NCBI RefSeq assembly: GCF_000419525.1
Contig: NZ_ATTE01000001.1
Coordinates: forward strand, 1,240,001-1,304,000
Source of the DNA: Leucothrix mucor DSM 2157
Lineage (GTDB): Bacteria > Pseudomonadota > Gammaproteobacteria > Thiotrichales > Thiotrichaceae
DNA: 64,000 bases
Reading direction: 5' to 3'
Shown here: positions 1-64,000 of the stretch, in pieces
Layout: each line of letters begins with the position of its first letter
How positions within the stretch are numbered: position 1 is the stretch's first letter
Notes under the pieces: model-generated
Seen by the model: the letters and a program-made list of their open reading frames with translations, nothing else
The model's database searches: none
Told to the model about the DNA's origin: nothing
Position numbers and translations under genes: made by a program

Positions 1-546
1 ACCAATAGACACCACAGTCACTTCGATACCAATTCGAATATTAGCAATTGGAAAGCCGGTTTTAGCCTGCAATCCTTTCATTAACCAATCTCTGGGGCCA
101 GCGCCAAGGTTGGCCGTGAGGTAAATTCCCGAGGCAATTCCAATAATTCCAACGCCAATCACCGATTGAAGCAGCTGCCAGAAAAGCGTTTCAGGGTGCG
201 GCAGAAAGTCAATGGAGAAGTCGATCATAAAGGCTATAATCAGCGCATTTAAAATGGTGCCCATGCCTGGCTTTTGCTTTAGCGGTATCCACAAGGCAAG
301 CACGGTAAAGCTGACTAGCATGGTGACGAAGCCAATACTCCAGTCAGTTTTTCCGGCGATGCCTTGAGCCAGCACGGTCCAAGGGCTAACGCCGGCGTTG
401 CTGGTAATCAGCAAGGCTTCACCCAAACCAAATAACACCAATCCCAAGTTTAAGTAAAAGAAGCTCAGTAGCGTTGGTCGCAAGTTATAAGGCGAGGGTG
501 AACTCCAGCTCAGGGTTGGGATTTCTTTAACGGAGAATATTTTCAA
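1..546 (-). CDS. YczE/YyaS/YitT-family membrane protein (C-terminus cut by window edge)
   Basis: Partial gene; the 3' end lies outside the window. The reverse-strand reading is open from a TTG at 546 (the frame has a stop just upstream near 587, and no ATG in between) to base 1. The product has alternating hydrophobic helices, an early segment reading GVSPWTVLAQG, and later the motif LGAGPRDWLMKGL followed by a conserved R and E in a helix. These match the repeated glycine-rich motifs of the YczE/YyaS/YitT membrane-protein family as I know it. Function in this family is poorly defined. The start codon is uncertain because no clear Shine-Dalgarno is visible. The gene is divergent from the BLUF gene. 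Confidence 0.6.
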   Translation of the reverse strand, partial: MKIFSVKEIPTLSWSSPSPYNLRPTLLSFFYLNLGLVLFGLGEALLITSNAGVSPWTVLAQGIAGKTDWSIGFVTMLVSFTVLALWIPLKQKPGMGTILNALIIAFMIDFSIDFLPHPETLFWQLLQSVIGVGIIGIASGIYLTANLGAGPRDWLMKGLQAKTGFPIANIRIGIEVTVVSIG

Positions 547-811
547 TGTAGCGGCCAGCGTGAGGGATGGTTGGGAATCGTATGGTTAAACGTGTAGGGC
601 TGTCAATCAAGTCGCCGGTGCTATGTATTCAAGCTGATCGGCCAGTGTGTTCGTGCGCTATCTTGGCAGTGGCTTAAAGACTGGCTTGCTTACTTTCGCT
701 TAAAGTAGATAAACTCGGGCAACAAGCTTAAAATTAAGAAATAGGTTCACAATAAATTGTCCACTTTGAGATGAGAGTAGGCAGGTTTTATATATAAAAA
801 GGTAATAACAA
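547..811. other. Divergent intergenic region upstream of the BLUF gene
   Basis: A 265-bp gap between two divergently read genes. It becomes AT-rich toward the BLUF start and must hold promoters for both directions. An AAGG just ahead of the GTG at 812 is the only site I can assign. No hairpin or coding frame is apparent. Confidence 0.4.
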
Positions 812-1231
812 GTGATTCACTTAATCTACATAAGTACCGCAACAAGCTGGCCATCTGAAGAGGATTTAAAGGCATTATTGGAACACGCTCGCACTAATAA
901 TACCCGACGGAATATTACCGGTATGCTGTTGTATGACAATGCGGTTTACATCCAAGTGTTAGAGGGGGATAAGGAGGCGGTTGAGGAGGTTTACAATATC
1001 ATTGTTAAAGACCCAAGAAATAACGGCCATGTGAAGCTTATCGAAGAAGAAATTACCGAGCGCGACTTTCCGGATTGGAGTATGGGCTTTAAGAATTTGG
1101 AGAGCTGCTCGCCAGATGAGCTGGAAGGATTTCATGATGCTTTTGGTGGAAGGTTGGATAAAGATTTCGCCGTTCAAAATACCTCGGCTGCGGTTAAGCT
1201 GTTAAAGCGCTTTTCACGAGGCGGCCAATAA
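812..1231 (+). CDS. BLUF-domain blue-light receptor (short, single-domain)
   Basis: 139-aa cytoplasmic flavin (FAD)-binding photoreceptor. The BLUF domain fills residues 1-95. The residues that define BLUF photochemistry are all present with the spacing of AppA: Tyr6, Asn30, Gln48, Trp89 and Met91 (AppA Y21, N45, Q63, W104, M106). The C-terminal ~45 residues are helical and charged, and there is no fused EAL, GGDEF or other output domain, so signalling probably goes through a protein partner, as in other short BLUF proteins. It starts with GTG at 812, preceded by AAGG. The pseudouridine synthase gene follows after only 12 bp, so co-transcription is likely. The light-sensing role is family knowledge; the partner is unknown. 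Confidence 0.9.
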   Translation: MIHLIYISTATSWPSEEDLKALLEHARTNNTRRNITGMLLYDNAVYIQVLEGDKEAVEEVYNIIVKDPRNNGHVKLIEEEITERDFPDWSMGFKNLESCSPDELEGFHDAFGGRLDKDFAVQNTSAAVKLLKRFSRGGQ

Positions 1232-1243
1232 AAGGAAGCTTTA

Positions 1244-1957
1244 ATGCTTGATTCTAGAGAGCCAGTTCACAGCATCATTGATGATTTTCTGGCTCCGGTT
1301 TGTGATGGGTTTGTCGAGATTCTGTATCAGGATGATGACATCCTGTTGATCAATAAACCCAGTGGACTGCTGAGCTTGTCAGGTAAGAACCCACTCAATT
1401 GGGACTCAGTACATTACCGCTTAGTGCATGGCCAAGCGGGTGTGACGCCAGCATTCCCCGAGGCAAAATTACCCCACCGCCTGGATTTTGGTACTTCCGG
1501 TATTATGGTGGTGGGCTTGCACGCAGCGGCTTCAAAACACCTCAATCAACAGTTTCAGGCACGCAGCATTCAAAAGCGCTATACCGCCATGTTAGCGGGT
1601 TGGGTGGCTGACGATCAGGGGCAGATTAGCGCGCCAATTGCCAAGGATAGACTGCTATTTCCTCGGGTGAAGATTTGCCATGAGACAGGTAAAGCTGCGC
1701 TGAGTGACTACACGGTGTTAAGGCGGCTGGAACACCCGCGTCGGAGCTTGGTGCAATTTACGCCGCTCACCGGACGCACACATCAGCTACGCATTCACAG
1801 TTTGGAAATGGGTCACCCGATTTTAGGTTGCGATTTGTATCACAATGACATCAGCGAGCAGATGGCAGATCGCTTGTTATTGCATGCCAGTGATTTGTAT
1901 TTTCAGCATCCTGCTAGCGATAAGCGAATTCATTGGCAATGTCCTTCCTCGGCTTAG
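1244..1957 (+). CDS. RluA-family RNA pseudouridine synthase
   Basis: 237 aa, the size of compact RluA-type enzymes without an S4 domain. It isomerises uridine to pseudouridine in rRNA and/or tRNA. The catalytic motif HRLDFGTSG contains the nucleophilic Asp81. Further family motifs are YQDDDILLINKPSGLL near residues 28-43, KRYTAML, and GRTHQLRIH in the C-terminal half. The ATG at 1244 follows AAAGGAAGC and lies 12 bp behind the BLUF stop codon, which suggests a two-gene transcript. The exact RNA target (RluA-like 23S U746/tRNA U32, or other) cannot be settled by eye. Confidence 0.9.
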   Translation: MLDSREPVHSIIDDFLAPVCDGFVEILYQDDDILLINKPSGLLSLSGKNPLNWDSVHYRLVHGQAGVTPAFPEAKLPHRLDFGTSGIMVVGLHAAASKHLNQQFQARSIQKRYTAMLAGWVADDQGQISAPIAKDRLLFPRVKICHETGKAALSDYTVLRRLEHPRRSLVQFTPLTGRTHQLRIHSLEMGHPILGCDLYHNDISEQMADRLLLHASDLYFQHPASDKRIHWQCPSSA

Positions 1958-2091
1958 CCGCGCAGCTTCGGTGATTTATCTTCGGGTATTACGAATTATT
2001 CATTCTGTTTAAGCGAATTTTTCGAGGCTTTGAATTGTCGTAAACTAATAATGATTTGAGAGTTTTTTATTTATTTTTGGAGCGTATGACC

Positions 2092-2802
2092 ATGGTTGAT
2101 GTAAACAAGCTGTTAGGTGCTTTTCTAAGTAGTGGCGCGGCAAGTGGTATGGCCGGAGGGCTGGCAGGTGGATTAGCGAGCAAGATGATCAGCAAAAAGT
2201 CGGCTAAAAAACTGGGCTCAAACGCGCTGAAACTTGGTGGCGTTGCCGCGATTGGAGCGTTGGCTTACACCGCTTACCGTCAGTACAACAATAATCAAGG
2301 CGCTGCTCAGCCGAATTCCCCGACGCCACCGCTTGCGCCCACACCCACGGCAACGCCTATTTCAGTCACGCCGGCTACCTTATCAGCAGCGCCCGCAGGC
2401 TCGGCCTTTATGCCAGCCATTGATGATCAGGCAGCGAATAATGAATTAGGCTTGCTATTAGTGCGCTCAATGATTGCCGTTGCCCGCGCCGATGGACGAC
2501 TGGATGCTCAAGAGAGCCAAGCTATTTTCCAGAAGATTGAGTCGTTAGGTTTGGACAGTGAGAGCCAGAATTTGCTGGTGCAGGAAATGGGTCACCCGGT
2601 CGATATGGATGCGATTATTAATAGCGCCACCACACCCGAAGTCGCGGCAGAAATTTACATTGCCTCGTTATTGGCGGTCGATGTGGATACCGCCGCTGAG
2701 AAATCCTATCTGGCGATGCTCGCCGCGCGTTTGCAGTTACCACCAGCACTGGTCGCTGAGTTAGAAAATCAGGTGAATACACACAAGACGGTTGCTCAAT
2801 GA
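2092..2802 (+). CDS. DUF533 / TerB-like protein (YebE type)
   Basis: 236 aa. The N-terminus (VNKLLGAFLSSG, then a Gly/Ala-rich stretch with a hydrophobic segment around residues 50-65) is followed by a Pro/Thr/Ala-rich linker (about 75-115) and a helical TerB-like C-terminal domain with the typical RSMIAVARADGRLDAQE motif. This is the DUF533 arrangement of E. coli YebE, an inner-membrane-associated protein without established function. I chose the ATG at 2092 because GGAG lies 9 nt upstream; the frame is open further upstream to a TTG at 2056. The gene overlaps the next by 4 nt (ATGA), implying translational coupling. Confidence 0.85.
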   Translation: MVDVNKLLGAFLSSGAASGMAGGLAGGLASKMISKKSAKKLGSNALKLGGVAAIGALAYTAYRQYNNNQGAAQPNSPTPPLAPTPTATPISVTPATLSAAPAGSAFMPAIDDQAANNELGLLLVRSMIAVARADGRLDAQESQAIFQKIESLGLDSESQNLLVQEMGHPVDMDAIINSATTPEVAAEIYIASLLAVDVDTAAEKSYLAMLAARLQLPPALVAELENQVNTHKTVAQ

Positions 2803-3593
2803 GCGCCGTTCCTACGGTCGGTATTATCGGCGGAAGTGGCGCGCTAGGTAGTGCTATTGCGAAAGGATTACTGCGCAATGGCTACCTAACCCCCGAGCAA
2901 CTGTGGATCTCTAACCGCTCGGGTAATGCCGCCGGATTTGATGAGAGTCCCGGTATTCACTTTACGAGTAGCAATCAAACGCTAGTCGATGCTTGCGATA
3001 TTGTGATAGTCTCCGTGCCGCCGCACCTTGCGCCATCCATTGGTATCCATGCAGAGAACCGCTTGATTATTTCAGTGATGGCGGGTGTGTCTATCGAGCA
3101 GCTACAGCAGTTTAGTGGCTCTGACAGAGTTGTGCGTGCCATATCAAACCCCGCTGCTGATATTGGATTGGCTTACTCGCCTTGGTGCGTGAGTGCCGGC
3201 GTCACTGACCAAGACCGTGAATGGACGCGTAGTGTGTTTGGTGCTTTTGGGCAGACTGATGAAGTCCCCAATGAAGACCAGATTGACCATTTCACCGCAC
3301 TGATCGGGCCAGTACCGGGCTTTGTGGCTTACTTTGCCGATTGCATGGTGGGCTATGCCGTGAAAAATGAGATCGACCCCAAGGTTGCAGAGCGGGCGAT
3401 TCGTCAATTGTTTCATTCCAGTGGCGTGGTGCTTGCTGAGTCGGAGGCATCACCGACAGAACATGTTAATGCTATGATTGATTACGCTGGGACCACGGCA
3501 GCAGGACTTGAGGCGATGAAGGCATCACCGCTTGCGGACTTTGTCGAGCAAGGGCTGAAAGCGGCATACCTGAAAGCGAAAGATATTGGGTGA
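2799..3593 (+). CDS. Pyrroline-5-carboxylate reductase-like oxidoreductase
   Basis: 264 aa. The N-terminal Rossmann fold has the dinucleotide motif VGIIGGSGALGSAIAKGLL (residues 7-25). The C-terminal dimerisation domain carries the ProC-type pattern TALIGPVPGFVAYF and an HSSGVVLAES helix. ProC reduces 1-pyrroline-5-carboxylate to proline with NAD(P)H. The glycine motif has an unusual GGSGALG spelling and the ProC signature is diverged, so a ProC paralogue with another imine or keto substrate is possible. The start ATG overlaps the stop of the DUF533 gene by 4 nt. Confidence 0.8.
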   Translation: MSAVPTVGIIGGSGALGSAIAKGLLRNGYLTPEQLWISNRSGNAAGFDESPGIHFTSSNQTLVDACDIVIVSVPPHLAPSIGIHAENRLIISVMAGVSIEQLQQFSGSDRVVRAISNPAADIGLAYSPWCVSAGVTDQDREWTRSVFGAFGQTDEVPNEDQIDHFTALIGPVPGFVAYFADCMVGYAVKNEIDPKVAERAIRQLFHSSGVVLAESEASPTEHVNAMIDYAGTTAAGLEAMKASPLADFVEQGLKAAYLKAKDIG

Positions 3594-3622
3594 TCAACAC
3601 TCATTAACAGGAAAACAACATT

Positions 3623-4690
3623 ATGATGAGTGAGCTGAAAAGCATCGGTTATAGCGAGTGGTTTGCAAGCCGAGTCGATGATCAAAAATTGGCTACTCAT
3701 GCGGTTGCTCGGGTTATGTCTGTGCATAAAGATAGCTTCACCGTTACCAAGGGCGGGGACGAGGTATTCGCCGAGCTCTCTGGCAATCTGCTCTACAGCA
3801 CTGACTCTGCCAGTGAGCTGCCGACCACGGGCGACTGGGTGTATGCCGATTTTTACGATGATGATACTCATGCCATTATCTATGGCGTGTTTCCCAGAAA
3901 GACACTGCTAAAGCGTAAGGCTGTCGGAAAGCTGGTTGATTATCAGTTGATTGCGGCAAATATTGATGTTGCCTTCATTATCCAATCCTTGAACGATAAT
4001 TTTAATCTACGAAGATTGGAGCGCTATTTAGTGATGGCCAATGAAGCTGGTATCGAGCCGGTCATTCTATTGAGCAAATGCGATCTGATGCCAGAGGATG
4101 AGATCAGCGACATTAAGAACAAGGTGTTGGCAGTTGCGCCTAATGCAACCGTGATGGCATTTAGCAACTTAAACCAAGCGAGTATTGATTCAATTATCCA
4201 ATCCTTAAAAAGCGAACTCACTTATTGCTTGCTGGGCTCTTCAGGCGTTGGGAAAACCACTTTGCTTAACAGCATTGTCGGCAAGGATGAGTTTGAAACC
4301 AAGGCAGTCAGTAAAATACAAAGCAAGGGCCGACACACCACCACTAGCCGTCAATTGGTGCGCTTAGAAAGTGGTGCGATGATTATAGATACTCCGGGAA
4401 TGAGAGAGCTTGGGAGTGTGTCTGCCGATGAGGGCTTGGATGAAACCTTCTCAGAAATAGCGCCACTTTCACAGCAGTGCAAGTTTGCGAACTGTTCACA
4501 CAGTAATGAAAAAGGCTGCGCGATGTTGGTGGCGATCAATGCGGGTGAGCTATCAGAGGAGCGCTATCAAAACTACTTAAAGATTAAAAGAGAGTCTGAT
4601 TTTAACCAAATGTCCTACTCGGAAAAGCGCAAGAAGGACAAAGATTTTGGCAAGCTGATTAAATCAACGCTGAAAAACAAACAACGTTAA
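3623..4690 (+). CDS. rsgA: Ribosome small-subunit-dependent GTPase A (RsgA/YjeQ family)
   Basis: 355 aa. A circularly permuted GTPase that helps late 30S subunit maturation. Order seen: N-terminal OB-fold region (about 1-100), G4-like SKCDL, then G1 GSSGVGKT at residues 205-212, G3 DTPGM, and a C-terminal zinc knuckle CKFANCSHSNEKGC (C-x4-C-x-H-x5-C). The basic C-terminal tail fits rRNA binding. The N-terminal wording (SIGYSEWFASR) resembles the second RsgA paralogue type found in vibrios and other gammaproteobacteria, so another copy elsewhere in the genome is likely. The start ATG at 3623 is followed directly by a second ATG; AGGA lies about 10 nt upstream. It is convergent with the OYE gene. 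Confidence 0.93.
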   Translation: MMSELKSIGYSEWFASRVDDQKLATHAVARVMSVHKDSFTVTKGGDEVFAELSGNLLYSTDSASELPTTGDWVYADFYDDDTHAIIYGVFPRKTLLKRKAVGKLVDYQLIAANIDVAFIIQSLNDNFNLRRLERYLVMANEAGIEPVILLSKCDLMPEDEISDIKNKVLAVAPNATVMAFSNLNQASIDSIIQSLKSELTYCLLGSSGVGKTTLLNSIVGKDEFETKAVSKIQSKGRHTTTSRQLVRLESGAMIIDTPGMRELGSVSADEGLDETFSEIAPLSQQCKFANCSHSNEKGCAMLVAINAGELSEERYQNYLKIKRESDFNQMSYSEKRKKDKDFGKLIKSTLKNKQR

Positions 4691-4749
4691 ATTAGGTTAG
4701 TTCGCTGTTTAAGGCGCTAATTTCACGATGCTAGTGAAGCTTTGGGCGC

Positions 4750-5985
4750 TTATGCCCGACGCTTTTTAAACGCGTAGAAACCCGCTCCCAGCAGTGTTTT
4801 CGCAACTACGCTCCAAGCACTCAAATTGGCTTTCGGGTCTTTGCCGTTGGCAATCCGCGCAAGCTGCTGTTCGTACCAAGTAATACCAATCATAGCCATG
4901 GCATCCATTGCACGGCTACCCGTAGAGGGATTACTTAATGTCATGCTGTAGCGGTCATCGGCGAGTAGCTTATTCGGGAATTCAGTATCAATGGCAACGG
5001 TTCTGGCCAAGCCAACAAAATCAGTCGCGCCACTTTGCAGGGCTTCTAACATGGCTGGGCCACTTCGAAATCCGCCGGTCACCACTAATGGAGTATCCAC
5101 CAGCTTGCGCACTTTTTCCATATAATCAAGGAAGTAGGCTTCACGATCGATCGTGCTTTGTTTCGCGCCTTTTCCCATCATGGAGGGGCTTTCATAGGTG
5201 CCGCCGGAGATCTCAATCAAGTTGATACCGGCATTCGCCAATGCCTGCACCACTTCCATCGAGTCATCTTCGCTGAAGCCGCCTTTCATAAAGTCAGCAC
5301 TGTTTAGCTTGATGCCGATAGGGAAGTCGTCGCCCACTTGTTCACGAATGGCTTCATACACGGATAGCACAAAACGCATACGATTTTGCAGCGAGCCACC
5401 CCATTGATCATCCCGCGTATTATGGCGAGGTGATAAAAACTGACTGACCAGATAGCCATGCGCACCATGAATCTGCACGCCGGTAAATCCTGCATCTTTA
5501 GAGAGTCTGGCGCTGGTGGCAAATTGCTGGATGATCTCTAAAATCTCAGCTTCCAATAGCGCTCTTGGCGTATTGAAGCCTTTTTCAAGCCCTTTGCCCA
5601 GTGCAATAGCCGATGGCGAGACGGGTGTTTTGTTGAGAAAGCTCGGAATTTGTTTACCGGGGTGGTTGAGTTGCGTCCAGATCTGCGCGCCGTTTTGTTT
5701 TCCAGCTTCAGCCCAGCGTTTGAATATTTCAAGATCGCTGTGCTCATCCAATACCACATTTTTTGGCTCACCAAGTGCGGTGCGGCTAATCATGATATTG
5801 CCAGTCATCGACAAACCAATGCCACCGTTTGCCCAGCGTCCGTAAAGCGTCACCAATCCGTCTGTGGGGTGGTGGCCTTTAGTGCCGAGCTGCTCGCTCA
5901 TGGCGGATTTGAATAGGCGGTTTTTGATGATTTGTCCGTTGCTCAGCGTGAAGCTGCTGGCTAAGGATAATGACGGCTGAGTCAT
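4750..5985 (-). CDS. NADH:flavin oxidoreductase, Old Yellow Enzyme family
   Basis: 411 aa from the ATG at 5985. FMN-dependent TIM-barrel ene-reductase/oxidase family. Visible hallmarks: substrate-binding VQIHGAHGYLVSQFLSPRHNTR with the conserved HGAHGYL, followed by DQWGGSLQNRMRF; WTQLNHPGKQ early; and TGGFRSG plus GATDFVGLAR at the phosphate-binding C-terminal barrel end. AGG lies 9 nt before the 5985 ATG. An alternative in-frame ATG at 6018 would add 11 residues (MKDHRKSRYPR) that do not look like the family. The physiological substrate is unknown. Confidence 0.9.
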   Translation of the reverse strand: MTQPSLSLASSFTLSNGQIIKNRLFKSAMSEQLGTKGHHPTDGLVTLYGRWANGGIGLSMTGNIMISRTALGEPKNVVLDEHSDLEIFKRWAEAGKQNGAQIWTQLNHPGKQIPSFLNKTPVSPSAIALGKGLEKGFNTPRALLEAEILEIIQQFATSARLSKDAGFTGVQIHGAHGYLVSQFLSPRHNTRDDQWGGSLQNRMRFVLSVYEAIREQVGDDFPIGIKLNSADFMKGGFSEDDSMEVVQALANAGINLIEISGGTYESPSMMGKGAKQSTIDREAYFLDYMEKVRKLVDTPLVVTGGFRSGPAMLEALQSGATDFVGLARTVAIDTEFPNKLLADDRYSMTLSNPSTGSRAMDAMAMIGITWYEQQLARIANGKDPKANLSAWSVVAKTLLGAGFYAFKKRRA

Positions 5986-6065
5986 GCGGGGGTACCTGGA
6001 TTTTCGATGATCTTTCATGATCTTCTTTTTAAAATCCGTGCCGGAGGTTCTCTGGCACGAACTGA

Positions 6066-6263
6066 TTACTTCGCTAAGTTTCTGATTTGCTCAGATAACT
6101 CTTTAATCTCTTTTTGCAGGGTGAGCACTGATACTTTAGAAATCTGTGCGCTACCAATTGACTGGGACTTACGAGTTTTCCAACCCTCAGTGCCTCGGCT
6201 TGAGCTTGCCAACTGGTTCTTCTTTTCCTGAATCAATCTCAGTAAATCGTCTTTCTGACTCAT
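6066..6263 (-). CDS. Small charged coiled-coil protein, 65 aa
   Basis: A 65-aa frame starting ATG at 6263 with CAGGTAA 6 nt upstream. The sequence is rich in Lys, Glu, Gln and Ser, with heptad-like leucine spacing at both ends (LLRLIQEKKNQLA; LQKEIKELSEQIRNLA) and a Ser/Gly-rich middle. It could form a coiled coil or helical hairpin. No family was recognised. It lies on the same strand and just upstream of the OYE gene (80 bp gap to the 5985 start). It is supported by the ribosome-binding site and plausible composition but not by homology. Confidence 0.5.
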   Translation of the reverse strand: MSQKDDLLRLIQEKKNQLASSSRGTEGWKTRKSQSIGSAQISKVSVLTLQKEIKELSEQIRNLAK

Positions 6264-6486
6264 GGTATTACCTGATTAGTTTTCTTTTACCAAGCTGAAA
6301 AGTCATGATTTTTCTAACTTTTTATCTTGGGTTTACCCATTTAAAGAGCGCCGCAATCATACCACATCGTTGGTTTTTAAAATCACTTATTGTTTTTCAG
6401 TACGCGCCCGTTTTATGACAAACTAGGCGGCTTGTTTGCGCGCTAATCATTGGATGATTACTTGCAACACTTAACTCCCGTTTTCA

Positions 6487-9400
6487 ATGGTTGATTCGAT
6501 GTCCAAATCAGTTGCTAGCGCCTCACACAATTCAAGCCAGAGCCATGCAGACAATATCCTCGATGCGTGGACGGCGCTTGAAGCGCTCTCGCCACAAACC
6601 TACAAAGCACCCAAGGATTTACTGACTGCTGGTGGTTCGATTGTTTCCTTGGATACCGATCAAGAGCCATGGTTTCAACGTCAGGAGGCGCGCCCCAATA
6701 CCGAGCTGTATTACATCGTTTACCTTGGCAGTGTCGACTTGGGGCGCGCCACTGAAAAGCTATTGTCTGTCTATCAGGATGATCGAATTGAGGGATCACG
6801 CAGCAGTGGTCAATCGGTACTGGGTTTGATCATACTCGATCAGTATGGCATTCCCGTGCCTGAAATGGGCTTGGCGCTGTCCAGTTTTGGCTGGGCTTAT
6901 GGCCGAGCCTTGCACGGGAATTTGCATGAACTGAAGTCATGGGAAGCCTCAGAAGAAACGCTTAAAGAGGGGCTGGAGCAATTCATCTACCAGCAGGATG
7001 AGGAGGGCAATGCTTTACCGCTTACAGTGCTGGAAATCGAAGAGGCCTATGACTGGCTAGTTAAATATTGTGAGATTCCACTGGATGACTGCACCCCGCC
7101 AAGCTTTGCTATTCAGCAATATCAATCATCCAAAAAAGGTGCGCCGAGCCCTGCGATTATTAATAGCTTCTTGTTAGAGGATATCCAGCGAGCCAAGCAC
7201 AGCATTCAATCTGGCACTGCCAATCCAGCCTTATGCGCGTATTTGGGCATTACCAAGCCCAAGCGCCAGCATGATTTGCTAAAGAGTAAAGCTCAGGTCG
7301 AGCGCGCCTTGCAGCCACAAAATATGCCACCGGGGCGCTGGCCTGGAAAAGGGCGTCATGCCTTGGTATTGCTCCAACAAGTCGCCGTCAACCTTGCCAG
7401 ACAAGAGTTAAAAGACGGAGGCTTATTCTCGGTCAATGGCCCACCGGGCACCGGAAAAACAACGCTATTACGCGACATAGTTGCCTCGGTATTGGTTGAT
7501 CGGGCGCTTGCACTGTCTGCCTTTGAAAATACCGATGATGCCTTCGAACATGCCGGAGAAATGAAGCTGGGTAATGGCTTTGTGCATCTCTATCGCCTCG
7601 ATGAATCGCTGCGAGGACATGAAATCGTGGTGGCTTCCAGCAATAACAAAGCCGTTGAAAATATCAGTAAAGAGCTGCCACTGCGTGATCAAATTGCGGA
7701 AGATATTAAGGGCCTGAACTACTTTAAAACCATCAGTAATTCGCTGAGTGATGATAATCAAACCTGGGGAAATATTGCCGCTGCACTGGGCAATTCCACC
7801 AATCGAAATAACTTCACACAAAAAGCGTGGTGGGATGATGAGAGCGGGTTAAAAGCCTATTTTTACTCCATTACCAAACAGCTTGAGCTGGATCTTGGCG
7901 AGAGTGGCAAAAAGGTCGTGCCTAAAATTGTCGCAGAGTGCGATCCGCCTGCAAGTGATGAGGAGGCCAAGCAGCGCTGGGAGCGGGCACGTAAACGTTT
8001 TGCTACATCGATTAAAAAGTCGGAAGAAATCAGAGACAAGGCGCAAGCCGCTTATAAGGTGTACCAAAAAACAGGGACCTTACAAAAGAAAATAAACAAG
8101 CTACAAGCTCGGTGCGATGATCAAGCAATCCCCGTGGCTGAGGCGCAAGAAGTGAAGCAAACGCTCACTGCTGAGCTGCGTAAAATCAAAAGTCGTTACG
8201 ATAAGGCTAGCAATCAAAAGCAGCAGTTTGAAGCACAAAAGCCAAATATTTTAAAACGTATCTTTGCGCGGGCGACTTGGTTGGAGTGGAAAGCTCAGCA
8301 TCAGTTATTTGTCGATCATTTACAGGGTGTTCAAACGATTGCGCAGCGTGCCAAGGCGAAACGCGATGCCGCCGTTGAGGTTTATAAGCAGCAAGTGAGG
8401 CTACTGAGCGACTTACACAAAGCGTTGGAAGAGGCGAGAACTACCCAGCAAAACACACAGGTCGCTCAGCAAGGCGAAGAGGCTATTTGTGGTGGTAAGC
8501 TGGTCACTGCCGAGTTGTGGGCGCAAAGCCATAAGGCGCAGCAAACCTTTACCCCAAACTACACAGCCGAAGCCCAACGCATTCGCGATGATGTGTTCAT
8601 TGCTGCTATCAAGCTGCATAAAGCATTTATCGATGCTTCCGCCAAGCAAGTGCGTCAAAATCTGAGTGCGTATTTTTACTGCCTTGGAAGTGGACGTTTG
8701 CCGGAGGATAAAAAGGAATTGCTGCCTCACCTCTGGTCAACCGCGTTTCTGCTTACGCCGGTTATCTCAACGGCCTTTGCTTCGGTTGGGCGTATGTTTA
8801 AAGACTTGCCGGATGAAAGTATTGGCTGGTTGCTGATTGATGAGGCGGGTCAAGCCACACCACAGGCGGCAGTAGGTGCCATCGCCAGAGCAAAGCGTGT
8901 GATGTCAGTTGGTGACCCGTTACAGATCGAGCCAGTTTCTCCCTTGCCAGCTGCTTTGGTTGAGAGCTTATCCAAACACTTAGGCGTCGAGTCTAATCAG
9001 TGGATGGCTCCCAATGCGTCGGTGCAAACACTCTCTGATAATGCCAATCCTTATGGTGCGGCCATCGCGCGTGATCTCAGTAAAATCCGCATTGGCGCGC
9101 CGCTCTTGGTACACCGGCGCTGTGAAGATCCTATGTTTAGTATCGTTAACCGCATGGCCTATAACGGCCTGATGGTGCATGCCACGCCGCCTAAAGAGTC
9201 CGCGATGACCTCATTTTTTAATGCAAAGGCGAAGTGGTTCGATATACGGGGCAGCGTTGAGGATAAATGGTGTGAGGCAGAGGGTGAGCAGGTTACTACC
9301 ATGCTGCTGAGCGCCTTTGAAACCTTTGGCGCTGAGGCCGATATTTTCGTGATTTCACCCTTTCGAATCGTGGCGGAGCGTATGCGCGGGCTAATCCGGC

Positions 9401-9687
9401 AACAAAAAAAGCGTTTAACCGCTTATGGCATTAATGACCCTGAGTCCTGGATTCAGCAGAATATCGGCACCGTACACACCTTTCAGGGCAAGGAAGCGCA
9501 AACGGTGATTCTGTTGTTAGGCGCGCCAAGTCCCGAGCAACAGGGCGCAAGAGCTTGGGCGACGGCGAGTGTCAATTTATTGAATGTGGCAGTCTCCCGA
9601 GCCAAGCAAAATTTCTATGTGGTTGGCAATCGGGAGCGCTGGGCTGAGTTAGGCCATATGAAGATTATCGCTGAATTCGCCAAATGA
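6487..9687 (+). CDS. UPF1/DNA2-like superfamily 1 helicase
   Basis: 1066 aa. Walker A GPPGTGKT at residues 318-325 within [16 protein letters not shown]; Walker [13 protein letters not shown] with D785-E786; motif [11 protein letters not shown]; motif [14 protein letters not shown]; motif [18 protein letters not shown]. This is the SF1 DNA2/NAM7/UPF1-like set. The first ~300 residues precede the helicase core and have no recognised domain. A Lys/Gln/Glu-rich coiled-coil insertion (about 505-690) separates motifs Ia and II. It is likely an ATP-dependent RNA or DNA translocase; no nuclease domain or partner gene is evident. It starts ATG at 6487 (second ATG at 6499), without a strong Shine-Dalgarno. 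The 3' end overlaps the convergent sugar dehydrogenase gene by 23 bp. Confidence 0.88.
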
Positions 9688-10981
9688 TATTGCCGACATC
9701 ATCAGCCACTAAAACGCCACCTCGCCTATCAACAGATACCCCAACCGGACGGCCCAGTGCTTTATCATCAGCACTGATAAAGCCGGTTAAAATATCCTGC
9801 GGTAAGCCTTGCGGTTTGCCATTCACAAACGGCACAAACACGACTTTATAACCACTGCGCGGCTGGCGATTCCATGAGCCATGTAAACCAATAAAGGCCC
9901 CATTTTTATACTTCTCTGGCAATAGCGAGCCGGTATAAAACGCTAAGCCCAATGCCGCAGTGTGGGCACCTAAGGCATAGTCCGGTGCTTTGGCTTTAGC
10001 CACTAAATTGGGGCGCTGTGGAGTAACTCGGGTATCGACGCGCTGACCGTAATAGCTGTATGGCCAGCCATAAAAGTCTCCGTCATTCACCGAGGTCATA
10101 TAGTCCGGCACCAGATCATTCCCCAGCTCATCGCGCTCATTCACCGTGGTCCATAGCTCACCACTTTGAGGCTGCCATGCCAAGCCATTGGGATTACGCA
10201 GGCCCGAGGCGAACACGCGAGTCTGGCCGCTGGCCGTATCAACTTCCAGTACCGCTGCGCGCTTCACTTCGTTCTCCATGCCATTTTCAGCAATATTGCT
10301 ATTGGAGCCGATGGTGACGTATAGCTTTTTATCGGTGCCATCACGACTGGCGATGACGTTTTTAGTCCAGTGATGATTGATTGGGCCAGCGGGTAAATCA
10401 GCGACTTTAACCGCGGGCGCGGTGATTTTAGTATCGCCACGTTGATAGGGGAAACGCACCAGCGCATCGGTATTGGCGACATATAGTGTGTTGCCTACTA
10501 ACTCCATACCAAAGGGTGAATTCAGGCCTTCCAGAAAGGCGGTGCGCGTTTCAGCGACGCCATCCCCATCGGCATCGCGCAATAAGCTAATGCGGTTGGC
10601 ACTCGGTACACCAGCGCCAGCGGTTTTCATCGCCTGACCCATCGCCCAGCCTCTAAAGCTGAACTTGCCTTTGGGCTTAGCCGGCTTATTACTCTCCGCC
10701 ACCAACACATCGCCATTGGGTAATACATACATCCAGCGCGGGTGATCGAGTCCACTGGCAAAGGCTTGTACGGTTAAACCCTCAGCGGCAATCGGTTTGA
10801 GGTCGCCAGCCCAGCCTTTGGCAGGGGCTATATTCACGGTTGGGATTATCGAGGTGCGTGGTGCGGGGAGTGTGGGGTCGGTTCCCATCCCTGCGCTGCT
10901 CATGAGTGCGGGACCGCTGCAGCCCCATAAGGTTGCCAGCGATACGCTGCAAATTAGGGATGTGCGTAATCTCATTGTCAT
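9665..10981 (-). CDS. PQQ-dependent sugar (sorbosone-type) dehydrogenase lipoprotein
   Basis: 438 aa. N-terminal signal with a lipobox-like LATLWGC; Cys is expected to be lipidated, so the protein is probably membrane-anchored on the periplasmic side. The rest is a six-bladed beta-propeller of the sGDH/L-sorbosone dehydrogenase family: [70 protein letters not shown], and the C-terminal blade [21 protein letters not shown]. The family oxidises aldoses or sorbosone with PQQ; the true substrate here is unknown. It is a single-gene unit whose 3' end overlaps the helicase gene by 23 bp. No PQQ biosynthesis genes are in the window. Confidence 0.87.
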
Positions 10982-11019
10982 AGTCGATTTACTCAGTGAG
11001 TTGTTTTAGGCCCTGCGCC

Positions 11020-12770
11020 TTAGTGATCGACTGTAACACGATAGCTGACATAGCCCATTAAGCCCCCAGCGAATTTACCGGTAAAGTGCCAGTGTAGTTG
11101 CTGTTGATTGGTTGCTATATTTTCATCGCAAATCATATCCAACGGCGTGACATCACAACTCATGCTACTGGCATCCAGCTCGGTGTAATCGGGCACCATG
11201 TCATCCAGTGAGAGATCTGTGATTGGGCCGGTGCCGGTATTTTTATAGTAAATTCTATATTCCAGAATATTGCCGGGAGCCGCTTGGTTGATGGTTTCTG
11301 TTTCGCTGGTGCCTTGTGTGATATTTTGCACTGTTTTGCGAAGCTCTAAGCGTGAAGCCCCAACCGCCGGAGTGACAGGCGTCGCCGCGACGGCTTCTTG
11401 TGCGGGTGTGGGTTCAGTTGCGGGAGTATAGGGCGTTGTGGGTGTGGCCGCTTGTTCGGGCTGGCTTTCAGTGGCATCTGTTGCCTCGACTTCAGGAGTC
11501 GCTGGCAGCGCAGGTGCCTGTACTTGCGTGGCAGTGGTGAGGTCGCGGACTTTGGATTCCTGTACACCAGCGAAGGCATTCCCATAGTCCAGCGTGGAAG
11601 TAATAGACTGTTGATAACGATCATTGGCCGCAACATTAGCTGGCGCATACACTTTATTGATAAAACACAGCGCACCTTCAGCTTCAAGACTCACCGGATC
11701 ACTCACCCAAATCAAGCGATTACTTCGGGAACCACTCATGGGAACAGCGCCTTCAGTGCCATTTAGCTTGCCATCACAGTTGCTATCCGGATACAGCAGA
11801 CTGCTCCAGCCAGTGCTTACACTATTACTAAACTGGCTGGTCAAAGTCACCACGCCTTTAGCGGGCGTCGTAAATTTGTGAGCATAAAACACCACATTAC
11901 CGGGGAGGATCTGGCCAGTGTTATTGGGGGTTAATCTGGGTGGTTTAATTTCACCAAAGTCTTGCCCACTAATATCGCTATCAGCCTCATTTAAAATGGG
12001 GCGTACATTATCCGTGGTCGACAGATAGCCACCGGGGTTTTTGGCAAAATCAGGGCCGCATTGTTTGGGAGTGGGTACGGTTTCTTTAGAGGCTTGGTAG
12101 AGCTGATAACTACCCGCAGCCACTTTATCAAATTGATAATAGCCATCCCCATTGGTTTTGGTGCTCACGCATTGCTGAGTTTGTGTGTCATACAGCACGA
12201 TGGGCAGCTGCGTTACGCCGACTTCACCGTTGTCATTGCCGTCATTGCTGGCATTCACATTGATATCGCGAAACACCCGACCACTAACGCTCACGCCTGC
12301 GCTTACAATGCTAATCGGGTAGCTCTCTACCTCACCATCGCTCGCCGAGCCAGTCGCTTGTTGATTGCTGATTGGGTCAGTGGTCAGTCTTACTTGCAGG
12401 TAGCTATCACCGATCTGACTACCTTGCGGAATATTGGACCACGTTAGCGTCACTGAGCCATTATTGGTACCGGTTGGCACAGGGCTCATGGCGGCTTCAT
12501 CTGGGTCAAAAATGCCATTGCCATCAAAGTCGATCCAAGCAATAAGGTTGGCGGTGTCACCCGTGTTATTGGTGGCTGTGACATCAATGCTGTAGTTACG
12601 GTCCTGACTCGTTAGCACGGGTAGCGTGGCAACCCCATTATCATCTGCGTCATCGGCGGGCGTTGAGTTTTCTGCATCAGGCACTGCCGAGCCTAAATAT
12701 AAGTTATCTGAAATGCCGTGTGAGGCTTCCCCATAGCTGGTGGGACAACTGCCAAAATCACAGCGCCCTC
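11020..12770 (-). repeat. Paralogous C-terminal block, copy 1
   Basis: About 1.75 kb encoding GEVED, SdrD B-like, linker and DUF11-type segments. It is colinear in protein sequence with the block at about 18156-19895. Shared strings include VSGRVF, GEIGVTQLP/GEVGVTQLP, QILPGNV, FYAHKF, RLELRKTV and GTGPxTDL. Confidence 0.7.
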
Positions 12771-14223
12771 CGGCAGAGATGACGGTGACATCCGCTTCAC
12801 CAATGCCTATGCCGAGTAGGCGCAATAGTGGGTCGACCAGCTGGGTGAGCACGGTATGCAGAATTGGTGATAGGGCGTCATTAACAATCGTGGTCAGGCT
12901 GCTCGTGACGGTATCCAGCAGTCCTGAAACTAAGGTATCCAACAGGCCCAAATTACTGCTGAATGAGATAGTCAGATCATTAACCAGATCGCTGATCAGC
13001 ACATTGGCAAAGTCGGCACTGCTGTCGACCGTTTTGGTTTGTGGATAAGGGCCGGAAAATACCAGCAAATCGGCAAAGGGCGCTTCACCTTTGGCGGCAG
13101 CGCGCGCCAGAATATCCGTTTGAATATTGGCGAGTGGAATGGCGACCGCGCTAAGCGGTAAAGTTTGCTTTATTTGTAAGTCGAGCGTACCAATCACTCC
13201 CGGCAGCACATCAACGTCGGGGTCGATAATATGGGTGCGGTTGAAGAACAGGTTATCCGCAATGCTACCTAGGTAGATATCTACCAAGCCTGGTGTTGCC
13301 TGAACGGTAACAGTGTTTGCGATCGCATCAATGGCCATCAAAGTGCCTTCTGCACGGGCGACTTCAACGTATAAATCGATATCGGCCAGCTTAATATCAG
13401 CTGTTACATCCAAGCCTGCAAGACTACTTAGCTGACCAGTAATCGCGCTCACCATGGCGCTACTGTCTGGCGATAAATCGATAAGATCTAAATTCAATTT
13501 GGAGCGTATAACTGCAGTATGGAATGTAGTGCCCACCGGGCCACAGGTGTAAATGGGTGGCTCTACGATTTGCAAATACAGCTCGACGCCATTCACAATG
13601 CCATCTAAACCCAGCGGGCTCAGTGCACTGGTATCCAATGCAACGGGCGCGGGCGTGGTGAGCACATTCTTGTAGTTATACAGTTGAATCAAGCCGGTCA
13701 GCAAATTCAAAGCGTTTAAATCGGTGTCGGCTAGAGTGCCTTGTTGGAGGTCTATCTTGAGTAAATCGCCAAGCTTAATGGTATCGCTAAGGCCGGCGAG
13801 TGGGAGTAAACCTAAGGCGGTGACTAAGTCATTATTCCCATCGGATTGCGCCACATTTTTAGCGGCACTAATCAGCTGCATCAAGCTGGCATCTGCAAAT
13901 AAGACCTGATCCGTGCCGGAAACGGTTAAGTCAGACTCCAGAATGCTCAAGTACTTCAGCAGGTTGATGTCGCCACCGGCCAAGGCTTTCCAGTCCATCA
14001 TATCCAACGCAATATTGGAGCCTAACAACCCCGAAAACAGGGGATTGAGTAGGGCGCTTTGCTGGGTATCTAAGCTGGCCAGCCGTGGGCCTACTTGCAG
14101 ACAGGCACCCGCTTCACAGCCTGCAGCGATCGCATTTCCTGACCATGTAAACATCACCACGCTAATAAATGCCAGCAATGGGAGCGTGAGAATGGCAGCG
14201 GTTATCCTTTTTATATTAAGCAT
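11020..14223 (-). CDS. Large secreted surface protein with GEVED, SdrD B-like and DUF11-type modules
   Basis: 1067 aa. Sec signal peptide at residues 1-33 (KRITAAILTLPLLAFI...GNAIA). The N-terminal ~440 residues are a leucine/aspartate-rich helical region of unknown family. Then come one GEVED module (YLGSAVPDAEN...ASDGEVESYPI), an SdrD B-like beta-sandwich (VSGRVFRDINVNASNDGN...GYYQFDKVAAGSYQLY), an extended region, a Pro/Thr/Ala-rich linker (TPTTPYTP), and a DUF11-type end (LELRKTVQNITQG...YYKNTGTGPITDLSL). No LPXTG or C-terminal hydrophobic anchor is seen. From about the GEVED module onward it is closely paralogous to the C-terminal end of the protein at 18156-25052. It may act in adhesion or matrix formation; that is inference. 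Confidence 0.82.
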   Translation of the reverse strand: MLNIKRITAAILTLPLLAFISVVMFTWSGNAIAAGCEAGACLQVGPRLASLDTQQSALLNPLFSGLLGSNIALDMMDWKALAGGDINLLKYLSILESDLTVSGTDQVLFADASLMQLISAAKNVAQSDGNNDLVTALGLLPLAGLSDTIKLGDLLKIDLQQGTLADTDLNALNLLTGLIQLYNYKNVLTTPAPVALDTSALSPLGLDGIVNGVELYLQIVEPPIYTCGPVGTTFHTAVIRSKLNLDLIDLSPDSSAMVSAITGQLSSLAGLDVTADIKLADIDLYVEVARAEGTLMAIDAIANTVTVQATPGLVDIYLGSIADNLFFNRTHIIDPDVDVLPGVIGTLDLQIKQTLPLSAVAIPLANIQTDILARAAAKGEAPFADLLVFSGPYPQTKTVDSSADFANVLISDLVNDLTISFSSNLGLLDTLVSGLLDTVTSSLTTIVNDALSPILHTVLTQLVDPLLRLLGIGIGEADVTVISAGGRCDFGSCPTSYGEASHGISDNLYLGSAVPDAENSTPADDADDNGVATLPVLTSQDRNYSIDVTATNNTGDTANLIAWIDFDGNGIFDPDEAAMSPVPTGTNNGSVTLTWSNIPQGSQIGDSYLQVRLTTDPISNQQATGSASDGEVESYPISIVSAGVSVSGRVFRDINVNASNDGNDNGEVGVTQLPIVLYDTQTQQCVSTKTNGDGYYQFDKVAAGSYQLYQASKETVPTPKQCGPDFAKNPGGYLSTTDNVRPILNEADSDISGQDFGEIKPPRLTPNNTGQILPGNVVFYAHKFTTPAKGVVTLTSQFSNSVSTGWSSLLYPDSNCDGKLNGTEGAVPMSGSRSNRLIWVSDPVSLEAEGALCFINKVYAPANVAANDRYQQSITSTLDYGNAFAGVQESKVRDLTTATQVQAPALPATPEVEATDATESQPEQAATPTTPYTPATEPTPAQEAVAATPVTPAVGASRLELRKTVQNITQGTSETETINQAAPGNILEYRIYYKNTGTGPITDLSLDDMVPDYTELDASSMSCDVTPLDMICDENIATNQQQLHWHFTGKFAGGLMGYVSYRVTVDH

Positions 14224-14556
14224 ATTAACGACGATTCACCCTTTTATTTAAATGAATTTTTTTATGTGATTAGGACGATTTTCGTTTCTTTCTTATTGAC
14301 CATATTATCAGTGTAAAAGTGACATGAAACTGAATGAGAGTTGTTCTCATTCATATTTAATAATTGCCGCTTGCATAGCCTCGTAGCGGGTTTATTAAGC
14401 TGAATGGTAGGGCGCGATTAAGCTAGCGATTCACAATGAGCAGTTTGTGTGGAGATTGCGTAAATCGGGTAAAGCCAGCTGCTGTTACTCCTCCTGAAAT
14501 GATATAAATCACTCATTAATTCAACGCATGAATATTCAATGACAGGAGATTGTTCA
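14224..14556. promoter_or_regulatory. Divergent promoter region between the large surface protein and the YHYH protein genes
   Basis: A 333-bp non-coding region between two divergent genes, AT-rich next to the 14223 start. It must carry both promoters. AGGAG at about 14544 is the ribosome-binding site for the GTG at 14557. No clear palindrome or riboswitch fold was seen. Confidence 0.45.
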
Positions 14557-15729
14557 GTGAACAAAAATGATAAAGCACGTTGCATGAAAAGCGCCTTGGC
14601 ACTTGCACTGGTTGCGACTTTTGGTAGCGCTCAGGCGGCGGTCGATACCAGCCTCATCAGTAAAGATGCCTTGGTAAAAGCCCCAGAAACCGTTGATTGC
14701 GAATTGGAAAATGGCGACGCTGCGCAATGTGCCAAACTGGTCGTGAAGTACTTGCCGGATAATTTAAAGATCGGCCCATTTTGTCCGGATACGGTCAAAG
14801 AAGCAGGCGGTATTTGGCAGTGGGATGGTGACAAGCCCGGCCTTTACCGTTTGAATGAAGAATTCCTGACCATGCTGCATGATCAGGGTTATGAGTTTTA
14901 CGATGCCGATGGCAAAGTCAGCATTACCGATGTGCGCACCAGTAGACCTCAAGGCAAAAACTCTTGCCTGTCGGCCTCGGTTGATACCTCTGTTGAAATG
15001 ACGGTACTGCTGCCACTTAATCCTGTGAAAGCAGAAAAAGCTAGCAGCTTGGGTACGGTGGCTAAAGTGGGTTTAGCGCTGGATGGCGTGCCGATCTTTG
15101 CGGATGCTCCTTCTGTGCTGCAAACCGGTCACATGCCCGCATTGGATGTGTGCGGCGGTCATATTGATCCCGGCGGTTGGTATCACTGGCACGCCACCGC
15201 AACAGATATCAATAATATATTTGGCGCGAAACAAGTTGATGCCAACTGTGCGCTAGCGCAAAAGGCCGATGCGTTGTTTGCCTATGCTTTTGATGGCTTC
15301 CCTATGTATGGCAGTGTGGATAACGATGGCAAAGTGCCCACTGATCTGGATGAGTGTAATGGCCATGTCGGCCCGACCGCTCACAGCAGCGAAGCCACTT
15401 ACCACTACCACGCTTCGTTGAACTTCCCGAACTTGCCGGGTTGCCTAAGTGGCGTCACGGTGAAAAACAACTTCTCCACCAATGCCAAGCAGGGAATTGG
15501 TACGGCGGGTGGCCCCAGTGGTCCAAATGCGGCACCAGGTGGGCATAATCAAGGCTTGCCACCGGGCTTTGATAAAGCGGCTGAAGTACTCGGCGTATCA
15601 TACGAAGACTTAAGCGCTGCAATTATCAACAATGGTGGTCGTGATCTGGACCTAGCCGCTGCCGCTAAAGCATTAGGTGTAACTGAGGCTGCACTAAAAG
15701 CGGCACTACCTCGCCCTCCAGGGCATTAA
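14557..15729 (+). CDS. Secreted YHYH-domain protein
   Basis: 390 aa. I chose GTG at 14557, because AGGAG sits 8 nt upstream; an ATG at 14539 lies before that site. Signal peptide MKSALALALVATFGSAQA, so the protein is exported. The core has the His-rich signature of YHYH-domain proteins: GHIDPGGWYHWHATA, then FAYAFDGFPMYGS, DECNGHVGPTAHSS and TYHYHASL, with paired cysteines. The clustered His/Asp/Cys residues suggest metal binding. The C-terminal ~60 residues form two helical repeats (AAEVLGVSYEDLSAAI and AAKALGVTEAALKAAL). The function of the family is not established. It sits between two giant secreted proteins. Confidence 0.82.
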   Translation: MNKNDKARCMKSALALALVATFGSAQAAVDTSLISKDALVKAPETVDCELENGDAAQCAKLVVKYLPDNLKIGPFCPDTVKEAGGIWQWDGDKPGLYRLNEEFLTMLHDQGYEFYDADGKVSITDVRTSRPQGKNSCLSASVDTSVEMTVLLPLNPVKAEKASSLGTVAKVGLALDGVPIFADAPSVLQTGHMPALDVCGGHIDPGGWYHWHATATDINNIFGAKQVDANCALAQKADALFAYAFDGFPMYGSVDNDGKVPTDLDECNGHVGPTAHSSEATYHYHASLNFPNLPGCLSGVTVKNNFSTNAKQGIGTAGGPSGPNAAPGGHNQGLPPGFDKAAEVLGVSYEDLSAAIINNGGRDLDLAAAAKALGVTEAALKAALPRPPGH

Positions 15730-15890
15730 TCGTATCGTTTGAAAGCTGGAGTGAGTGATGCGCAGGGTTATTGTAGCGTTAGTAATCGCGCGCACTCGCT
15801 TCATTGAAATCACTTGGATTCAACGGCAATCGGTGCGACTATCTGCAAGCTAAAGGTTGCTGAGGGAGTAGCCTCTCACAGGCCTTCTTT

Positions 15891-16772
15891 ATGCAGAACA
15901 ACAACGCACGTCTCGGCATCATCCTGATGCTCTCCGCCACGCTTGTCTTTGCAATACAAGACGGCCTCTCGCGGCAATTAGCCGACAAATACAATGTCAT
16001 GACCGTGGTGGTGATTCGCTACTGGTTCTTTGCGGCCTTTGTGGTGGCTTGGAGTTATTTCCAGGGCCACGGTGTTCGCAAAGTCGCGCAGACCGCGCAT
16101 CCTATCTTACAAGCCCTGCGCGGCATGCTACTAGTAGCTGAAATCTGTGTTGCGATCACTGCCTACACCGTGATTGGGCTTATCGAAACACATGCAGTAT
16201 TTGCCTGTTACCCTCTTATCGTGATTGCCCTATCGGGACCACTATTGGGTGAGTCAGTTGGCTGGCGGCGCTGGTTGGCCGTCGCGGTTGGCTTCATTGG
16301 CGTGGTGATCATCCTCCGGCCGGGTAGTGATGTGTTTAGCCTGCAAGCGTTGGTACCACTGCTTGCCGCCGTGATGTTTGCGATTTACAGTTTGCTCACG
16401 CGCTACGTTGCCCGCAAAGATCGCGCGATGACCAGTTTGTTTTGGACTGGTATTAGCGGGGTGGTCGGCATCTCCCTTATCGCACCCTTTTATTGGACGC
16501 CGATGGTGGGCACGGATTGGTGGTGGATGGCGGCGCTGTGCATCACAGGCGTGTTAGGGCATTTCTTATTGATCAAAGCGTTGGAAGTTGCCGATGCAGG
16601 GTCCACCCAGCCGTTCGCCTATTTTCACTTGGTATTCGTGTCAGTGATTGGTTTGTTTATATTTGGTGAGTCGCTGGATCTAATGATTGTAGTCGGTGCA
16701 TCCATTATCGTTGCATCCGGCTTGTTCACCATTTGGCGGGCCCACGTGAACCGCCATGCACAGAAGTCTTAA
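15891..16772 (+). CDS. EamA/DMT-family transporter
   Basis: 293 aa with about ten transmembrane helices in two five-helix EamA repeats (roughly residues 8-140 and 150-285). The N-terminal segment MLSATLVFAIQDGLSRQLA is typical, as is the second-repeat segment LLAAVMFAIYSLLTRYVAR. Inner-membrane drug/metabolite superfamily permease; the substrate cannot be deduced. The gene starts at the ATG at 15891 and is followed on the same strand by the GNAT gene after 46 bp. Confidence 0.87.
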   Translation: MQNNNARLGIILMLSATLVFAIQDGLSRQLADKYNVMTVVVIRYWFFAAFVVAWSYFQGHGVRKVAQTAHPILQALRGMLLVAEICVAITAYTVIGLIETHAVFACYPLIVIALSGPLLGESVGWRRWLAVAVGFIGVVIILRPGSDVFSLQALVPLLAAVMFAIYSLLTRYVARKDRAMTSLFWTGISGVVGISLIAPFYWTPMVGTDWWWMAALCITGVLGHFLLIKALEVADAGSTQPFAYFHLVFVSVIGLFIFGESLDLMIVVGASIIVASGLFTIWRAHVNRHAQKS

Positions 16773-16818
16773 ATATCACTAGAATGATGACATTAAACTA
16801 GCTAAGGGCTAATCCGAA

Positions 16819-17307
16819 ATGAGTAGTAATGATATGAAAACCACCGAAGCAGACGGTGATGTAGCAGCAGAAGTCGAGCTAGTCCCGTATTCCGATTCGT
16901 TTCTAAAAGCGTTGGTGAGATTGTGGCGTGATAGCTTTGAAGAAGCGGTTGGCATTATTGACCCGCATCCGATTGAAGATCAGAAGCAGTATTTCATTGA
17001 TGAAATCTTACCAAATACCGATGTGTTGGTCGCAGTGATCGGTCGAAAAGTGGTGGGTTTCATTGCTGCATCGCGTGACTCGATTGATGAGATTTATGTA
17101 CATACCGAGCACCAAGGGCAGGGTATCGGCTCGAAATTACTGAGTTGGGCGCAAGAGAAATCCAACGGTAAGCTTGAGCTGTACACTTTTGAGCGTAATA
17201 AAAAATCACAGCAATTTTACGAGAGCAAAGGCTTTAAAGTCACTGAAAGAAATAAGACTGAGGCTTGGATGCTGGATGATATTAAGTATGAGTGGGTACG
17301 TGCTTAA
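16819..17307 (+). CDS. GNAT-family N-acetyltransferase
   Basis: 162 aa. Acetyl-CoA-dependent acetyltransferase fold: central strand VVGFIAASRDSIDEIYVHTEHQGQGIGSKLLSWAQ holds motif A (Q-G-Q-G-I-G-S, the Q/RxxGxG/A pyrophosphate loop), and the C-terminal LYTFERNKKSQQFYESKGFK is motif B with the N-x-x-S-x-x-F-Y-E-x-x-G-F pattern. The substrate is unknown; the YjaB/YhhY-like wording points to a small-molecule or N-terminal acetyltransferase. Same strand as its neighbours. Confidence 0.87.
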   Translation: MSSNDMKTTEADGDVAAEVELVPYSDSFLKALVRLWRDSFEEAVGIIDPHPIEDQKQYFIDEILPNTDVLVAVIGRKVVGFIAASRDSIDEIYVHTEHQGQGIGSKLLSWAQEKSNGKLELYTFERNKKSQQFYESKGFKVTERNKTEAWMLDDIKYEWVRA

Positions 17308-17391
17308 TTGGAGTGAGTGAGGCTAATTGCTGCGCAATGCAACAAAACGCGTTAAGCTCACTCCGTTTCCCATCTACTGAACGGTTAACAC

Positions 17392-18066
17392 ATGATCCCA
17401 TGGACTTTACTAGGCACCGCCGAAATCCCCAATAACGGCGGTGAGCTTCGACTCACGCAGCGCGACAATGAGTTTTCAATTCACCTAAAAGGTGTGCGCG
17501 GCGAGTTGATGAATAGTCGGGTTCGTAGCTCCGAACAAGCGCTGGCCGACCTAGGCTGTGCGCCAATCAAAAAGCTGGAGAATGCCAAGGTGTTAGTCGG
17601 CGGCTTAGGTATGGGCTTTACGCTGGAAGCAGCGCTTAAGGCAACGACCGCGAGCTCCCAAGTGATTGTCGCAGAGCTAGTGCCTGAAGTGGTGGAGTGG
17701 AATAAAGGCCCATTAGGTGAGTGTGCCAATATGCCGCTGAATAACCCGCGTACCAAAGTGCATGTGGGTGATGTGGCGGTGCTGTTTAAAGCGCGCAAGC
17801 CAACTTACCATGCGGTGTTATTGGATGTGGACAATGGGCCGGAAGGCTTTACCCATGCGGATAATGACAGCCTGTATTCGATTAAAAGTTTGCGGGCTAT
17901 TCGCGATACCCTACACCCCGGTGGAATTTTGGCGATTTGGTCAGCTTGGGATGATCCTAAGTTTTCTAATCAGCTGAAAAAAGCGGGTTATAAAGTGCGG
18001 ACTGAAATGGTTCGGGCGCACAAGGGGAAGGGGAGTCGTCATACTATTTATTTGGGGGGTAAGTGA
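17392..18066 (+). CDS. Spermidine-synthase-like methyltransferase-fold protein
   Basis: 224 aa, shorter than true SpeE (about 280). The Rossmann core carries VLVGGLGMGFTLEAAL (nucleotide loop), VIVAELVPEVVEWN, VHVGDVAVLF and YHAVLLDVDNGPEGF, the counterparts of polyamine aminopropyltransferase motifs, then LHPGGILAIWSAWDDPKF. The N-terminal beta-domain is reduced. Whether it transfers an aminopropyl group or methylates something else is unclear. It is the last gene of a same-strand run, and is convergent with the 2298-aa surface protein gene 90 bp away. Confidence 0.75.
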   Translation: MIPWTLLGTAEIPNNGGELRLTQRDNEFSIHLKGVRGELMNSRVRSSEQALADLGCAPIKKLENAKVLVGGLGMGFTLEAALKATTASSQVIVAELVPEVVEWNKGPLGECANMPLNNPRTKVHVGDVAVLFKARKPTYHAVLLDVDNGPEGFTHADNDSLYSIKSLRAIRDTLHPGGILAIWSAWDDPKFSNQLKKAGYKVRTEMVRAHKGKGSRHTIYLGGK

Positions 18067-18155
18067 GAGGCTGCTAGCGAATAGAGCTTCAAAACTCGAA
18101 CTTACAAACACATTTTAGACGACTAGCCCCGTGGACAATTTGTGACTTCAAAGGG

Positions 18156-19895
18156 TCAATCATCAATTGTTATCTGATAACTGACTGAGCTTTTGGCCCC
18201 ACCAATGAGTGGGCCAGTAAATACCCATTCTATAAATTGACTGCCACCGGATAGATTGATGCTGCAGCCCATTCCACTAAGTGTTACTCCACAGCTGGGG
18301 CTACCCTTCAAGCTGGTATAGTCTGGTACTGTATCGTTAATGACCAAGTCTGTGACAGGGCCGGTGCCTGAGTTACTGTAATACACTCGGTACTCCAGTG
18401 TATTACCGGGCTCTGCCGAGTTGACTGTGCTGGTTTCAGCGGTTCCCTGAGTAATATTCTTAACCGTTTTGCGCAGCTCTAAACGTGAAGGGCCAACCGC
18501 CGGAGTCACTGGCGTGGCAGCCACTGGCGCTTGTGCCGGTGCTTCCGGAATTTCGGGAATGTAGGGTGTGGTTGGTGTGGCTGCTACAGGTGCTTGCACG
18601 GGTGTAACCGGCTCGGCAACGACCTCTGGGGTGGCTGATAGGGCAGGTGCCTGAACTTGTTTGGCAGTGGTCGCATCGCGTACTTTCAGCGCCAAATCAC
18701 CCGCAATCGCGTTGCCATAGTCAAAGTCAGCGGTGATATTTTGGATGTACTGGTCATTGGCAGCCACATTAGACGGCGCATAGACTTTATTGATCAGACA
18801 AACGGTATCATTCGCGTTAACTGCCAGCGAACTGGTTCCTAACGGCAAACTCCCATCACTTTGATTAAGGGTACCATCGCAGTTTGCATCGCGGTAAATA
18901 ATGGATGACCAACCGCTGCTGCGATTCGTACTGGATACGCTGGTAACGCTCACACTACCGGTTGCGGGAGTAGAGAACTTATGCGCATAAAACAACACAT
19001 TGCCCGGTAAAATCTGACCGCTGTTATCCGGCTCAAATACCGGTAACTTCACATCCCCAAAGTCTTGTCCGGTAATGTCACTTGTAGTCACGGTAAACTC
19101 ATCGCGAGCATTGTTGGTTGTAGAGCGATAGCTACTCGGGTCTTTAGCATTGGCAGGGCCACATTGGCCAGGAGTCGGCACACTTTCCCGTGAGGCTTCA
19201 TACACCTGATAAGTACCAGGGGCCACATCCTTAAACGCATAGTTGCCCGAGCCATCAGTTCGGGTACTTACACACACGTTATTTGCTTTGTCATAAAGCA
19301 CAACTGGCAGCTGAGTGACTCCGATTTCGCCACTATCATTGATCGCATCGACATTCGCATCATTAAATACCCGACCACTGACACTAACACCCGCGGTCGT
19401 AATGTTGATGAGATAATCCTCAATCTCACCATCCCGTTTAGCACCGCCAGGTTCCCGATTGCTCAAGCTGTCGGTGGTTAAACGCAAGCGTAAATAGCTA
19501 GTACCGGTTTGAATGTCGACCGGAATATTAGACCAGTTGAGGGTATAGCTGGCGTTGCTACTACCGGCAGCAATAGTTCGGATGGCTGCTTCATCAGCAT
19601 CCAGCGTGCCGTTTTTATCAAAGTCAATCCAACCGACCAAGGTCGCAGGGTTAGCGGTGTCATTGCTGGCACTCACAGTCGTACTAAAGCTGCGGTCGGA
19701 GCTGGTGAGGGTAGGTAGGCTACTAATGCCGTCTTCATCAGCGCCATCGCCGTTGGCATCAGCTGAAGGCTGGCCATCGCTGTCAGTATCCGGTGTATTT
19801 GTTCCAAGGTGGACACCATTAATAATGCCGTGCTGCGGGCCTGTCGCGGCCTTCGTGGTCAAATAGGTGTTGGGTGCATCGCCATAGTCTTGTGG
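18156..19895 (-). repeat. Paralogous C-terminal block, copy 2
   Basis: The counterpart of the block at about 11020-12770, in the same orientation, starting near the fifth GEVED module. The two blocks are diverged at many positions, so this is an older duplication rather than a fresh copy. Confidence 0.7.
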
Positions 19896-22800
19896 AATAC
19901 AGCTTACAAAGCCCACATTCGCCGAGCCTGCATAGGTTTGGTAAGTAACTCGAATATCCGTTAACCCCGCAACTGGCCAAACATAAGCTTCTTGATCATT
20001 ATTCGGGCCGTCCGACAGTGTCACCAGTTGCTGACCGGCAGCATCCCAGGCAGCAAACAGACTTGGGTTATTCCAGGCAACATCATTTGCATTCAGCTCG
20101 GTGGTACTCTGAGTTTCCCAGAGACTAGGAGCTGGCAAAGATCCCAAGCTATTATTGGAGAAGGTGATTGACTCATTGGTCGCATCAATATCTCGCACCA
20201 CCATGTAGGTGTTAGCCGGTAATGGGGTATCAAATCCAATATTAGCGATGGTTGAACCTGTGCCACTTAGGTCATCTGGATGATTTAAGCCCAGCGCATA
20301 ACCCGGAGAGCCGAAGCGATTAATGAAATTGCTTTCGGTAAAAACGCTTGCTGAGGTCGAGGTCCACTTGTCATTGCTACCGGTCATTGTGGTGCTAAAG
20401 CCCAGAGTGGCATTAAGACCTCGATCGGCCCAATTGACATTCCAGTTCGCCGCTGGATAAGCCGGTTGGCCCGCCAGATTTAGCCAATTCAACTCGCCAT
20501 TACAAGCGCCCGGTGCGGTACCCGGTGCTTGCAGTACGATTGGGTAGTCTTCCACTTCACCATCGCTTGCGGTACCGGTGGCGGTTGACACTTCATCGGT
20601 ATCCGAACCTATCCGTAGGCGAGCATAGGTGCTGCCGGTACTTAAGCCGGAGAGGCCCGTCCAATTGAGTGTCACATTGCCGGAGCTGTTACATTGGGTT
20701 GGATAGTCGGTATTTCGCTCACCGGCATCAAACTGATTATTTTGATTGAAGTCTACCCAGCCAGCGACGTAAGCCCCCTGATCGCTACAGGCTAACTTCA
20801 AGCGATAGCTCGACTGACTAGTCCAGACTGCGGGTAGTTTTTCATAAGCATCTTCGTCATCACTACCATTCAGGTCATCCCCCGCACCATCGCTACCACC
20901 GTTAGCCGCATGTTGAATCTGTGGCTCGTGATCGGGTGCCACATCGCCTAAGTAGACGACGGGAGTGTCGGGAATTTTATGAGCGGCTTCGCCATAGCTG
21001 GCAGGTGCATCGCCGTAATCATAAGGCTCGGCGCAGATGACAAATTCAATGCCATCGGCACCCGCTCCCTCAACGCCCACACCATTAAGGTCAAGGCTGA
21101 GGCTATTAAAGGTGCCATTAACTTGTACTGACCCCATCGCGGTATAGAGCGTGCTATCAGTACCTGAGGCACCAGTCACACCCGTATCCTGCATGGTCTC
21201 GTTAGGTGTGCGCTGAATGCTATTGCTGGTCACTTCAAAGTGCGTGGTCCCTGCCAAACGGGTAAAGCTGGCGCTGGCATTCGCCGCATTGGGCGTAATA
21301 ATCGAGGAGTTACTCAAGCCCTGAGGGCTGGCTGCGGTACTGGAGCCGTATCCCCCTTGGCGATCAATATGCAGAATCGGATTTTTTACCGGAACAGCAA
21401 AGCTAAACGTTAAGGTGCCCGTTGCATCATCATCCGCCGCATTGGCTAAGCGGCCATCTTCGGGTGCCGTATCCCAGGTGAAGACGGTGCTTAAGGAGGG
21501 TGAACCATTGAGCGCTGCAAAGCTAAAATTACCGGAGGTATTTAACGCATCATTGGGCGCAAATGACCAAGCAGCTCCGGCCTCCGCGGTGGTGCTGGCA
21601 GAAATCGCAACGCCTTGACTGGTTGTGGTGTTATAAACGCCACCATCTAAGGTCCAGGTATTACTACAATACGCAATTGCGGGTGCAGTCGGGGTCGTTG
21701 CGGTATTGGCAATGGTGACTTGGTAGTCTTCGACTTCACCGTCACTCGCCGCCCCCGTTGGCTCGGTTAATGCTGCATCACTACTAAAGCGGAAGCGGGC
21801 ATAAGTGGTACCAAGGTTGGCGGCTATCGGTATGCGGGCGCTGACTATCAGGGTTTCATCAGTGCCGGCGACACCATTGGCAATCAGCTCATTGCTGTTA
21901 TTACCAAACACGCCATTGGCATCCCAATCGATCCATGCATACAGCTTACCGCTGCCTGTAACGGGAATGTATAAGGTAGTGCTGTCTTCAGGTTTCAGAC
22001 TGGTGCCCTGAAGGCCTGTGGTTAATGCCGCATCGGTAAACACACCATCGTCATTGGCATCATCACTGGCATCGCCATTAGTGGTTTTTGAAGCCGTTTC
22101 AACATCGGGTGCCGTCCCAAGATAGGTTACTCCATCCGTCCCATGATAAGCATCCCCATAACCTGGCGCATCGCCATAATCATTAGCGAGAATGGTCACT
22201 ACATAATCTTCAACCTCACCATTCGAAGCAGACCCTGCAGAGCGCTCATCGATTGTTGTTGTGCCAGTATCATCAGTCAAGGTGTCGGAGGTAAAACGGA
22301 ACCGGGCAAAGGTTGTCCCTGCCGTCATGGTACCTAATGTTGTCCAACTGAGCTTAGTGGCGGGGTCATTGGCTATGGTTGTGCTGGTATATTCAATGCT
22401 GGCATATTCTGTACTTTCAAACGCACCATTTTTATTAAAGTCAATCCACCCATGCAATGTACCTGTGCCTGAAGTCGTAATATTACTACCAGGTAATTCA
22501 TAGCTCGTCGCCCCAACAGATAATATCGGGAAGGCGGAGATACCATCTTCATCATCGGTACCGGCAAGGTCATCGCCAGTGGCCGCTGCTCCGCTGTAAG
22601 AGGATGGCTCAGCATCTGCACGCGTCGAACCCAGGTAAGTTTCGTCACCGTAGGTTATGGTCGCTAAGGTTAAGTCAGCGGCTACGGTCGCGGTCGTTGG
22701 TTGCGAGCCTCCTGTCGCACTCGGTCGTAGGTAGTGCGAAGCCGTTGTAGAGATTGGGCTATCACCATAATCGAAAGGCAGCATCACCCCAAACCCAGTC

Positions 22801-25052
22801 GCACTAATCCCCCGTGCGCCAATATCAATATTAATAGTTGTCGCCCCTCGTGACATCGCAACGACCGTACCACCACCTGGATGATCCGGGTCACTTAAAG
22901 TGAGCGTATGAGCACCAGTCCCGCCTCCAAACGCTGCTTTAATAGAGCCACTGGCGTCCAGAGTCTGAAATGAATCACCATTGGCGGTGATTGTAGTGAC
23001 CTCTTGGGCATCAAGGTCTTCCATATCTGCGATCACGATATCAGATGGAATCGTTACCCCATTGAGCGTGGTCGTGAAGCTAACATCAAAGTTCGCATCG
23101 ATACGTAATTGATTAGCTAAACCAACCGGGTTCACACCGCCGTAGTAATCATCGAAGAAATCACCAGACCAATCTCCGGAGTTATAAGGACTAATGTCTT
23201 GTGTAATATTTGAAACCGTTGCAGTGACCGTTAGGCCATTGCCAACCTCCCAACTCTTAGTGATGGTATCCCCTGCCAGGAACTTCGTCTCTCCCCCACA
23301 AGACCAGTCAAGCCAGAAAATCTCATTGAGATACAAGCCAGCGCCGGAGGTCGCATAGCCTGAGCCGCCAGCAGAGCCAACTTCCGTACCACAGTTAATA
23401 GATTCAGGGGCCCGTGCCACAGTCACGGCATAATCTTCAACCTCACCGTTGCTCGCTAAACCAGTACTGGCAACATCACTCTCACTAGACCAGCGGAAAC
23501 GGGCGTAAGTGGTACCAGTAAATCCACCTAGCGCCGGGGTGACTGTAAAGGCAATCTTACCCGGTGTTAGATCAATATCTCCAAGGCCATTATCTGTTAC
23601 GTTTGTTAATAGCTGCTCGACAGGGTCATTAAAATCGCCATCGCCGTTCCAATCGATCCAGCCCTGTAACTTGCCACCAGTGCCAGCTACTGTCACTTCA
23701 ATGATATTAGCTACTCCCAGAGTCAGCGGGGGAATGACCACGCCATCTTCATCATCAGAGTCAGCCAGATCATCTCCATCTGCGGTAGCTGTTGCCTGAT
23801 TTGAAAGCTCTGCATCCGGTTCACCGGCACCTAGATACATACCTGAAACGATGGTATGGCTGGCTTCACCATAAGTATTGCTATCTGTCCCATTAGGTGC
23901 GGTACCACTGATTGGTGCATCTGAAAAATCAATGGGCGGTGCTAAGCTGCCACATAAAACGATCTCAATGCCATCAGCCCCTCCACCTTCCGTACCTATT
24001 CCGGTTAGTGAAAAGTCCAACTGCGAATGGATGCCTTCTACCATCACAGAGCCAGCAGCCGTTCCAGCGGCCGGGTCAAGGCTTGATTCAAAAGAGCTTG
24101 CTGAGTTCAGAGCAGAAGTGGTATCTCGAAAAATCCGATTACCGACAGTACGAAAATGTGGTGCACCTGCCAGTCGGGTGATACTGGCTCCAGGGGTTGT
24201 TAACAGCCACTCCGATGAGTTTGCTGCGGGTAAACTAATCAGGCCTCCGGTGCCACCAAATCGATCGAAATGAATAACAGGATTGAGTATGGGGCCAGAT
24301 GTAAAGTCAAGCCTTACCGTGCCATTAGCCGCATTTGCACCGGCGGCATCTGAAGCGCTTGTGGTTGAAGTATCCCAATAGTAAGCCGTGCTGAATGAGG
24401 TTTGCCCCCGGGCGCTACTTTCACTAAATGTGTTAATCGTATTCAATGCACCATTCGTTGATCCAGACCAGCTCGCACCACTGCTGGCCCCAAGTGTGAT
24501 TGTCGCATTCATTCCACCACTGGTCGAGGCACTCCAAACGTTACCCGAACCACTCCAGCTTCCGGTAAAAGCGGTACATGACTGCGTGCCCGTTGGTGCT
24601 TCAGTATGCGATGTTGCTGGGAATGTGAAGCTGCTATTCCCGCCAGATAAATGGGTTCCGTTACCCACTTCAACCCCGTCGGATATCACAGTAACTGATG
24701 GTCTGGCAGTGCCTCCTCCGTCTATCGGGGCACTACCCCATCCATTATTAGCACTATCATTCATTCTCACGACGTAATTTTGACCGTCATTGAGTGTTAT
24801 CGGGCCTACTGTTGTGTTGTAAGCGGTCCCGCCTCCAGAGGTAAAAGGCCCGGCTACGAAGCCCCCTGAGGTTGTTTCAATTGTGATTGTGTTTTGATTA
24901 GCATCAGCAGGCCAGTAGACTACAAGTTCGACTTCAGCTGCGAGCACAGAGGAGGATGCGCTGAATGCCAATAGAGCTACGAGAATTTTCAGAAGTAAGG
25001 TACTTGAGTACCCCACGAGTTGATGGGGGCGACACATGTTTCTAGTTTTCAT
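18156..25052 (-). CDS. Giant secreted modular protein (2298 aa; five GEVED modules, SdrD B-like and DUF11-type end)
   Basis: 2298 aa. Signal peptide around residues 18-38 (LLLKILVALLAFSASSSVLA). The body is a chain of beta-rich modules. Each GEVED unit has DYGDAP(x)YG..HxI..YLG...DAE, a D/N-rich acidic loop (ADGDDLADSDDEDGV), GWIDWNGDGDFN and NGEVEDY; five such endings are visible. Two homologous insert modules contain SxxxGVGxEGxGADGIEFVICxE. The C-terminal third (from about 19895 down to 18156) has the SdrD B-like, Pro/Thr linker and DUF11-type arrangement shared with the protein at 11020-14223. Acidic loops suggest calcium binding. No sortase or C-terminal membrane anchor is seen. Probably a surface or matrix adhesin (inference). 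Confidence 0.82.
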   Translation of the reverse strand: MKTRNMCRPHQLVGYSSTLLLKILVALLAFSASSSVLAAEVELVVYWPADANQNTITIETTSGGFVAGPFTSGGGTAYNTTVGPITLNDGQNYVVRMNDSANNGWGSAPIDGGGTARPSVTVISDGVEVGNGTHLSGGNSSFTFPATSHTEAPTGTQSCTAFTGSWSGSGNVWSASTSGGMNATITLGASSGASWSGSTNGALNTINTFSESSARGQTSFSTAYYWDTSTTSASDAAGANAANGTVRLDFTSGPILNPVIHFDRFGGTGGLISLPAANSSEWLLTTPGASITRLAGAPHFRTVGNRIFRDTTSALNSASSFESSLDPAAGTAAGSVMVEGIHSQLDFSLTGIGTEGGGADGIEIVLCGSLAPPIDFSDAPISGTAPNGTDSNTYGEASHTIVSGMYLGAGEPDAELSNQATATADGDDLADSDDEDGVVIPPLTLGVANIIEVTVAGTGGKLQGWIDWNGDGDFNDPVEQLLTNVTDNGLGDIDLTPGKIAFTVTPALGGFTGTTYARFRWSSESDVASTGLASNGEVEDYAVTVARAPESINCGTEVGSAGGSGYATSGAGLYLNEIFWLDWSCGGETKFLAGDTITKSWEVGNGLTVTATVSNITQDISPYNSGDWSGDFFDDYYGGVNPVGLANQLRIDANFDVSFTTTLNGVTIPSDIVIADMEDLDAQEVTTITANGDSFQTLDASGSIKAAFGGGTGAHTLTLSDPDHPGGGTVVAMSRGATTINIDIGARGISATGFGVMLPFDYGDSPISTTASHYLRPSATGGSQPTTATVAADLTLATITYGDETYLGSTRADAEPSSYSGAAATGDDLAGTDDEDGISAFPILSVGATSYELPGSNITTSGTGTLHGWIDFNKNGAFESTEYASIEYTSTTIANDPATKLSWTTLGTMTAGTTFARFRFTSDTLTDDTGTTTIDERSAGSASNGEVEDYVVTILANDYGDAPGYGDAYHGTDGVTYLGTAPDVETASKTTNGDASDDANDDGVFTDAALTTGLQGTSLKPEDSTTLYIPVTGSGKLYAWIDWDANGVFGNNSNELIANGVAGTDETLIVSARIPIAANLGTTYARFRFSSDAALTEPTGAASDGEVEDYQVTIANTATTPTAPAIAYCSNTWTLDGGVYNTTTSQGVAISASTTAEAGAAWSFAPNDALNTSGNFSFAALNGSPSLSTVFTWDTAPEDGRLANAADDDATGTLTFSFAVPVKNPILHIDRQGGYGSSTAASPQGLSNSSIITPNAANASASFTRLAGTTHFEVTSNSIQRTPNETMQDTGVTGASGTDSTLYTAMGSVQVNGTFNSLSLDLNGVGVEGAGADGIEFVICAEPYDYGDAPASYGEAAHKIPDTPVVYLGDVAPDHEPQIQHAANGGSDGAGDDLNGSDDEDAYEKLPAVWTSQSSYRLKLACSDQGAYVAGWVDFNQNNQFDAGERNTDYPTQCNSSGNVTLNWTGLSGLSTGSTYARLRIGSDTDEVSTATGTASDGEVEDYPIVLQAPGTAPGACNGELNWLNLAGQPAYPAANWNVNWADRGLNATLGFSTTMTGSNDKWTSTSASVFTESNFINRFGSPGYALGLNHPDDLSGTGSTIANIGFDTPLPANTYMVVRDIDATNESITFSNNSLGSLPAPSLWETQSTTELNANDVAWNNPSLFAAWDAAGQQLVTLSDGPNNDQEAYVWPVAGLTDIRVTYQTYAGSANVGFVSCIPQDYGDAPNTYLTTKAATGPQHGIINGVHLGTNTPDTDSDGQPSADANGDGADEDGISSLPTLTSSDRSFSTTVSASNDTANPATLVGWIDFDKNGTLDADEAAIRTIAAGSSNASYTLNWSNIPVDIQTGTSYLRLRLTTDSLSNREPGGAKRDGEIEDYLINITTAGVSVSGRVFNDANVDAINDSGEIGVTQLPVVLYDKANNVCVSTRTDGSGNYAFKDVAPGTYQVYEASRESVPTPGQCGPANAKDPSSYRSTTNNARDEFTVTTSDITGQDFGDVKLPVFEPDNSGQILPGNVLFYAHKFSTPATGSVSVTSVSSTNRSSGWSSIIYRDANCDGTLNQSDGSLPLGTSSLAVNANDTVCLINKVYAPSNVAANDQYIQNITADFDYGNAIAGDLALKVRDATTAKQVQAPALSATPEVVAEPVTPVQAPVAATPTTPYIPEIPEAPAQAPVAATPVTPAVGPSRLELRKTVKNITQGTAETSTVNSAEPGNTLEYRVYYSNSGTGPVTDLVINDTVPDYTSLKGSPSCGVTLSGMGCSINLSGGSQFIEWVFTGPLIGGAKSSVSYQITIDD

Positions 25053-25524
25053 TGTAGTTTCCGGGACGAGGTGTTTAGGTGTTTAGGTATTTTTGTATTT
25101 AGCAGCAAATACGAAACCTTGACGTCTGCTATGAAAACTATCGCCACGGAAAAAATCACCTTTCAGGACAACCTAACAGATTAAAACTTGACCAGAGCTT
25201 AATTTTTATTGACTTATTCTTGTTTGCATGTTTTTAGTCGCGAGTATGAAGCTAGAAGCGCGTGCTTTTTATTCATTCAGAACTCAAATCAGATGACTTT
25301 CTTTGAATTCCATTATCTGGAAAGATTTTATGTGTGTCTGAACAGCGTTCTTATAAAGTGTTGAGGATAACGGCATTTTAATTCTAATTATCGAGCTCAG
25401 TTAGAGTCTTACACTCTTCTCCCCCTTCTCACCTATAGCATATGATAAAGGACGTTATCATATGCTATAGAGGTTAAACCCAGATCGGCTGTGTGACGCA
25501 AGGTTTACACAACAAGGAGTCATC
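25053..25524. other. 472-bp divergent intergenic region
   Basis: AT-rich gap between the giant surface protein and serine hydrolase genes. Near 25069-25087 there is a short tandem GTGTTTAG repeat. At 25433-25470 lies a perfect palindrome (listed separately). No coding frame with a ribosome-binding site was found. Confidence 0.5.
25433..25470. promoter_or_regulatory. Perfect 16-bp inverted repeat, 6-nt loop
   Basis: Left arm CTATAGCATATGATAA (25433-25448), spacer AGGACG, right arm TTATCATATGCTATAG (25455-25470). All 16 positions pair. No T-tract follows on either strand, so it is not an obvious terminator. It ends 54 bp before the serine hydrolase ATG, which suits an operator or a 5'-leader hairpin. 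Confidence 0.65.
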
Positions 25525-26724
25525 ATGAAAAAATGGATCATTTCAATACTGCTGGTGTTGTTAGCCGGTGGCGGCGCTTTCTGGGCAACTGCCGATAAAG
25601 ATATGCGCAGGCTCATTCTGAATTTCCCAACTAATACCGATGTGCTCTTCTGGTCAACGGCGCAGCGGGATGCTGCTTTTCGCGCGCTGGACCGGATGAC
25701 TGTCCTGGCAGACTCTCGTGTTATCCCCGCTGGTGAAAAAGTCTACCCATTGCCGCAAGGCGAACCGCTTGATGTAGGTGTAGATGTCGATGCCTTTATG
25801 CAAGATCAGCGCGCAGCCGCTTTAGTCGTCGTGCAAGATGGCAAAATTCGCCTGGAAAAATATGGGCTTGATTTTACCGCAGCGGGTCGCTGGACCAGTT
25901 TCTCGGTGGCAAAGTCAATCACGTCAACTTTGCTTGGTGCGGCGATTCAGGATGGTTATATCAACAGTGTTGATGAGATGGTGTCGGACTATATTCCTGA
26001 CCTTAAAGGATCAGTTTATGACACGGTCACGATTCAACAGCTAATGACCATGACCTCCGGCGTGCAATGGAATGAAGACTACGCCGACCCTAATTCAGAT
26101 GTTGCACGGTTTAATGCGCACAAGGCTGAGCAGGGCGTCGATGTGACGGTGAGCTATATGCGCCAGCTAACACGCGAGGCACCTCCCGGAACCAAGTGGG
26201 TGTATAAAACGGGGGAAACGAATTTAATTGGCGTGCTGGTAAGTTCAGCAACTCAGAAAAATCTGTCGGAATACCTCTCAGAAAAGATCTGTCAGCCGTT
26301 TGGCATGGAACAGGATGCAAGCTGGATACTTGGCACCTCAGGGCATGAAATCAGCGGATGTTGTGTGCAGGCTGCGACTCGTGATTTTGCGCGATTCGGT
26401 TTGTTTATCCTGAATGATGGCATAGCGGATGGTCAACGGGTCTTGCCGGAAGGCTGGGTTGCAGAAGCCACCATGAACCACATTGATTCGTCTGAAGCGG
26501 GCTATGGTTACGGCTATCAGTGGTGGAATCTGGGTGATGGTGCCTATATGGCCAGAGGCATTTTTGGGCAGGGGATTTTTATTGATCCTTCGCGGAATCT
26601 GGTGATTGCCTCAAATAGTAACTGGCCGCAGGCCACTGATACTCAAGGGGGTGATCAGGAGCAGCAGCGGTTGGCTTTTTATCGGCAAGTGCAGTTAGCT
26701 ACCACACCATCTCCAACACATTAA
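25525..26724 (+). CDS. Serine hydrolase of the class C beta-lactamase / 6-aminohexanoate-dimer hydrolase family
   Basis: 399 aa. The N-terminal hydrophobic segment (residues 4-22, IISILLVLLAGGGAFW) is a signal anchor, so the enzyme probably works in the periplasm or at the membrane. The catalytic SxxK motif is SVAK (Ser127, Lys130); the Tyr-containing second motif is in KWVYKTGETN; the C-terminal part GYGYQWW and ARGIFGQGIFIDPSRNLVI matches NylB-like serine hydrolases rather than true AmpC. The substrate is unknown. AAGGAG precedes the start. Its 3' end overlaps the convergent LysR gene by 26 bp. Confidence 0.87.
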   Translation: MKKWIISILLVLLAGGGAFWATADKDMRRLILNFPTNTDVLFWSTAQRDAAFRALDRMTVLADSRVIPAGEKVYPLPQGEPLDVGVDVDAFMQDQRAAALVVVQDGKIRLEKYGLDFTAAGRWTSFSVAKSITSTLLGAAIQDGYINSVDEMVSDYIPDLKGSVYDTVTIQQLMTMTSGVQWNEDYADPNSDVARFNAHKAEQGVDVTVSYMRQLTREAPPGTKWVYKTGETNLIGVLVSSATQKNLSEYLSEKICQPFGMEQDASWILGTSGHEISGCCVQAATRDFARFGLFILNDGIADGQRVLPEGWVAEATMNHIDSSEAGYGYGYQWWNLGDGAYMARGIFGQGIFIDPSRNLVIASNSNWPQATDTQGGDQEQQRLAFYRQVQLATTPSPTH

Positions 26725-27622
26725 AAAACGCATCCACCACCGGATCTTTTTGATGGGCTTTTAAGGTCACTGCACACAAAGCCGTCGGAATACTCACCGA
26801 GTTTGCGATCGAAATAGCGCCCGACTGCTGCTCATGCAAAGCAATCGACTCGCGGCATAAACTCAGCCCGATACCCGATTGCACCATGGCCATCATCGAC
26901 GATTCCTGATCGACCCGTGCAACCACATTTTGGGTGCAATCACGCTCGTGAAAAATAGTGTCTAATAAGCGTGAATGCACCGAGTTTTCCGGCGTTCCAA
27001 TCCATGGCATTGCCGCCAGCTCATCCCACTGCGCATGCTTAATCTGATATTCCCAGCCCGCTGGCCCGATCACCCGATAATTAAACTCGGTCAGTTTACG
27101 GGTGTAAAAGTCATCGAGTGACTCATTGGGATGGTTCACATGGGTTTGTGCGTAGTCTTCAATCGCCCCTAAAAAGAAGCCGACATCCACTTTGCCACGA
27201 CGCAGGCCGGTGAGTACTTCGCCGCTAATGCCGTGGGTGAGTGAGGTCTGTACTTCAGGGTAGGCATCAATCAGCCCTGCCAGTAGTTGCCCTAAGCGAA
27301 TAAAGCTGGGGTCAACAATGGTACCAATGCGCAGTTTGCCCTGAACCCGACCGGTCATGCGTTTGGCCGTTAGGTTGAACTCAGTCAGCGAGGAGAGTAC
27401 GCGATTGGCTTTCGCCAGCATCACCACGCCTTCGGTGGTTAGGCCAAGGCCTTTGGAGGCTCGGTGAAACAGGGTTAAGCCGGTATCTTCGGAGAGGCGC
27501 TTTAGCTGCAAGCTTACGGCGGGCTGCGTTAAATTGAGTATTTCAGCGGCGCGCGACACGCTGCCTTCTTGAGCGACAATCACGAAGGCTTGCAGGGTGC
27601 GAATTTCAGGTGTTCTAGTCAT
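26699..27622 (-). CDS. dddR: LysR-family transcriptional regulator (likely regulator of the DMSP cluster)
   Basis: 307 aa. N-terminal winged HTH (residues 8-67: [46 protein letters not shown]) followed by a two-lobed effector domain. It is transcribed divergently from the malonate-semialdehyde dehydrogenase gene with about 100 bp between the starts, the usual LysR regulator/target layout. LysR regulators named DddR occur beside dddD clusters in Marinomonas, so I infer that it controls the genes to its right, probably with DMSP or a breakdown product as inducer. The family is certain; the symbol rests on context. Confidence 0.75.
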
Positions 27623-27725
27623 ATTAAAATTATTTATATCACATCCTATTCATCGTCATTGGATTATTTTCAGGCGACTGCTTACTCTAGCGGTCATTCA
27701 CACATCACAGTCGAGGAGAGAGAAA
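27623..27725. promoter_or_regulatory. Divergent LysR/dddC control region
   Basis: A 103-bp gap between divergent starts. An AT-rich stretch (27623-27650) near the LysR start contains imperfect TTATTTATAT-type symmetry that could serve a LysR T-N11-A site. GAGGAGAG just before 27726 is the ribosome-binding site for the dehydrogenase. The exact operator is not assigned. Confidence 0.45.
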
Positions 27726-29225
27726 ATGAGCATCAATGAAATTGGTCACTACATCAATGGTCAGCGTGTTAGCGGTGAGCGTACTAAGGTTCAGGATGTC
27801 TATAACCCAGCCACCGGTGACGTGACTGGCAGCGTTGCGCTAGCCTCAACCGCTGAAGTGGATATGGCCGTTGCCGCCGCTCAAGCTGCTTTCCCAGCCT
27901 GGGCTGACATGCCACCAATTCGCCGTGCACGATTGATGAATCGCTTCCTTAATCTGTTGAATGAAAACAAAGATGAGCTGGCTCGTGCGATTACTTTAGA
28001 GCATGGCAAAGTGTTTACCGATGCCCGCGGTGAAGTGGAGCGCGGTATCGATATCGTTGAGTTTGCTTGTGGCATGCCTCAGCTATTAAAAGGCGATTAC
28101 ACTGAGCAAGTGTCTACCAGCATTGATAACTGGACCATGCGCCAGCCGCTAGGTGTGGTTGCCGGTATCACGCCATTCAACTTCCCGGTCATGGTGCCCA
28201 TGTGGATGTTCCCGGTCGCGATTGCGGCGGGTAACACCTTTGTCCTGAAGCCATCACCGACTGATCCAACCGCCTCGCTGATGATGGCGGATCTGATGAA
28301 AGAAGCAGGCTTCCCCGATGGCGTATTTAATGTCGTGCAGGGTGACAAGGTGGCAGTTGATGCCTTGCTGGAGCATCCCGATGTTCACGCGCTGTCTTTC
28401 GTTGGCTCGACGCCGGTGGCTAACTACATTTACGAAACTGGCGCACATCACGGCAAGCGTGTGCAAGCCCTTGGTGGTGCGAAAAACCACATGCTAGTCA
28501 TGCCGGATGCGGATCTTGATAAGACGGTTGATGCTTTACTCGGTGCTGCCTTTGGCTCGGCGGGTGAGCGTTGTATGGCAATTTCCGTAGCGGTCTTAGT
28601 TGGCGATGTGGCCGATAAAATCATGCCCGCTTTGGCAGAGCGTACACGTGCGCTAAAGGTCAAAAATGGCTTGGAGATGGATGCTGAAATGGGGCCAATC
28701 GTCACCGAGGCATCACACAGCCGTATCCTGTCGTATATCGACAAGGGTATTGAAGAGGGCGCGGATCTGATTGTCGATGGTCGCGATCTCTCTGTAGAAG
28801 GTCATGAGAATGGCTTCTTTATGGGTGGCACTTTGTTTGACAATGTCACTAAGGATATGACGATTTACCGTGAAGAGATTTTTGGTCCGGTACTGGCTTG
28901 TGTCCGCGTCGAAAGCTTCTCCGAAGGCGTTGAGCTAATCAATGCACATGAGTTTGGTAACGGGGTGAGCTTGTTCACCCGCGATGGTAACTTGGCGCGT
29001 GAGTTTGGCCGCCGCATTCAAGTGGGGATGGTGGGGATCAATGTGCCGATTCCGGTGCCCATGGCTTGGCATGGTTTTGGTGGTTGGAAGAAGAGTTTGT
29101 TCGGCGATGCGCACGCGTATGGCGAAGAAGGTGTACGCTTCTACACGAAACAAAAATCCATTATGCAGCGCTGGCCTGAAAGTATTTCAAAAGGTGCTGA
29201 GTTCTCCATGCCCGTTGCCCGTTGA
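27726..29225 (+). CDS. dddC: CoA-acylating (methyl)malonate-semialdehyde dehydrogenase
   Basis: 499 aa, the standard MMSDH length. Aldehyde dehydrogenase fold with [21 protein letters not shown], the coenzyme motif [22 protein letters not shown], and catalytic Cys283 in [10 protein letters not shown]. The absence of the usual ALDH general-base Glu pattern in favour of GGAKNH is the mark of the CoA-dependent MmsA/IolA group. It converts malonate semialdehyde to acetyl-CoA and CO2 (or methylmalonate semialdehyde to propionyl-CoA). I chose the ATG at 27726 because of GAGGAG upstream; the upstream open frame to 27597 lies within the promoter gap. First gene of the putative DMSP operon, 16 bp before the GMC gene; the dddC symbol is by context, mmsA by family. 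Confidence 0.85.
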
Positions 29226-29241
29226 TTGAGGATCATCTCTT

Positions 29242-30900
29242 ATGTCGCAGTCATTTGATTACATTGTAGTGGGGGCCGGCTCTGCCGGCTGCCTGCTAGC
29301 CAACCGCCTAAGCAAAGACCCATCAAAACAGGTTTTGCTATTAGAGGCCGGTAAAGCCGATCGCTATCCGTGGATTCATATACCCGTCGGTTACCTGTAT
29401 TGCATCGGTAATCCGCGTACCGATTGGCTCTACCAAACCGAGCCGGACAAGGGGCTCAATGGCCGAACCCTGCGTTACCCGCGCGGCAAAACGCTGGGCG
29501 GTTGCTCATCCATCAATGGCATGATTTACATGCGTGGTCAGGCTCGGGATTATGATAACTGGGCCACGCTCACCAAGGATGAGGACTGGACCTGGGATAA
29601 GGCGCTGCCGTATTTCAAAGTGCATGAGAACCACTACAAGCTCGATAATAACGAGAACCCACCCAGCAAAGCCGGTGGTAAATTCTCCGATTTACACGGG
29701 CATAATGGGGAGTGGCGGGTTGAAAAACAGCGCTTGCGCTGGGATGTTTTAGACTCTTTTGCTGAAGCGGCGACGCAAACTGGTATCGAAAAAACGGATG
29801 ATTTTAATACCGGCGATAATGCGGGCGTTGGCTACTTTGATGTGAACCAAAAGTCCGGCTGGCGCTGGAATACCTCAAAAGCCTTTTTGCGACCGGCTAA
29901 ACAGCGCAGCAATTTAACCATCTGGACCGAAGCGCAAGTTGAGCGGCTGACCTTTGAAAAAGACAGCGATGGCAAGCTTCGTTGCAGCGGTGCTGTGGTT
30001 AATAAAGCAGGGCAGTCGGTTACGGTCAATGCGACGGGTGAGGTGGTGCTATCGGCTGGTGCCATTGGCTCGCCACAGATCTTGCAGTTATCCGGTATCG
30101 GCCCGGCAGAGCTATTAAAAAGCCATGGTATTGAGGTGCAGTTAGATGCGCCGGGCGTGGGTGAAAACCTGCAAGATCATCTGCAAATTCGCGCTGTGTT
30201 TAAGGTGAAAAACACCAAAACGCTGAATACCATGGCTAACTCTTTGCTGGGTAAAGCGGCTATTGGTTTGGAGTATGCACTTAAGCGTAGCGGCCCAATG
30301 AGTATGTCGCCTAGCCAGCTTGGCGCTTTTACCAAGTCTGACCCAAGCCGCCCACATGCGAATCTGGAGTACCATGTGCAGCCTTTAAGCTTGGAAGCCT
30401 TTGGGGAGGATTTGCATGCGTTTCCGGCGATCACGGTGAGTGTGTGTAATCTCAACCCGACCAGCCGTGGTCACGTGCGCATTCGCTCCAATAACTTTAA
30501 AGATGCACCGATGATTTCGCCAAACTATCTGGCGACTGCGGATGATCGCAAAGTGGCGGCCGATAGCTTGCGCCAAGTGCGTGAGATCGTCGCGCAACCG
30601 GCAATGGGTGAGTATCAAGCAGAAGAGTTTAAGCCCGGCGTGCAGTTCCAAACGGACGAGGAGTTGGCAAAACTGGCGGGTGATATCGCTAACACAATCT
30701 TCCACCCAGTCGGCACGGTGAAGATGGGGCACGACGATGATCCAATGGCGGTCGTGGATTCACATCTGCGAGTGAGAGGCGTGCAAGGCTTGCGCGTGGT
30801 CGATGCCAGCATTATGCCTGAGATTACCAGCGGCAATACCAATTCGCCGACCTTGATGATCGCAGAAAAAGCCGCCGCCTGGATGGTGAATGGCGATTAG
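29242..30900 (+). CDS. dddA: GMC-family flavin alcohol dehydrogenase (choline dehydrogenase-like, DddA type)
   Basis: 552 aa. FAD-binding VVGAGSAGCLLANRLS at the N-terminus, GMC signature 1 (RGKTLGGCSSINGMIYMRG), signature 2 (GAIGSPQILQLSGIGPAE) and the C-terminal catalytic region FHPVGTVKMG followed by VVDASIMPEITSGNTNSPTLMIAEKAA. Choline dehydrogenase (BetA) belongs to the same family, but the neighbours are not a betaine aldehyde dehydrogenase and BetI. In Halomonas HTNK1 a GMC enzyme, DddA, oxidises 3-hydroxypropionate to malonate semialdehyde beside dddC and dddD, the same partners as here. GAGGATC precedes the start; it lies 16 bp after dddC and 26 bp before the CoA-transferase. Confidence 0.82.
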   Translation: MSQSFDYIVVGAGSAGCLLANRLSKDPSKQVLLLEAGKADRYPWIHIPVGYLYCIGNPRTDWLYQTEPDKGLNGRTLRYPRGKTLGGCSSINGMIYMRGQARDYDNWATLTKDEDWTWDKALPYFKVHENHYKLDNNENPPSKAGGKFSDLHGHNGEWRVEKQRLRWDVLDSFAEAATQTGIEKTDDFNTGDNAGVGYFDVNQKSGWRWNTSKAFLRPAKQRSNLTIWTEAQVERLTFEKDSDGKLRCSGAVVNKAGQSVTVNATGEVVLSAGAIGSPQILQLSGIGPAELLKSHGIEVQLDAPGVGENLQDHLQIRAVFKVKNTKTLNTMANSLLGKAAIGLEYALKRSGPMSMSPSQLGAFTKSDPSRPHANLEYHVQPLSLEAFGEDLHAFPAITVSVCNLNPTSRGHVRIRSNNFKDAPMISPNYLATADDRKVAADSLRQVREIVAQPAMGEYQAEEFKPGVQFQTDEELAKLAGDIANTIFHPVGTVKMGHDDDPMAVVDSHLRVRGVQGLRVVDASIMPEITSGNTNSPTLMIAEKAAAWMVNGD

Positions 30901-30926
30901 CCATAAATAATATATTGGAGCATAAG

Positions 30927-33440
30927 ATGATGCGCAGTAAAGCTTCTGAGTTGCCGCTTAAGGGCGTGAAAGTCGTTGATTTTGGTCAGTACATTGCTGG
31001 CCCCGCCGTGGGTATGATGTTGGCGGATTTGGGTGCAACGGTGGTGCATATCGACCCACCGGATGGGCCGTTTTGGGATAACCCCGCCAATGCCACACTC
31101 AACCGCAATAAACTCATTCTTAATCTGGACCTTAAAACTGAATCCGGTCTGGAGCAGGCTAAAGCCTTGATCGCGGCCAGTGATATCGTGATTGAAGGAT
31201 TCCGCCCCGGAAAAATGGCCAAGCTAGGGTTGGACTTTGCAGCGCTGCGCGCAGAGCGGCCTCAGCTGATTACCTTATCGATTCCGGGCTTTGCTTCTAA
31301 CGATGAGCAACGTCGTGAGCTGCGGGCGTATGAGAGTGTAATTTCCGCCAGCTCCGGTGTGTTTACCGATATGGGCTTAAACCGGGTATTGATGGGCATT
31401 AATCCCTCGTTTTCACCGCTGCCATTGCCATCGGCTTATGGTGCGATGTTGGCAGCTTCATCCGTCGTGATGGCTTTGCAGGCGCGCGAAGAAAATGGCT
31501 TGGGCGATTCTATTGAAGTGCCACTGGCGGCTGCGGCAATGGAAGGCTTATGCTACAACTCAATCGATATCGAAGGCATCCCAGAGCGGTACGTTACACA
31601 ACGGGAAGCGGAGATCACGCGCCGCCGGGTTGAAGGCTTGCCGATGAACTTGGTGTATGACGAGCTTCAGGAGTTGCTCGACCCATTCTATCGCAGCTAT
31701 ATGTGCAAAGACGGGCGCATGTTCTACGTGGTTTGCCCCAGCCATAAGCACCATGCTAAGCGCTGCCTTGAAGTACTGGATATCTACGATGAGCTGGTCG
31801 AAGAGGGCTTAAGCGAAGAGGACGATACCTATTTACCGAGCTCCGAGTGGTCATCTGATACCTCGCTGGGTGTGTACCCCATGCCGAAGTTCTGGGCGGA
31901 TAAAATCGCGGAAAAAATGAAAGAGGTGTTTCTAACCCGTACTTCCAAAGAGTGGCAAAAGCTATTCGGGAAAGATGGCATTCCCGGAGCGCCGCAGCGT
32001 TGGCTGCAGGAGTGGATTCACGATGACTTTGCCGAAACAGCAGGCTTGATGATTGAAGTGCCTGACCCAGAGTACGGCATGATGATTCAACCCGGCCCGA
32101 TTGTGTGGTTGGAGGAGAGTGGTGAGGAAATGCTAACACCACAGCCTCGGCAGTGGGTCGATTTTGATACCGCACTGAGTGCATTCAAAAGCATTAAAAC
32201 CAAGCTGCCTGCCATCACCAATCCGGATGATCGCAGCGGCTGGTTGGAAGGCGTGAAAATATTGGACTTATGCAATGTCATTGCCGGACCACATTCGGCC
32301 TGCTATCTGGCGCGCTTTGGTGCCGAGGTGATTAAGCTCGACCCTGCCACGCCAATGTACGACAGCTGGAACACGGTCATTTATGGCATGTCGCAAATGC
32401 AGGGCAAGCGCTCGATTCTGGCGGACATTCGTTCTGAAAAGGGCCGTGAGGTTTTTGAGAAATTAGTGAAGTCGGTGGATGTGATTATCTGGAATGCGCC
32501 GGATAGCCAAATCAAAAAAATGGGTCTAGATACGGAGGGCTTGCGGGGCATTAATCCCGAGGCAATCTTCTGCAAACTGGATTGCTTTAGTGGTGTGCGC
32601 AGTGGGCCGTGCAGCAACTTTGTTGGTTACGATGATCTGGTTCAGGCATCTACCGGCATTATGCTGCGCTTCGGTGGCGCGATGGATACTCCCGAAGAGC
32701 ACGCACATGTCGGTACTATTGACGTGATGTGTGGCTTTGGCGGAGCCATGACAGTCGCTACTGCGTTGTATCAAAAATATAAAACCGGACGCATTGGCCG
32801 CGGGCGCACCTCATTAACTGCCAATAGCGCTTTACTGCAAATTCCGTTTTGCTTTGATTACCGCAAGCGTGGTCTGTTTGATGAGCCTTCGGGCCGCGAA
32901 GCCAGTGGCTACGACGCACTCACGCGATTTTATTACACCGCCTCTGGTGAATACGTCTTGCTGAGCGCGTATGAGTCGGATATTCACCGGCTGGAACAAG
33001 TGGAAGGCTTACAAGGTTTTACCGAGCTGGGTGCTGATGAGCGCGCGCTATTTTTAGCGACTGCCTTTTTGGGGGCCAGTGGTTCGGATTGGGTGGAGCG
33101 ACTGCAAGCGGCGGATGTGGGGGCGGTTGTCTGTGAAAATATTGACTCCTTGCGGGTGAATTATAGCCGCATTGCCGATGGCACCTCAGGCATTGATCGG
33201 GGCAGCTATTCCTTCTCGATCTTTGAAGATCACCCCAGCGGCCACAAAGTCACTCAGCTCGACCCTTATGCCGTGCGCCCGACTCGCAGCAGTGTATTTG
33301 CCTTATCGCGCCCTGAGAAATTCGGACGCTCAACGCGTGAAGTATTGGCTGAGCTAGCCTATAGCGAGGCTGAAATTGATGGATTAATTAACAGTGGAGA
33401 TTTAAGTGAAAGCTGGAGCAAGGAATACTTGCCCAGTTAG
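30927..33440 (+). CDS. dddD: Two-domain class III CoA-transferase, DddD-type DMSP lyase
   Basis: 837 aa, the DddD length, about twice a normal CaiB/BaiF enzyme. Domain 1 (about 8-400) begins GVKVVDFGQYIAGPAVGMMLADLGATV; domain 2 (about 425-830) begins GVKILDLCNVIAGPHSACYLARFGAEVIKLD. Domain 2 keeps the Asp expected for the acyl-CoA-transferase nucleophile in GYDDLVQA (Asp569/570); the equivalent place in domain 1 reads AYESVISA and lacks it, so only the second half is likely to be catalytic. DddD turns DMSP plus acyl-CoA into DMS and 3-hydroxypropionyl-CoA. I chose ATG 30927 (GGAG 6 nt upstream); a TTG at 30915 is in frame. Carnitine or other CoA-transferase is the alternative, but length and neighbours favour DddD. 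Confidence 0.82.
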   Translation: MMRSKASELPLKGVKVVDFGQYIAGPAVGMMLADLGATVVHIDPPDGPFWDNPANATLNRNKLILNLDLKTESGLEQAKALIAASDIVIEGFRPGKMAKLGLDFAALRAERPQLITLSIPGFASNDEQRRELRAYESVISASSGVFTDMGLNRVLMGINPSFSPLPLPSAYGAMLAASSVVMALQAREENGLGDSIEVPLAAAAMEGLCYNSIDIEGIPERYVTQREAEITRRRVEGLPMNLVYDELQELLDPFYRSYMCKDGRMFYVVCPSHKHHAKRCLEVLDIYDELVEEGLSEEDDTYLPSSEWSSDTSLGVYPMPKFWADKIAEKMKEVFLTRTSKEWQKLFGKDGIPGAPQRWLQEWIHDDFAETAGLMIEVPDPEYGMMIQPGPIVWLEESGEEMLTPQPRQWVDFDTALSAFKSIKTKLPAITNPDDRSGWLEGVKILDLCNVIAGPHSACYLARFGAEVIKLDPATPMYDSWNTVIYGMSQMQGKRSILADIRSEKGREVFEKLVKSVDVIIWNAPDSQIKKMGLDTEGLRGINPEAIFCKLDCFSGVRSGPCSNFVGYDDLVQASTGIMLRFGGAMDTPEEHAHVGTIDVMCGFGGAMTVATALYQKYKTGRIGRGRTSLTANSALLQIPFCFDYRKRGLFDEPSGREASGYDALTRFYYTASGEYVLLSAYESDIHRLEQVEGLQGFTELGADERALFLATAFLGASGSDWVERLQAADVGAVVCENIDSLRVNYSRIADGTSGIDRGSYSFSIFEDHPSGHKVTQLDPYAVRPTRSSVFALSRPEKFGRSTREVLAELAYSEAEIDGLINSGDLSESWSKEYLPS

Positions 33441-33456
33441 GTGTAATAGCGTACTA

Positions 33457-33507
33457 GTCAGCGCGTAGTGGCCGCCGGGCCTTGTGTTTGCCCGGATGCG
33501 CGCTGAC
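33457..33507. promoter_or_regulatory. Nested hairpin between dddD and dddT
   Basis: Outer stem GTCAGCGCG (33457-33465) with CGCGCTGAC (33499-33507), perfect 9 bp. Inner stem CCGGGC (33475-33480) with GCCCGG (33490-33495), perfect 6 bp, loop of 9. No T-tract follows, so it resembles an intercistronic processing or stability element more than an intrinsic terminator. The transporter start is 34 bp downstream. Confidence 0.6.
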
Positions 33508-33541
33508 ATTCACACGTTCGTAAACAAAAAAGGAGAGATCT

Positions 33542-35197
33542 ATGGCGCATAAGCCACCATTAATGGATTTGCCCATCAAAGTCGCCGACGGCGGTTTTTA
33601 TGATGGGTTTAATAAGGATGTAACGATTACCGCCAAAATATTATTGGGTACCTTAATCATTTGGGCAATCGCATTTCCAGATAACGCTTCTAGTGTCTTA
33701 AATGGCATTAGCGGCTTTTTGCTAGCTCACTTCGCGACCTGGTACATCGGGGTCGTTGCGTTCTTTATTATCGCCTGTGTGTTATTGGCGGTTATTCCTA
33801 AGTCGGGAAAGCTGATTTTAGGCTTACCGGGCGATAAGCCCGAGTTCTCCAACTTCTCATGGTTTTCGATGATGTTTGGGGCGGGTATTGGTATCGGTAT
33901 GTTGACCTTTGCCACAGCTGAGCCAATGTATCACTTTGCGAATAATCCTGAAGTCATTCAAGGGATCAGCGACCCCTCGGCAGCTAACAATGTGACCTTC
34001 GCCTACAAGTGGTCGTTCTTGCATTGGGGATTCTCTGCGTGGGCTTGCTATGCCTTGGTTGGTCTGTCTTTGGGCTACTTTTCATTCCGTCGTAACTTGC
34101 CGTTAACCATTCGTGCCGGGCTTACGCCGTTGTTTGGTCGGAGCTTATCTGGCCCACTTGGTCATGCGGTGGATATTGTTGCGGTGGTCGCAACGGTACT
34201 GGGTGTTGCGCAAACGCTGGGCTTTGGTGTCGAGCAGTTTGTCGCTGGTTTGTATCGCATTGGTGTGGGTGATTGGCTGGTCGATGCAGATGGTAAAGCA
34301 ACCACTAGCGCGATTATCTTTGCTTTGGTTGTGATCATGGGCGCGTCGACCTTATCCGCACTGTCGGGCGTTGGTAAAGGTATTAAGTGGTTGTCTAATA
34401 TCAATATGGTCTTAAGCTTCTTCCTGTTGATATTCTTCCTGATCTTCGGCTCGACCTTCTTTGGTCTGCAAGCGCTGTACATGGGAATCTTCGAATACAT
34501 CGTTAGCTTACCGGACCTGCTATTCACCGTTTGGAGTGCTGATGGCACCGAAACCGGCGATGCCTTAGCGGGTTGGCAAGGTGGCTGGTCGGTATTTTAC
34601 TGGGCTTGGTGGATTGCGTTCGCGCCGTTTGTTGGTGTGTTTTTAGCGCGTATTTCCAGAGGCCGTAGCGTGCGTGAATACGTGCTTGGCGCGATGATAA
34701 TCCCATCCGTTATGTGCTTTATCTGGTTCACGACCGTAGGTGGTACCGCAATTGATCTTACTCTGAACGGTGGTGCAGGTGATGCGATATCTGGCGCAGG
34801 GCAAGAGTCGCAATTGTTTGCCATGTTGGATGTGATGCTGTCTGATTCCCTTTCATGGATTATGGCGATCGTAGTCGTTGTGCTGTTGTTGACTTACCTT
34901 GTCACCACCGCTGACTCGGCAATCCTAATCGTAAACACCATTAACTCTGGTGGCGATGAAGGGCCAAAAGCCCGTCCGCACATTATCTTCTGGGGATTGG
35001 TGTTGGCGTTTGTAGTTGGTGCGCTATTGGTAATCGGCGGGCTGGGTGCCATTAAAACGGCGATGGTGATTGGTGCGTTGCCGTTTAGTTTGGTGATGGT
35101 GCTGATGGGTATTGCCTTGATTAAGGGCATTATTAAAGATGGCTTCCGTAAGCAGAATGGCGTGCCGAGTACTGATCCTAATGCTAGTAATGTTTGA
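33542..35197 (+). CDS. dddT: BCCT-family betaine/choline/carnitine-type transporter (DddT type)
   Basis: 551 aa, about 12 transmembrane helices. BCCT hallmarks: GAGIGIGMLTFATAEPMYHFANNP, the aromatic-rich FLHWGFSAWACYALVGL, and the signature YWAWWIAFAPFVGVFLARISRGRSVREYVLG. Family members import trimethylammonium compounds or the tertiary sulfonium analogue DMSP with Na+ or H+. Beside dddD this is most simply a DMSP importer. The start has AAAAGGAGAGATCT ahead of ATG 33542. The C-terminus is short, without the long osmosensing tail of BetP, which fits catabolic uptake rather than osmoprotection. An intrinsic terminator follows at 35220-35248. Confidence 0.85.
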   Translation: MAHKPPLMDLPIKVADGGFYDGFNKDVTITAKILLGTLIIWAIAFPDNASSVLNGISGFLLAHFATWYIGVVAFFIIACVLLAVIPKSGKLILGLPGDKPEFSNFSWFSMMFGAGIGIGMLTFATAEPMYHFANNPEVIQGISDPSAANNVTFAYKWSFLHWGFSAWACYALVGLSLGYFSFRRNLPLTIRAGLTPLFGRSLSGPLGHAVDIVAVVATVLGVAQTLGFGVEQFVAGLYRIGVGDWLVDADGKATTSAIIFALVVIMGASTLSALSGVGKGIKWLSNINMVLSFFLLIFFLIFGSTFFGLQALYMGIFEYIVSLPDLLFTVWSADGTETGDALAGWQGGWSVFYWAWWIAFAPFVGVFLARISRGRSVREYVLGAMIIPSVMCFIWFTTVGGTAIDLTLNGGAGDAISGAGQESQLFAMLDVMLSDSLSWIMAIVVVVLLLTYLVTTADSAILIVNTINSGGDEGPKARPHIIFWGLVLAFVVGALLVIGGLGAIKTAMVIGALPFSLVMVLMGIALIKGIIKDGFRKQNGVPSTDPNASNV

Positions 35198-35219
35198 TTA
35201 ATTAGATCGACGTTAGACA

Positions 35220-35248
35220 AGCGGGGCTGCAATGGCTCCGCTTTTTTT
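35220..35248 (+). terminator. Intrinsic terminator after dddT
   Basis: Stem AGCGGGGC (35220-35227) with GCTCCGCT (35235-35242) containing one G-T pair, loop TGCAATG, followed by a run of seven T. It closes the putative dddCADT transcript. Confidence 0.85.
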
Positions 35249-35479
35249 ACCATCAAAGAACCTGTCCAGAGCATTCAATCTAGGATGCATTTTAGTATCA
35301 ACCATTTTCTGGGGTTGGCAAGAACTTCCGGTCAGGATTAAGCCTAAATTAAGTTAAATAATGCATTATGTGCTGTAGCATAATTTTTTTACACAATGCT
35401 TATTTCAAACAACTTTTCACCTCATCCAGATGCTATGAAGAATCAGAAATTTTTTAGGAATATTCAGACCGATAGTGTC

Positions 35480-36640
35480 ATGGATACGGTTTCACTGCGA
35501 GAAATACAGTCAGAAATAACCAAGCTAAAAAACAAACTTACTCCAAAAATAATCAACTATCTCGCTATCCTGTCGGTGTTGTCATTCCCTATTTCGTTGT
35601 ACAGGACAGTTGAGACCGAGTGGTTTGAGCTTACAACCTTGCTGCATTACTCCGTTTTCTTTTTGGCTGGGGTATTATTTTTAAGTCGACATCACGTTGA
35701 TCACAAGGTCGTTATTTACTATTTAGCGTACTCAGGTTTGATCTTCAGCAGTACAGAGTTTCTGGCCTTTGGGTTTATGGGGATTGGCGAGTTGAGCGCT
35801 GCCTTTACCGTTATGGTGTCCTTCTTCTATCTTGATAAGCGCATCACCATTCTGGTCACTATAATCGCTTCGTCATTTTATTTTATTTCGATGAATAACT
35901 TTGTCATTCAGCAGCAAGCGTTGCCCGTTCCTGCCGCCGACTTTCTGAAGTCACCAGTGAACTGGTTGGCTATTTATTTCAATGCAGCCGTGTTCTTTTT
36001 CTTTATCGGTATCTGTACTGAGTGCGTGCATAAAAAGATGATTAATCTGGGAAAGGCGCTCAGAGAGAAGAGTATTAAAATCGAAGAGCAAAATAAGAGA
36101 ATCGAGTATTTAGCGAACCATGATCAACTCACCGGGCTTCCTTCTCACCGCATTGTCGGCGATAAATTGCAACAAGCGATGGATGCGGCAAAGCAAAATG
36201 GACATCGGTCCGCGCTACTGTTTTTGGATTTAGACGGTTTTAAAGCGGTCAATGATACGCATGGTCATGAGGCAGGTGATGTTCTCCTGAAAAAAATTGC
36301 GAGTCGTATAAAGCATACAGTATCTGATGGAGACAATGCATGCCGAATCGGCGGGGACGAGTTTTTAATCATCATTAGTCAGATCACGAATGAGGATTGT
36401 CTTAAAAAAATCTGTACAGACTTAATTGATTCAATCGCAAAGCCAGTACACTTTAAAGACACGTCGCTGACTGTGGGGGCCAGTATCGGTGCGGCTGTTT
36501 ACCCGAGCTGTGCCAATAATGCTAAAGATCTGCGTGCTAAAGCTGATGAACTTATGTATCAGGTAAAAAGGAGCGGCAAAAACAATTACCGGATTGCTCG
36601 CATCGCGACTTCGAGTCAGCCCCAATTGATTTGTAGTTGA
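35480..36640 (+). CDS. Membrane-anchored diguanylate cyclase (GGDEF), first of a tandem pair
   Basis: 386 aa from the ATG at 35480; the frame is open up to 35396, but 35480 aligns with the start of the paralogous next gene. The N-terminal half has about five to six hydrophobic helices (residues 25-170) and no recognisable periplasmic sensor; a short coiled coil (KSIKIEEQNKRIEYLANHD) leads into the cytoplasmic GGDEF domain with LTGLPSHR, FLDLDGFKAVNDTHGHEAGD and the active site RIGGDEF. It should make cyclic di-GMP. The inhibitory I-site is not conserved: the place of R-x-x-D reads SDGD. It ends 2 nt before the next gene. Confidence 0.87.
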   Translation: MDTVSLREIQSEITKLKNKLTPKIINYLAILSVLSFPISLYRTVETEWFELTTLLHYSVFFLAGVLFLSRHHVDHKVVIYYLAYSGLIFSSTEFLAFGFMGIGELSAAFTVMVSFFYLDKRITILVTIIASSFYFISMNNFVIQQQALPVPAADFLKSPVNWLAIYFNAAVFFFFIGICTECVHKKMINLGKALREKSIKIEEQNKRIEYLANHDQLTGLPSHRIVGDKLQQAMDAAKQNGHRSALLFLDLDGFKAVNDTHGHEAGDVLLKKIASRIKHTVSDGDNACRIGGDEFLIIISQITNEDCLKKICTDLIDSIAKPVHFKDTSLTVGASIGAAVYPSCANNAKDLRAKADELMYQVKRSGKNNYRIARIATSSQPQLICS

Positions 36641-36642
36641 TT

Positions 36643-37773
36643 ATGAAATATAGATTATCCCATATTGATGAGGAGTTGGCGCAGTTCAAAAACAATGCGG
36701 CACCGAAACTTATTCTATTTCTGGCGATAGCGAGTGTGTTTTCGCTGCCCATTTCAATCTACCGTATGGTTCTGACAGAAACGTACAACTTCAGCTCATT
36801 GCTGCACTTTACGATTTATATAGCCGTTGCGGTTGTCTATCTGTTTCGTCACAAGGCTACCTACCAAACCTTTGTCTATTTGCTTTTATACTGCTGCCTG
36901 ATGCTGTGCTACACCGAGTTAAATGACTACGGATTTATGGGGGTTGGTGAGTTGACTGCAATGCTAACGGTTTTGTTCGCATTGTTTCATCTGGGAAGGC
37001 GAATGACCATTTTGGTTGTCGTGTTGGTTTCTGTTATTTATTTTTCCGCGATGCTCCAGTTTACCTACCTGGACAAGGTACTACCGCTATCGGCTGAGCA
37101 GCTTAAAGGGTCTGGCGTATTCTGGGCTGCAATTTATATGAATGCGTTGATTTTTTTCTTTCTGATTGGTGTCTGTACAACGACTATTCACAAGAAAATG
37201 ATAGCGCTAGGTGCGTATCTCAACGAACAAAATAATCAAATAGAAGCGCAAAATAGGCGTATTGAATTTTTGGCAAACCATGATTCACTGACCGGCTTAC
37301 CTTCCTTAAGGCTTGCCAGTGAAAGATTGGAGCAAGCCATTTCTGATGCAGATAAAGGGAATCATAAAGCAGCCCTGTTGTTTTTGGATTTGGATGGCTT
37401 TAAATATGTGAACGATACTTATGGTCATGAAGCCGGAGATAGATTGCTTCAGATCGTTTCTGAGCGACTCAATAAAACCACCTCCACGAGTGATACCGCC
37501 TGCAGGATCGGTGGTGATGAGTTTTGGGTGATTGTCCGTCGCGTGGAAAGTTATGAGCAGATCGAGAAGATCTGCTCTGATTTAGTGGATGTTATTGGCC
37601 AACCAATTGACCACGAGCAAGAGCAGCTATCTGTTGGTGCGAGTATTGGTGCTGCTACTTACCCGTGTTGTGCCAAAGATTCCAAAGGCTTAAAATCCAA
37701 AGCAGACGAGCTGATGTACGAAGTAAAGCGGTCTGGGAAGAATAGCTACCGCATTGCAACGAGCACAGCTTAA
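36643..37773 (+). CDS. Membrane-anchored diguanylate cyclase (GGDEF), second of a tandem pair
   Basis: 376 aa from ATG 36643 (TTG at 36637 is also in frame). Same architecture as the preceding gene: hydrophobic N-terminal half, LASERLEQAI, FLDLDGFKYVNDTYGHEAGD and active site RIGGDEFWVI. The two proteins align over their full length (e.g. LAILSVLSFPISLYR against LAIASVFSLPISIYR), so this is a tandem duplication that has since diverged. The I-site Arg is again missing (STSD before TACRIGGDEF). The gap of two bases between the genes implies translational coupling. Confidence 0.87.
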   Translation: MKYRLSHIDEELAQFKNNAAPKLILFLAIASVFSLPISIYRMVLTETYNFSSLLHFTIYIAVAVVYLFRHKATYQTFVYLLLYCCLMLCYTELNDYGFMGVGELTAMLTVLFALFHLGRRMTILVVVLVSVIYFSAMLQFTYLDKVLPLSAEQLKGSGVFWAAIYMNALIFFFLIGVCTTTIHKKMIALGAYLNEQNNQIEAQNRRIEFLANHDSLTGLPSLRLASERLEQAISDADKGNHKAALLFLDLDGFKYVNDTYGHEAGDRLLQIVSERLNKTTSTSDTACRIGGDEFWVIVRRVESYEQIEKICSDLVDVIGQPIDHEQEQLSVGASIGAATYPCCAKDSKGLKSKADELMYEVKRSGKNSYRIATSTA

Positions 37774-37795
37774 TCATGCTCCACTTCCAGATTGA

Positions 37796-38986
37796 TTAGA
37801 CTCTTGCAGCTGCGGTCGCTGTAGTCTGGTTTCTATTATCCAAAGCGCCGCTGTAACGGGTTAAGGCTAATGCCAGCAGTACAATCACTGCGCCAACCCA
37901 TGGGGTATGCATCAGGCCCGCATTTACCACAATCAAACCACCACCCCAGGCACCTAAAGCGATACCTACGTTAAACGCGGCAATGTTCAGACCTGAGGCC
38001 ACATCGACGGCATCGGGAGTGTACTTTTCAGCAAGGGTAACCACGTAAACTTGCAGGCCAGGTACGTTACCAAAGGCAAAAGCTCCCCAGATTAGAATGG
38101 TGATTACCGCAGCAATCGGGTTAACCGCAGTGACGTTAAATACAATCAGAATCGCGGCCAGTCCACCAAAAATAATCGTCAGGGCTTTGATCGGGCCAAA
38201 CTTATCAGCCAGTTTGCCACCCCAGATATTGCCAATGGCTACTGACACACCGTAGACCAGCATGATCAGCGCAATTACGTTTGATTCAAAGCCGGTCACT
38301 TCCTGCAAAATAGGCGCTAAATAGGTGAAGGCAACAAAGGTACCGCCATAGCCCAGCGTGGTAATTGCATAGACGAGTAATAAGCGTGGTTGAGTCAGTA
38401 CTTTTAGCTGTGATGACAATTTTGCTGCAGCTGGCTGGCTCAGGTTGTTTGGCACCAAAATACTGCTGCCGATTAAGGCGATAAAGCCCAGAATAGCCAC
38501 GGTTAAAAAGGTAGACTGCCAGCCGAACGTTTGGCCTATGTATGTACCTAATGGAACGCCTGTCACCAGTGCAACGGTCAGGCCGGTAAACATAATCGCA
38601 ATGGCGCTGGCGGCTTTTTCTTTAGATACCAAGCCAGTGGCGATGGTAGAGCCAATCGAGAAGAACACCCCATGAGCCAGTCCGGTAATCACGCGGGCGG
38701 CGATCAGGGTTTCATAACCCGGTGCTTGCCAGGCGATTAGGTTACCGATAACGAATAGACTCATTACGGCGATTAATACGTGTTTACGGTTCCATTTGCC
38801 AGTGAGGGCGGTGAGTACCGGCGCACCAATCGCTACGCCGATGGCGTATAAGCTGACCAGTAATCCGGCGGAGGGTAGTGAAACATTCAGATCGGCCGCC
38901 ATGGTAGGTAGTAGGCCAACGATGACGAACTCGGTGGTTCCGATGGCAAAAGCGCTGAGCGCCAGTGCGAGTAGAGCTAAAGGCAT
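37796..38986 (-). CDS. MFS transporter, sugar/nucleoside efflux (AraJ/NepI/YdhP-like) type
   Basis: 396 aa with 12 predicted helices. It opens MPLALLALALSAFAIGTTEFVIVGLLPTMA, the AraJ/YdhP-like start, and has LVSLYAIGVAIGAPVLTAL and the MFS motif between helices 2 and 3 in the form GKWNRKHVL. I chose ATG 38986 since AAGGA lies 7 nt upstream and the protein then begins at the conserved helix; the frame is open to 39121. Small-molecule efflux from the cytoplasm is inferred. The LysR gene at 39169 is divergent and probably regulates it. Confidence 0.87.
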   Translation of the reverse strand: MPLALLALALSAFAIGTTEFVIVGLLPTMAADLNVSLPSAGLLVSLYAIGVAIGAPVLTALTGKWNRKHVLIAVMSLFVIGNLIAWQAPGYETLIAARVITGLAHGVFFSIGSTIATGLVSKEKAASAIAIMFTGLTVALVTGVPLGTYIGQTFGWQSTFLTVAILGFIALIGSSILVPNNLSQPAAAKLSSQLKVLTQPRLLLVYAITTLGYGGTFVAFTYLAPILQEVTGFESNVIALIMLVYGVSVAIGNIWGGKLADKFGPIKALTIIFGGLAAILIVFNVTAVNPIAAVITILIWGAFAFGNVPGLQVYVVTLAEKYTPDAVDVASGLNIAAFNVGIALGAWGGGLIVVNAGLMHTPWVGAVIVLLALALTRYSGALDNRNQTTATAAARV

Positions 38987-39168
38987 AATAGGTTCCTTGC
39001 TGATGTAGCAGTTAATACAGTGGGTTTGTTTGAACAAGGACTGCATTATCAGTGGAATAGTTTTTGTGAAAAACAGTAGCTTTAGCAAATTACCTTTGTT
39101 AAAAATGCAGGTAATTATCAATGACGCAGTAGGTAACGATCAGTAATGAACGCTAAGGTGATGAGTGT

Positions 39169-40050
39169 ATGTTAACGCGGTCGGATGATTTGGATATCCT
39201 GCTCATGGTGGTGGATAGCGGTGGCTTTTCTGCCGCAGCGGAGGCGATGGATATTCAGGTGGCGCGGGTCTCGCGAGCAGTGAATAAGATTGAGCAGCAG
39301 CTGGGGGTGACGATACTAAATCGTACCACCCGACGCGTGGCGCTGACCGATGAAGGCCGTCAGTTTGTGGAGTCGGTACGTGCTGGTTTGTTACAGCTGC
39401 AGCGGGCAGAGGATGAGCTGGTCAGTCGCGGGGAGTTGCCACAAGGGCGCTTACGGATTGATGCGGCGAGTCCTTTTTTATTCCACCAGCTGGTGCCACT
39501 GGTGAAGGAGTTTCGTACAGCGTATCCCGATATCCAGCTAGAGCTAACTTCCAATGAGGGCTATGTCGATCTATTGGAAAAACGTACCGATGTAGCGATT
39601 CGCATTGGTAAGCTGGAAGACTCCACGCTGCATGTCAGGCCGCTCGGTAAAAGCTTGTTGAATGTGGTGGCCGCGCCGGATTATCTGGCGAGTAGAGGCA
39701 CCCCGCAGACTGTGAGCGAGTTAGCGCAGCATGAGCTACTGGGCTTTATTGATATGAAAGTGTTGAACCATTGGCCGTTAAAAGGTTGTGAGCCCATTAC
39801 GCCAACGATCGGTGTTTCCAATGGTGAAAGCTTGCGGCAGCTGGCATTGACAGGAAATGGCATTGCCTGTTTATCGGGCTTTATGGTGAATGAGGATTTG
39901 GCAGCGGGGCGCTTGGTGAAGCTGCTGGAAGCTGAGCGCATTACCCTGGCCGAACGAGAGCAGATTAATGCGGTGTACTACAAATCATCGACTGTCGCGC
40001 GTCGGATTTCAGCGTTCATTGAGTTTATTCAGCCTCGGCTGAGTTTGTAG
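39169..40050 (+). CDS. LysR-family transcriptional regulator
   Basis: 293 aa. HTH region near residues 5-64 (DLDILLMVVDSGGFSAAAEAMDIQVARVSRAVNKIEQQLGVTILNRTTRRV), then an effector domain with GRLRIDAASPFLFHQLVPLVKEFRTAYPDI. The wording of both parts is that of the large AaeR/DsdC-like LysR group common beside efflux pumps. It is divergent from the MFS gene with the starts about 180 bp apart, so it is likely to control that pump in response to its substrate. Confidence 0.88.
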   Translation: MLTRSDDLDILLMVVDSGGFSAAAEAMDIQVARVSRAVNKIEQQLGVTILNRTTRRVALTDEGRQFVESVRAGLLQLQRAEDELVSRGELPQGRLRIDAASPFLFHQLVPLVKEFRTAYPDIQLELTSNEGYVDLLEKRTDVAIRIGKLEDSTLHVRPLGKSLLNVVAAPDYLASRGTPQTVSELAQHELLGFIDMKVLNHWPLKGCEPITPTIGVSNGESLRQLALTGNGIACLSGFMVNEDLAAGRLVKLLEAERITLAEREQINAVYYKSSTVARRISAFIEFIQPRLSL

Positions 40051-40088
40051 CTGGTTTTTTGCTCAGGGATCATGTCGAGGGTTCTCTC

Positions 40089-40137
40089 TTCTTAATTATG
40101 GCCATATTTATTATGATTATGGCTACAAAATTAAGAA
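40089..40137. promoter_or_regulatory. Toxin-antitoxin promoter/operator with inverted and direct repeats
   Basis: Inverted repeat TTCTTAATT (40089-40097) / AATTAAGAA (40129-40137), enclosing two direct copies of ATTATGGC (from 40096 and from 40116). It lies just upstream of the antitoxin start and overlaps its AAGGAG region, the usual place for autoregulation by an antitoxin/toxin complex. Confidence 0.5.
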
Positions 40138-40149
40138 AGGAGCCCGCAA

Positions 40150-40437
40150 ATGACAGAGTCAGCGATTTCAACACTCAAGAATCATCTTCCTGAAATGGTG
40201 CTCCTGGTGGAAGCCGGTCAGGATATTCATATCACTCGCCATGGTAAACCGGTTGCAGTAATGGTTTCTCTGGAGCGTTATCAGCAAGCATTTGCTGCGG
40301 GAAAAGGTATCTTCAGCAGTGGCCAACGCTGGCGAACGCAATACCCACATGCTGAGGGGGTTACCGATAAGGACGCCGAACAATTACGAGCGCGCACACG
40401 AAAGCCTTTTTCTAAAAGTGATTCGGTATGGGAATGA
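40150..40437 (+). CDS. Phd/YefM-family antitoxin
   Basis: 95 aa. The N-terminal Phd/YefM DNA-binding fold is seen in STLKNHLPEMVLLVEAGQDIHITRHGKPVAVMVSLERYQQ (residues 7-46), the typical pattern ending in GxPVAxLxx. The C-terminal ~45 residues are polar and would bind and neutralise the toxin. AAGGAG lies 8 nt ahead of the ATG. The toxin gene follows 8 bp downstream. It probably represses its own promoter through the repeats just upstream. Confidence 0.87.
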   Translation: MTESAISTLKNHLPEMVLLVEAGQDIHITRHGKPVAVMVSLERYQQAFAAGKGIFSSGQRWRTQYPHAEGVTDKDAEQLRARTRKPFSKSDSVWE

Positions 40438-40445
40438 AGTAAGCA

Positions 40446-40856
40446 ATGCGCTATTTGCTCGATACTAATATTATCTCAGAACAAACTAAGCGTATGCCTG
40501 ATCAAGGCGTGATGAAACGTCTGGAACTGGACAGCATATTCGCAGTGACATCAGCAACGGTATGGCATGAATTATGGCATGGTGTGCACTTATATCCGGA
40601 TGGCGAAAGGAAGCAACAACTAACGCGCTATCTCACGGTACTGGCTGAGGATGGGTTGGTGGTATTGCCGTTTTGCAAAGATGCAGCGGAGTGGTTAGCG
40701 GCAGAGCGGGCGCGACTGAGAACGATTGGGTTAACGCCATTACAGTACGATTGCGAAATTGCTGCGGTTGCGGTGGTAAACAACCTTATCCTTGTGACAC
40801 GCAATATTGATGACTTTACGATGTTTGAGGGATTGCGGTTGGAGAATTGGTTTTAG
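40446..40856 (+). CDS. PIN-domain ribonuclease toxin, VapC type
   Basis: 136 aa. Metal-binding acidic residues of the PIN fold are present: Asp6 (YLLDTNIIS), Glu42 (WHELWHG), Asp102 (QYDCEIAAVA), and Asp122/123 after TRN (TRNIDDF). The last pattern and the length are those of VapC/FitB-like toxins, endoribonucleases that cut tRNA or rRNA. Paired with the Phd-type antitoxin 8 bp upstream, a common mixed pairing. The system looks intact. Confidence 0.88.
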   Translation: MRYLLDTNIISEQTKRMPDQGVMKRLELDSIFAVTSATVWHELWHGVHLYPDGERKQQLTRYLTVLAEDGLVVLPFCKDAAEWLAAERARLRTIGLTPLQYDCEIAAVAVVNNLILVTRNIDDFTMFEGLRLENWF

Positions 40857-41048
40857 ATTGGGCGGGCGTACCCACCTCCCGAAAGTGGATTGCCGGTTTT
40901 TTAGACTCGTTCCCATCTAATGCCTCAAAGCATGACCTAAATCAAATCAATTCAATCAATCCGAGCCCAAAATAAGCTGTGATTTAAAATCCCTGCTTAT
41001 CAATTAAGCAGGGGCACCAATGACACCGATTAGGCTTGGAGAGGTTTG

Positions 41049-42050
41049 ATGTTTCAAATATTTACTGATTTTGCGACGTGGTTAAGCTATTCGATTTTTG
41101 GGCTATCGCCGGATACCAAGCTCGGCGATGCAGTGCATTTCTTTATTGAAGATGTCAGTAAGATCTTCGTCTTGCTAGTGGTGATGATCTACGTCATTGC
41201 ATTACTTCGCGCCTCACTCAATGTTGAAAGCGTCCGCGACTATCTCGCCAAGAAAAACCGTGGCATTGGCTATCTCATGGGTTCTGCCTTTGGTGCGATA
41301 ACGCCGTTTTGCTCCTGCTCAAGTATTCCGGTGTTTCTCGGCTTCACCTCGGCAGGTATTCCAGTTGGCATCACCATGTCATTTCTCCTTACCTCCCCAC
41401 TCATTAATGAAGTCGCCGTGCTGCTGTTGATGAGCTTGTTAGGTTGGAAGTTCACCGTGCTGTATGTGGTGATCGGCATGGCCGTTGGCATCTTGGGCGG
41501 CTTATTTTTGGATACAATCCATGCGGAACGCTGGCTACAGTCGTTTGCCGCTGAAGCCTTAAAGCGTGGCCAATCTCAGTCGGTCGAGACCACAGATGGA
41601 ACCACTGAAAAGCCCCAAACTCTCAGCTTTAAAGAGCGCCATGAGTTTGCCAAAACTGAAGCACTGGAAATCTTTGGTCGCGTCTGGAAGTGGGTAATTG
41701 TCGGCGTTGGGCTCGGCGCAGCCTTACACGGCTTCGTGCCTGATGGCTGGATTACAGAACACTTGGGTGATGGACAATGGTGGTCAGTGCCTGCAGCAGT
41801 ATTACTGGGAATTCCTTTGTACTCCAATGCTACCGGCGTCATTCCGGTCATGGAAAGTTTAATCACTAATGGCTTACCAATTGGTACCACGCTGGCGTTT
41901 TGCATGAGCACGGTAGCCGCCAGCTTTCCTGAATTTATCCTGCTCAAACAAGTGATGCAGTGGCGCTTATTAGCGACCGTGTTCGGTATGTTATTGGTGT
42001 CATTCACGACGGTTGGGTGGTTATTTAACGCGCTTTCTTCTTTTATATGA
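41049..42050 (+). CDS. Permease of the ArsP/YraQ (DUF318) family
   Basis: 333 aa, about eight helices in two halves separated by a hydrophilic cytoplasmic loop (residues ~160-215). The signature is the Cys-rich helix ITPFCSCSSIPVFLGFTSAGIPVGITMSFLLTSPLINE, echoed in the second half by IPLYSNATGVIPVMESLITNGLPIGTTLAF. Relatives export methylarsenite (ArsP) or metals such as Cu/Zn. ATG 41049 is preceded by GGAGAGG. The thioredoxin-like gene follows after 10 bp, an arrangement common for this family. No ArsR-type regulator is adjacent. Confidence 0.85.
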   Translation: MFQIFTDFATWLSYSIFGLSPDTKLGDAVHFFIEDVSKIFVLLVVMIYVIALLRASLNVESVRDYLAKKNRGIGYLMGSAFGAITPFCSCSSIPVFLGFTSAGIPVGITMSFLLTSPLINEVAVLLLMSLLGWKFTVLYVVIGMAVGILGGLFLDTIHAERWLQSFAAEALKRGQSQSVETTDGTTEKPQTLSFKERHEFAKTEALEIFGRVWKWVIVGVGLGAALHGFVPDGWITEHLGDGQWWSVPAAVLLGIPLYSNATGVIPVMESLITNGLPIGTTLAFCMSTVAASFPEFILLKQVMQWRLLATVFGMLLVSFTTVGWLFNALSSFI

Positions 42051-42060
42051 GGGTTTATTG

Positions 42061-42294
42061 ATGAAACAAATTAAAGTATTGGGTAGTGGCTGCGCCAAGT
42101 GCGTCAAAACAGCCGAGTTAATTGAAACTGTGGCAAGTGAAGCGGGCGTGCCGGTTTCCGTGTCTAAAGAGACCGACCCGCAAACCATTATGGCTTATGG
42201 CGTAATGAGTACACCAGCAGTGGTGGTCGATGAAAAAGTCGTTCATAAAGGCTCAGTGCCACAAGCGGCGCAAATCAAAACTTGGTTGGAGTAA
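42061..42294 (+). CDS. Small thioredoxin-fold CxxC protein
   Basis: 77 aa. Redox-active motif GCAKC (Cys11 and Cys14 in VLGSGCAKCVKTAELIE), followed by ETDPQTIMAYGVMSTPAVVVDEKVVHKGSVP with the thioredoxin cis-Pro (STPAVVVD). This is the 'redox-active disulfide protein 2'/thioredoxin_3 type that accompanies DUF318 permeases. It may deliver or reduce a thiol-bound metal(loid) for the permease (inference). ATG 42061 is chosen since it opens at the first beta strand. Confidence 0.86.
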   Translation: MKQIKVLGSGCAKCVKTAELIETVASEAGVPVSVSKETDPQTIMAYGVMSTPAVVVDEKVVHKGSVPQAAQIKTWLE

Positions 42295-42559
42295 ACGCTC
42301 CCACATTCCAATAGTCATCCTTTTGCTAGAACGGGGCGTATCGCAGTTTGATTCTGCTGCGCCCCGTCTAGCTGCCAAAATAGCCAATAGCCAAGCATAC
42401 TTCCGACGGAGTAGGCCGCCATCATGCTTAGCCGTGGAATCTAACGATTCCTATCATTTATAAGTTTCCATCACTTTTATAAATCATGACCTATACTTAA
42501 AAAGTGCTAATCTGTTTTAACAGATCGCCAAAATAGAGAGCAGAGGAAATGATCTTGAG

Positions 42560-43498
42560 ATGAAAAATACTAACGCCCCAAACGTTCGACAATGGATCAC
42601 CTATTGCATCGCTTTTATGGGATTGCTGTTTGTGTCACTCACTCATGCGCAAAGTACGCAGGGCACGCCCGCTGAAGTTGCCAAAGCCTATGCGCCTCGA
42701 ATATTTATGCATCCACAGGAAGAGTGGTTTCCTTCGTCAGTGTCATTTTTCTTGCAGCACGTGACAAAGCAAGGCAATCGTTATGTCACCAACGATCCGC
42801 TAGAGAGTCCTTCCTCATGGGATTGGAAGGGTGCGTTTGGGCAGAAGTCAAACCTGAGATCCGTACCGGTCTACGCCTTTGTGATGGATAATAAACGCGA
42901 AGGTGGCCAAGCCTTTACCGATATCGCGTATTTCACGTTTTACCCCTACAACCGTGGCAAGGAAGTCATCAAGACAATGTGGGGCAACCATGTCGGAGAC
43001 TGGGAACATGTCACGATCCGCTTCCGTCAAGAGGGTAATACTTACACGCCGATCAAAGTCAGTTTTTCACTGCATGATACTAACAAGGTACTCAACTGGG
43101 GTGATGACGCGATACAAATGCAAGGCAATCATCTGGTTGCTTATGAAGCCCACGGCTCGCACGGCATGTACCCAACCGCAGGGCATCACATCTATAAAAC
43201 CGTCAATGCCGTCATCAAAAAAATAGAGCTTGCGGATGACACCGGAGCGGGTGCGGCATGGGATACATGGAACAATGTCGTCACGGTGACGCAAGACGGC
43301 TCAGGCACATTCAGCTGTGTGGGTCACAACGGCACGCCAAACGCTGAAAACTGCGCGACGTGGTTGAATTACGATCCACAATTTCGCTGGGGCAATGCTA
43401 AAAGCGGTAAATGTGGCTTCGGCGAATGTCAGTTGAACAGTGGCCCGACTGGTCCTCGCGACAAACCAGCCGTATCCAATCCCAATAAATTTGATTAG
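42560..43498 (+). CDS. Secreted Vps62-domain protein
   Basis: 312 aa. Signal peptide ending FVSLTHA before Gln-31. The mature part begins YAPRIFMHPQEEWFPSSVSFFLQHV and continues with FYPYNRG, WGNHVGDWEHVTIRF and VAYEAHGSHGMYPTAGHH. These are the conserved stretches of the Vps62 (vacuolar protein sorting-associated 62/DUF946) family, known mainly from fungi and plants but also found in bacteria. Clustered His/Asp/Glu (GNHVGDWEH, GSHG) hint at a metal site. Two Cys pairs fit periplasmic or extracellular disulfides. Biochemical function is unknown. It is convergent with the amidase gene, with 3 bp between the stops. Confidence 0.78.
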   Translation: MKNTNAPNVRQWITYCIAFMGLLFVSLTHAQSTQGTPAEVAKAYAPRIFMHPQEEWFPSSVSFFLQHVTKQGNRYVTNDPLESPSSWDWKGAFGQKSNLRSVPVYAFVMDNKREGGQAFTDIAYFTFYPYNRGKEVIKTMWGNHVGDWEHVTIRFRQEGNTYTPIKVSFSLHDTNKVLNWGDDAIQMQGNHLVAYEAHGSHGMYPTAGHHIYKTVNAVIKKIELADDTGAGAAWDTWNNVVTVTQDGSGTFSCVGHNGTPNAENCATWLNYDPQFRWGNAKSGKCGFGECQLNSGPTGPRDKPAVSNPNKFD

Positions 43499-43501
43499 CT
43501 G

Positions 43502-44857
43502 TTAGCGGGTGGCGATTGTCTCTTCAATCGCTGCCGCAATCTCTAGCAAACGCTCATCGTCCCCGTGCACGCTACTCACCATTAAACCCACCGGCGCTTC
43601 ACCCTCTGCATGGCATGGCAAAGTAATCGCGCAGCCATCAAAGTAGTTCACGGTTGAGGTATTGCGCAGGCAGCGTAAGTTAATTGGGCCAAGCTTTTCA
43701 GGGTCTTGCGTGTCTTTAACCAATGGCGGAATGCACGGCACGGTCGGGTAAATCATGGCATCCACTTCCAACTCGGCCAGCTCCTGCTTGACCTGCTCAA
43801 TCAGCGCAGCTTTCTCGGCATAGCGAGCGGCTTGCTCTTCCTCGCTCACGCTACGGCCACTTTCAATGCGGCTACGTACATAAGCACCAAACTCATTGCC
43901 ATGCGACTCGATCAGCTCGCGGTGCAATTCCCACGCTTCGTAAATGACCGTATTGCGATTCATAAACATGTCGATGCATTGGTCTAGCGCAGGCAGGGGC
44001 GCACGGATGATTTCAGCGCCTAAGGTTTCCAACTGATCCACTGCGCGCTTGAAGGCCACTTCCACTTCAGGGTCTAAGGCTTCGATCACCAGGCCCTTTG
44101 GCACCAGTAAGCGCAGCTTTTGAATATTGGCCGGAGCCAGCTCGGGTAGCTCATCGAAGGTCTTGCCTTGCATTAGCTGATCAAGCAGGAAGCAGCTATC
44201 CACATCCACCGCCAATGGCCCCGGTGCATCGCAGCTGTGCGATAGGGGATACACACCTTTTAGTGATAAGCGACCATGGCTTGGCTTCATCCCGACAATG
44301 CCATTAAACGCCGCCGGAATCCGGCAAGAGCCCGTCGTGTCGGAGCCCAGCGTACCGGGAACAATCCCCAGCGCCACGCTCACGGCACTACCGGATGAGG
44401 AGCCACCGGCAATGCGCAAGCCATACTGATCCCACACCGAGTGCAGTGGTGGGAAGTGATCATTCAGCCCCATGCCGCTAAAGGCAAATTCGCTCATATT
44501 GGTGCGCCCGAAACACAACATGCCCGCCTTACGCAAGCTGGCAACCACCTCGGCATCTTCGGTTTCAACGGGGGCTTTATCGGCCAGCACCACCGATGCG
44601 GCTAAGGTTTTCTGACCTTTCACATTAAACAAATCTTTCAGGCTAATCGGCACACCGGCCAGTGGCTTTGCAGTGCCGGCGGCGCGCTGCTGATCCACTT
44701 TGCGAGCTTGTGCTAATAAATTTTTATCATCCAGCGCGATAAATACCGAGTCGGTTTCATGAGCCAGCTCCAAGCGCTCGGTGATGAGCTGTTCACAGCT
44801 GATGTCACCGGCGCGTAGCTTGGCGGCCAGTCTTCGGATATTAGCTTGGTGAGTCAT
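43502..44857 (-). CDS. Amidase-signature family hydrolase
   Basis: 451 aa. The Ser-cisSer-Lys triad of the amidase signature family is visible: Lys74 in PISLKDLFNVKG, the Ser-rich GGSSSGSAV at 151-159 holding the cis-Ser, and nucleophile Ser177 in DTTGSCRIPAA. Fold continues with GVYPLSHSCDAPGPLAVDV. No signal peptide, so cytoplasmic. Such enzymes hydrolyse amides, or allophanate in urea carboxylase pathways; substrate not assignable. It is not GatA-like in context (no gatB/gatC neighbours). Confidence 0.87.
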   Translation of the reverse strand: MTHQANIRRLAAKLRAGDISCEQLITERLELAHETDSVFIALDDKNLLAQARKVDQQRAAGTAKPLAGVPISLKDLFNVKGQKTLAASVVLADKAPVETEDAEVVASLRKAGMLCFGRTNMSEFAFSGMGLNDHFPPLHSVWDQYGLRIAGGSSSGSAVSVALGIVPGTLGSDTTGSCRIPAAFNGIVGMKPSHGRLSLKGVYPLSHSCDAPGPLAVDVDSCFLLDQLMQGKTFDELPELAPANIQKLRLLVPKGLVIEALDPEVEVAFKRAVDQLETLGAEIIRAPLPALDQCIDMFMNRNTVIYEAWELHRELIESHGNEFGAYVRSRIESGRSVSEEEQAARYAEKAALIEQVKQELAELEVDAMIYPTVPCIPPLVKDTQDPEKLGPINLRCLRNTSTVNYFDGCAITLPCHAEGEAPVGLMVSSVHGDDERLLEIAAAIEETIATR

Positions 44858-45334
44858 AAGCGTGGGTCTTATAAAATTGGGGGGAAGGGGGCTAATACTA
44901 TGAGCTATCGCCCAGAAACTAAACCCTTAAAGCGAGCTTTAGCTTCAATAAAAAAAGGAGCTAACATAGCTCCTTTCTTATAGCGGGCAAACCAATCGTG
45001 AGGCTAATTTTAAGATCTTTTTCCCAAACTGAACCGCTCCTTTCCAGATCAAGCAAATCTTTTCAAATACGCCATTTTTGGCATAAACATTAACAAGCCA
45101 TTCATCAAAAAAGCGGAGAATACTATTCATCTTTTAACGAAACGAATAACGATAAGAATTTATAACAAGAATAAAAACAGCCACATAACACGTTGTTAAT
45201 GGCTACAAACCAAAAATAATTATAATAAAAAAACAACTGTGCCACCGCATTCAAAGATCTAAGACAAACCCGTATCCACAAGGCTTAATCTTAGTATGCG
45301 ATGCAGTTGAAGCTAGTTAGGGGACTAGCATCAC
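44858..45334. other. 477-bp intergenic region
   Basis: AT-rich, between two divergent genes (amidase and glycosidase-like protein). It contains one strong hairpin/terminator reading on the minus strand at 44950-44976 and no plausible coding frame. The segment 44977-45330, upstream of that terminator on the minus strand, has no annotated gene. Confidence 0.55.
44950..44976 (-). terminator. Orphan intrinsic terminator on the minus strand
   Basis: Stem AAAGGAGCTA (44954-44963) and TAGCTCCTTT (44967-44976), perfect 10 bp with loop ACA. On the minus strand the stem is followed by a run of seven T (A7 at 44950-44956, partly within the stem). It sits upstream of, not after, the amidase gene. Confidence 0.7.
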
Positions 45335-47014
45335 ATGTACAAAACTTTCATTTTTACGTTACTCCTGAGTGTCACGTTCAGCGGATCTACCGTATCTGCT
45401 GCCAATAAAACAGCTTCTATCGGCATTAATACCAATGAAGCGATGGACCTTGGAACCAGCATTCCATTTGTTGACCTCTTTAAATTATCCTTACCGTTTG
45501 AAGAAGCTCGACCTTGGTTAACCAAGGGAAGAATTACTTATGACGCTAACGGCTGGCCAAAGGCGCTGAATAATGGAAAAGCGGGCACACGATTCGCTAG
45601 CCATATTCCGGCAAAGGCGTTGCCTAAGGGTGACTATACGGTTCTCTACGATGGTGAGGGCGTGCTTCAATACGGTGTCAGTGCAAAATTAGTTAGTCGC
45701 TCCAAAGGCAAAGACATTATTCGTCTGGTACCTACCAAGAAAGGCGACATCAGTGCAACCATCAGTATTGTGAAGAGTGATCCAAGTAATTACCTACGCA
45801 ATATTAAAATCCTGATGCCGGGCGGTGTGTGTCATAGAAATGTATTTAAGCGCGTGAATAACGCTAATCAATGTGGCGGTAAGCAGTACCTGTCATTTGC
45901 TAAGTACCACAAAGAGCTAACGTTCAATCCTGATTACCTGACCTTTATGAAAGACTTTAAGGTGCTGCGATTTATGAATATGTCAGGGATCACCAGAAAC
46001 CTGATGAGTTCATGGAATGAACGCGCAAAGCCTGAGGATGCAACCTGGGCTGGCGTTGAAGGCGTACGTGGTGTGCCTTTAGAAACGATGGTCGAGTTGG
46101 CTAATGTATTGAAAAGCGATGCATGGTTTACCTTGCCTCACAAAGCGGATAACTACTTTATTCATAAATACGCCCAATACGTGCACGAGAACCTGAAGCC
46201 TGGCCTTAAAGCTTACGTGGAGTACACCAATGAAGCGTGGAATGGTATTTTTCCGCAGGCGCATTACATGAAAGACAAGGGACAAGCCATGAGACTAGAC
46301 CCTAACCGTGACTATGCGGGGTATAAGTTTTACTCGAAACGCAGCGTTGAAATTTTCAAGATTTGGGAGAAGATCTATGGCAGTACAGACCGTCTGGTCC
46401 GCGTCATGGGTGGTATGACGGGTAATCTACGTTTGACAAAAATGATGTTGAATCACCAAGAGGCTTATCTGCATACGGATGCCTTGGCAATCGCTCCTTA
46501 TTTTTACGCGTCACAACCGGATACGAAGCGCTTAAGAAGTGTGGATTCGGTGTTTAAAATACTCGAAGATCCTAAAAACCCTTATTCCATCAAAAGCATT
46601 CTGAGTTCTGTGAAGAATCAAGCCGAGCTATCTAAACGTTATGGTGTCGACTTGGTTGCCTATGAGGGTGGACAACATTTGGTGGCTTACAAAACGCATA
46701 CGATGACAGAGGGGCCAAATCGTTACTTGATTGAGGCTAATCGCGATCCTCGAATGGCTCAGCTGTACTATCAATTTTTGCGCGGCTGGAAGCAAGCAGG
46801 TGGAAAGTTATTCATCGCATTTTCAGCACCTCGGCAACACTCATGGTTTGGTAGCTGGGGAATCAAAGAATACATTACCCAACCAAGCCATGAGGCGCCA
46901 AAATATCAAGCCTTGATGCAGTTCTCTAAATTGAATCGTTGCTGGTGGAAAGGGTGCTCAAACTATGGGCCGATTGTCAGACACGGCAAACCAATCCAGG
47001 TGGCTTCTCAATAG
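45335..47014 (+). CDS. Secreted glycoside hydrolase-like protein (clan GH-A-type barrel)
   Basis: 559 aa. Signal peptide MYKTFIFTLLLSVTFSGSTVSAA. After an N-terminal beta domain (about 25-150) comes a barrel with VLRFMNMSGITRNLMSSWNERA, AWFTLPHKADNYFIHKYAQYV, VEYTNEAWNG (Glu300 in the NE motif expected for an acid/base) and GVDLVAYEGGQHLVAY (Glu444, candidate nucleophile). The NE...E arrangement is that of clan GH-A glycosidases, but I cannot place it in a numbered GH family. Some database relatives may be labelled cellulose-binding proteins. Two Cys pairs fit an exported protein. The substrate is unknown; algal polysaccharide is a guess from habitat. Confidence 0.62.
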   Translation: MYKTFIFTLLLSVTFSGSTVSAANKTASIGINTNEAMDLGTSIPFVDLFKLSLPFEEARPWLTKGRITYDANGWPKALNNGKAGTRFASHIPAKALPKGDYTVLYDGEGVLQYGVSAKLVSRSKGKDIIRLVPTKKGDISATISIVKSDPSNYLRNIKILMPGGVCHRNVFKRVNNANQCGGKQYLSFAKYHKELTFNPDYLTFMKDFKVLRFMNMSGITRNLMSSWNERAKPEDATWAGVEGVRGVPLETMVELANVLKSDAWFTLPHKADNYFIHKYAQYVHENLKPGLKAYVEYTNEAWNGIFPQAHYMKDKGQAMRLDPNRDYAGYKFYSKRSVEIFKIWEKIYGSTDRLVRVMGGMTGNLRLTKMMLNHQEAYLHTDALAIAPYFYASQPDTKRLRSVDSVFKILEDPKNPYSIKSILSSVKNQAELSKRYGVDLVAYEGGQHLVAYKTHTMTEGPNRYLIEANRDPRMAQLYYQFLRGWKQAGGKLFIAFSAPRQHSWFGSWGIKEYITQPSHEAPKYQALMQFSKLNRCWWKGCSNYGPIVRHGKPIQVASQ

Positions 47015-47186
47015 TGGTAACTATGCTTGATCTCATTATCTACCCACATTGTGCAAAATGTGGCAAGATTCTGCCTCGCATTACTATCAAGCAATAGCTC
47101 AACACGTGTGTCTAGCATCCGATATTTTGGAGGGACTTCTTCTGAGACTTCGGTAGCATAAACACCAAATAAGAGAAGTTAGTATT

Positions 47187-48344
47187 ATGTTTCAGGGGCT
47201 TGCCTTACGGCATTTTGTATCCGGCTTTATCGCGGTGTTAGTGGGTTTCACCAGCTCGGTGGCCATTATTTTTCAAGCGGCGAATGCCGCTGGCGCGACA
47301 CCTTCACAAATCACCTCGTGGATACTCGCGCTCGGCTTAGGCATGGGCCTGACCAGTATCGGATTATCGCTGTACTATCGCCTGCCACTGCTCACCGCGT
47401 GGTCCACCCCCGGCGCGGCGCTACTGGCAACGGGGCTGGTTGGGCTGCCCATGTCCGAGGCGATTGGCATCTTTATGTTCTCATCGGTGCTGATTATTTT
47501 AAGTGGCGTGACCGGCTGGTTTGAGCGCCTCACCGACATTATTCCCGTGCCGATCGCCTCTGCCATGCTGGCTGGCGTGCTATTTCGCTTTGGCGTCGAT
47601 GTGTTTGTCTCGATGCAAACCGAGTTGGTCATGGTGTCACTCATGTTCGCCACCTACTTGCTGGGCAAACGCTTCCTGCCGCGCTACGCCATTATGCTGG
47701 TGTTGGCGGTCGGCTTGGGCTACGCGGCACTGCAGGGCAGCATTCGCTACGAAGCCTTAAGCCTCACGCTGGCAACTCCTGAATTTGTATTCCCCTCGTT
47801 TAACTGGGTGTCGCTACTTAGTGTCGGCATACCGCTGTTTGTGGTGACCATGACCTCGCAAAACCTGCCGGGCATCGCCATTTTAAAAGCGCATAACTAC
47901 AAAGCGCCGCTCTCATCGGTGATCAGCTGGACCGGAATCGCCTCATTAATCCTCGCGCCATTTGGTGGATTTGCCTTTAACCTCGCGGCCATCACTGCCG
48001 CTATTTGCATGGGTGAAGACGCCGACCCTGATCCTAAAAAGCGCTATCTGGCCGCCTTTGCAGCGGGCGTGTTTTACGTGATTATTGGACTGCTTGGCGC
48101 GGCGGTGGTGGTGTTCTTTGCCTCGATTCCTCAGGAGTTGGTATTAGCGATTGCAGGGATTGCATTGCTCGCGACCATTGGCAATGGGCTTAGCGCTGCC
48201 TTGGCGGATGTGGCTGAAAGAGAGCCTGCGTTGATCACGTTTTTGGTGACGGCTTCGGGGATTGTGCTGGGTGGGATTGGTGCGGCGTTCTGGGGGCTGA
48301 TTGCAGGGTTGTTGGCGCGTTGGGTTTATGGGTTTAGGCGGTAG
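47187..48344 (+). CDS. benE: BenE-family benzoate/H+ symporter
   Basis: 385 aa, about 12 helices. BenE-type sequence: GFISVLVGFTSSVAIIFQAANAAGAT-like opening (here SGFIAVLVGFTSSVAIIFQAA), LPLLTAWSTPGAALLATGL, the central MTSQNLPGIAILKAHNY, and APFGGFAFNLAAITAAICMGEDADPDPKKRY. Inner-membrane uptake of benzoate or a related aromatic acid with protons is family knowledge. No aromatic degradation genes are adjacent, so the true substrate is open. Confidence 0.87.
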   Translation: MFQGLALRHFVSGFIAVLVGFTSSVAIIFQAANAAGATPSQITSWILALGLGMGLTSIGLSLYYRLPLLTAWSTPGAALLATGLVGLPMSEAIGIFMFSSVLIILSGVTGWFERLTDIIPVPIASAMLAGVLFRFGVDVFVSMQTELVMVSLMFATYLLGKRFLPRYAIMLVLAVGLGYAALQGSIRYEALSLTLATPEFVFPSFNWVSLLSVGIPLFVVTMTSQNLPGIAILKAHNYKAPLSSVISWTGIASLILAPFGGFAFNLAAITAAICMGEDADPDPKKRYLAAFAAGVFYVIIGLLGAAVVVFFASIPQELVLAIAGIALLATIGNGLSAALADVAEREPALITFLVTASGIVLGGIGAAFWGLIAGLLARWVYGFRR

Positions 48345-48478
48345 TTGTTTTTGGTAAAATAAAGGGAAAATTTTTGTTATAGATCAACATTTTTTGCTAT
48401 GTTACTTTCAGGGGTTATCTTGTGATAGCGTAGGTAATATTTAGACTATGCCGCTTGATGAAAATGGTTTCTCTAAAA

Positions 48479-48493
48479 CAGCCTGTTAGGCTG
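48479..48493. repeat. Short inverted repeat upstream of the ATPase gene
   Basis: CAGCCT-GTT-AGGCTG, a perfect 6-bp stem with 3-nt spacer, 41 bp before the ATPase start in an AT-rich leader. It could be an operator half-site pair or leader hairpin; the short length makes this weak. Confidence 0.3.
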
Positions 48494-48533
48494 ATCAACA
48501 GTATAAGCATCTACAGGATTTGGAATTATAAGA

Positions 48534-50228
48534 ATGGAAAATAGTGGCGTTTTTATTGAGCAAGCTGAATACATTGCTCCTGATGACTTTATTGAGTGGT
48601 CAAGTGATCATCCAAATGAAGATGTTATTATAAAAAAACTGACGCAAGCGGGGGCTAAGTTGTTAACGGGCCCTAGAGGTTGTGGAAAAACAACGCTTAT
48701 GCTTAAAGCATACAATAAGCTCTCTAGGCGAGGCTCTAATGGTGCTTTTCCAATTTATGTAAATTTTAAATCTTCATTAAAATTAGAGCCTGTTTATAAA
48801 AGTAAAGCAAATGGTGGTTTTTGGTTCTCCCAGTGGATGTATTTGAAAATTTACCAAGGAATTTATAGTAGTCTTTCTGATTTAGATTCTTCAATCGATG
48901 CTGATCTAAGTATTAAACTAGATAGCGTAAAAAAAATTCTAGGTTTATTAGAACTGGGTGAGATAAATAAAGCTGAAAGAGAGGAGCTAGATCTAACGAC
49001 ATATGGTTTAGAGGAAGATATAAATCGTGTGATGATTTTAACAAAAAAACCTAGGTGTGTGATTTTTCTTGACGATGCTGCACACGCATTCTCGCCAGAG
49101 CAGCAACATGATTTTTTTGAATTTTTTAGGAAAATAAAAAATCGTAAAATATCACCTAAAGCAGCGATATACCCAGGAGTAACTAATTTCCCTCCAACTT
49201 TTAACGTTGGGCATGATGCTGAAGAAATTAATGCATGGGTTAATCCTGAAGGAGATAACTATATGTGGTTTATGACCATGATGTTATCTCGGAGACTGCC
49301 GCAAGAAGTTTATGAAAAGCTTTCGAAAGAAGACTCATTGTTAATAATCATGTGTTATGCAGCATTTGGAATTCCACGAATTTTATTAAATATGGTTAGG
49401 AGCTTTTATTCAGAAGAGGAGGAGTTGAATGGAGTTGTAAAATATAATATATCATTCAATAGAACTAAGTTGCTTTCTCAAGTTAAAGAAAGTAATAAAA
49501 GTGCCGTATCTGTGTATTCTTCCCTTGAGAAAAAACTGCCAACATACAGTAACTATGTAAAAGAAGGTGATGTTGTATATAATAAGATAGTTGAGTTAAT
49601 AAAAACATATAATAAAGATAAAGATGTCAAGAGAAAGAGCATCTCCATTGCTATAAAAAAAGAATTAAGCTCTGACTTAAAGAAAATATTAGGCTTTTTC
49701 CAATATGCTGGTCTAGCCAGTCACAAAGGGCAGATTAGCAAGGGTGAAAAAGGCGTTTTTGATATTTATTTAATAAACTTAGCAACTCTTATTGATAATA
49801 ATGCAATTCTTGCTTCTAAAGCAGCAAAAACTGATGATATTGCTACTTCCTTAAAAAATCGGAGTGCACATGAGTTCACTAGAACTAGGTCCGATTATTT
49901 ACTAACAGAGGGAGGGCCTTCGTTAAAATTGAAAATGCCTGCATGCCAGAACTGTGGGGAAGAAAGAAGTAGCGAAGAAGCTAGGTTCTGCTCAAGTTGC
50001 GGTGCACCTTTAAAAACAGCCTCTATTTATGAAGAACTGGTCAATGAAGAGATTGATGTTCTTCCTTTGACTCCGACTAGGATTAAAGCAATTAAATCTA
50101 AATCCGGAATCAAGGTTGTAAGGGATATTTTGCACGATATTGGGCACAAAGAACTCCTCTCAGTTCCGCAAGTTGGAAAATATTGGGCGGCAAAAATTTA
50201 CTATTTAGCAGAGGAGTACATTTCATAA
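48534..50228 (+). CDS. P-loop ATPase with C-terminal zinc ribbon and helix-hairpin-helix-like tail
   Basis: 564 aa, markedly AT-rich and Lys/Asn/Ile-rich unlike its neighbours. Walker A GPRGCGKT at residues 46-53; Walker B CVIFLDDAAHAF with Asp180-Asp181; the region 195-300 is compatible with an AAA+/ORC- or STAND-like core and a winged-helix segment (about 300-430). A zinc ribbon CQNC...CSSC (Cys471, 474, 486, 489) follows, then a tail PLTPTRIKAIKSKSGIKVVRDILHDIGHKELLSVPQVGKYWAAKI resembling a helix-hairpin-helix DNA-binding unit. The stop overlaps the start of the next gene (TAATG), so the two products are made together. No named family recognised; a defence or stress role is inference from the partner and island context. 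Confidence 0.7.
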   Translation: MENSGVFIEQAEYIAPDDFIEWSSDHPNEDVIIKKLTQAGAKLLTGPRGCGKTTLMLKAYNKLSRRGSNGAFPIYVNFKSSLKLEPVYKSKANGGFWFSQWMYLKIYQGIYSSLSDLDSSIDADLSIKLDSVKKILGLLELGEINKAEREELDLTTYGLEEDINRVMILTKKPRCVIFLDDAAHAFSPEQQHDFFEFFRKIKNRKISPKAAIYPGVTNFPPTFNVGHDAEEINAWVNPEGDNYMWFMTMMLSRRLPQEVYEKLSKEDSLLIIMCYAAFGIPRILLNMVRSFYSEEEELNGVVKYNISFNRTKLLSQVKESNKSAVSVYSSLEKKLPTYSNYVKEGDVVYNKIVELIKTYNKDKDVKRKSISIAIKKELSSDLKKILGFFQYAGLASHKGQISKGEKGVFDIYLINLATLIDNNAILASKAAKTDDIATSLKNRSAHEFTRTRSDYLLTEGGPSLKLKMPACQNCGEERSSEEARFCSSCGAPLKTASIYEELVNEEIDVLPLTPTRIKAIKSKSGIKVVRDILHDIGHKELLSVPQVGKYWAAKIYYLAEEYIS

Positions 50229-51058
50229 TGCCTGATTGGAAGAAGTCGGTAAGTGCTTGTGCTACTACCGTCACAATTAGAAATATATCTGATTATGTTG
50301 ATATCAGAGATGGAGCTAATTCACCTATTGATAGTTTTTATATCGAAAGAAATAAGCTATTGACGTCGGTAAATCCTGATTATGCTAATTCACATCCTTC
50401 AATACCTCCTTTAGTTCTAGTTGGTCTAATTTCTCTCACAGAAAATTATTTTCGTGAAATATTGGCTGGTGTTATTACTATTTGTCCTAAGGCAAAAGAA
50501 AAAAGTGCAAACAGAAGCCTGAATTTAGCAACTGCTTGGTTTGGTTCTGATGAAATGGAAAAAGGAGCTTTTGAAAATACATCTTTCTCTGATCCTAAAG
50601 TCGTAAAAAAAAACCTGAATGATTTAGTCGGAGTAAATGTAACAAATAATAATCAGATCTCTACTCCCTTAGAGGAGTTTGGGAAGCTTTGTGAGCTTAG
50701 ACATGCCATTGTTCATAGCGCTGGTTTGCTTGCTGGAAAAAATGCTGTCAAACTTGAACTTCCTAACTCACGAAATTCAGTAAAAATAAATATTGGATTT
50801 TCTGAGCTTCAAGAGGCTGCAGATGTTTGTACCTCGCTTGTCTGTGCTGTGAATATTGAATTGTTTATCAATATATCAACCAAGTGGCTTAATGAGTGGC
50901 CAAGAACCCCTGCTTATAGAAATGAGAATGTAAATAATCTGTTCAAAAAAATATGGTCATTATTTTATTCAGAGTTTGATGCTAGGAATAGCCTTATAAG
51001 TGATCCGCTTACTAGGATTAAAGTTAGAAATAAAATTATAAGAACTAATGCCACATAG
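50228..51058 (+). CDS. HEPN-like putative RNase, partner of the ATPase
   Basis: 276 aa from ATG 50228, overlapping the ATPase stop by one base (TAATG). Mostly helical. The segment LVLVGLISLTENYFREIL, then KLCELRHAIVHSAGLLAGK, fits a HEPN-type helical bundle; R158-x4-H163 (RHAIVH) is the catalytic-style R-x4-6-H motif of HEPN RNases. The N-terminal 55 residues and the C-terminal 70 have no recognised family. By analogy with HEPN effectors controlled by NTPases or antitoxins, it may cleave RNA when the ATPase senses a trigger (inference). AT-rich like its partner. The R-x4-H motif alone is short, so HEPN assignment needs structure or profile support. Confidence 0.6.
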   Translation: MPDWKKSVSACATTVTIRNISDYVDIRDGANSPIDSFYIERNKLLTSVNPDYANSHPSIPPLVLVGLISLTENYFREILAGVITICPKAKEKSANRSLNLATAWFGSDEMEKGAFENTSFSDPKVVKKNLNDLVGVNVTNNNQISTPLEEFGKLCELRHAIVHSAGLLAGKNAVKLELPNSRNSVKINIGFSELQEAADVCTSLVCAVNIELFINISTKWLNEWPRTPAYRNENVNNLFKKIWSLFYSEFDARNSLISDPLTRIKVRNKIIRTNAT

Positions 51059-51167
51059 GTGGTATATATGAATACTTCTCGTAGACGTATTTTTGATTTT
51101 AGTCAATTACTAAAATAACGTTCGATCTATGTAGTATTTTACTAAAAATTATCATCGGTAGGGTTTA

Positions 51168-51368
51168 ATGATGAAAGTTTCTCTTACTTTGCAATTAAGT
51201 GGTGCCGTCAGGAAAATAAAGCATGAGGCACTTAATCATGATCTAAAAAAAGGAATAGACTCGTTAAATCGAGGAGAAGGTACGCCACTCGATATGAAAG
51301 CTATCAAAGCCAAAGCGCGAGTCATTAAGGAGCGTAGGCATAGCTACATGCGGTCATCAAGCCTCTGA
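51168..51368 (+). CDS. Shortened ParD-like antitoxin (possible remnant)
   Basis: 66 aa. The C-terminal half (LKKGIDSLNRGEGTPLDMKAIKAKARVIKERR) reads like the toxin-binding tail of ParD/CopG-family antitoxins, and the first residues MKVSLT resemble the first strand of the same family. Between them most of the ribbon-helix-helix domain is missing, so DNA binding is doubtful. No ParE toxin is next to it. AGGG precedes the ATG. It may be a decayed or internally deleted antitoxin left by island turnover. Confidence 0.5.
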   Translation: MMKVSLTLQLSGAVRKIKHEALNHDLKKGIDSLNRGEGTPLDMKAIKAKARVIKERRHSYMRSSSL

Positions 51369-51413
51369 ACAGGAACGAAACTAATCAACCTCTCCAAGCA
51401 AGACAGGCAAAAA

Positions 51414-51632
51414 ATGAGAGCATCCCTAAGATCAAAAATAATCACCGTCTGCGACCAAAAAATTGCCGCAAAAGGTGAGGGCGTCGGCCTGTCATTCTAC
51501 GCGTTCTTCGCCAACAAAAATGATGATCCTGAGCTACTGATGGAAGCGGCTACCTGGTGGATTCAAACCCATAAACTGGATCACTTTGAAAAGGCAGTCA
51601 AAGTTAAAAACATGGTTGAATCAGGTAGCTAA
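51414..51632 (+). CDS. Small DUF6500-like protein
   Basis: 72 aa. Compact globular sequence with GEGVGLSFYAFFANKNDDPELLMEAATWWIQTHKLDHFEKAVKVKNMVE, which I recall as the DUF6500 pattern; the family assignment is from memory. No function is known. It is short but well composed, with an AGG 8-10 nt before the ATG, and lies in the small-ORF segment after the ATPase/HEPN pair. Its base composition is closer to the chromosome than that of the ATPase gene. Confidence 0.6.
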   Translation: MRASLRSKIITVCDQKIAAKGEGVGLSFYAFFANKNDDPELLMEAATWWIQTHKLDHFEKAVKVKNMVESGS

Positions 51633-51698
51633 TCCTCGCCTAGAGCGCAGCGCTTTATGCATACTCAGCTTTTATACTGCACATAGATAGCTATAATT

Positions 51699-52049
51699 AT
51701 GAAACTAGAAACTAATAGAACGCTAAAGCTCAATGGTATGAAGGTTATTCTTCGTAGTCATCAAGCAAAGTCTACACAGAAAGCTGGCGTTACTACTCAA
51801 ATTGATCAAATGCCAACGCAGAATATTCAAGATTTCGTAATAGAATTAGCTAAGCATCACAACGTCTCTTATAACTATAACTCGATGGATCAGTTTGCTG
51901 ACTCTGTAACCTCGTTAGCGGGTGATGACGTAAAGCATGATCATGTTGAAGACCTTCTCGTCGCTTTAAAACGTGCAGGTAAACTTTCAATGCAGCAGGT
52001 GGCTAGATTATCAGTTAGTTACTTAAGAGAGCGACATGGCCATGTTTGA
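51699..52049 (+). CDS. Hypothetical protein, 116 aa
   Basis: No family recognised. N-terminus basic (MKLETNRTLKLNGMKVILRSHQAKSTQKAG); the C-terminal half is helical and charged (DDVKHDHVEDLLVALKRAGKLSMQQVARLSVSYLRERHGHV), with an LSMQQVARLSVSYLRE stretch that resembles a helix-turn-helix. It is the last small ORF of the AT-rich island, convergent with the interrupted VWA gene. It could be a regulator or a cassette-type gene; support is only the open frame and composition. Confidence 0.45.
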   Translation: MKLETNRTLKLNGMKVILRSHQAKSTQKAGVTTQIDQMPTQNIQDFVIELAKHHNVSYNYNSMDQFADSVTSLAGDDVKHDHVEDLLVALKRAGKLSMQQVARLSVSYLRERHGHV

Positions 52050-52142
52050 ACTCCGCTGAAACCATCCAGCAATCACTCCCAACTCACCGTTGGAAATGAT
52101 TGCCGGTTACGGTCAATCCAAATATTGCTTGGCAGCCCCGAC

Positions 52143-53255
52143 TTATTCCGCAGCCGTAAAGCTGACATTGAATTTGCTGGTTTCTCCCGCTTTTAACTCA
52201 AAGGGTGTTTTCTGTGTTTCTCTCTCATATTTGGTTTCAACCACGTACTTCCCGAGTGGAATTCGAACTTTGCACGGTTTGCCTTTATAGGAGCTGCAGT
52301 CAGTCACACGGTCACCGCGCTCATCTTCATCGCCGCTATCCTTGTAAATATAATGCCTCGCTTTAATCGACTTTCCAGTCTCTCCTGCGCTGGCAGTGAG
52401 CTCCACTTTGCCTGTTTGCCCGGTAATAACCTCTACGTCGCTGGTTTCATCAAACCTAACTTCAACCGGCGTTTTTAGGTGAAATTTATTGTAGCTGGAC
52501 TCAATAATGTAACTGCCCACTGGAATGCTTGCTTTGCAGGCTTTGTCCTTCGTTGAGTAGCAGTTAGTGACATGATCGCCACGCACATCTTCATCGCCGC
52601 TATCAGTAAAAATGGAGTAACTTGCTTTAATCCATGGCCCGCCTTCAACTTCGACGGCGACAATTTTTAAGTTGTTTTCAGGCTTTTTAACGACGGATTT
52701 TGGTGCTTCTTTTGTCTGTACCTTTTCAATTACTTTTCCCATCGCATCATTTAGTGCAGATGCATTTTCTGCTGAGAAATATTCTCCGCCAGTGGCGTCA
52801 GCGATGCACCGGAGTTCTTCTCCAGTCTGCTTGTCGACATCAAAGCCAATCACATGGGCAACAAAATCGATGCCTTCGCTTTCCAGCGCTTTTGCAGTGC
52901 CGCAGGGGTCAGCGTCGCAGTTTTCTTTACCGTCGCTAATTAGAATGACGGTGGCTTTTTCTTCGGTATAGCGTAATTCCTCAGCCGCCATTTTGATGGC
53001 ACGGCTGATCGGGGTTTTTCCTTTTGGTTGGATTTTTCGTACGGTGGATAGCATGCCTTGCTTATCCACGGGGCCAACCGGGAGCAGGGTTTCTATATCG
53101 TTGCAGTCGCCTTTTTTACGATGACCATAAGCGATCAAACCGAGGTGGGTGTTTTCGTCCCACTGCGAAACGACATTGCTCAGTGCTTCTTTTGCAATGT
53201 CAATTTTAGCGGCGCCATCAATTTGGCCCCACATACTGCCTGAGGCATCAAACAC
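52143..53255 (-). pseudogene. VWA-domain protein, 3' part of gene split by IS66-family insertion
   Basis: Carries all but the first ~32 codons of a secreted von Willebrand factor A protein. The part begins inside the MIDAS motif (VFDASGSMWGQ) and runs through TPISRAIKMAAEELRY and VILISDGKENCDADPCG, then two homologous beta-repeats (SIFTDSGDEDVRGDHVTNC... and YIYKDSGDEDERGDRVTDC...). A GTG inside the IS end lets the frame read VKGY before VFDASGS, but the signal peptide is lost. Joining to the fragment at 54792-54886 and dropping one target duplication restores an in-frame 399-aa gene. The reading frame is still intact after the insertion, pointing to a recent event. Confidence 0.85.
53248..53255. 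repeat. 8-bp target-site duplication, left copy
   Basis: TCAAACAC directly abutting the left IS end; an identical copy abuts the right end at 54792-54799. Eight bases is the duplication length of IS66-family elements. Confidence 0.92.
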
Positions 53256-53271
53256 GTAACCCTTCACGGGG
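53256..53271 (+). repeat. IS66-family terminal inverted repeat, left
   Basis: GTAACCCTTCACGGGG, pairing perfectly with the right end at 54776-54791. Confidence 0.9.
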
Positions 53272-53274
53272 GGC

Positions 53275-54741
53275 TTACGCTGATATAGCGTGCTGACCTA
53301 AGGGTAGCCGTACGGTAATAGCCTCACCACACAGGCCTTGTTCACAGACTTTTCTCAATAGTCCATAAACGCCTAAGCCCAACCGCTTACAGGTTTCAGT
53401 CAGAGTCAGAATCACCGGACGGAACTGATCTCCTCTGGCAGACTGACTGAAGAAACTGGTTTTACGCCAGATCACATAAGGACGTATCGCACGTTCTGCT
53501 TCATTGTTGGTCATGGGAATCGCGCGATCCTGCAAAAACGTCCAGAGCATCGATTCATCCGCCAGCAGTCGTTTGCACTGATTGGCTGTTTTGCTGGCTT
53601 TTTTTAACGGGTCAGCGGGCGCGGTCTCACACCCCAGGCACAGTAGCGTATGGATCGCCTGTTTGAATCGTCGCATTCGTGTGTGGTAGCCAGCATCAGA
53701 ATAGCCGCCCGATCGCCAACGATTACGACAGTGTACAATCAAGCGGGATAATCGCCAGAGTTGTTTCCCCAGCACCCCGGCCCGTCCCACACGTTCTGAT
53801 ATTTTCCGAAACTTACGGATAATATGCGCCCAGCAAAGCTGGCGCTTTTCGACCGGATAATCGTTGTAGCCGCCATGTTGGTCAGTGACCAGTATACCCT
53901 CAAAATTATCCAGTAAACCCTTCGCGGCACCTTTACCCCGAGAATGATGCGTTAGAAAGTAGACGACTTGCGAGGAACACAGCACCCAAAGCCAACGCTG
54001 CTCATTATTGCGGTAATGACTGGTTTCATCCGCATGAGCAACGGGTAAATTCCGTACCGCCTGACCCACTTGCTGATACAGCGGCAGCAACCATCCCGTG
54101 ACCGAGCGGGTGGCCTGGCTCACGGCACCGGTACTGAAGGCGAGTTGCCAGTGATCTTTCAGTAAGCGTTGAATGTTTGACACCGATAAGGCATAAGCGC
54201 CATTCATCAGCGTAATCCAGCTGACCAGTCCCGGCCCCATTTGCCCACAGGGAACCGTGTCTGGCAAGCGAGCCACCTGACGCTTGCGGCAACCCGGACA
54301 GATTGCCTCATAAAGACAATGTTCAGTGACTTGACTGCGAACCTCAGGCAGGTCAAAGACCTGATGTCGCTGATAAGGCTCCTGAGCGACATCACACACC
54401 GCACCACAGGTGCATTGAGTGCCTGGGTAGTAATGAACTTGCTCATCCGTCGCAGACAGCTCTACCCGAACGCGTTGATGACCCTGATGACCCGGCTGGG
54501 CTCCTTGCTTGCGAGGACTCTTAGGCTTCTTCTCGCGCTTAGCCCGTTGTTCCGGTGAATCCTGGGACGGTGGTCTGGAGGAGTTTCTGGAAGAACTCCC
54601 GCTGCCTGCGATGTCTTCCAGCTCAGCGACACGCTGTTCCAGTTGGGTCACTAAATCCAATAACTGACGATTGAGACGCTGCGACGCCGCCAGATCCGCG
54701 GGCAGTTGGTGATTGAAAAGCGCCTCAGTTAGTTTGTTCAT
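53275..54741 (-). CDS. tnpC: IS66-family transposase (TnpC type)
   Basis: 488 aa. The N-terminal leucine-rich coiled coil (residues 23-45) is followed by a basic Ser/Arg/Pro segment (SRNSSRPPSQDSPEQRAKREKK) typical of IS66 TnpC, a zinc-binding region with CTCGAVC and CPGCRKRQ, and a DDE catalytic core: Asp238 (VAHADET), Asp287 (LVTDQHGGYND) and Glu414 (MTNNEAERAIRPYVIWRK). Cuts and joins DNA at the element's ends. Full length without frameshifts, so likely active. It is the sole gene of the element. Confidence 0.94.
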   Translation of the reverse strand: MNKLTEALFNHQLPADLAASQRLNRQLLDLVTQLEQRVAELEDIAGSGSSSRNSSRPPSQDSPEQRAKREKKPKSPRKQGAQPGHQGHQRVRVELSATDEQVHYYPGTQCTCGAVCDVAQEPYQRHQVFDLPEVRSQVTEHCLYEAICPGCRKRQVARLPDTVPCGQMGPGLVSWITLMNGAYALSVSNIQRLLKDHWQLAFSTGAVSQATRSVTGWLLPLYQQVGQAVRNLPVAHADETSHYRNNEQRWLWVLCSSQVVYFLTHHSRGKGAAKGLLDNFEGILVTDQHGGYNDYPVEKRQLCWAHIIRKFRKISERVGRAGVLGKQLWRLSRLIVHCRNRWRSGGYSDAGYHTRMRRFKQAIHTLLCLGCETAPADPLKKASKTANQCKRLLADESMLWTFLQDRAIPMTNNEAERAIRPYVIWRKTSFFSQSARGDQFRPVILTLTETCKRLGLGVYGLLRKVCEQGLCGEAITVRLPLGQHAISA

Positions 54742-54775
54742 TGTTTAATCATAACGAATTGTGGCCTAAATGCAA

Positions 54776-54791
54776 CCCCGTGAAGGGTTAC
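54776..54791 (-). repeat. IS66-family terminal inverted repeat, right
   Basis: CCCCGTGAAGGGTTAC, the reverse complement of the left end. Confidence 0.9.
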
Positions 54792-54886
54792 TCAAACACA
54801 ACCATGGCCTGAGGGTTGCCCTCGGCATAGCTGCTCGTTAGGGATATCAGTGACACCAGTAATCCCAGAAAAATAATCCTTCTCAT
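54788..54886 (-). pseudogene. VWA-domain protein, 5' part (signal peptide) cut off by IS66-family insertion
   Basis: ATG at 54886 with GGAG 6 nt upstream opens a signal peptide (RRIIFLGLLVSLISLTSSYA) followed by EGNPQAMVVFE, where the frame hits a TAA inside the IS end. In the reconstructed gene these codons run on as AMVVFDASGSMWGQ. The promoter and ribosome-binding site are therefore stranded on this 32-codon stub. Confidence 0.88.
54792..54799. repeat. 8-bp target-site duplication, right copy
   Basis: TCAAACAC, identical to 53248-53255. Confidence 0.92.
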
Positions 54887-55082
54887 TTTTGTCTCCCTTC
54901 ATAAAATGACCCTTAGATACTTATGATCATAGTCAGTTATGAGGGCTGGGATTACGCGTTCTTTGGAAGTCTTGAGCTACATCAAGAAGTGATGAAAAAT
55001 AATGAATAACTGATATTTATCATTGAGTTGGGAGCGATTTAGTGTTGGTAAAGCGCTATGTTTTTAATCGCTCGAATCAGCA

Positions 55083-55874
55083 CTAACGACAGTTTAATGC
55101 TTCAGTCGCGCTCGCTTTGCCAGTATAAGGCCCAATATCTTCACTAAGCAGTTGGCCATTCTTAAAGCGGGTTTTGATCAGTCGCGACCAATTAGCATCA
55201 ACCGTAATCATGGCAGCATCTTTCCCGCATTGCTGCACGCCACCGGTAATGTAGTTATGCCCAATATTGTGATTGGTTAAGCCTTGCACCTGTGCGATTT
55301 GTTGCAAGCCACCATCGCGATAGCTCCAGACTCTGAGGATTCTGGCTAAGTGTGGGCGGTCAATATAGGCAATATCTATCGCGCCATCATTATTAAAATC
55401 GGCGACTCCAACAGGCGCTAACCAGCGGTAGGCTTGCCCGATATAAGGCGTGCTGGCGATTAATGACAGGGTATTGGGTGCGCTTTGTGTGACGCCATAA
55501 ACTGCGATTTGGCCACCTTTTTGATTGTGACTGCGAATGGTGATGATTTCATTGCGGCCATCGCCATCAAGGTCAGCTAAGCGGGGTTGGATGTCTTCGA
55601 AGACTTGGGCGGTTTCAAGGGTGACTGAGAGTGTTCGCCCGTCGGCGGTTTTAGCGTGAAGCGATCCGGCTTCGATGGCATCGCCCAGTACGCCGTGAGC
55701 GTAGCGGGTGGTTGCGTTGTCGTACCACGCGGATTTGATGCCGTTGGTGGTGTTTGAGCTTATGAATGACTCTGGAAAGTCGGTGGCAGGTGGTGTTTCA
55801 GCGGCGAGTAGTTGAGTGCTTAGCGAGCAGATAGTTACGGCGAATAGGATTTGGGGAGCGAAAGGCTTAGTCAT
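55083..55874 (-). CDS. Secreted FG-GAP/VCBS-repeat protein
   Basis: 263 aa. Signal peptide ending TQLLA before AETPP. Two clear calcium-loop repeats of FG-GAP/VCBS type: QPRLADLDGDGRNEIITIRS and PVGVADFNNDGAIDIAYIDRP. Likely a small beta-propeller exported to the periplasm or surface; paired cysteines near the C-terminus. The role is unknown. It is a single gene between the interrupted VWA gene and the AAA ATPase, all on the minus strand but with gaps of ~180-200 bp. Confidence 0.83.
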   Translation of the reverse strand: MTKPFAPQILFAVTICSLSTQLLAAETPPATDFPESFISSNTTNGIKSAWYDNATTRYAHGVLGDAIEAGSLHAKTADGRTLSVTLETAQVFEDIQPRLADLDGDGRNEIITIRSHNQKGGQIAVYGVTQSAPNTLSLIASTPYIGQAYRWLAPVGVADFNNDGAIDIAYIDRPHLARILRVWSYRDGGLQQIAQVQGLTNHNIGHNYITGGVQQCGKDAAMITVDANWSRLIKTRFKNGQLLSEDIGPYTGKASATEALNCR

Positions 55875-56052
55875 GGTTTTATTTATTACTTATTGGTAGC
55901 GTTACTTTTTATTACGTGGATTTTCTGGTTTTAGATGTATCAACTGATTTTTACCTACTCGGGTGGCGTCGATAGTTTGAGCGAGTCAGCTTGTAGCACG
56001 AAGGGACAAGCTGACCATCAAGGTCATGATTAAATCAGATCTCTAGCTAACG

Positions 56053-59000
56053 CTAATCATCCTGACTAGCTCGACCAGAAGCCCGCTGTTTAATATTCGT
56101 CAACCAGCTTAATCGTTTCTTCGCCGTCTCCGAAACCGTCGATAGCTCTTCACCCATGTGCTGAACCCCACGCGAAATCGCCTTTAACTGCTCGGCCACT
56201 TCCGCCTGATTCGCACTCTCATCGCCACTTCCTTTCAGCTGCTCAAGCTGATTAGAAATCGTACTCAATTGCGGAAGCAGGGCGGCTTCAATTCGTGGCT
56301 GCGCCAGCGTGCTGGTAAGCTCTTGACTCAAGCTGCCCAAGCCTTGTGATATCCGCTCCATTTGCTGAGTCAGCGCGGTATTTTTGCCACCTTCGGAAAT
56401 CGATGTGCCGATTTGATGCAGCTGCTTCACGACATGTTTAATCACAGTTTGCAGCTCTGCCTGACCATTGGCGAGCACCTGATCTGAGTGTTGGAATGCG
56501 GTGCTGATTTCACCCAACCGATCAGCGATGCGCAAGCCAATTTCAACCTCGGCATTCTTCGCCATATTGGCGGTTTGAAACACGGCTTTAACGTCGGCCC
56601 AACGTTGCTTTTCAGCGTCGGTCATATTGCCGCGCAGCTCGGCCAGTTTCAGCAGGTTTTCTTCTGCGCCACCAGTAAGCAATTGCGCCTCACCCTGATA
56701 ATGGTCCTCGATCATTTGCATCAGTTCATTATCATTCATCGCCGCTGAAACCTTCTCGGCCATCTTGTTCATATTGCGATAACTACCTTGCAACTTAAAT
56801 GGTGGTTCGGTTCGGTATTCATCATTTTGCGCCGCAGAGGTTATGTATTGCTGATTCACTCTCAGCACAACTTCCTGCACGGTCAGCAGCTTCTTAAACA
56901 CGTCGACGATCTCATTGAGTTCTGCACTGCCGTAGCTATGGCTCAGGTCGCTGGTGCTCACCTCACGGCCTTTGGCCATATCGATCAGGGTATAAATGTC
57001 GCTCATTTCGCGGGTTGCCAGCGGTGCGAGTACATTGTTTGAGGTTAAGCTGTTTTCCAGATAACTGAGCGCGAAGATGTCTTGTTTGTCTCCCAGCACT
57101 TCACCCAAGTTATAGATATCAGCACGGTTGGCCAACATATCCGGAATCTTAAACACTTCGCCAGACTCAGTGTAAGGGTTACCCGCCATGATGATGCAGA
57201 AGCGTTTGCCGCGCATATCATAGGTTTTGGTTTCGCCTTTCCAGACGCCGTCAATGCGCCGCGTGCCATCGGTGAGTGAAATGAATTTCTGCAAAAACTC
57301 GGCATTGGTGTGTTGGATATCATCCAGATACAGCATCACGTTGTTATTCATTTCCAGCGCCAGATTGATTTTATCCAGCTCTTGCGCAGCGGTGGAGTCG
57401 GGCGCTTGGGTTGGGTCCAGCGACACCACATGATGCCCCAGCGATGGGCAGTTGATCTTCATAAATATCATGCCCAAGCGACTGGCAACGTATTCGATCA
57501 AGGTGGTTTTACCGTAGCCCGGTGGGGAGATAAGCATTAACAAGCCCATCAAGTCGGTGCGCTTATCATCGCCTGCGGTGCCCATTTGTTTTGCCAGATT
57601 GTCGCCAATCAGCGGTAAATAGGATTCATTGAGCAGCTTGTTACGCACAAAGGAAGCCAGCGGGCGTGGTTTGAAAGACTCCAGTCGGAATGCCTTGCGC
57701 TGGGTATCTATAATGCCATTACGCAGCTGTAAATAACGCTGATAGCGGGTGACTACGGTTTGTTTGTGATAGTCGTAGCGCGATAGAAATTGATCGAATG
57801 ACAAGCTTAAGAAGCGTTCGTTGTGTTCACTCTGAATCAGCGGGTGGTCGCCCAATAATTCGGTAATACGCATTTCCAGCGGCACATTCAATACCGTCAA
57901 CAGCAAGCTACTTTCCAAGCTAATTAAGGCGATGGCCTCGGGAATGTAGTGCTTTAAGGCATTACTTTTAGTCTCAACCAGAGCCTGAAGCCAGGCATTG
58001 ATAAACTGCCAGCGCTGTCCGGTATTGGCTTTCAAGCTGGCGAGAGCGGCTTCAAAGCTGTCTTTAGAGTGGACCGCTTCAAGGTTGCGCATTAGCTCCT
58101 GAACCAGCTCCTGCCCGTAGTGGCTCACTGAGAAGTTAAGTGTGGTTTGCGATAGCTCTTCGACCAGATAATTGGCTGCCTGATCAAGTACCACCTCAGA
58201 CTCAAGTTGTGCGCTTAGCTTGGTTGATTCTGCAAAGTCTACTAAGTGAGTTTTAATCTCCTGTGTCAGTTGCTTCAGCGCGGTATTATCTTGAAATACT
58301 CGACGCATTTCCGTCGCCGATAATGCGCGATTAGCCCATGAGGCTGCTTGCTCCTGTGCTTGGGTTTCTGCCCAAAATAACAGAGCAATACTTCGCGCCA
58401 TGGGATTAAATCGCAGCAAGCCAGCCTTGGCTTTTATTACCAATAATTGCTTCAGGATAAGGGCAGCATCATGATCATGAATGCCTTTCTCATAGCCTTC
58501 TTTATAGCGTGGCGCGGCAAATTCACGAACGGTTTTTAATAGGTCTTCACCGACCTCAACCTCATGGTTTTCGATCGCTTCAAATAGCTGACCAGCCAGA
58601 TATTCCGCGCGATAAAACGCCGGCGTTTCAGACTCTAAATTCTGCTCCCAATAGTCGCGTAAACTCTCAAGCTCCGGCGCATCGACGCGTTCAAAAAAGT
58701 CGGTGCCGCTTAGGTGAATATATTGATGATCACCTCTGGGTAATAGGGTGAGGTCCAGCTCCTGAGTGGTCACACTAAAGCGGTGCTTGGGGCCTAATTT
58801 GATAACGTTGCCGCCATCTTCATAAATATCCTGCTTATCGCGTAGGCCACGAATCGCTTGTTCTTTGTGCCCCTTCAAGCTGCCTTCAAGGTCATCCGCT
58901 TTAACGCTGTCATCCAGCTCCCGTAACTGGTCGGATATATCGCGTACTTTGATGACGAGTGGGTCGGAGGCGTAGAAGGTATTGAGTTCATCCATTTCGG

Positions 59001-61383
59001 TGAACTTGGCCGTACGACGTTGGATTGAGGTAATAATCCGGCTAGCCGCATCCATCAGGTTTTGCGCGCGTCGTTGTCGCTCATTCACCAGCGTTTGCTT
59101 ATGCGCCTCAAACGACTCATAAACCTCTTCACGCTTGCCAATAATGTCAGTTAGGAATTCATCATGATCGCTAAACTGACTTTCTAATTCTTCAATTTGC
59201 ACCAGCAAGCGGCTGAGTTGTTCATCACATTTATTGGGCGTGGTGGCTAGGCTTAGTGCATTGGTCACGCTTTGGCTAAATAGCTTAAACTGCACCCCGA
59301 ACTGCGCGGTTGCCTCGCTTTTGCCAATGTCTTTTTGCTTGTGCTGGGTACGGGCGCGGGATTGGTTGAGCTTGGCGTAGATCTCTGAAATATCATCCAC
59401 CACCCGAATGCGCACGGTGGCATCATCGACTTTCAAGCTAGACATCAACTCAGAGAGTAAGTCCAAGTCAGCCGCCATTTTCTCCTGCGTTTCAAGCGCC
59501 GCTTCCAGCTTCATGAGCGTGTCGGCTTGCTCCAGCTCCTCACCAATTTCAGCGAGCTTTTCCCGGTAGGGGATCAGGGCGGTTTCACCGGCTAGGAAGT
59601 GGACGGTTTCAGAGCCTAAGGATTCCTGCGTTGCCAGTAGCTCGGCTTCCAGTGCGGCAATGCGCTCCTGATCGATATAGCGATATTCACGGATCGTCAT
59701 CAGGTGGCCGCGTTGATGGCGAATGCGGTTTAAGGCTTCAACAAATTCCTGAGTTTGAGTCCAGGAGTCAGCGCGAATCGATTTAAGAATGGTTTTTTGC
59801 TCGGCCTCGGCTCCCTGCATTGCGCTATCTGCTTGCAGGCGAATGTTTTCGACTTTCTCAAACTCATCTAATACCTTGTCGGAGGTGCTGCTGATCTCGC
59901 TGACCACGTGTTTGATGTCAGCCAGCTCCGGGCTTTCGAACCAGTAGTACGCTTCAAACAGGCGGTTGCTGGCTTTGATGAGTTGATTGTAGTGCGTCAT
60001 CGAGACGTCAGGCTGCTGCACGCTGCGAATCACGCTGTACAGGTCGGAGATGCCGCGTACCAGTTCGGCATTACCAATGCGCGCGTAGAAGCTATCGCCG
60101 GGCGGCTGTCGGCTGGCGTATTCATCGGATACAAAGGGCGTTTGCCAAATCTGCATCGGGTGGATGCGGGTAGCTTCCTCACTTTCTGAGCTAAACAGCA
60201 CCATCTGGCCATTTTCAGCAATCGCATAACCATGCCCAAAAATTGGCGTGGCTAAGCGCTTTTCAATCAGGTTATAAGAGAACAGGGCGGACATACCCGC
60301 GACCGGCTCATAGAACACATACAGCACATCCTCACCATTGGGCGAGCGGATCATTCGCTTAAAGCGCATGTCGCTCACATCACTATCAAAGCGGTGAATT
60401 TCACCGTTTTGCAGATAGGTTCCGCCGGGGAAAATGACGCCGTGATCTTCCGGTAGTTGAATGCAGGATTGCCCAATTTCATCAATGCGGTCGACCCGCT
60501 GAGTGAGTCGGTTAAACACCAGATAGCGCCAATCGTCTTCGCGATACGGCAGTATTTTTAGCAAGATCAGCTGGCCGACTTCGGCAAAGAATATCTTGGC
60601 ATCGTCCAGCGCTTGGGTTTTATCGCTGACCTCTTCATCGTAAATACCTAAGCCGGTATCGGTGTTGTTTTCAATCTTGACGGTAAGATCGCCGCCAATG
60701 GTTTCGACAAATAAGGTATCGAGGATATTGAGGTGAGGGTGCGGGCCTTGCACGGCAAAATCACGACCTGCTTGCAGCCATTCAAAGTCGGTAGCGGCAG
60801 GCAGTGCAATGTCGCGCTCACCGCGATTATCAATATAGGTTAGCTCGCCGGAGGGCATGATCTCCCAGCGAAATACCCGCAAATCGCTGATGCGCTCGCC
60901 AATCTGAAACGAGGCTAACAGCTTACCGTTTCTGACCAGCAATTGAATCAGGCGAGCGTGTTTGTAGTAGGCGTATAGCTCCCTAAAATCAGCCGCAAAG
61001 GCGCGGTCTGTAAGGAAAGTATTTTCCAGCGGAACAGGTTTTAGCTCAAACTGATTGTTGTCCTCAATCAGCGTGTACAGCGTAAACACATCATCGATTC
61101 GGGTTTCTTTTTTCAGCCCGATAAACACGTTATAGCCAAACAGTAACTGGTCGCCGACCTGCACAATGTCTCTGGCTACGCAGTTGTTTTCGGTGCGCAC
61201 TCGCAGCCGACCGGTGACTTCCATTGCCGCGCTTTGAAACTCTTTTAAGCGCTCAGCGTTGAGCGACGCGGTCAGCGATTCGAGCGATTTACCCTGTTTT
61301 TCCAGGCGATTGCGAATAATCTCGTAAGCATTACTTTCAGCAATCGCCCGATCTGTGATTGAGCTTTCTTCTTGTTCCGGCAT
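56053..61383 (-). CDS. Giant AAA ATPase (DNA repair ATPase / DUF3686-like), partner of flotillin-like protein
   Basis: 1776 aa. Residues 1-~480 form a predicted beta-rich region (repeated VGDQLLFGYNVFIG-, FLTDRAFAADF-like strands). A long coiled-coil part (~480-900) follows, then a helical region, and an AAA core with Walker A SPPGYGKT at 1286-1293, Walker B MLYLDDIQ (Asp1354-1355) and sensor-1 IIMAGNPYTE; the C-terminal 200 residues are again helical/coiled. Relatives are often annotated 'DNA repair ATPase' (from memory, DUF3686-containing), which is unproven. It follows the flotillin-like gene by 20 bp and probably works with it at the membrane. No signal peptide; cytoplasmic. Confidence 0.78.
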   Translation of the reverse strand: MPEQEESSITDRAIAESNAYEIIRNRLEKQGKSLESLTASLNAERLKEFQSAAMEVTGRLRVRTENNCVARDIVQVGDQLLFGYNVFIGLKKETRIDDVFTLYTLIEDNNQFELKPVPLENTFLTDRAFAADFRELYAYYKHARLIQLLVRNGKLLASFQIGERISDLRVFRWEIMPSGELTYIDNRGERDIALPAATDFEWLQAGRDFAVQGPHPHLNILDTLFVETIGGDLTVKIENNTDTGLGIYDEEVSDKTQALDDAKIFFAEVGQLILLKILPYREDDWRYLVFNRLTQRVDRIDEIGQSCIQLPEDHGVIFPGGTYLQNGEIHRFDSDVSDMRFKRMIRSPNGEDVLYVFYEPVAGMSALFSYNLIEKRLATPIFGHGYAIAENGQMVLFSSESEEATRIHPMQIWQTPFVSDEYASRQPPGDSFYARIGNAELVRGISDLYSVIRSVQQPDVSMTHYNQLIKASNRLFEAYYWFESPELADIKHVVSEISSTSDKVLDEFEKVENIRLQADSAMQGAEAEQKTILKSIRADSWTQTQEFVEALNRIRHQRGHLMTIREYRYIDQERIAALEAELLATQESLGSETVHFLAGETALIPYREKLAEIGEELEQADTLMKLEAALETQEKMAADLDLLSELMSSLKVDDATVRIRVVDDISEIYAKLNQSRARTQHKQKDIGKSEATAQFGVQFKLFSQSVTNALSLATTPNKCDEQLSRLLVQIEELESQFSDHDEFLTDIIGKREEVYESFEAHKQTLVNERQRRAQNLMDAASRIITSIQRRTAKFTEMDELNTFYASDPLVIKVRDISDQLRELDDSVKADDLEGSLKGHKEQAIRGLRDKQDIYEDGGNVIKLGPKHRFSVTTQELDLTLLPRGDHQYIHLSGTDFFERVDAPELESLRDYWEQNLESETPAFYRAEYLAGQLFEAIENHEVEVGEDLLKTVREFAAPRYKEGYEKGIHDHDAALILKQLLVIKAKAGLLRFNPMARSIALLFWAETQAQEQAASWANRALSATEMRRVFQDNTALKQLTQEIKTHLVDFAESTKLSAQLESEVVLDQAANYLVEELSQTTLNFSVSHYGQELVQELMRNLEAVHSKDSFEAALASLKANTGQRWQFINAWLQALVETKSNALKHYIPEAIALISLESSLLLTVLNVPLEMRITELLGDHPLIQSEHNERFLSLSFDQFLSRYDYHKQTVVTRYQRYLQLRNGIIDTQRKAFRLESFKPRPLASFVRNKLLNESYLPLIGDNLAKQMGTAGDDKRTDLMGLLMLISPPGYGKTTLIEYVASRLGMIFMKINCPSLGHHVVSLDPTQAPDSTAAQELDKINLALEMNNNVMLYLDDIQHTNAEFLQKFISLTDGTRRIDGVWKGETKTYDMRGKRFCIIMAGNPYTESGEVFKIPDMLANRADIYNLGEVLGDKQDIFALSYLENSLTSNNVLAPLATREMSDIYTLIDMAKGREVSTSDLSHSYGSAELNEIVDVFKKLLTVQEVVLRVNQQYITSAAQNDEYRTEPPFKLQGSYRNMNKMAEKVSAAMNDNELMQMIEDHYQGEAQLLTGGAEENLLKLAELRGNMTDAEKQRWADVKAVFQTANMAKNAEVEIGLRIADRLGEISTAFQHSDQVLANGQAELQTVIKHVVKQLHQIGTSISEGGKNTALTQQMERISQGLGSLSQELTSTLAQPRIEAALLPQLSTISNQLEQLKGSGDESANQAEVAEQLKAISRGVQHMGEELSTVSETAKKRLSWLTNIKQRASGRASQDD

Positions 61384-61403
61384 CGTCGAGCCCTGTCAGT
61401 TGG

Positions 61404-63218
61404 TTAGGAGTCAGCTGAAGTGCTGCTGTCAATTGTCGGCTTATTGGCGCTCAGAAACTTCTGAATTAACGCATCCGCCGTTGGGCTTTTGCCGACGACA
61501 CCTTCAATGGATTTACCTAGTGACAAGGAGCGCGCGAATGACTTAAAGAAGTCACCATCACCGCCCACAATATCGATTTTAGCTTTAGCCAGCGCGGTTG
61601 CCATAGCATGAGCTTGCTCGATGGAGACTTTCTCATTGGCGCTGATTTCTGCCATTGCACGTTCAAATTCTTTCTCGATTTTGAGGCGGAACTCTTCATG
61701 GTCGCGCGCCGAGTCAGACATATTGGCGAGGGCTTCCATTTTATCGGTCAAGCCATCGGCTTCTGCTTTAAAGCGTGCACTAATTACTTTCGCTTCGGCA
61801 AAACCTTTCTTCTCCATTGCATCCGCTTCTGCTTCCTGAACTTGTACATCGGCCAGTCCTTCAGCGGCCAGCTCAGCTTGCACACCTTCTGCCAAGGTCT
61901 TCTTGGCTTGAGCTTGCTTGGCGGAGGCTTCTAACTCAGCGACAGCCAGTGTATGAATCTCTCTGGCCTTATGGCTGGCTTTGGTCTCATCGGCTTCTGC
62001 TTGTTTAACCTGCTTAACCAACTCTTCCTGAGCGTTGGCTTCGGCTTGTAAAATAGAGACTTGCTTCATGCGCTCAGCTTCAGACACCACGCGCACTTCA
62101 TTGATTTTCTCTTCTTCCTGAGCCACTGTTTTCTCGACTACAATGCGCTCGCGAATAGTATCAGCGATTTCGGTTTTCTTAATTTCCAGCGCCTTTTCTT
62201 TATCAATGCGCTGCAGCTCAACATCGCGCTCGCGGGAGACTTGCTCTAGCTCTCTGGCGCGGGTGACTTTTTCTTCTTCAATTGCGACCGCGCGCTGGCG
62301 GTTATTGGAGGCCACTTCAACTTCACGCTGGCGGTTTTGTTCGAGGATATCAAGCTGCTCATCGGTGGCGATTCTGGCGCGCTCAGAGCGTAAACGTTCT
62401 TCTGAGGTAATCTTGGCAGTCTCGGCTTCTTCGCGTGCCTGAATGCTTTCGATTTCACGTTTTTGGCGGGCGACTGCATCAGCTTCCTGGCGCTCTAATG
62501 CCAACATCGCTTCACGGGTTTCAACATCCTTCTTCTTCATCGCCATTTGCTGGTCGCGTTCCAGCTCATTGGTTTTGATATTGTGGGTCGCAGTCAGCTC
62601 GGTGATTTTGCGAATACCTTCCGCATCCAAAATATTACTGGAATCCAGCGCCGACTTTGGCGTTTGCTCTAGATAATCAATGGCCACATCTTCCAGCGCA
62701 TAACCGTTCAGATCGTCACCAATCACTTCAACGATTTTATCTCGGAAGCCAATTCGGTCATCAAATAGCTCAACAAAGTCCATTTGCTTACCCACCGTTT
62801 TTAAGGCTTCGGCAAACTTTGCGTTAAACAACTCATTCACTGCGGCTTTATCAGAAGCGCGATCAACACCGATGGCTTTGGCCACCTTCAGCACATCGTC
62901 CTGTGTTTCATTCACCCGCAGGTAAAACGCGACGCTAATATCAGCACGGATATTATCTTTACAGATCAAACCATCTTTGTTTTTGCGGTCGATTTCCAGC
63001 GTGATCAGAGAGACTTTCATTAACTCTTTTTTGTTGATCACCGGCCAAACGATGCCACCCGTAAACTTAACTTTCGGGGTGCTGCTCATGTCATTCACGA
63101 TGAGCGCCCAGCCTTGCGGCACTTTGACGTAGAGTTTAGTAACTGCGAATAAAATACCGATGATTATTAGTGCGATTATTCCCACTAACACCAGCGTCAT
63201 AATTGAAAGTGTACCCAT
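61404..63218 (-). CDS. Flotillin-like SPFH/band-7 protein (YqiK type)
   Basis: 604 aa. One N-terminal transmembrane helix (residues 8-29, VLVGIIALIIIGILFAV), then an SPFH domain (about 30-190: KVPQGWALIVNDMSSTPKVKFTGGIVWPVI ... RADISVAFYLRVNETQDDVLKVAKAIG). Next is a ~300-residue Glu/Ala/Arg/Lys coiled coil and a flotillin tail with repeated AEAD/AEAK motifs. It matches E. coli YqiK in order and size class. Flotillins scaffold membrane microdomains. Middle gene of a three-gene unit with the YqiJ-like gene (48 bp upstream) and the AAA ATPase (20 bp downstream). Confidence 0.87.
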   Translation of the reverse strand: MGTLSIMTLVLVGIIALIIIGILFAVTKLYVKVPQGWALIVNDMSSTPKVKFTGGIVWPVINKKELMKVSLITLEIDRKNKDGLICKDNIRADISVAFYLRVNETQDDVLKVAKAIGVDRASDKAAVNELFNAKFAEALKTVGKQMDFVELFDDRIGFRDKIVEVIGDDLNGYALEDVAIDYLEQTPKSALDSSNILDAEGIRKITELTATHNIKTNELERDQQMAMKKKDVETREAMLALERQEADAVARQKREIESIQAREEAETAKITSEERLRSERARIATDEQLDILEQNRQREVEVASNNRQRAVAIEEEKVTRARELEQVSRERDVELQRIDKEKALEIKKTEIADTIRERIVVEKTVAQEEEKINEVRVVSEAERMKQVSILQAEANAQEELVKQVKQAEADETKASHKAREIHTLAVAELEASAKQAQAKKTLAEGVQAELAAEGLADVQVQEAEADAMEKKGFAEAKVISARFKAEADGLTDKMEALANMSDSARDHEEFRLKIEKEFERAMAEISANEKVSIEQAHAMATALAKAKIDIVGGDGDFFKSFARSLSLGKSIEGVVGKSPTADALIQKFLSANKPTIDSSTSADS

Positions 63219-63266
63219 CGTGATGCCTCTGCAAGATTTAAATTATTGGTGTGTTATTTTGAAAAA

Positions 63267-63896
63267 TTATTGCGGCTTAACTTGGTAAAAGCCTGTTGTG
63301 TAGTCGTAGCTGTAGAGTTTTACAGAATCGCCGCGAGTGATGTCATTCGGCTCTGCACAGCGTATTTTTAAGATTAAGCCTGCACCACCATCATGCAGTG
63401 ATGCCTCGCCAGTTGTGGCGCTGACTTTACCGCTGCGAACCGTGACGTACTGCCCGATAAAATCTTTAGACTGTTTGGCGGCTTGCTTTTTAAAGAGTGG
63501 TTTTAACGGCTGTAAACAAGGAGAAATTAGAGTGGCGCCAACAATCGGCGCGATTAATAAAATCCACACCCCAATGGCGATTTGCACCCAACCGGTGGGC
63601 AGCATGGGATAGATGAAATACACCGCCAGAAAGCTGAGCGCCCAAGAGGCTAATATAATGAATGACAGGCTAATGGTGATCGGGATGCCATCCAGCCGGA
63701 ATTTAGCGAGCAGGCCGCTAATACTGAGGGACGAGTCTGCGACATCAAGATCTGCATCCATCGCGACATCGCCATCAGAGCCTTCAAAATCGCCAAAGCC
63801 AAAGCTTGCGACTAACCAATAAAAGACGACCAGAATCAACAGGCCGCTGTAAAACACGGTGGGGAACGTAAATATCCCTGAGATAAACCCACTCAC
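63267..63896 (-). CDS. YqiJ-like membrane protein with OB-fold (NfeD-type) C-terminus
   Basis: 209 aa. Three hydrophobic helices (about 10-32, 74-95, 105-125), an acidic loop FEGSDGDVAMDADLDVADSS between the first and second, and a soluble C-terminal beta domain QYVTVRSGKVSATTGEASLHDGGAGLILKIRCAEPNDITRGDSVKLYSYD, an OB-fold as in YqiJ/NfeD proteins. In E. coli yqiJ is beside yqiK; NfeD-like proteins partner flotillins. First gene of the unit. The promoter should lie in 63897-64000, which is AT-rich. Confidence 0.82.
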   Translation of the reverse strand: MSGFISGIFTFPTVFYSGLLILVVFYWLVASFGFGDFEGSDGDVAMDADLDVADSSLSISGLLAKFRLDGIPITISLSFIILASWALSFLAVYFIYPMLPTGWVQIAIGVWILLIAPIVGATLISPCLQPLKPLFKKQAAKQSKDFIGQYVTVRSGKVSATTGEASLHDGGAGLILKIRCAEPNDITRGDSVKLYSYDYTTGFYQVKPQ

Positions 63897-64000
63897 AATT
63901 GCTCCTTATTATTTTTTTATGTAAGCATTTTATACTAACAGCTAATGGTTAAAGTTTCATTTAATGTGGGCGGTCAGTTTACAAACGATCGGAGTGATCC

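Follow-up and report, generated by a model that had tools for sequence, protein, structure and literature searches.

The window, the whole 64,000-nt stretch of Leucothrix mucor DSM 2157 DNA analysed here, carries two open reading frames on the plus strand, which we denote A (48534..50228; ATG start, 564 aa) and B (50228..51058; ATG start, 276 aa). The stop codon of A and the start codon of B are interlocked in the pentanucleotide TAATG (50226..50230, plus strand), where one base is common to both frames—an overlap described in an earlier note on this DNA, and one that suggests translational coupling of the two genes. In most relatives the A-to-B gap lies between −23 and +11 nt. The ORF finder extended B upstream to a TTG at 50183; the relatives begin at a conserved ATG. 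A promoter and terminator scan of the locus was uninformative.

The pair has a GC content of 34.8%, compared with 49.7% for the remaining window, in agreement with the earlier observation that both genes are more AT-rich than their neighbours. It is part of an AT-rich stretch (~48.35 to 52.1 kb) that also contains three small ORFs. GC content of the pair was below that of the flanks at 21 of the 21 loci measured (on one Rhizobium plasmid by less than 1 percentage point), which indicates that low GC goes with the family and is not peculiar to this site.

The three small ORFs downstream of B (51168-51368, 51414-51632 and 51699-52049) were considered as extra parts of the cassette and rejected, since the similarity to other loci stops with B; PADLOC profiles gave no match to any of them. 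The middle one, in the AT-rich tail 3′ of the pair, is a small gene of the DUF6500 family (1.5e-29), flanked by the other two ORFs of unknown kind. Further downstream, on the minus strand (52143-63896), lie genes for a von Willebrand-type protein, an IS66-like transposase, a 1776-aa AAA ATPase and a flotillin-like protein, all named from sequence alone.

Domain architecture of A and B

By sequence and structure model, A is an AAA+ ATPase of the Orc/Cdc6-STAND clade with a zinc ribbon and an HhH-like tail. The AAA+ core (residues about 9-290) contains Walker A (45-52, GPRGCGKT) and Walker B (176-181, VIFLDD, ending in D180-D181), and is followed by a helical and winged-helix-like region (about 310-420), a zinc ribbon (471-489; C471/C474/C486/C489) and a helical tail (about 510-564). 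The Walker motifs and the CxxC...CxxC ribbon had been noted from the letters of this sequence, and comparison of 21 homologues bore them out: the P-loop Gly and Lys, both Walker B Asp and the four zinc-ribbon Cys are invariant, as is a G-x-P-R motif at residues 279-282. A matched the Pfam family PF24389 (ORC-CDC6-like) at 1.5e-10 (40.9 bits, above the cut-off of 27) and Zn_Ribbon_1 at 5.4e-6, likewise above cut-off, over residues 471-493. For the tail (514-563), the label HhH-like proposed in the earlier note is a fair one, the segment being helical in the model and one relative of A matching HHH_5, weakly and below cut-off. The above-cut-off Pfam match of A, together with the invariance of motif residues in A and B at 20-30% overall identity, shows that these features are not due to chance.

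The structure of A was modelled with AlphaFold2 on 19 sequences (pLDDT 86, pTM 0.84). Foldseek searches with this model gave archaeal Orc1/Cdc6 initiators as the best matches (Orc1, E 3e-6), and a second-look aligner placed the archaeal STAND-type ATPases 2qen (Z 17.0, 4.2 Å over 320 residues) and 2fna (Z 15.7) first, with CED-4/NLR proteins (Z 12-15), TnsC (Z 13.6) and Cdc6 (Z 13.3) at lower ranks. The Orc/Cdc6 core fold and the winged helix that follows it are both present in the model (Orc1 3e-6; 2qen Z 17.0). BrxC of BREX, Avs3 and RdrA were among the first 50 second-look matches; with the NLRs, they belong to a clade in which immune proteins abound. The C-terminal repeat sensor of STAND receptors (LRR, TPR or WD) is not found in A, which ends in the zinc ribbon and the short HhH-like tail. 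Sequence searches of solved structures with A returned matches confined to the P-loop range. The winged-helix, zinc-ribbon and HhH-like modules suggest that A binds DNA.

B carries the motif R158-H-A-I-V-H163 at the end of a helix (145-163), as seen in both sequence and model, confirming the R158-x4-H163 spacing pointed out earlier. Eight residues are invariant among 21 homologues (D35, E72, R76, R158, H159, H163, N209 and F246), and all 21 conform to RH[ACGS]-x-[VIAT]-H, that is, to the HEPN motif R-x4-6-H in which the Arg is followed by a polar residue. Failure of homologues to conserve R158/H163, which the earlier note had named as a ground for refutation, is not seen. In Pfam, B matched HEPN_RiboL-PSP at 3.2e-5 (24.4 bits, below the cut-off of 28.4 bits), and this is the sole family matched by more than one B member (6 of 16, again below cut-off). 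The model of B is helical (pLDDT 81). Of the four best matches in second-look alignment, three are HEPN proteins (HepT 7bxo, Z 6.8; Csm6 6tug, Z 5.8; 2q00, Z 5.4), with scores that are modest given a helical protein; Foldseek with the same model returned nothing significant. In a viral protein library, a HEPN-annotated phage protein stood at rank 7 (probability 0.80), and the sequence search of solved structures with B gave no informative relative. Absence of a HEPN fold had been named beforehand as grounds for abandoning the HEPN assignment; what we find is a fold whose best matches are mostly HEPN proteins and a recurrent, sub-cut-off Pfam signal. Each of these lines is weak alone, but motif, Pfam and fold together make it very likely that B is a HEPN protein, and B may accordingly be expected to cleave RNA.

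Linkage, transfer and a methylase-bearing sister clade

Intact A-B pairs were found at 22 distinct loci, with B directly after every full-length A, so the prediction that the two genes are kept together in other genomes held at every intact locus. These include Psychrobacter, a Holophaga MAG and Microbulbifer, plasmids of Limimaricola, Rhizobium and Cupriavidus, IMG/VR contigs, one more Pseudomonadota genome and E. coli; the pair is thereby spread over several classes of Pseudomonadota, one Acidobacteriota MAG and about 3% of sequenced E. coli. Among 398 Pseudomonadota genomes, B occurred in two, both with A; the same genomes held two further A-like matches, distant (E about 1e-43) and without B. 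B without A was never found in our searches. The distance matrices of A and B correlated with r = 0.94, a value reached in none of 5000 permutations, and on this sequence evidence the two genes co-evolve.

Comparison with the Psychrobacter locus by blastn revealed DNA similarity over 48520..51036 (plus strand; 76% identity, 2520 columns) and none in the flanks. The Psychrobacter, Holophaga and Microbulbifer loci are 67-76% similar to the window in DNA, from at or just before the start of A until shortly before B ends, and blastn found no match between the flanks of the window pair and those of the other three. The confinement of the similarity to A and B across three loci indicates that the unit of transfer is exactly these two genes, carried horizontally between very different bacteria. 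A is absent from 56 relatives of the window genome, six of them of the same genus, and phage records searched for the pair gave no match. E. coli searched with the window DNA also gave none; its copies were found only through a relative in the methylase clade described below.

Several copies have a mobile setting: a plasmid copy lies beside ParDE and HipA, another copy beside a type IIG R-M gene, the E. coli copies at thrW with an integrase, and others on prophage-type contigs, a setting that partly reflects sampling because IMG/VR is viral by choice of collection. Synteny with a sister species extends as far as the transporter gene at 48342 and breaks there, and the contig of that species ends soon after; beyond the transporter gene (locus L049, 6012-10122), where the window has the pair, the sister species carries a transposase and a 648-aa gene matching the PADLOC profile 'Ankyrin' (PDLC02908, 1.5e-132). 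In this genus, the position next to the transporter gene may be a hotspot for accessory or defence genes.

The earlier note missed a sister clade in which the pair is accompanied by a methylase. At 12 of the 22 loci, a neighbour of A encodes an N6-adenine DNA methylase domain; this gene lies directly upstream on the same strand in 11 of them and is divergent and split in the twelfth (L018). The remaining 10 loci, the window's clade, have no methylase beside A, and the window locus itself has no DNA methylase. In the tree of A, a branch with 100/99 support separates the 12 from the 10, and the split needs no more than a single gain or a single loss of the methylase. We also looked for an orthologous methylase elsewhere in the window genome and rejected the candidates: four N6-methylase-like loci (frames of 505-541 codons) align over only 64-113 residues at 31-34% identity.

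In the E. coli strains read, the cassette consists of three genes behind an integrase at tRNA-Thr (thrW), next to proA. Most of it is present in 145 of 5,426 E. coli genomes at ≥99% identity, commensal strain HS included. The E. coli methylase gave a full-length PADLOC match to a generic 'type II methyltransferase' profile (8e-237).

Natural variants and wider relatives of A add further observations. In E. coli EC7 (L080, 2702-6717), A is broken by an IS3 insertion after about codon 491, close to the zinc ribbon, whereas the methylase is intact and B open. An open B beside an interrupted A indicates that loss of intact A does not make B obviously lethal; this would fit an effector that needs A and argue against a plain toxin set free when A is lost, provided that the insertion does not silence B. 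Piscirickettsia plasmids (L010, L011 and L012) hold relics of the pair, in which the ATPase part of A is gone, B is frameshifted or interrupted, and a VapC toxin gene lies close by. On a Planktothrix plasmid (L009, 5179-7536), a protein that aligns end to end with A but is without the zinc ribbon adjoins a PAPS reductase, a DUF4007 gene and an unknown 239-aa protein; this looks like the same type of ATPase in a phosphorothioation-type locus. Two distant relatives of A (L038, 563-2994; L039, 811-3068) each stand beside an unknown protein of 255-265 aa without Pfam match, possibly another effector partner.

Proposed function and rival explanations

On balance, we lean towards the view that A and B form a two-gene defence module of the abortive-infection type. 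A would use its winged-helix, zinc-ribbon and HhH-like regions to bind nucleic acid and would serve as an ATP-driven sensor; B would become active only once A has sensed the DNA of an invader or a product of that DNA's replication, and would then, probably as a dimer, cut RNA, whereupon the infected cell would stop growing. In the sister clade, the N6-adenine methylase would mark the cell's own DNA, with A and B taking the place that a restriction enzyme has in R-M systems; in the window's clade, which has no such methylase, the invader would be recognised in some other way. We infer the sensing of DNA, the control of B by A and the defence role, like the mechanism as a whole, from the anatomy of the two proteins and from what HEPN RNases and Orc/Cdc6-clade ATPases are known to do in conflict systems (PMC3710099, PMC10853773, PMC12839542). 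The earlier note had arrived at an ATPase/HEPN-RNase defence module; that module is supported here in its anatomy and linkage, and the note's functional reading is one that we regard as plausible on the same grounds.

That the sister clade has a methylase but no restriction endonuclease suggests unmethylated DNA as the trigger and RNA cleavage as the outcome. A tentative, more specific possibility is an R-M-like immunity with an RNA-cutting arm, in which A would read unmethylated invader DNA and fire the HEPN RNase while the methylase shields self; the window's clade would have lost or never gained the methylase, and its pair would sense a DNA structure specific to the invader. Should this hold, a self-mark by DNA modification can gate an RNA-cutting suicide effector without a restriction endonuclease, and an unnamed mobile immune module lies beside a methylase that a PADLOC profile treats as ordinary type II. 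The two-gene branch without methylase is a natural comparison for what the ATPase senses, and the E. coli version, found in commensal strain HS, is directly testable.

An unlikely alternative is a toxin-antitoxin module with B as the HEPN toxin and A as both antitoxin and regulator, the pair being kept through addiction of the mobile element and not for phage defence. The tight overlap and fixed order of the two genes, their plasmid and prophage setting and the ParDE or VapC genes beside some copies would suit such a system, and so would the Piscirickettsia plasmids, which lack the ATPase part of A and also have a frameshifted B. However, the known HEPN antitoxins (MNT) do not resemble an AAA+ ATPase of 564 aa that carries DNA-binding modules, the methylase of the sister clade would have no role in addiction, and in E. 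coli EC7 A is interrupted yet B is open. It is improbable, too, that all members are R-M-like, with the window's A reading methylation laid down by a methylase coded elsewhere in the chromosome and A and B forming a methylation-dependent restriction arm. That a methylase stands beside A in half of the family, in one well-supported clade, speaks for this idea, as do the four other loci with an N6-methylase-like domain in the window genome; but none of the four is orthologous, and the two-gene cassette crosses phyla without a methylase, which would be dangerous for a killer guarded by methylation.

Very improbable, in our judgement, is a role of A as a replication or partition factor of mobile elements (an Orc/Cdc6-like initiator, or TnsC-like) with B as a regulatory HEPN protein and no part in defence. 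The matches of the A model to Cdc6/Orc1 and TnsC, and the mobile setting, are what such a factor would lead one to expect; in chromosomes, however, the pair is an isolated two-gene cassette with no replicon genes nearby, and the catalytic HEPN residues are invariant, although a purely regulatory protein would not need them.

Comparison with known systems

Searches with PADLOC 2.0.0 (2023; later systems are outside that release) gave only weak P-loop, zinc-ribbon or HEPN-motif matches for A and B, and neither NCBIfam nor PHROGs gave anything over cut-off for either gene. NCBIfam of June 2026, in which the DS-41 model is included, had no model over cut-off for the E. coli A, B or methylase, which argues weakly that the set was unnamed by then. 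Open-access papers dealt with related themes and not with this gene combination, the supplements of the 2022-2026 screens being outside that coverage.

DS-41 is a validated anti-phage system of 2026 (NCBIfam NF053860; PMC13092281) whose ATPase is distantly related to A (E 0.008 with E. coli A; 3e-6 with the Planktothrix relative); the match falls well short of the curated 370-bit cut-off, and the comparison is by the ATPase alone. Type II R-M systems differ from the window locus, which has no DNA methylase, whereas the sister clade has one. HepT-MntA (PMC7641770) has the HEPN fold that B probably adopts (7bxo being its best second-look match), the R-x4-H motif and the two-gene operon, but the partner here is an AAA+ ATPase and not a nucleotidyltransferase, and the Pfam search gave no MNT match.

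HEPN proteins at R-M loci and the PrrC anticodon nuclease place an RNase next to a DNA methylase and are proposed to act when restriction fails (PMC3710099). The likeness lies in the putative RNase effector beside a DNA methylase, which applies here to the sister clade. In the 2013 HEPN survey, however, the HEPN genes of R-M operons are accessories to the restriction enzyme and not the sole nuclease (PMC3710099), whereas the present unit is without restriction endonuclease or helicase, and the HEPN protein is its only predicted nuclease.

The BREX-related BR/Hma systems consist of a DUF499 ATPase, an N6-methylase and a helicase, many with an N-terminal HEPN domain on the ATPase (PMC12839542), and similarly combine an Orc/Cdc6-clade ATPase, an N6-adenine methylase (here in the sister clade) and a HEPN RNase in one locus. 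DUF499 is not among the best 25 Pfam matches of A, however, and A is half the size, has a zinc ribbon and HhH-like tail and is paired with HEPN as a separate gene; the window branch is without methylase. No helicase-nuclease is found in the window or beside the Psychrobacter and Microbulbifer pairs, and the E. coli cassette has three genes only.

PARIS couples the ABC-type ATPase AriA to the TOPRIM nuclease AriB, with neither gene deletion toxic (PMC9122126). Its ABC-type ATPase and TOPRIM nuclease are unrelated to A and B as proteins; nevertheless, as a two-gene cassette of an ATPase sensor and an RNA-targeting nuclease borne on mobile elements, it provides the best analogy in layout to the module proposed here.
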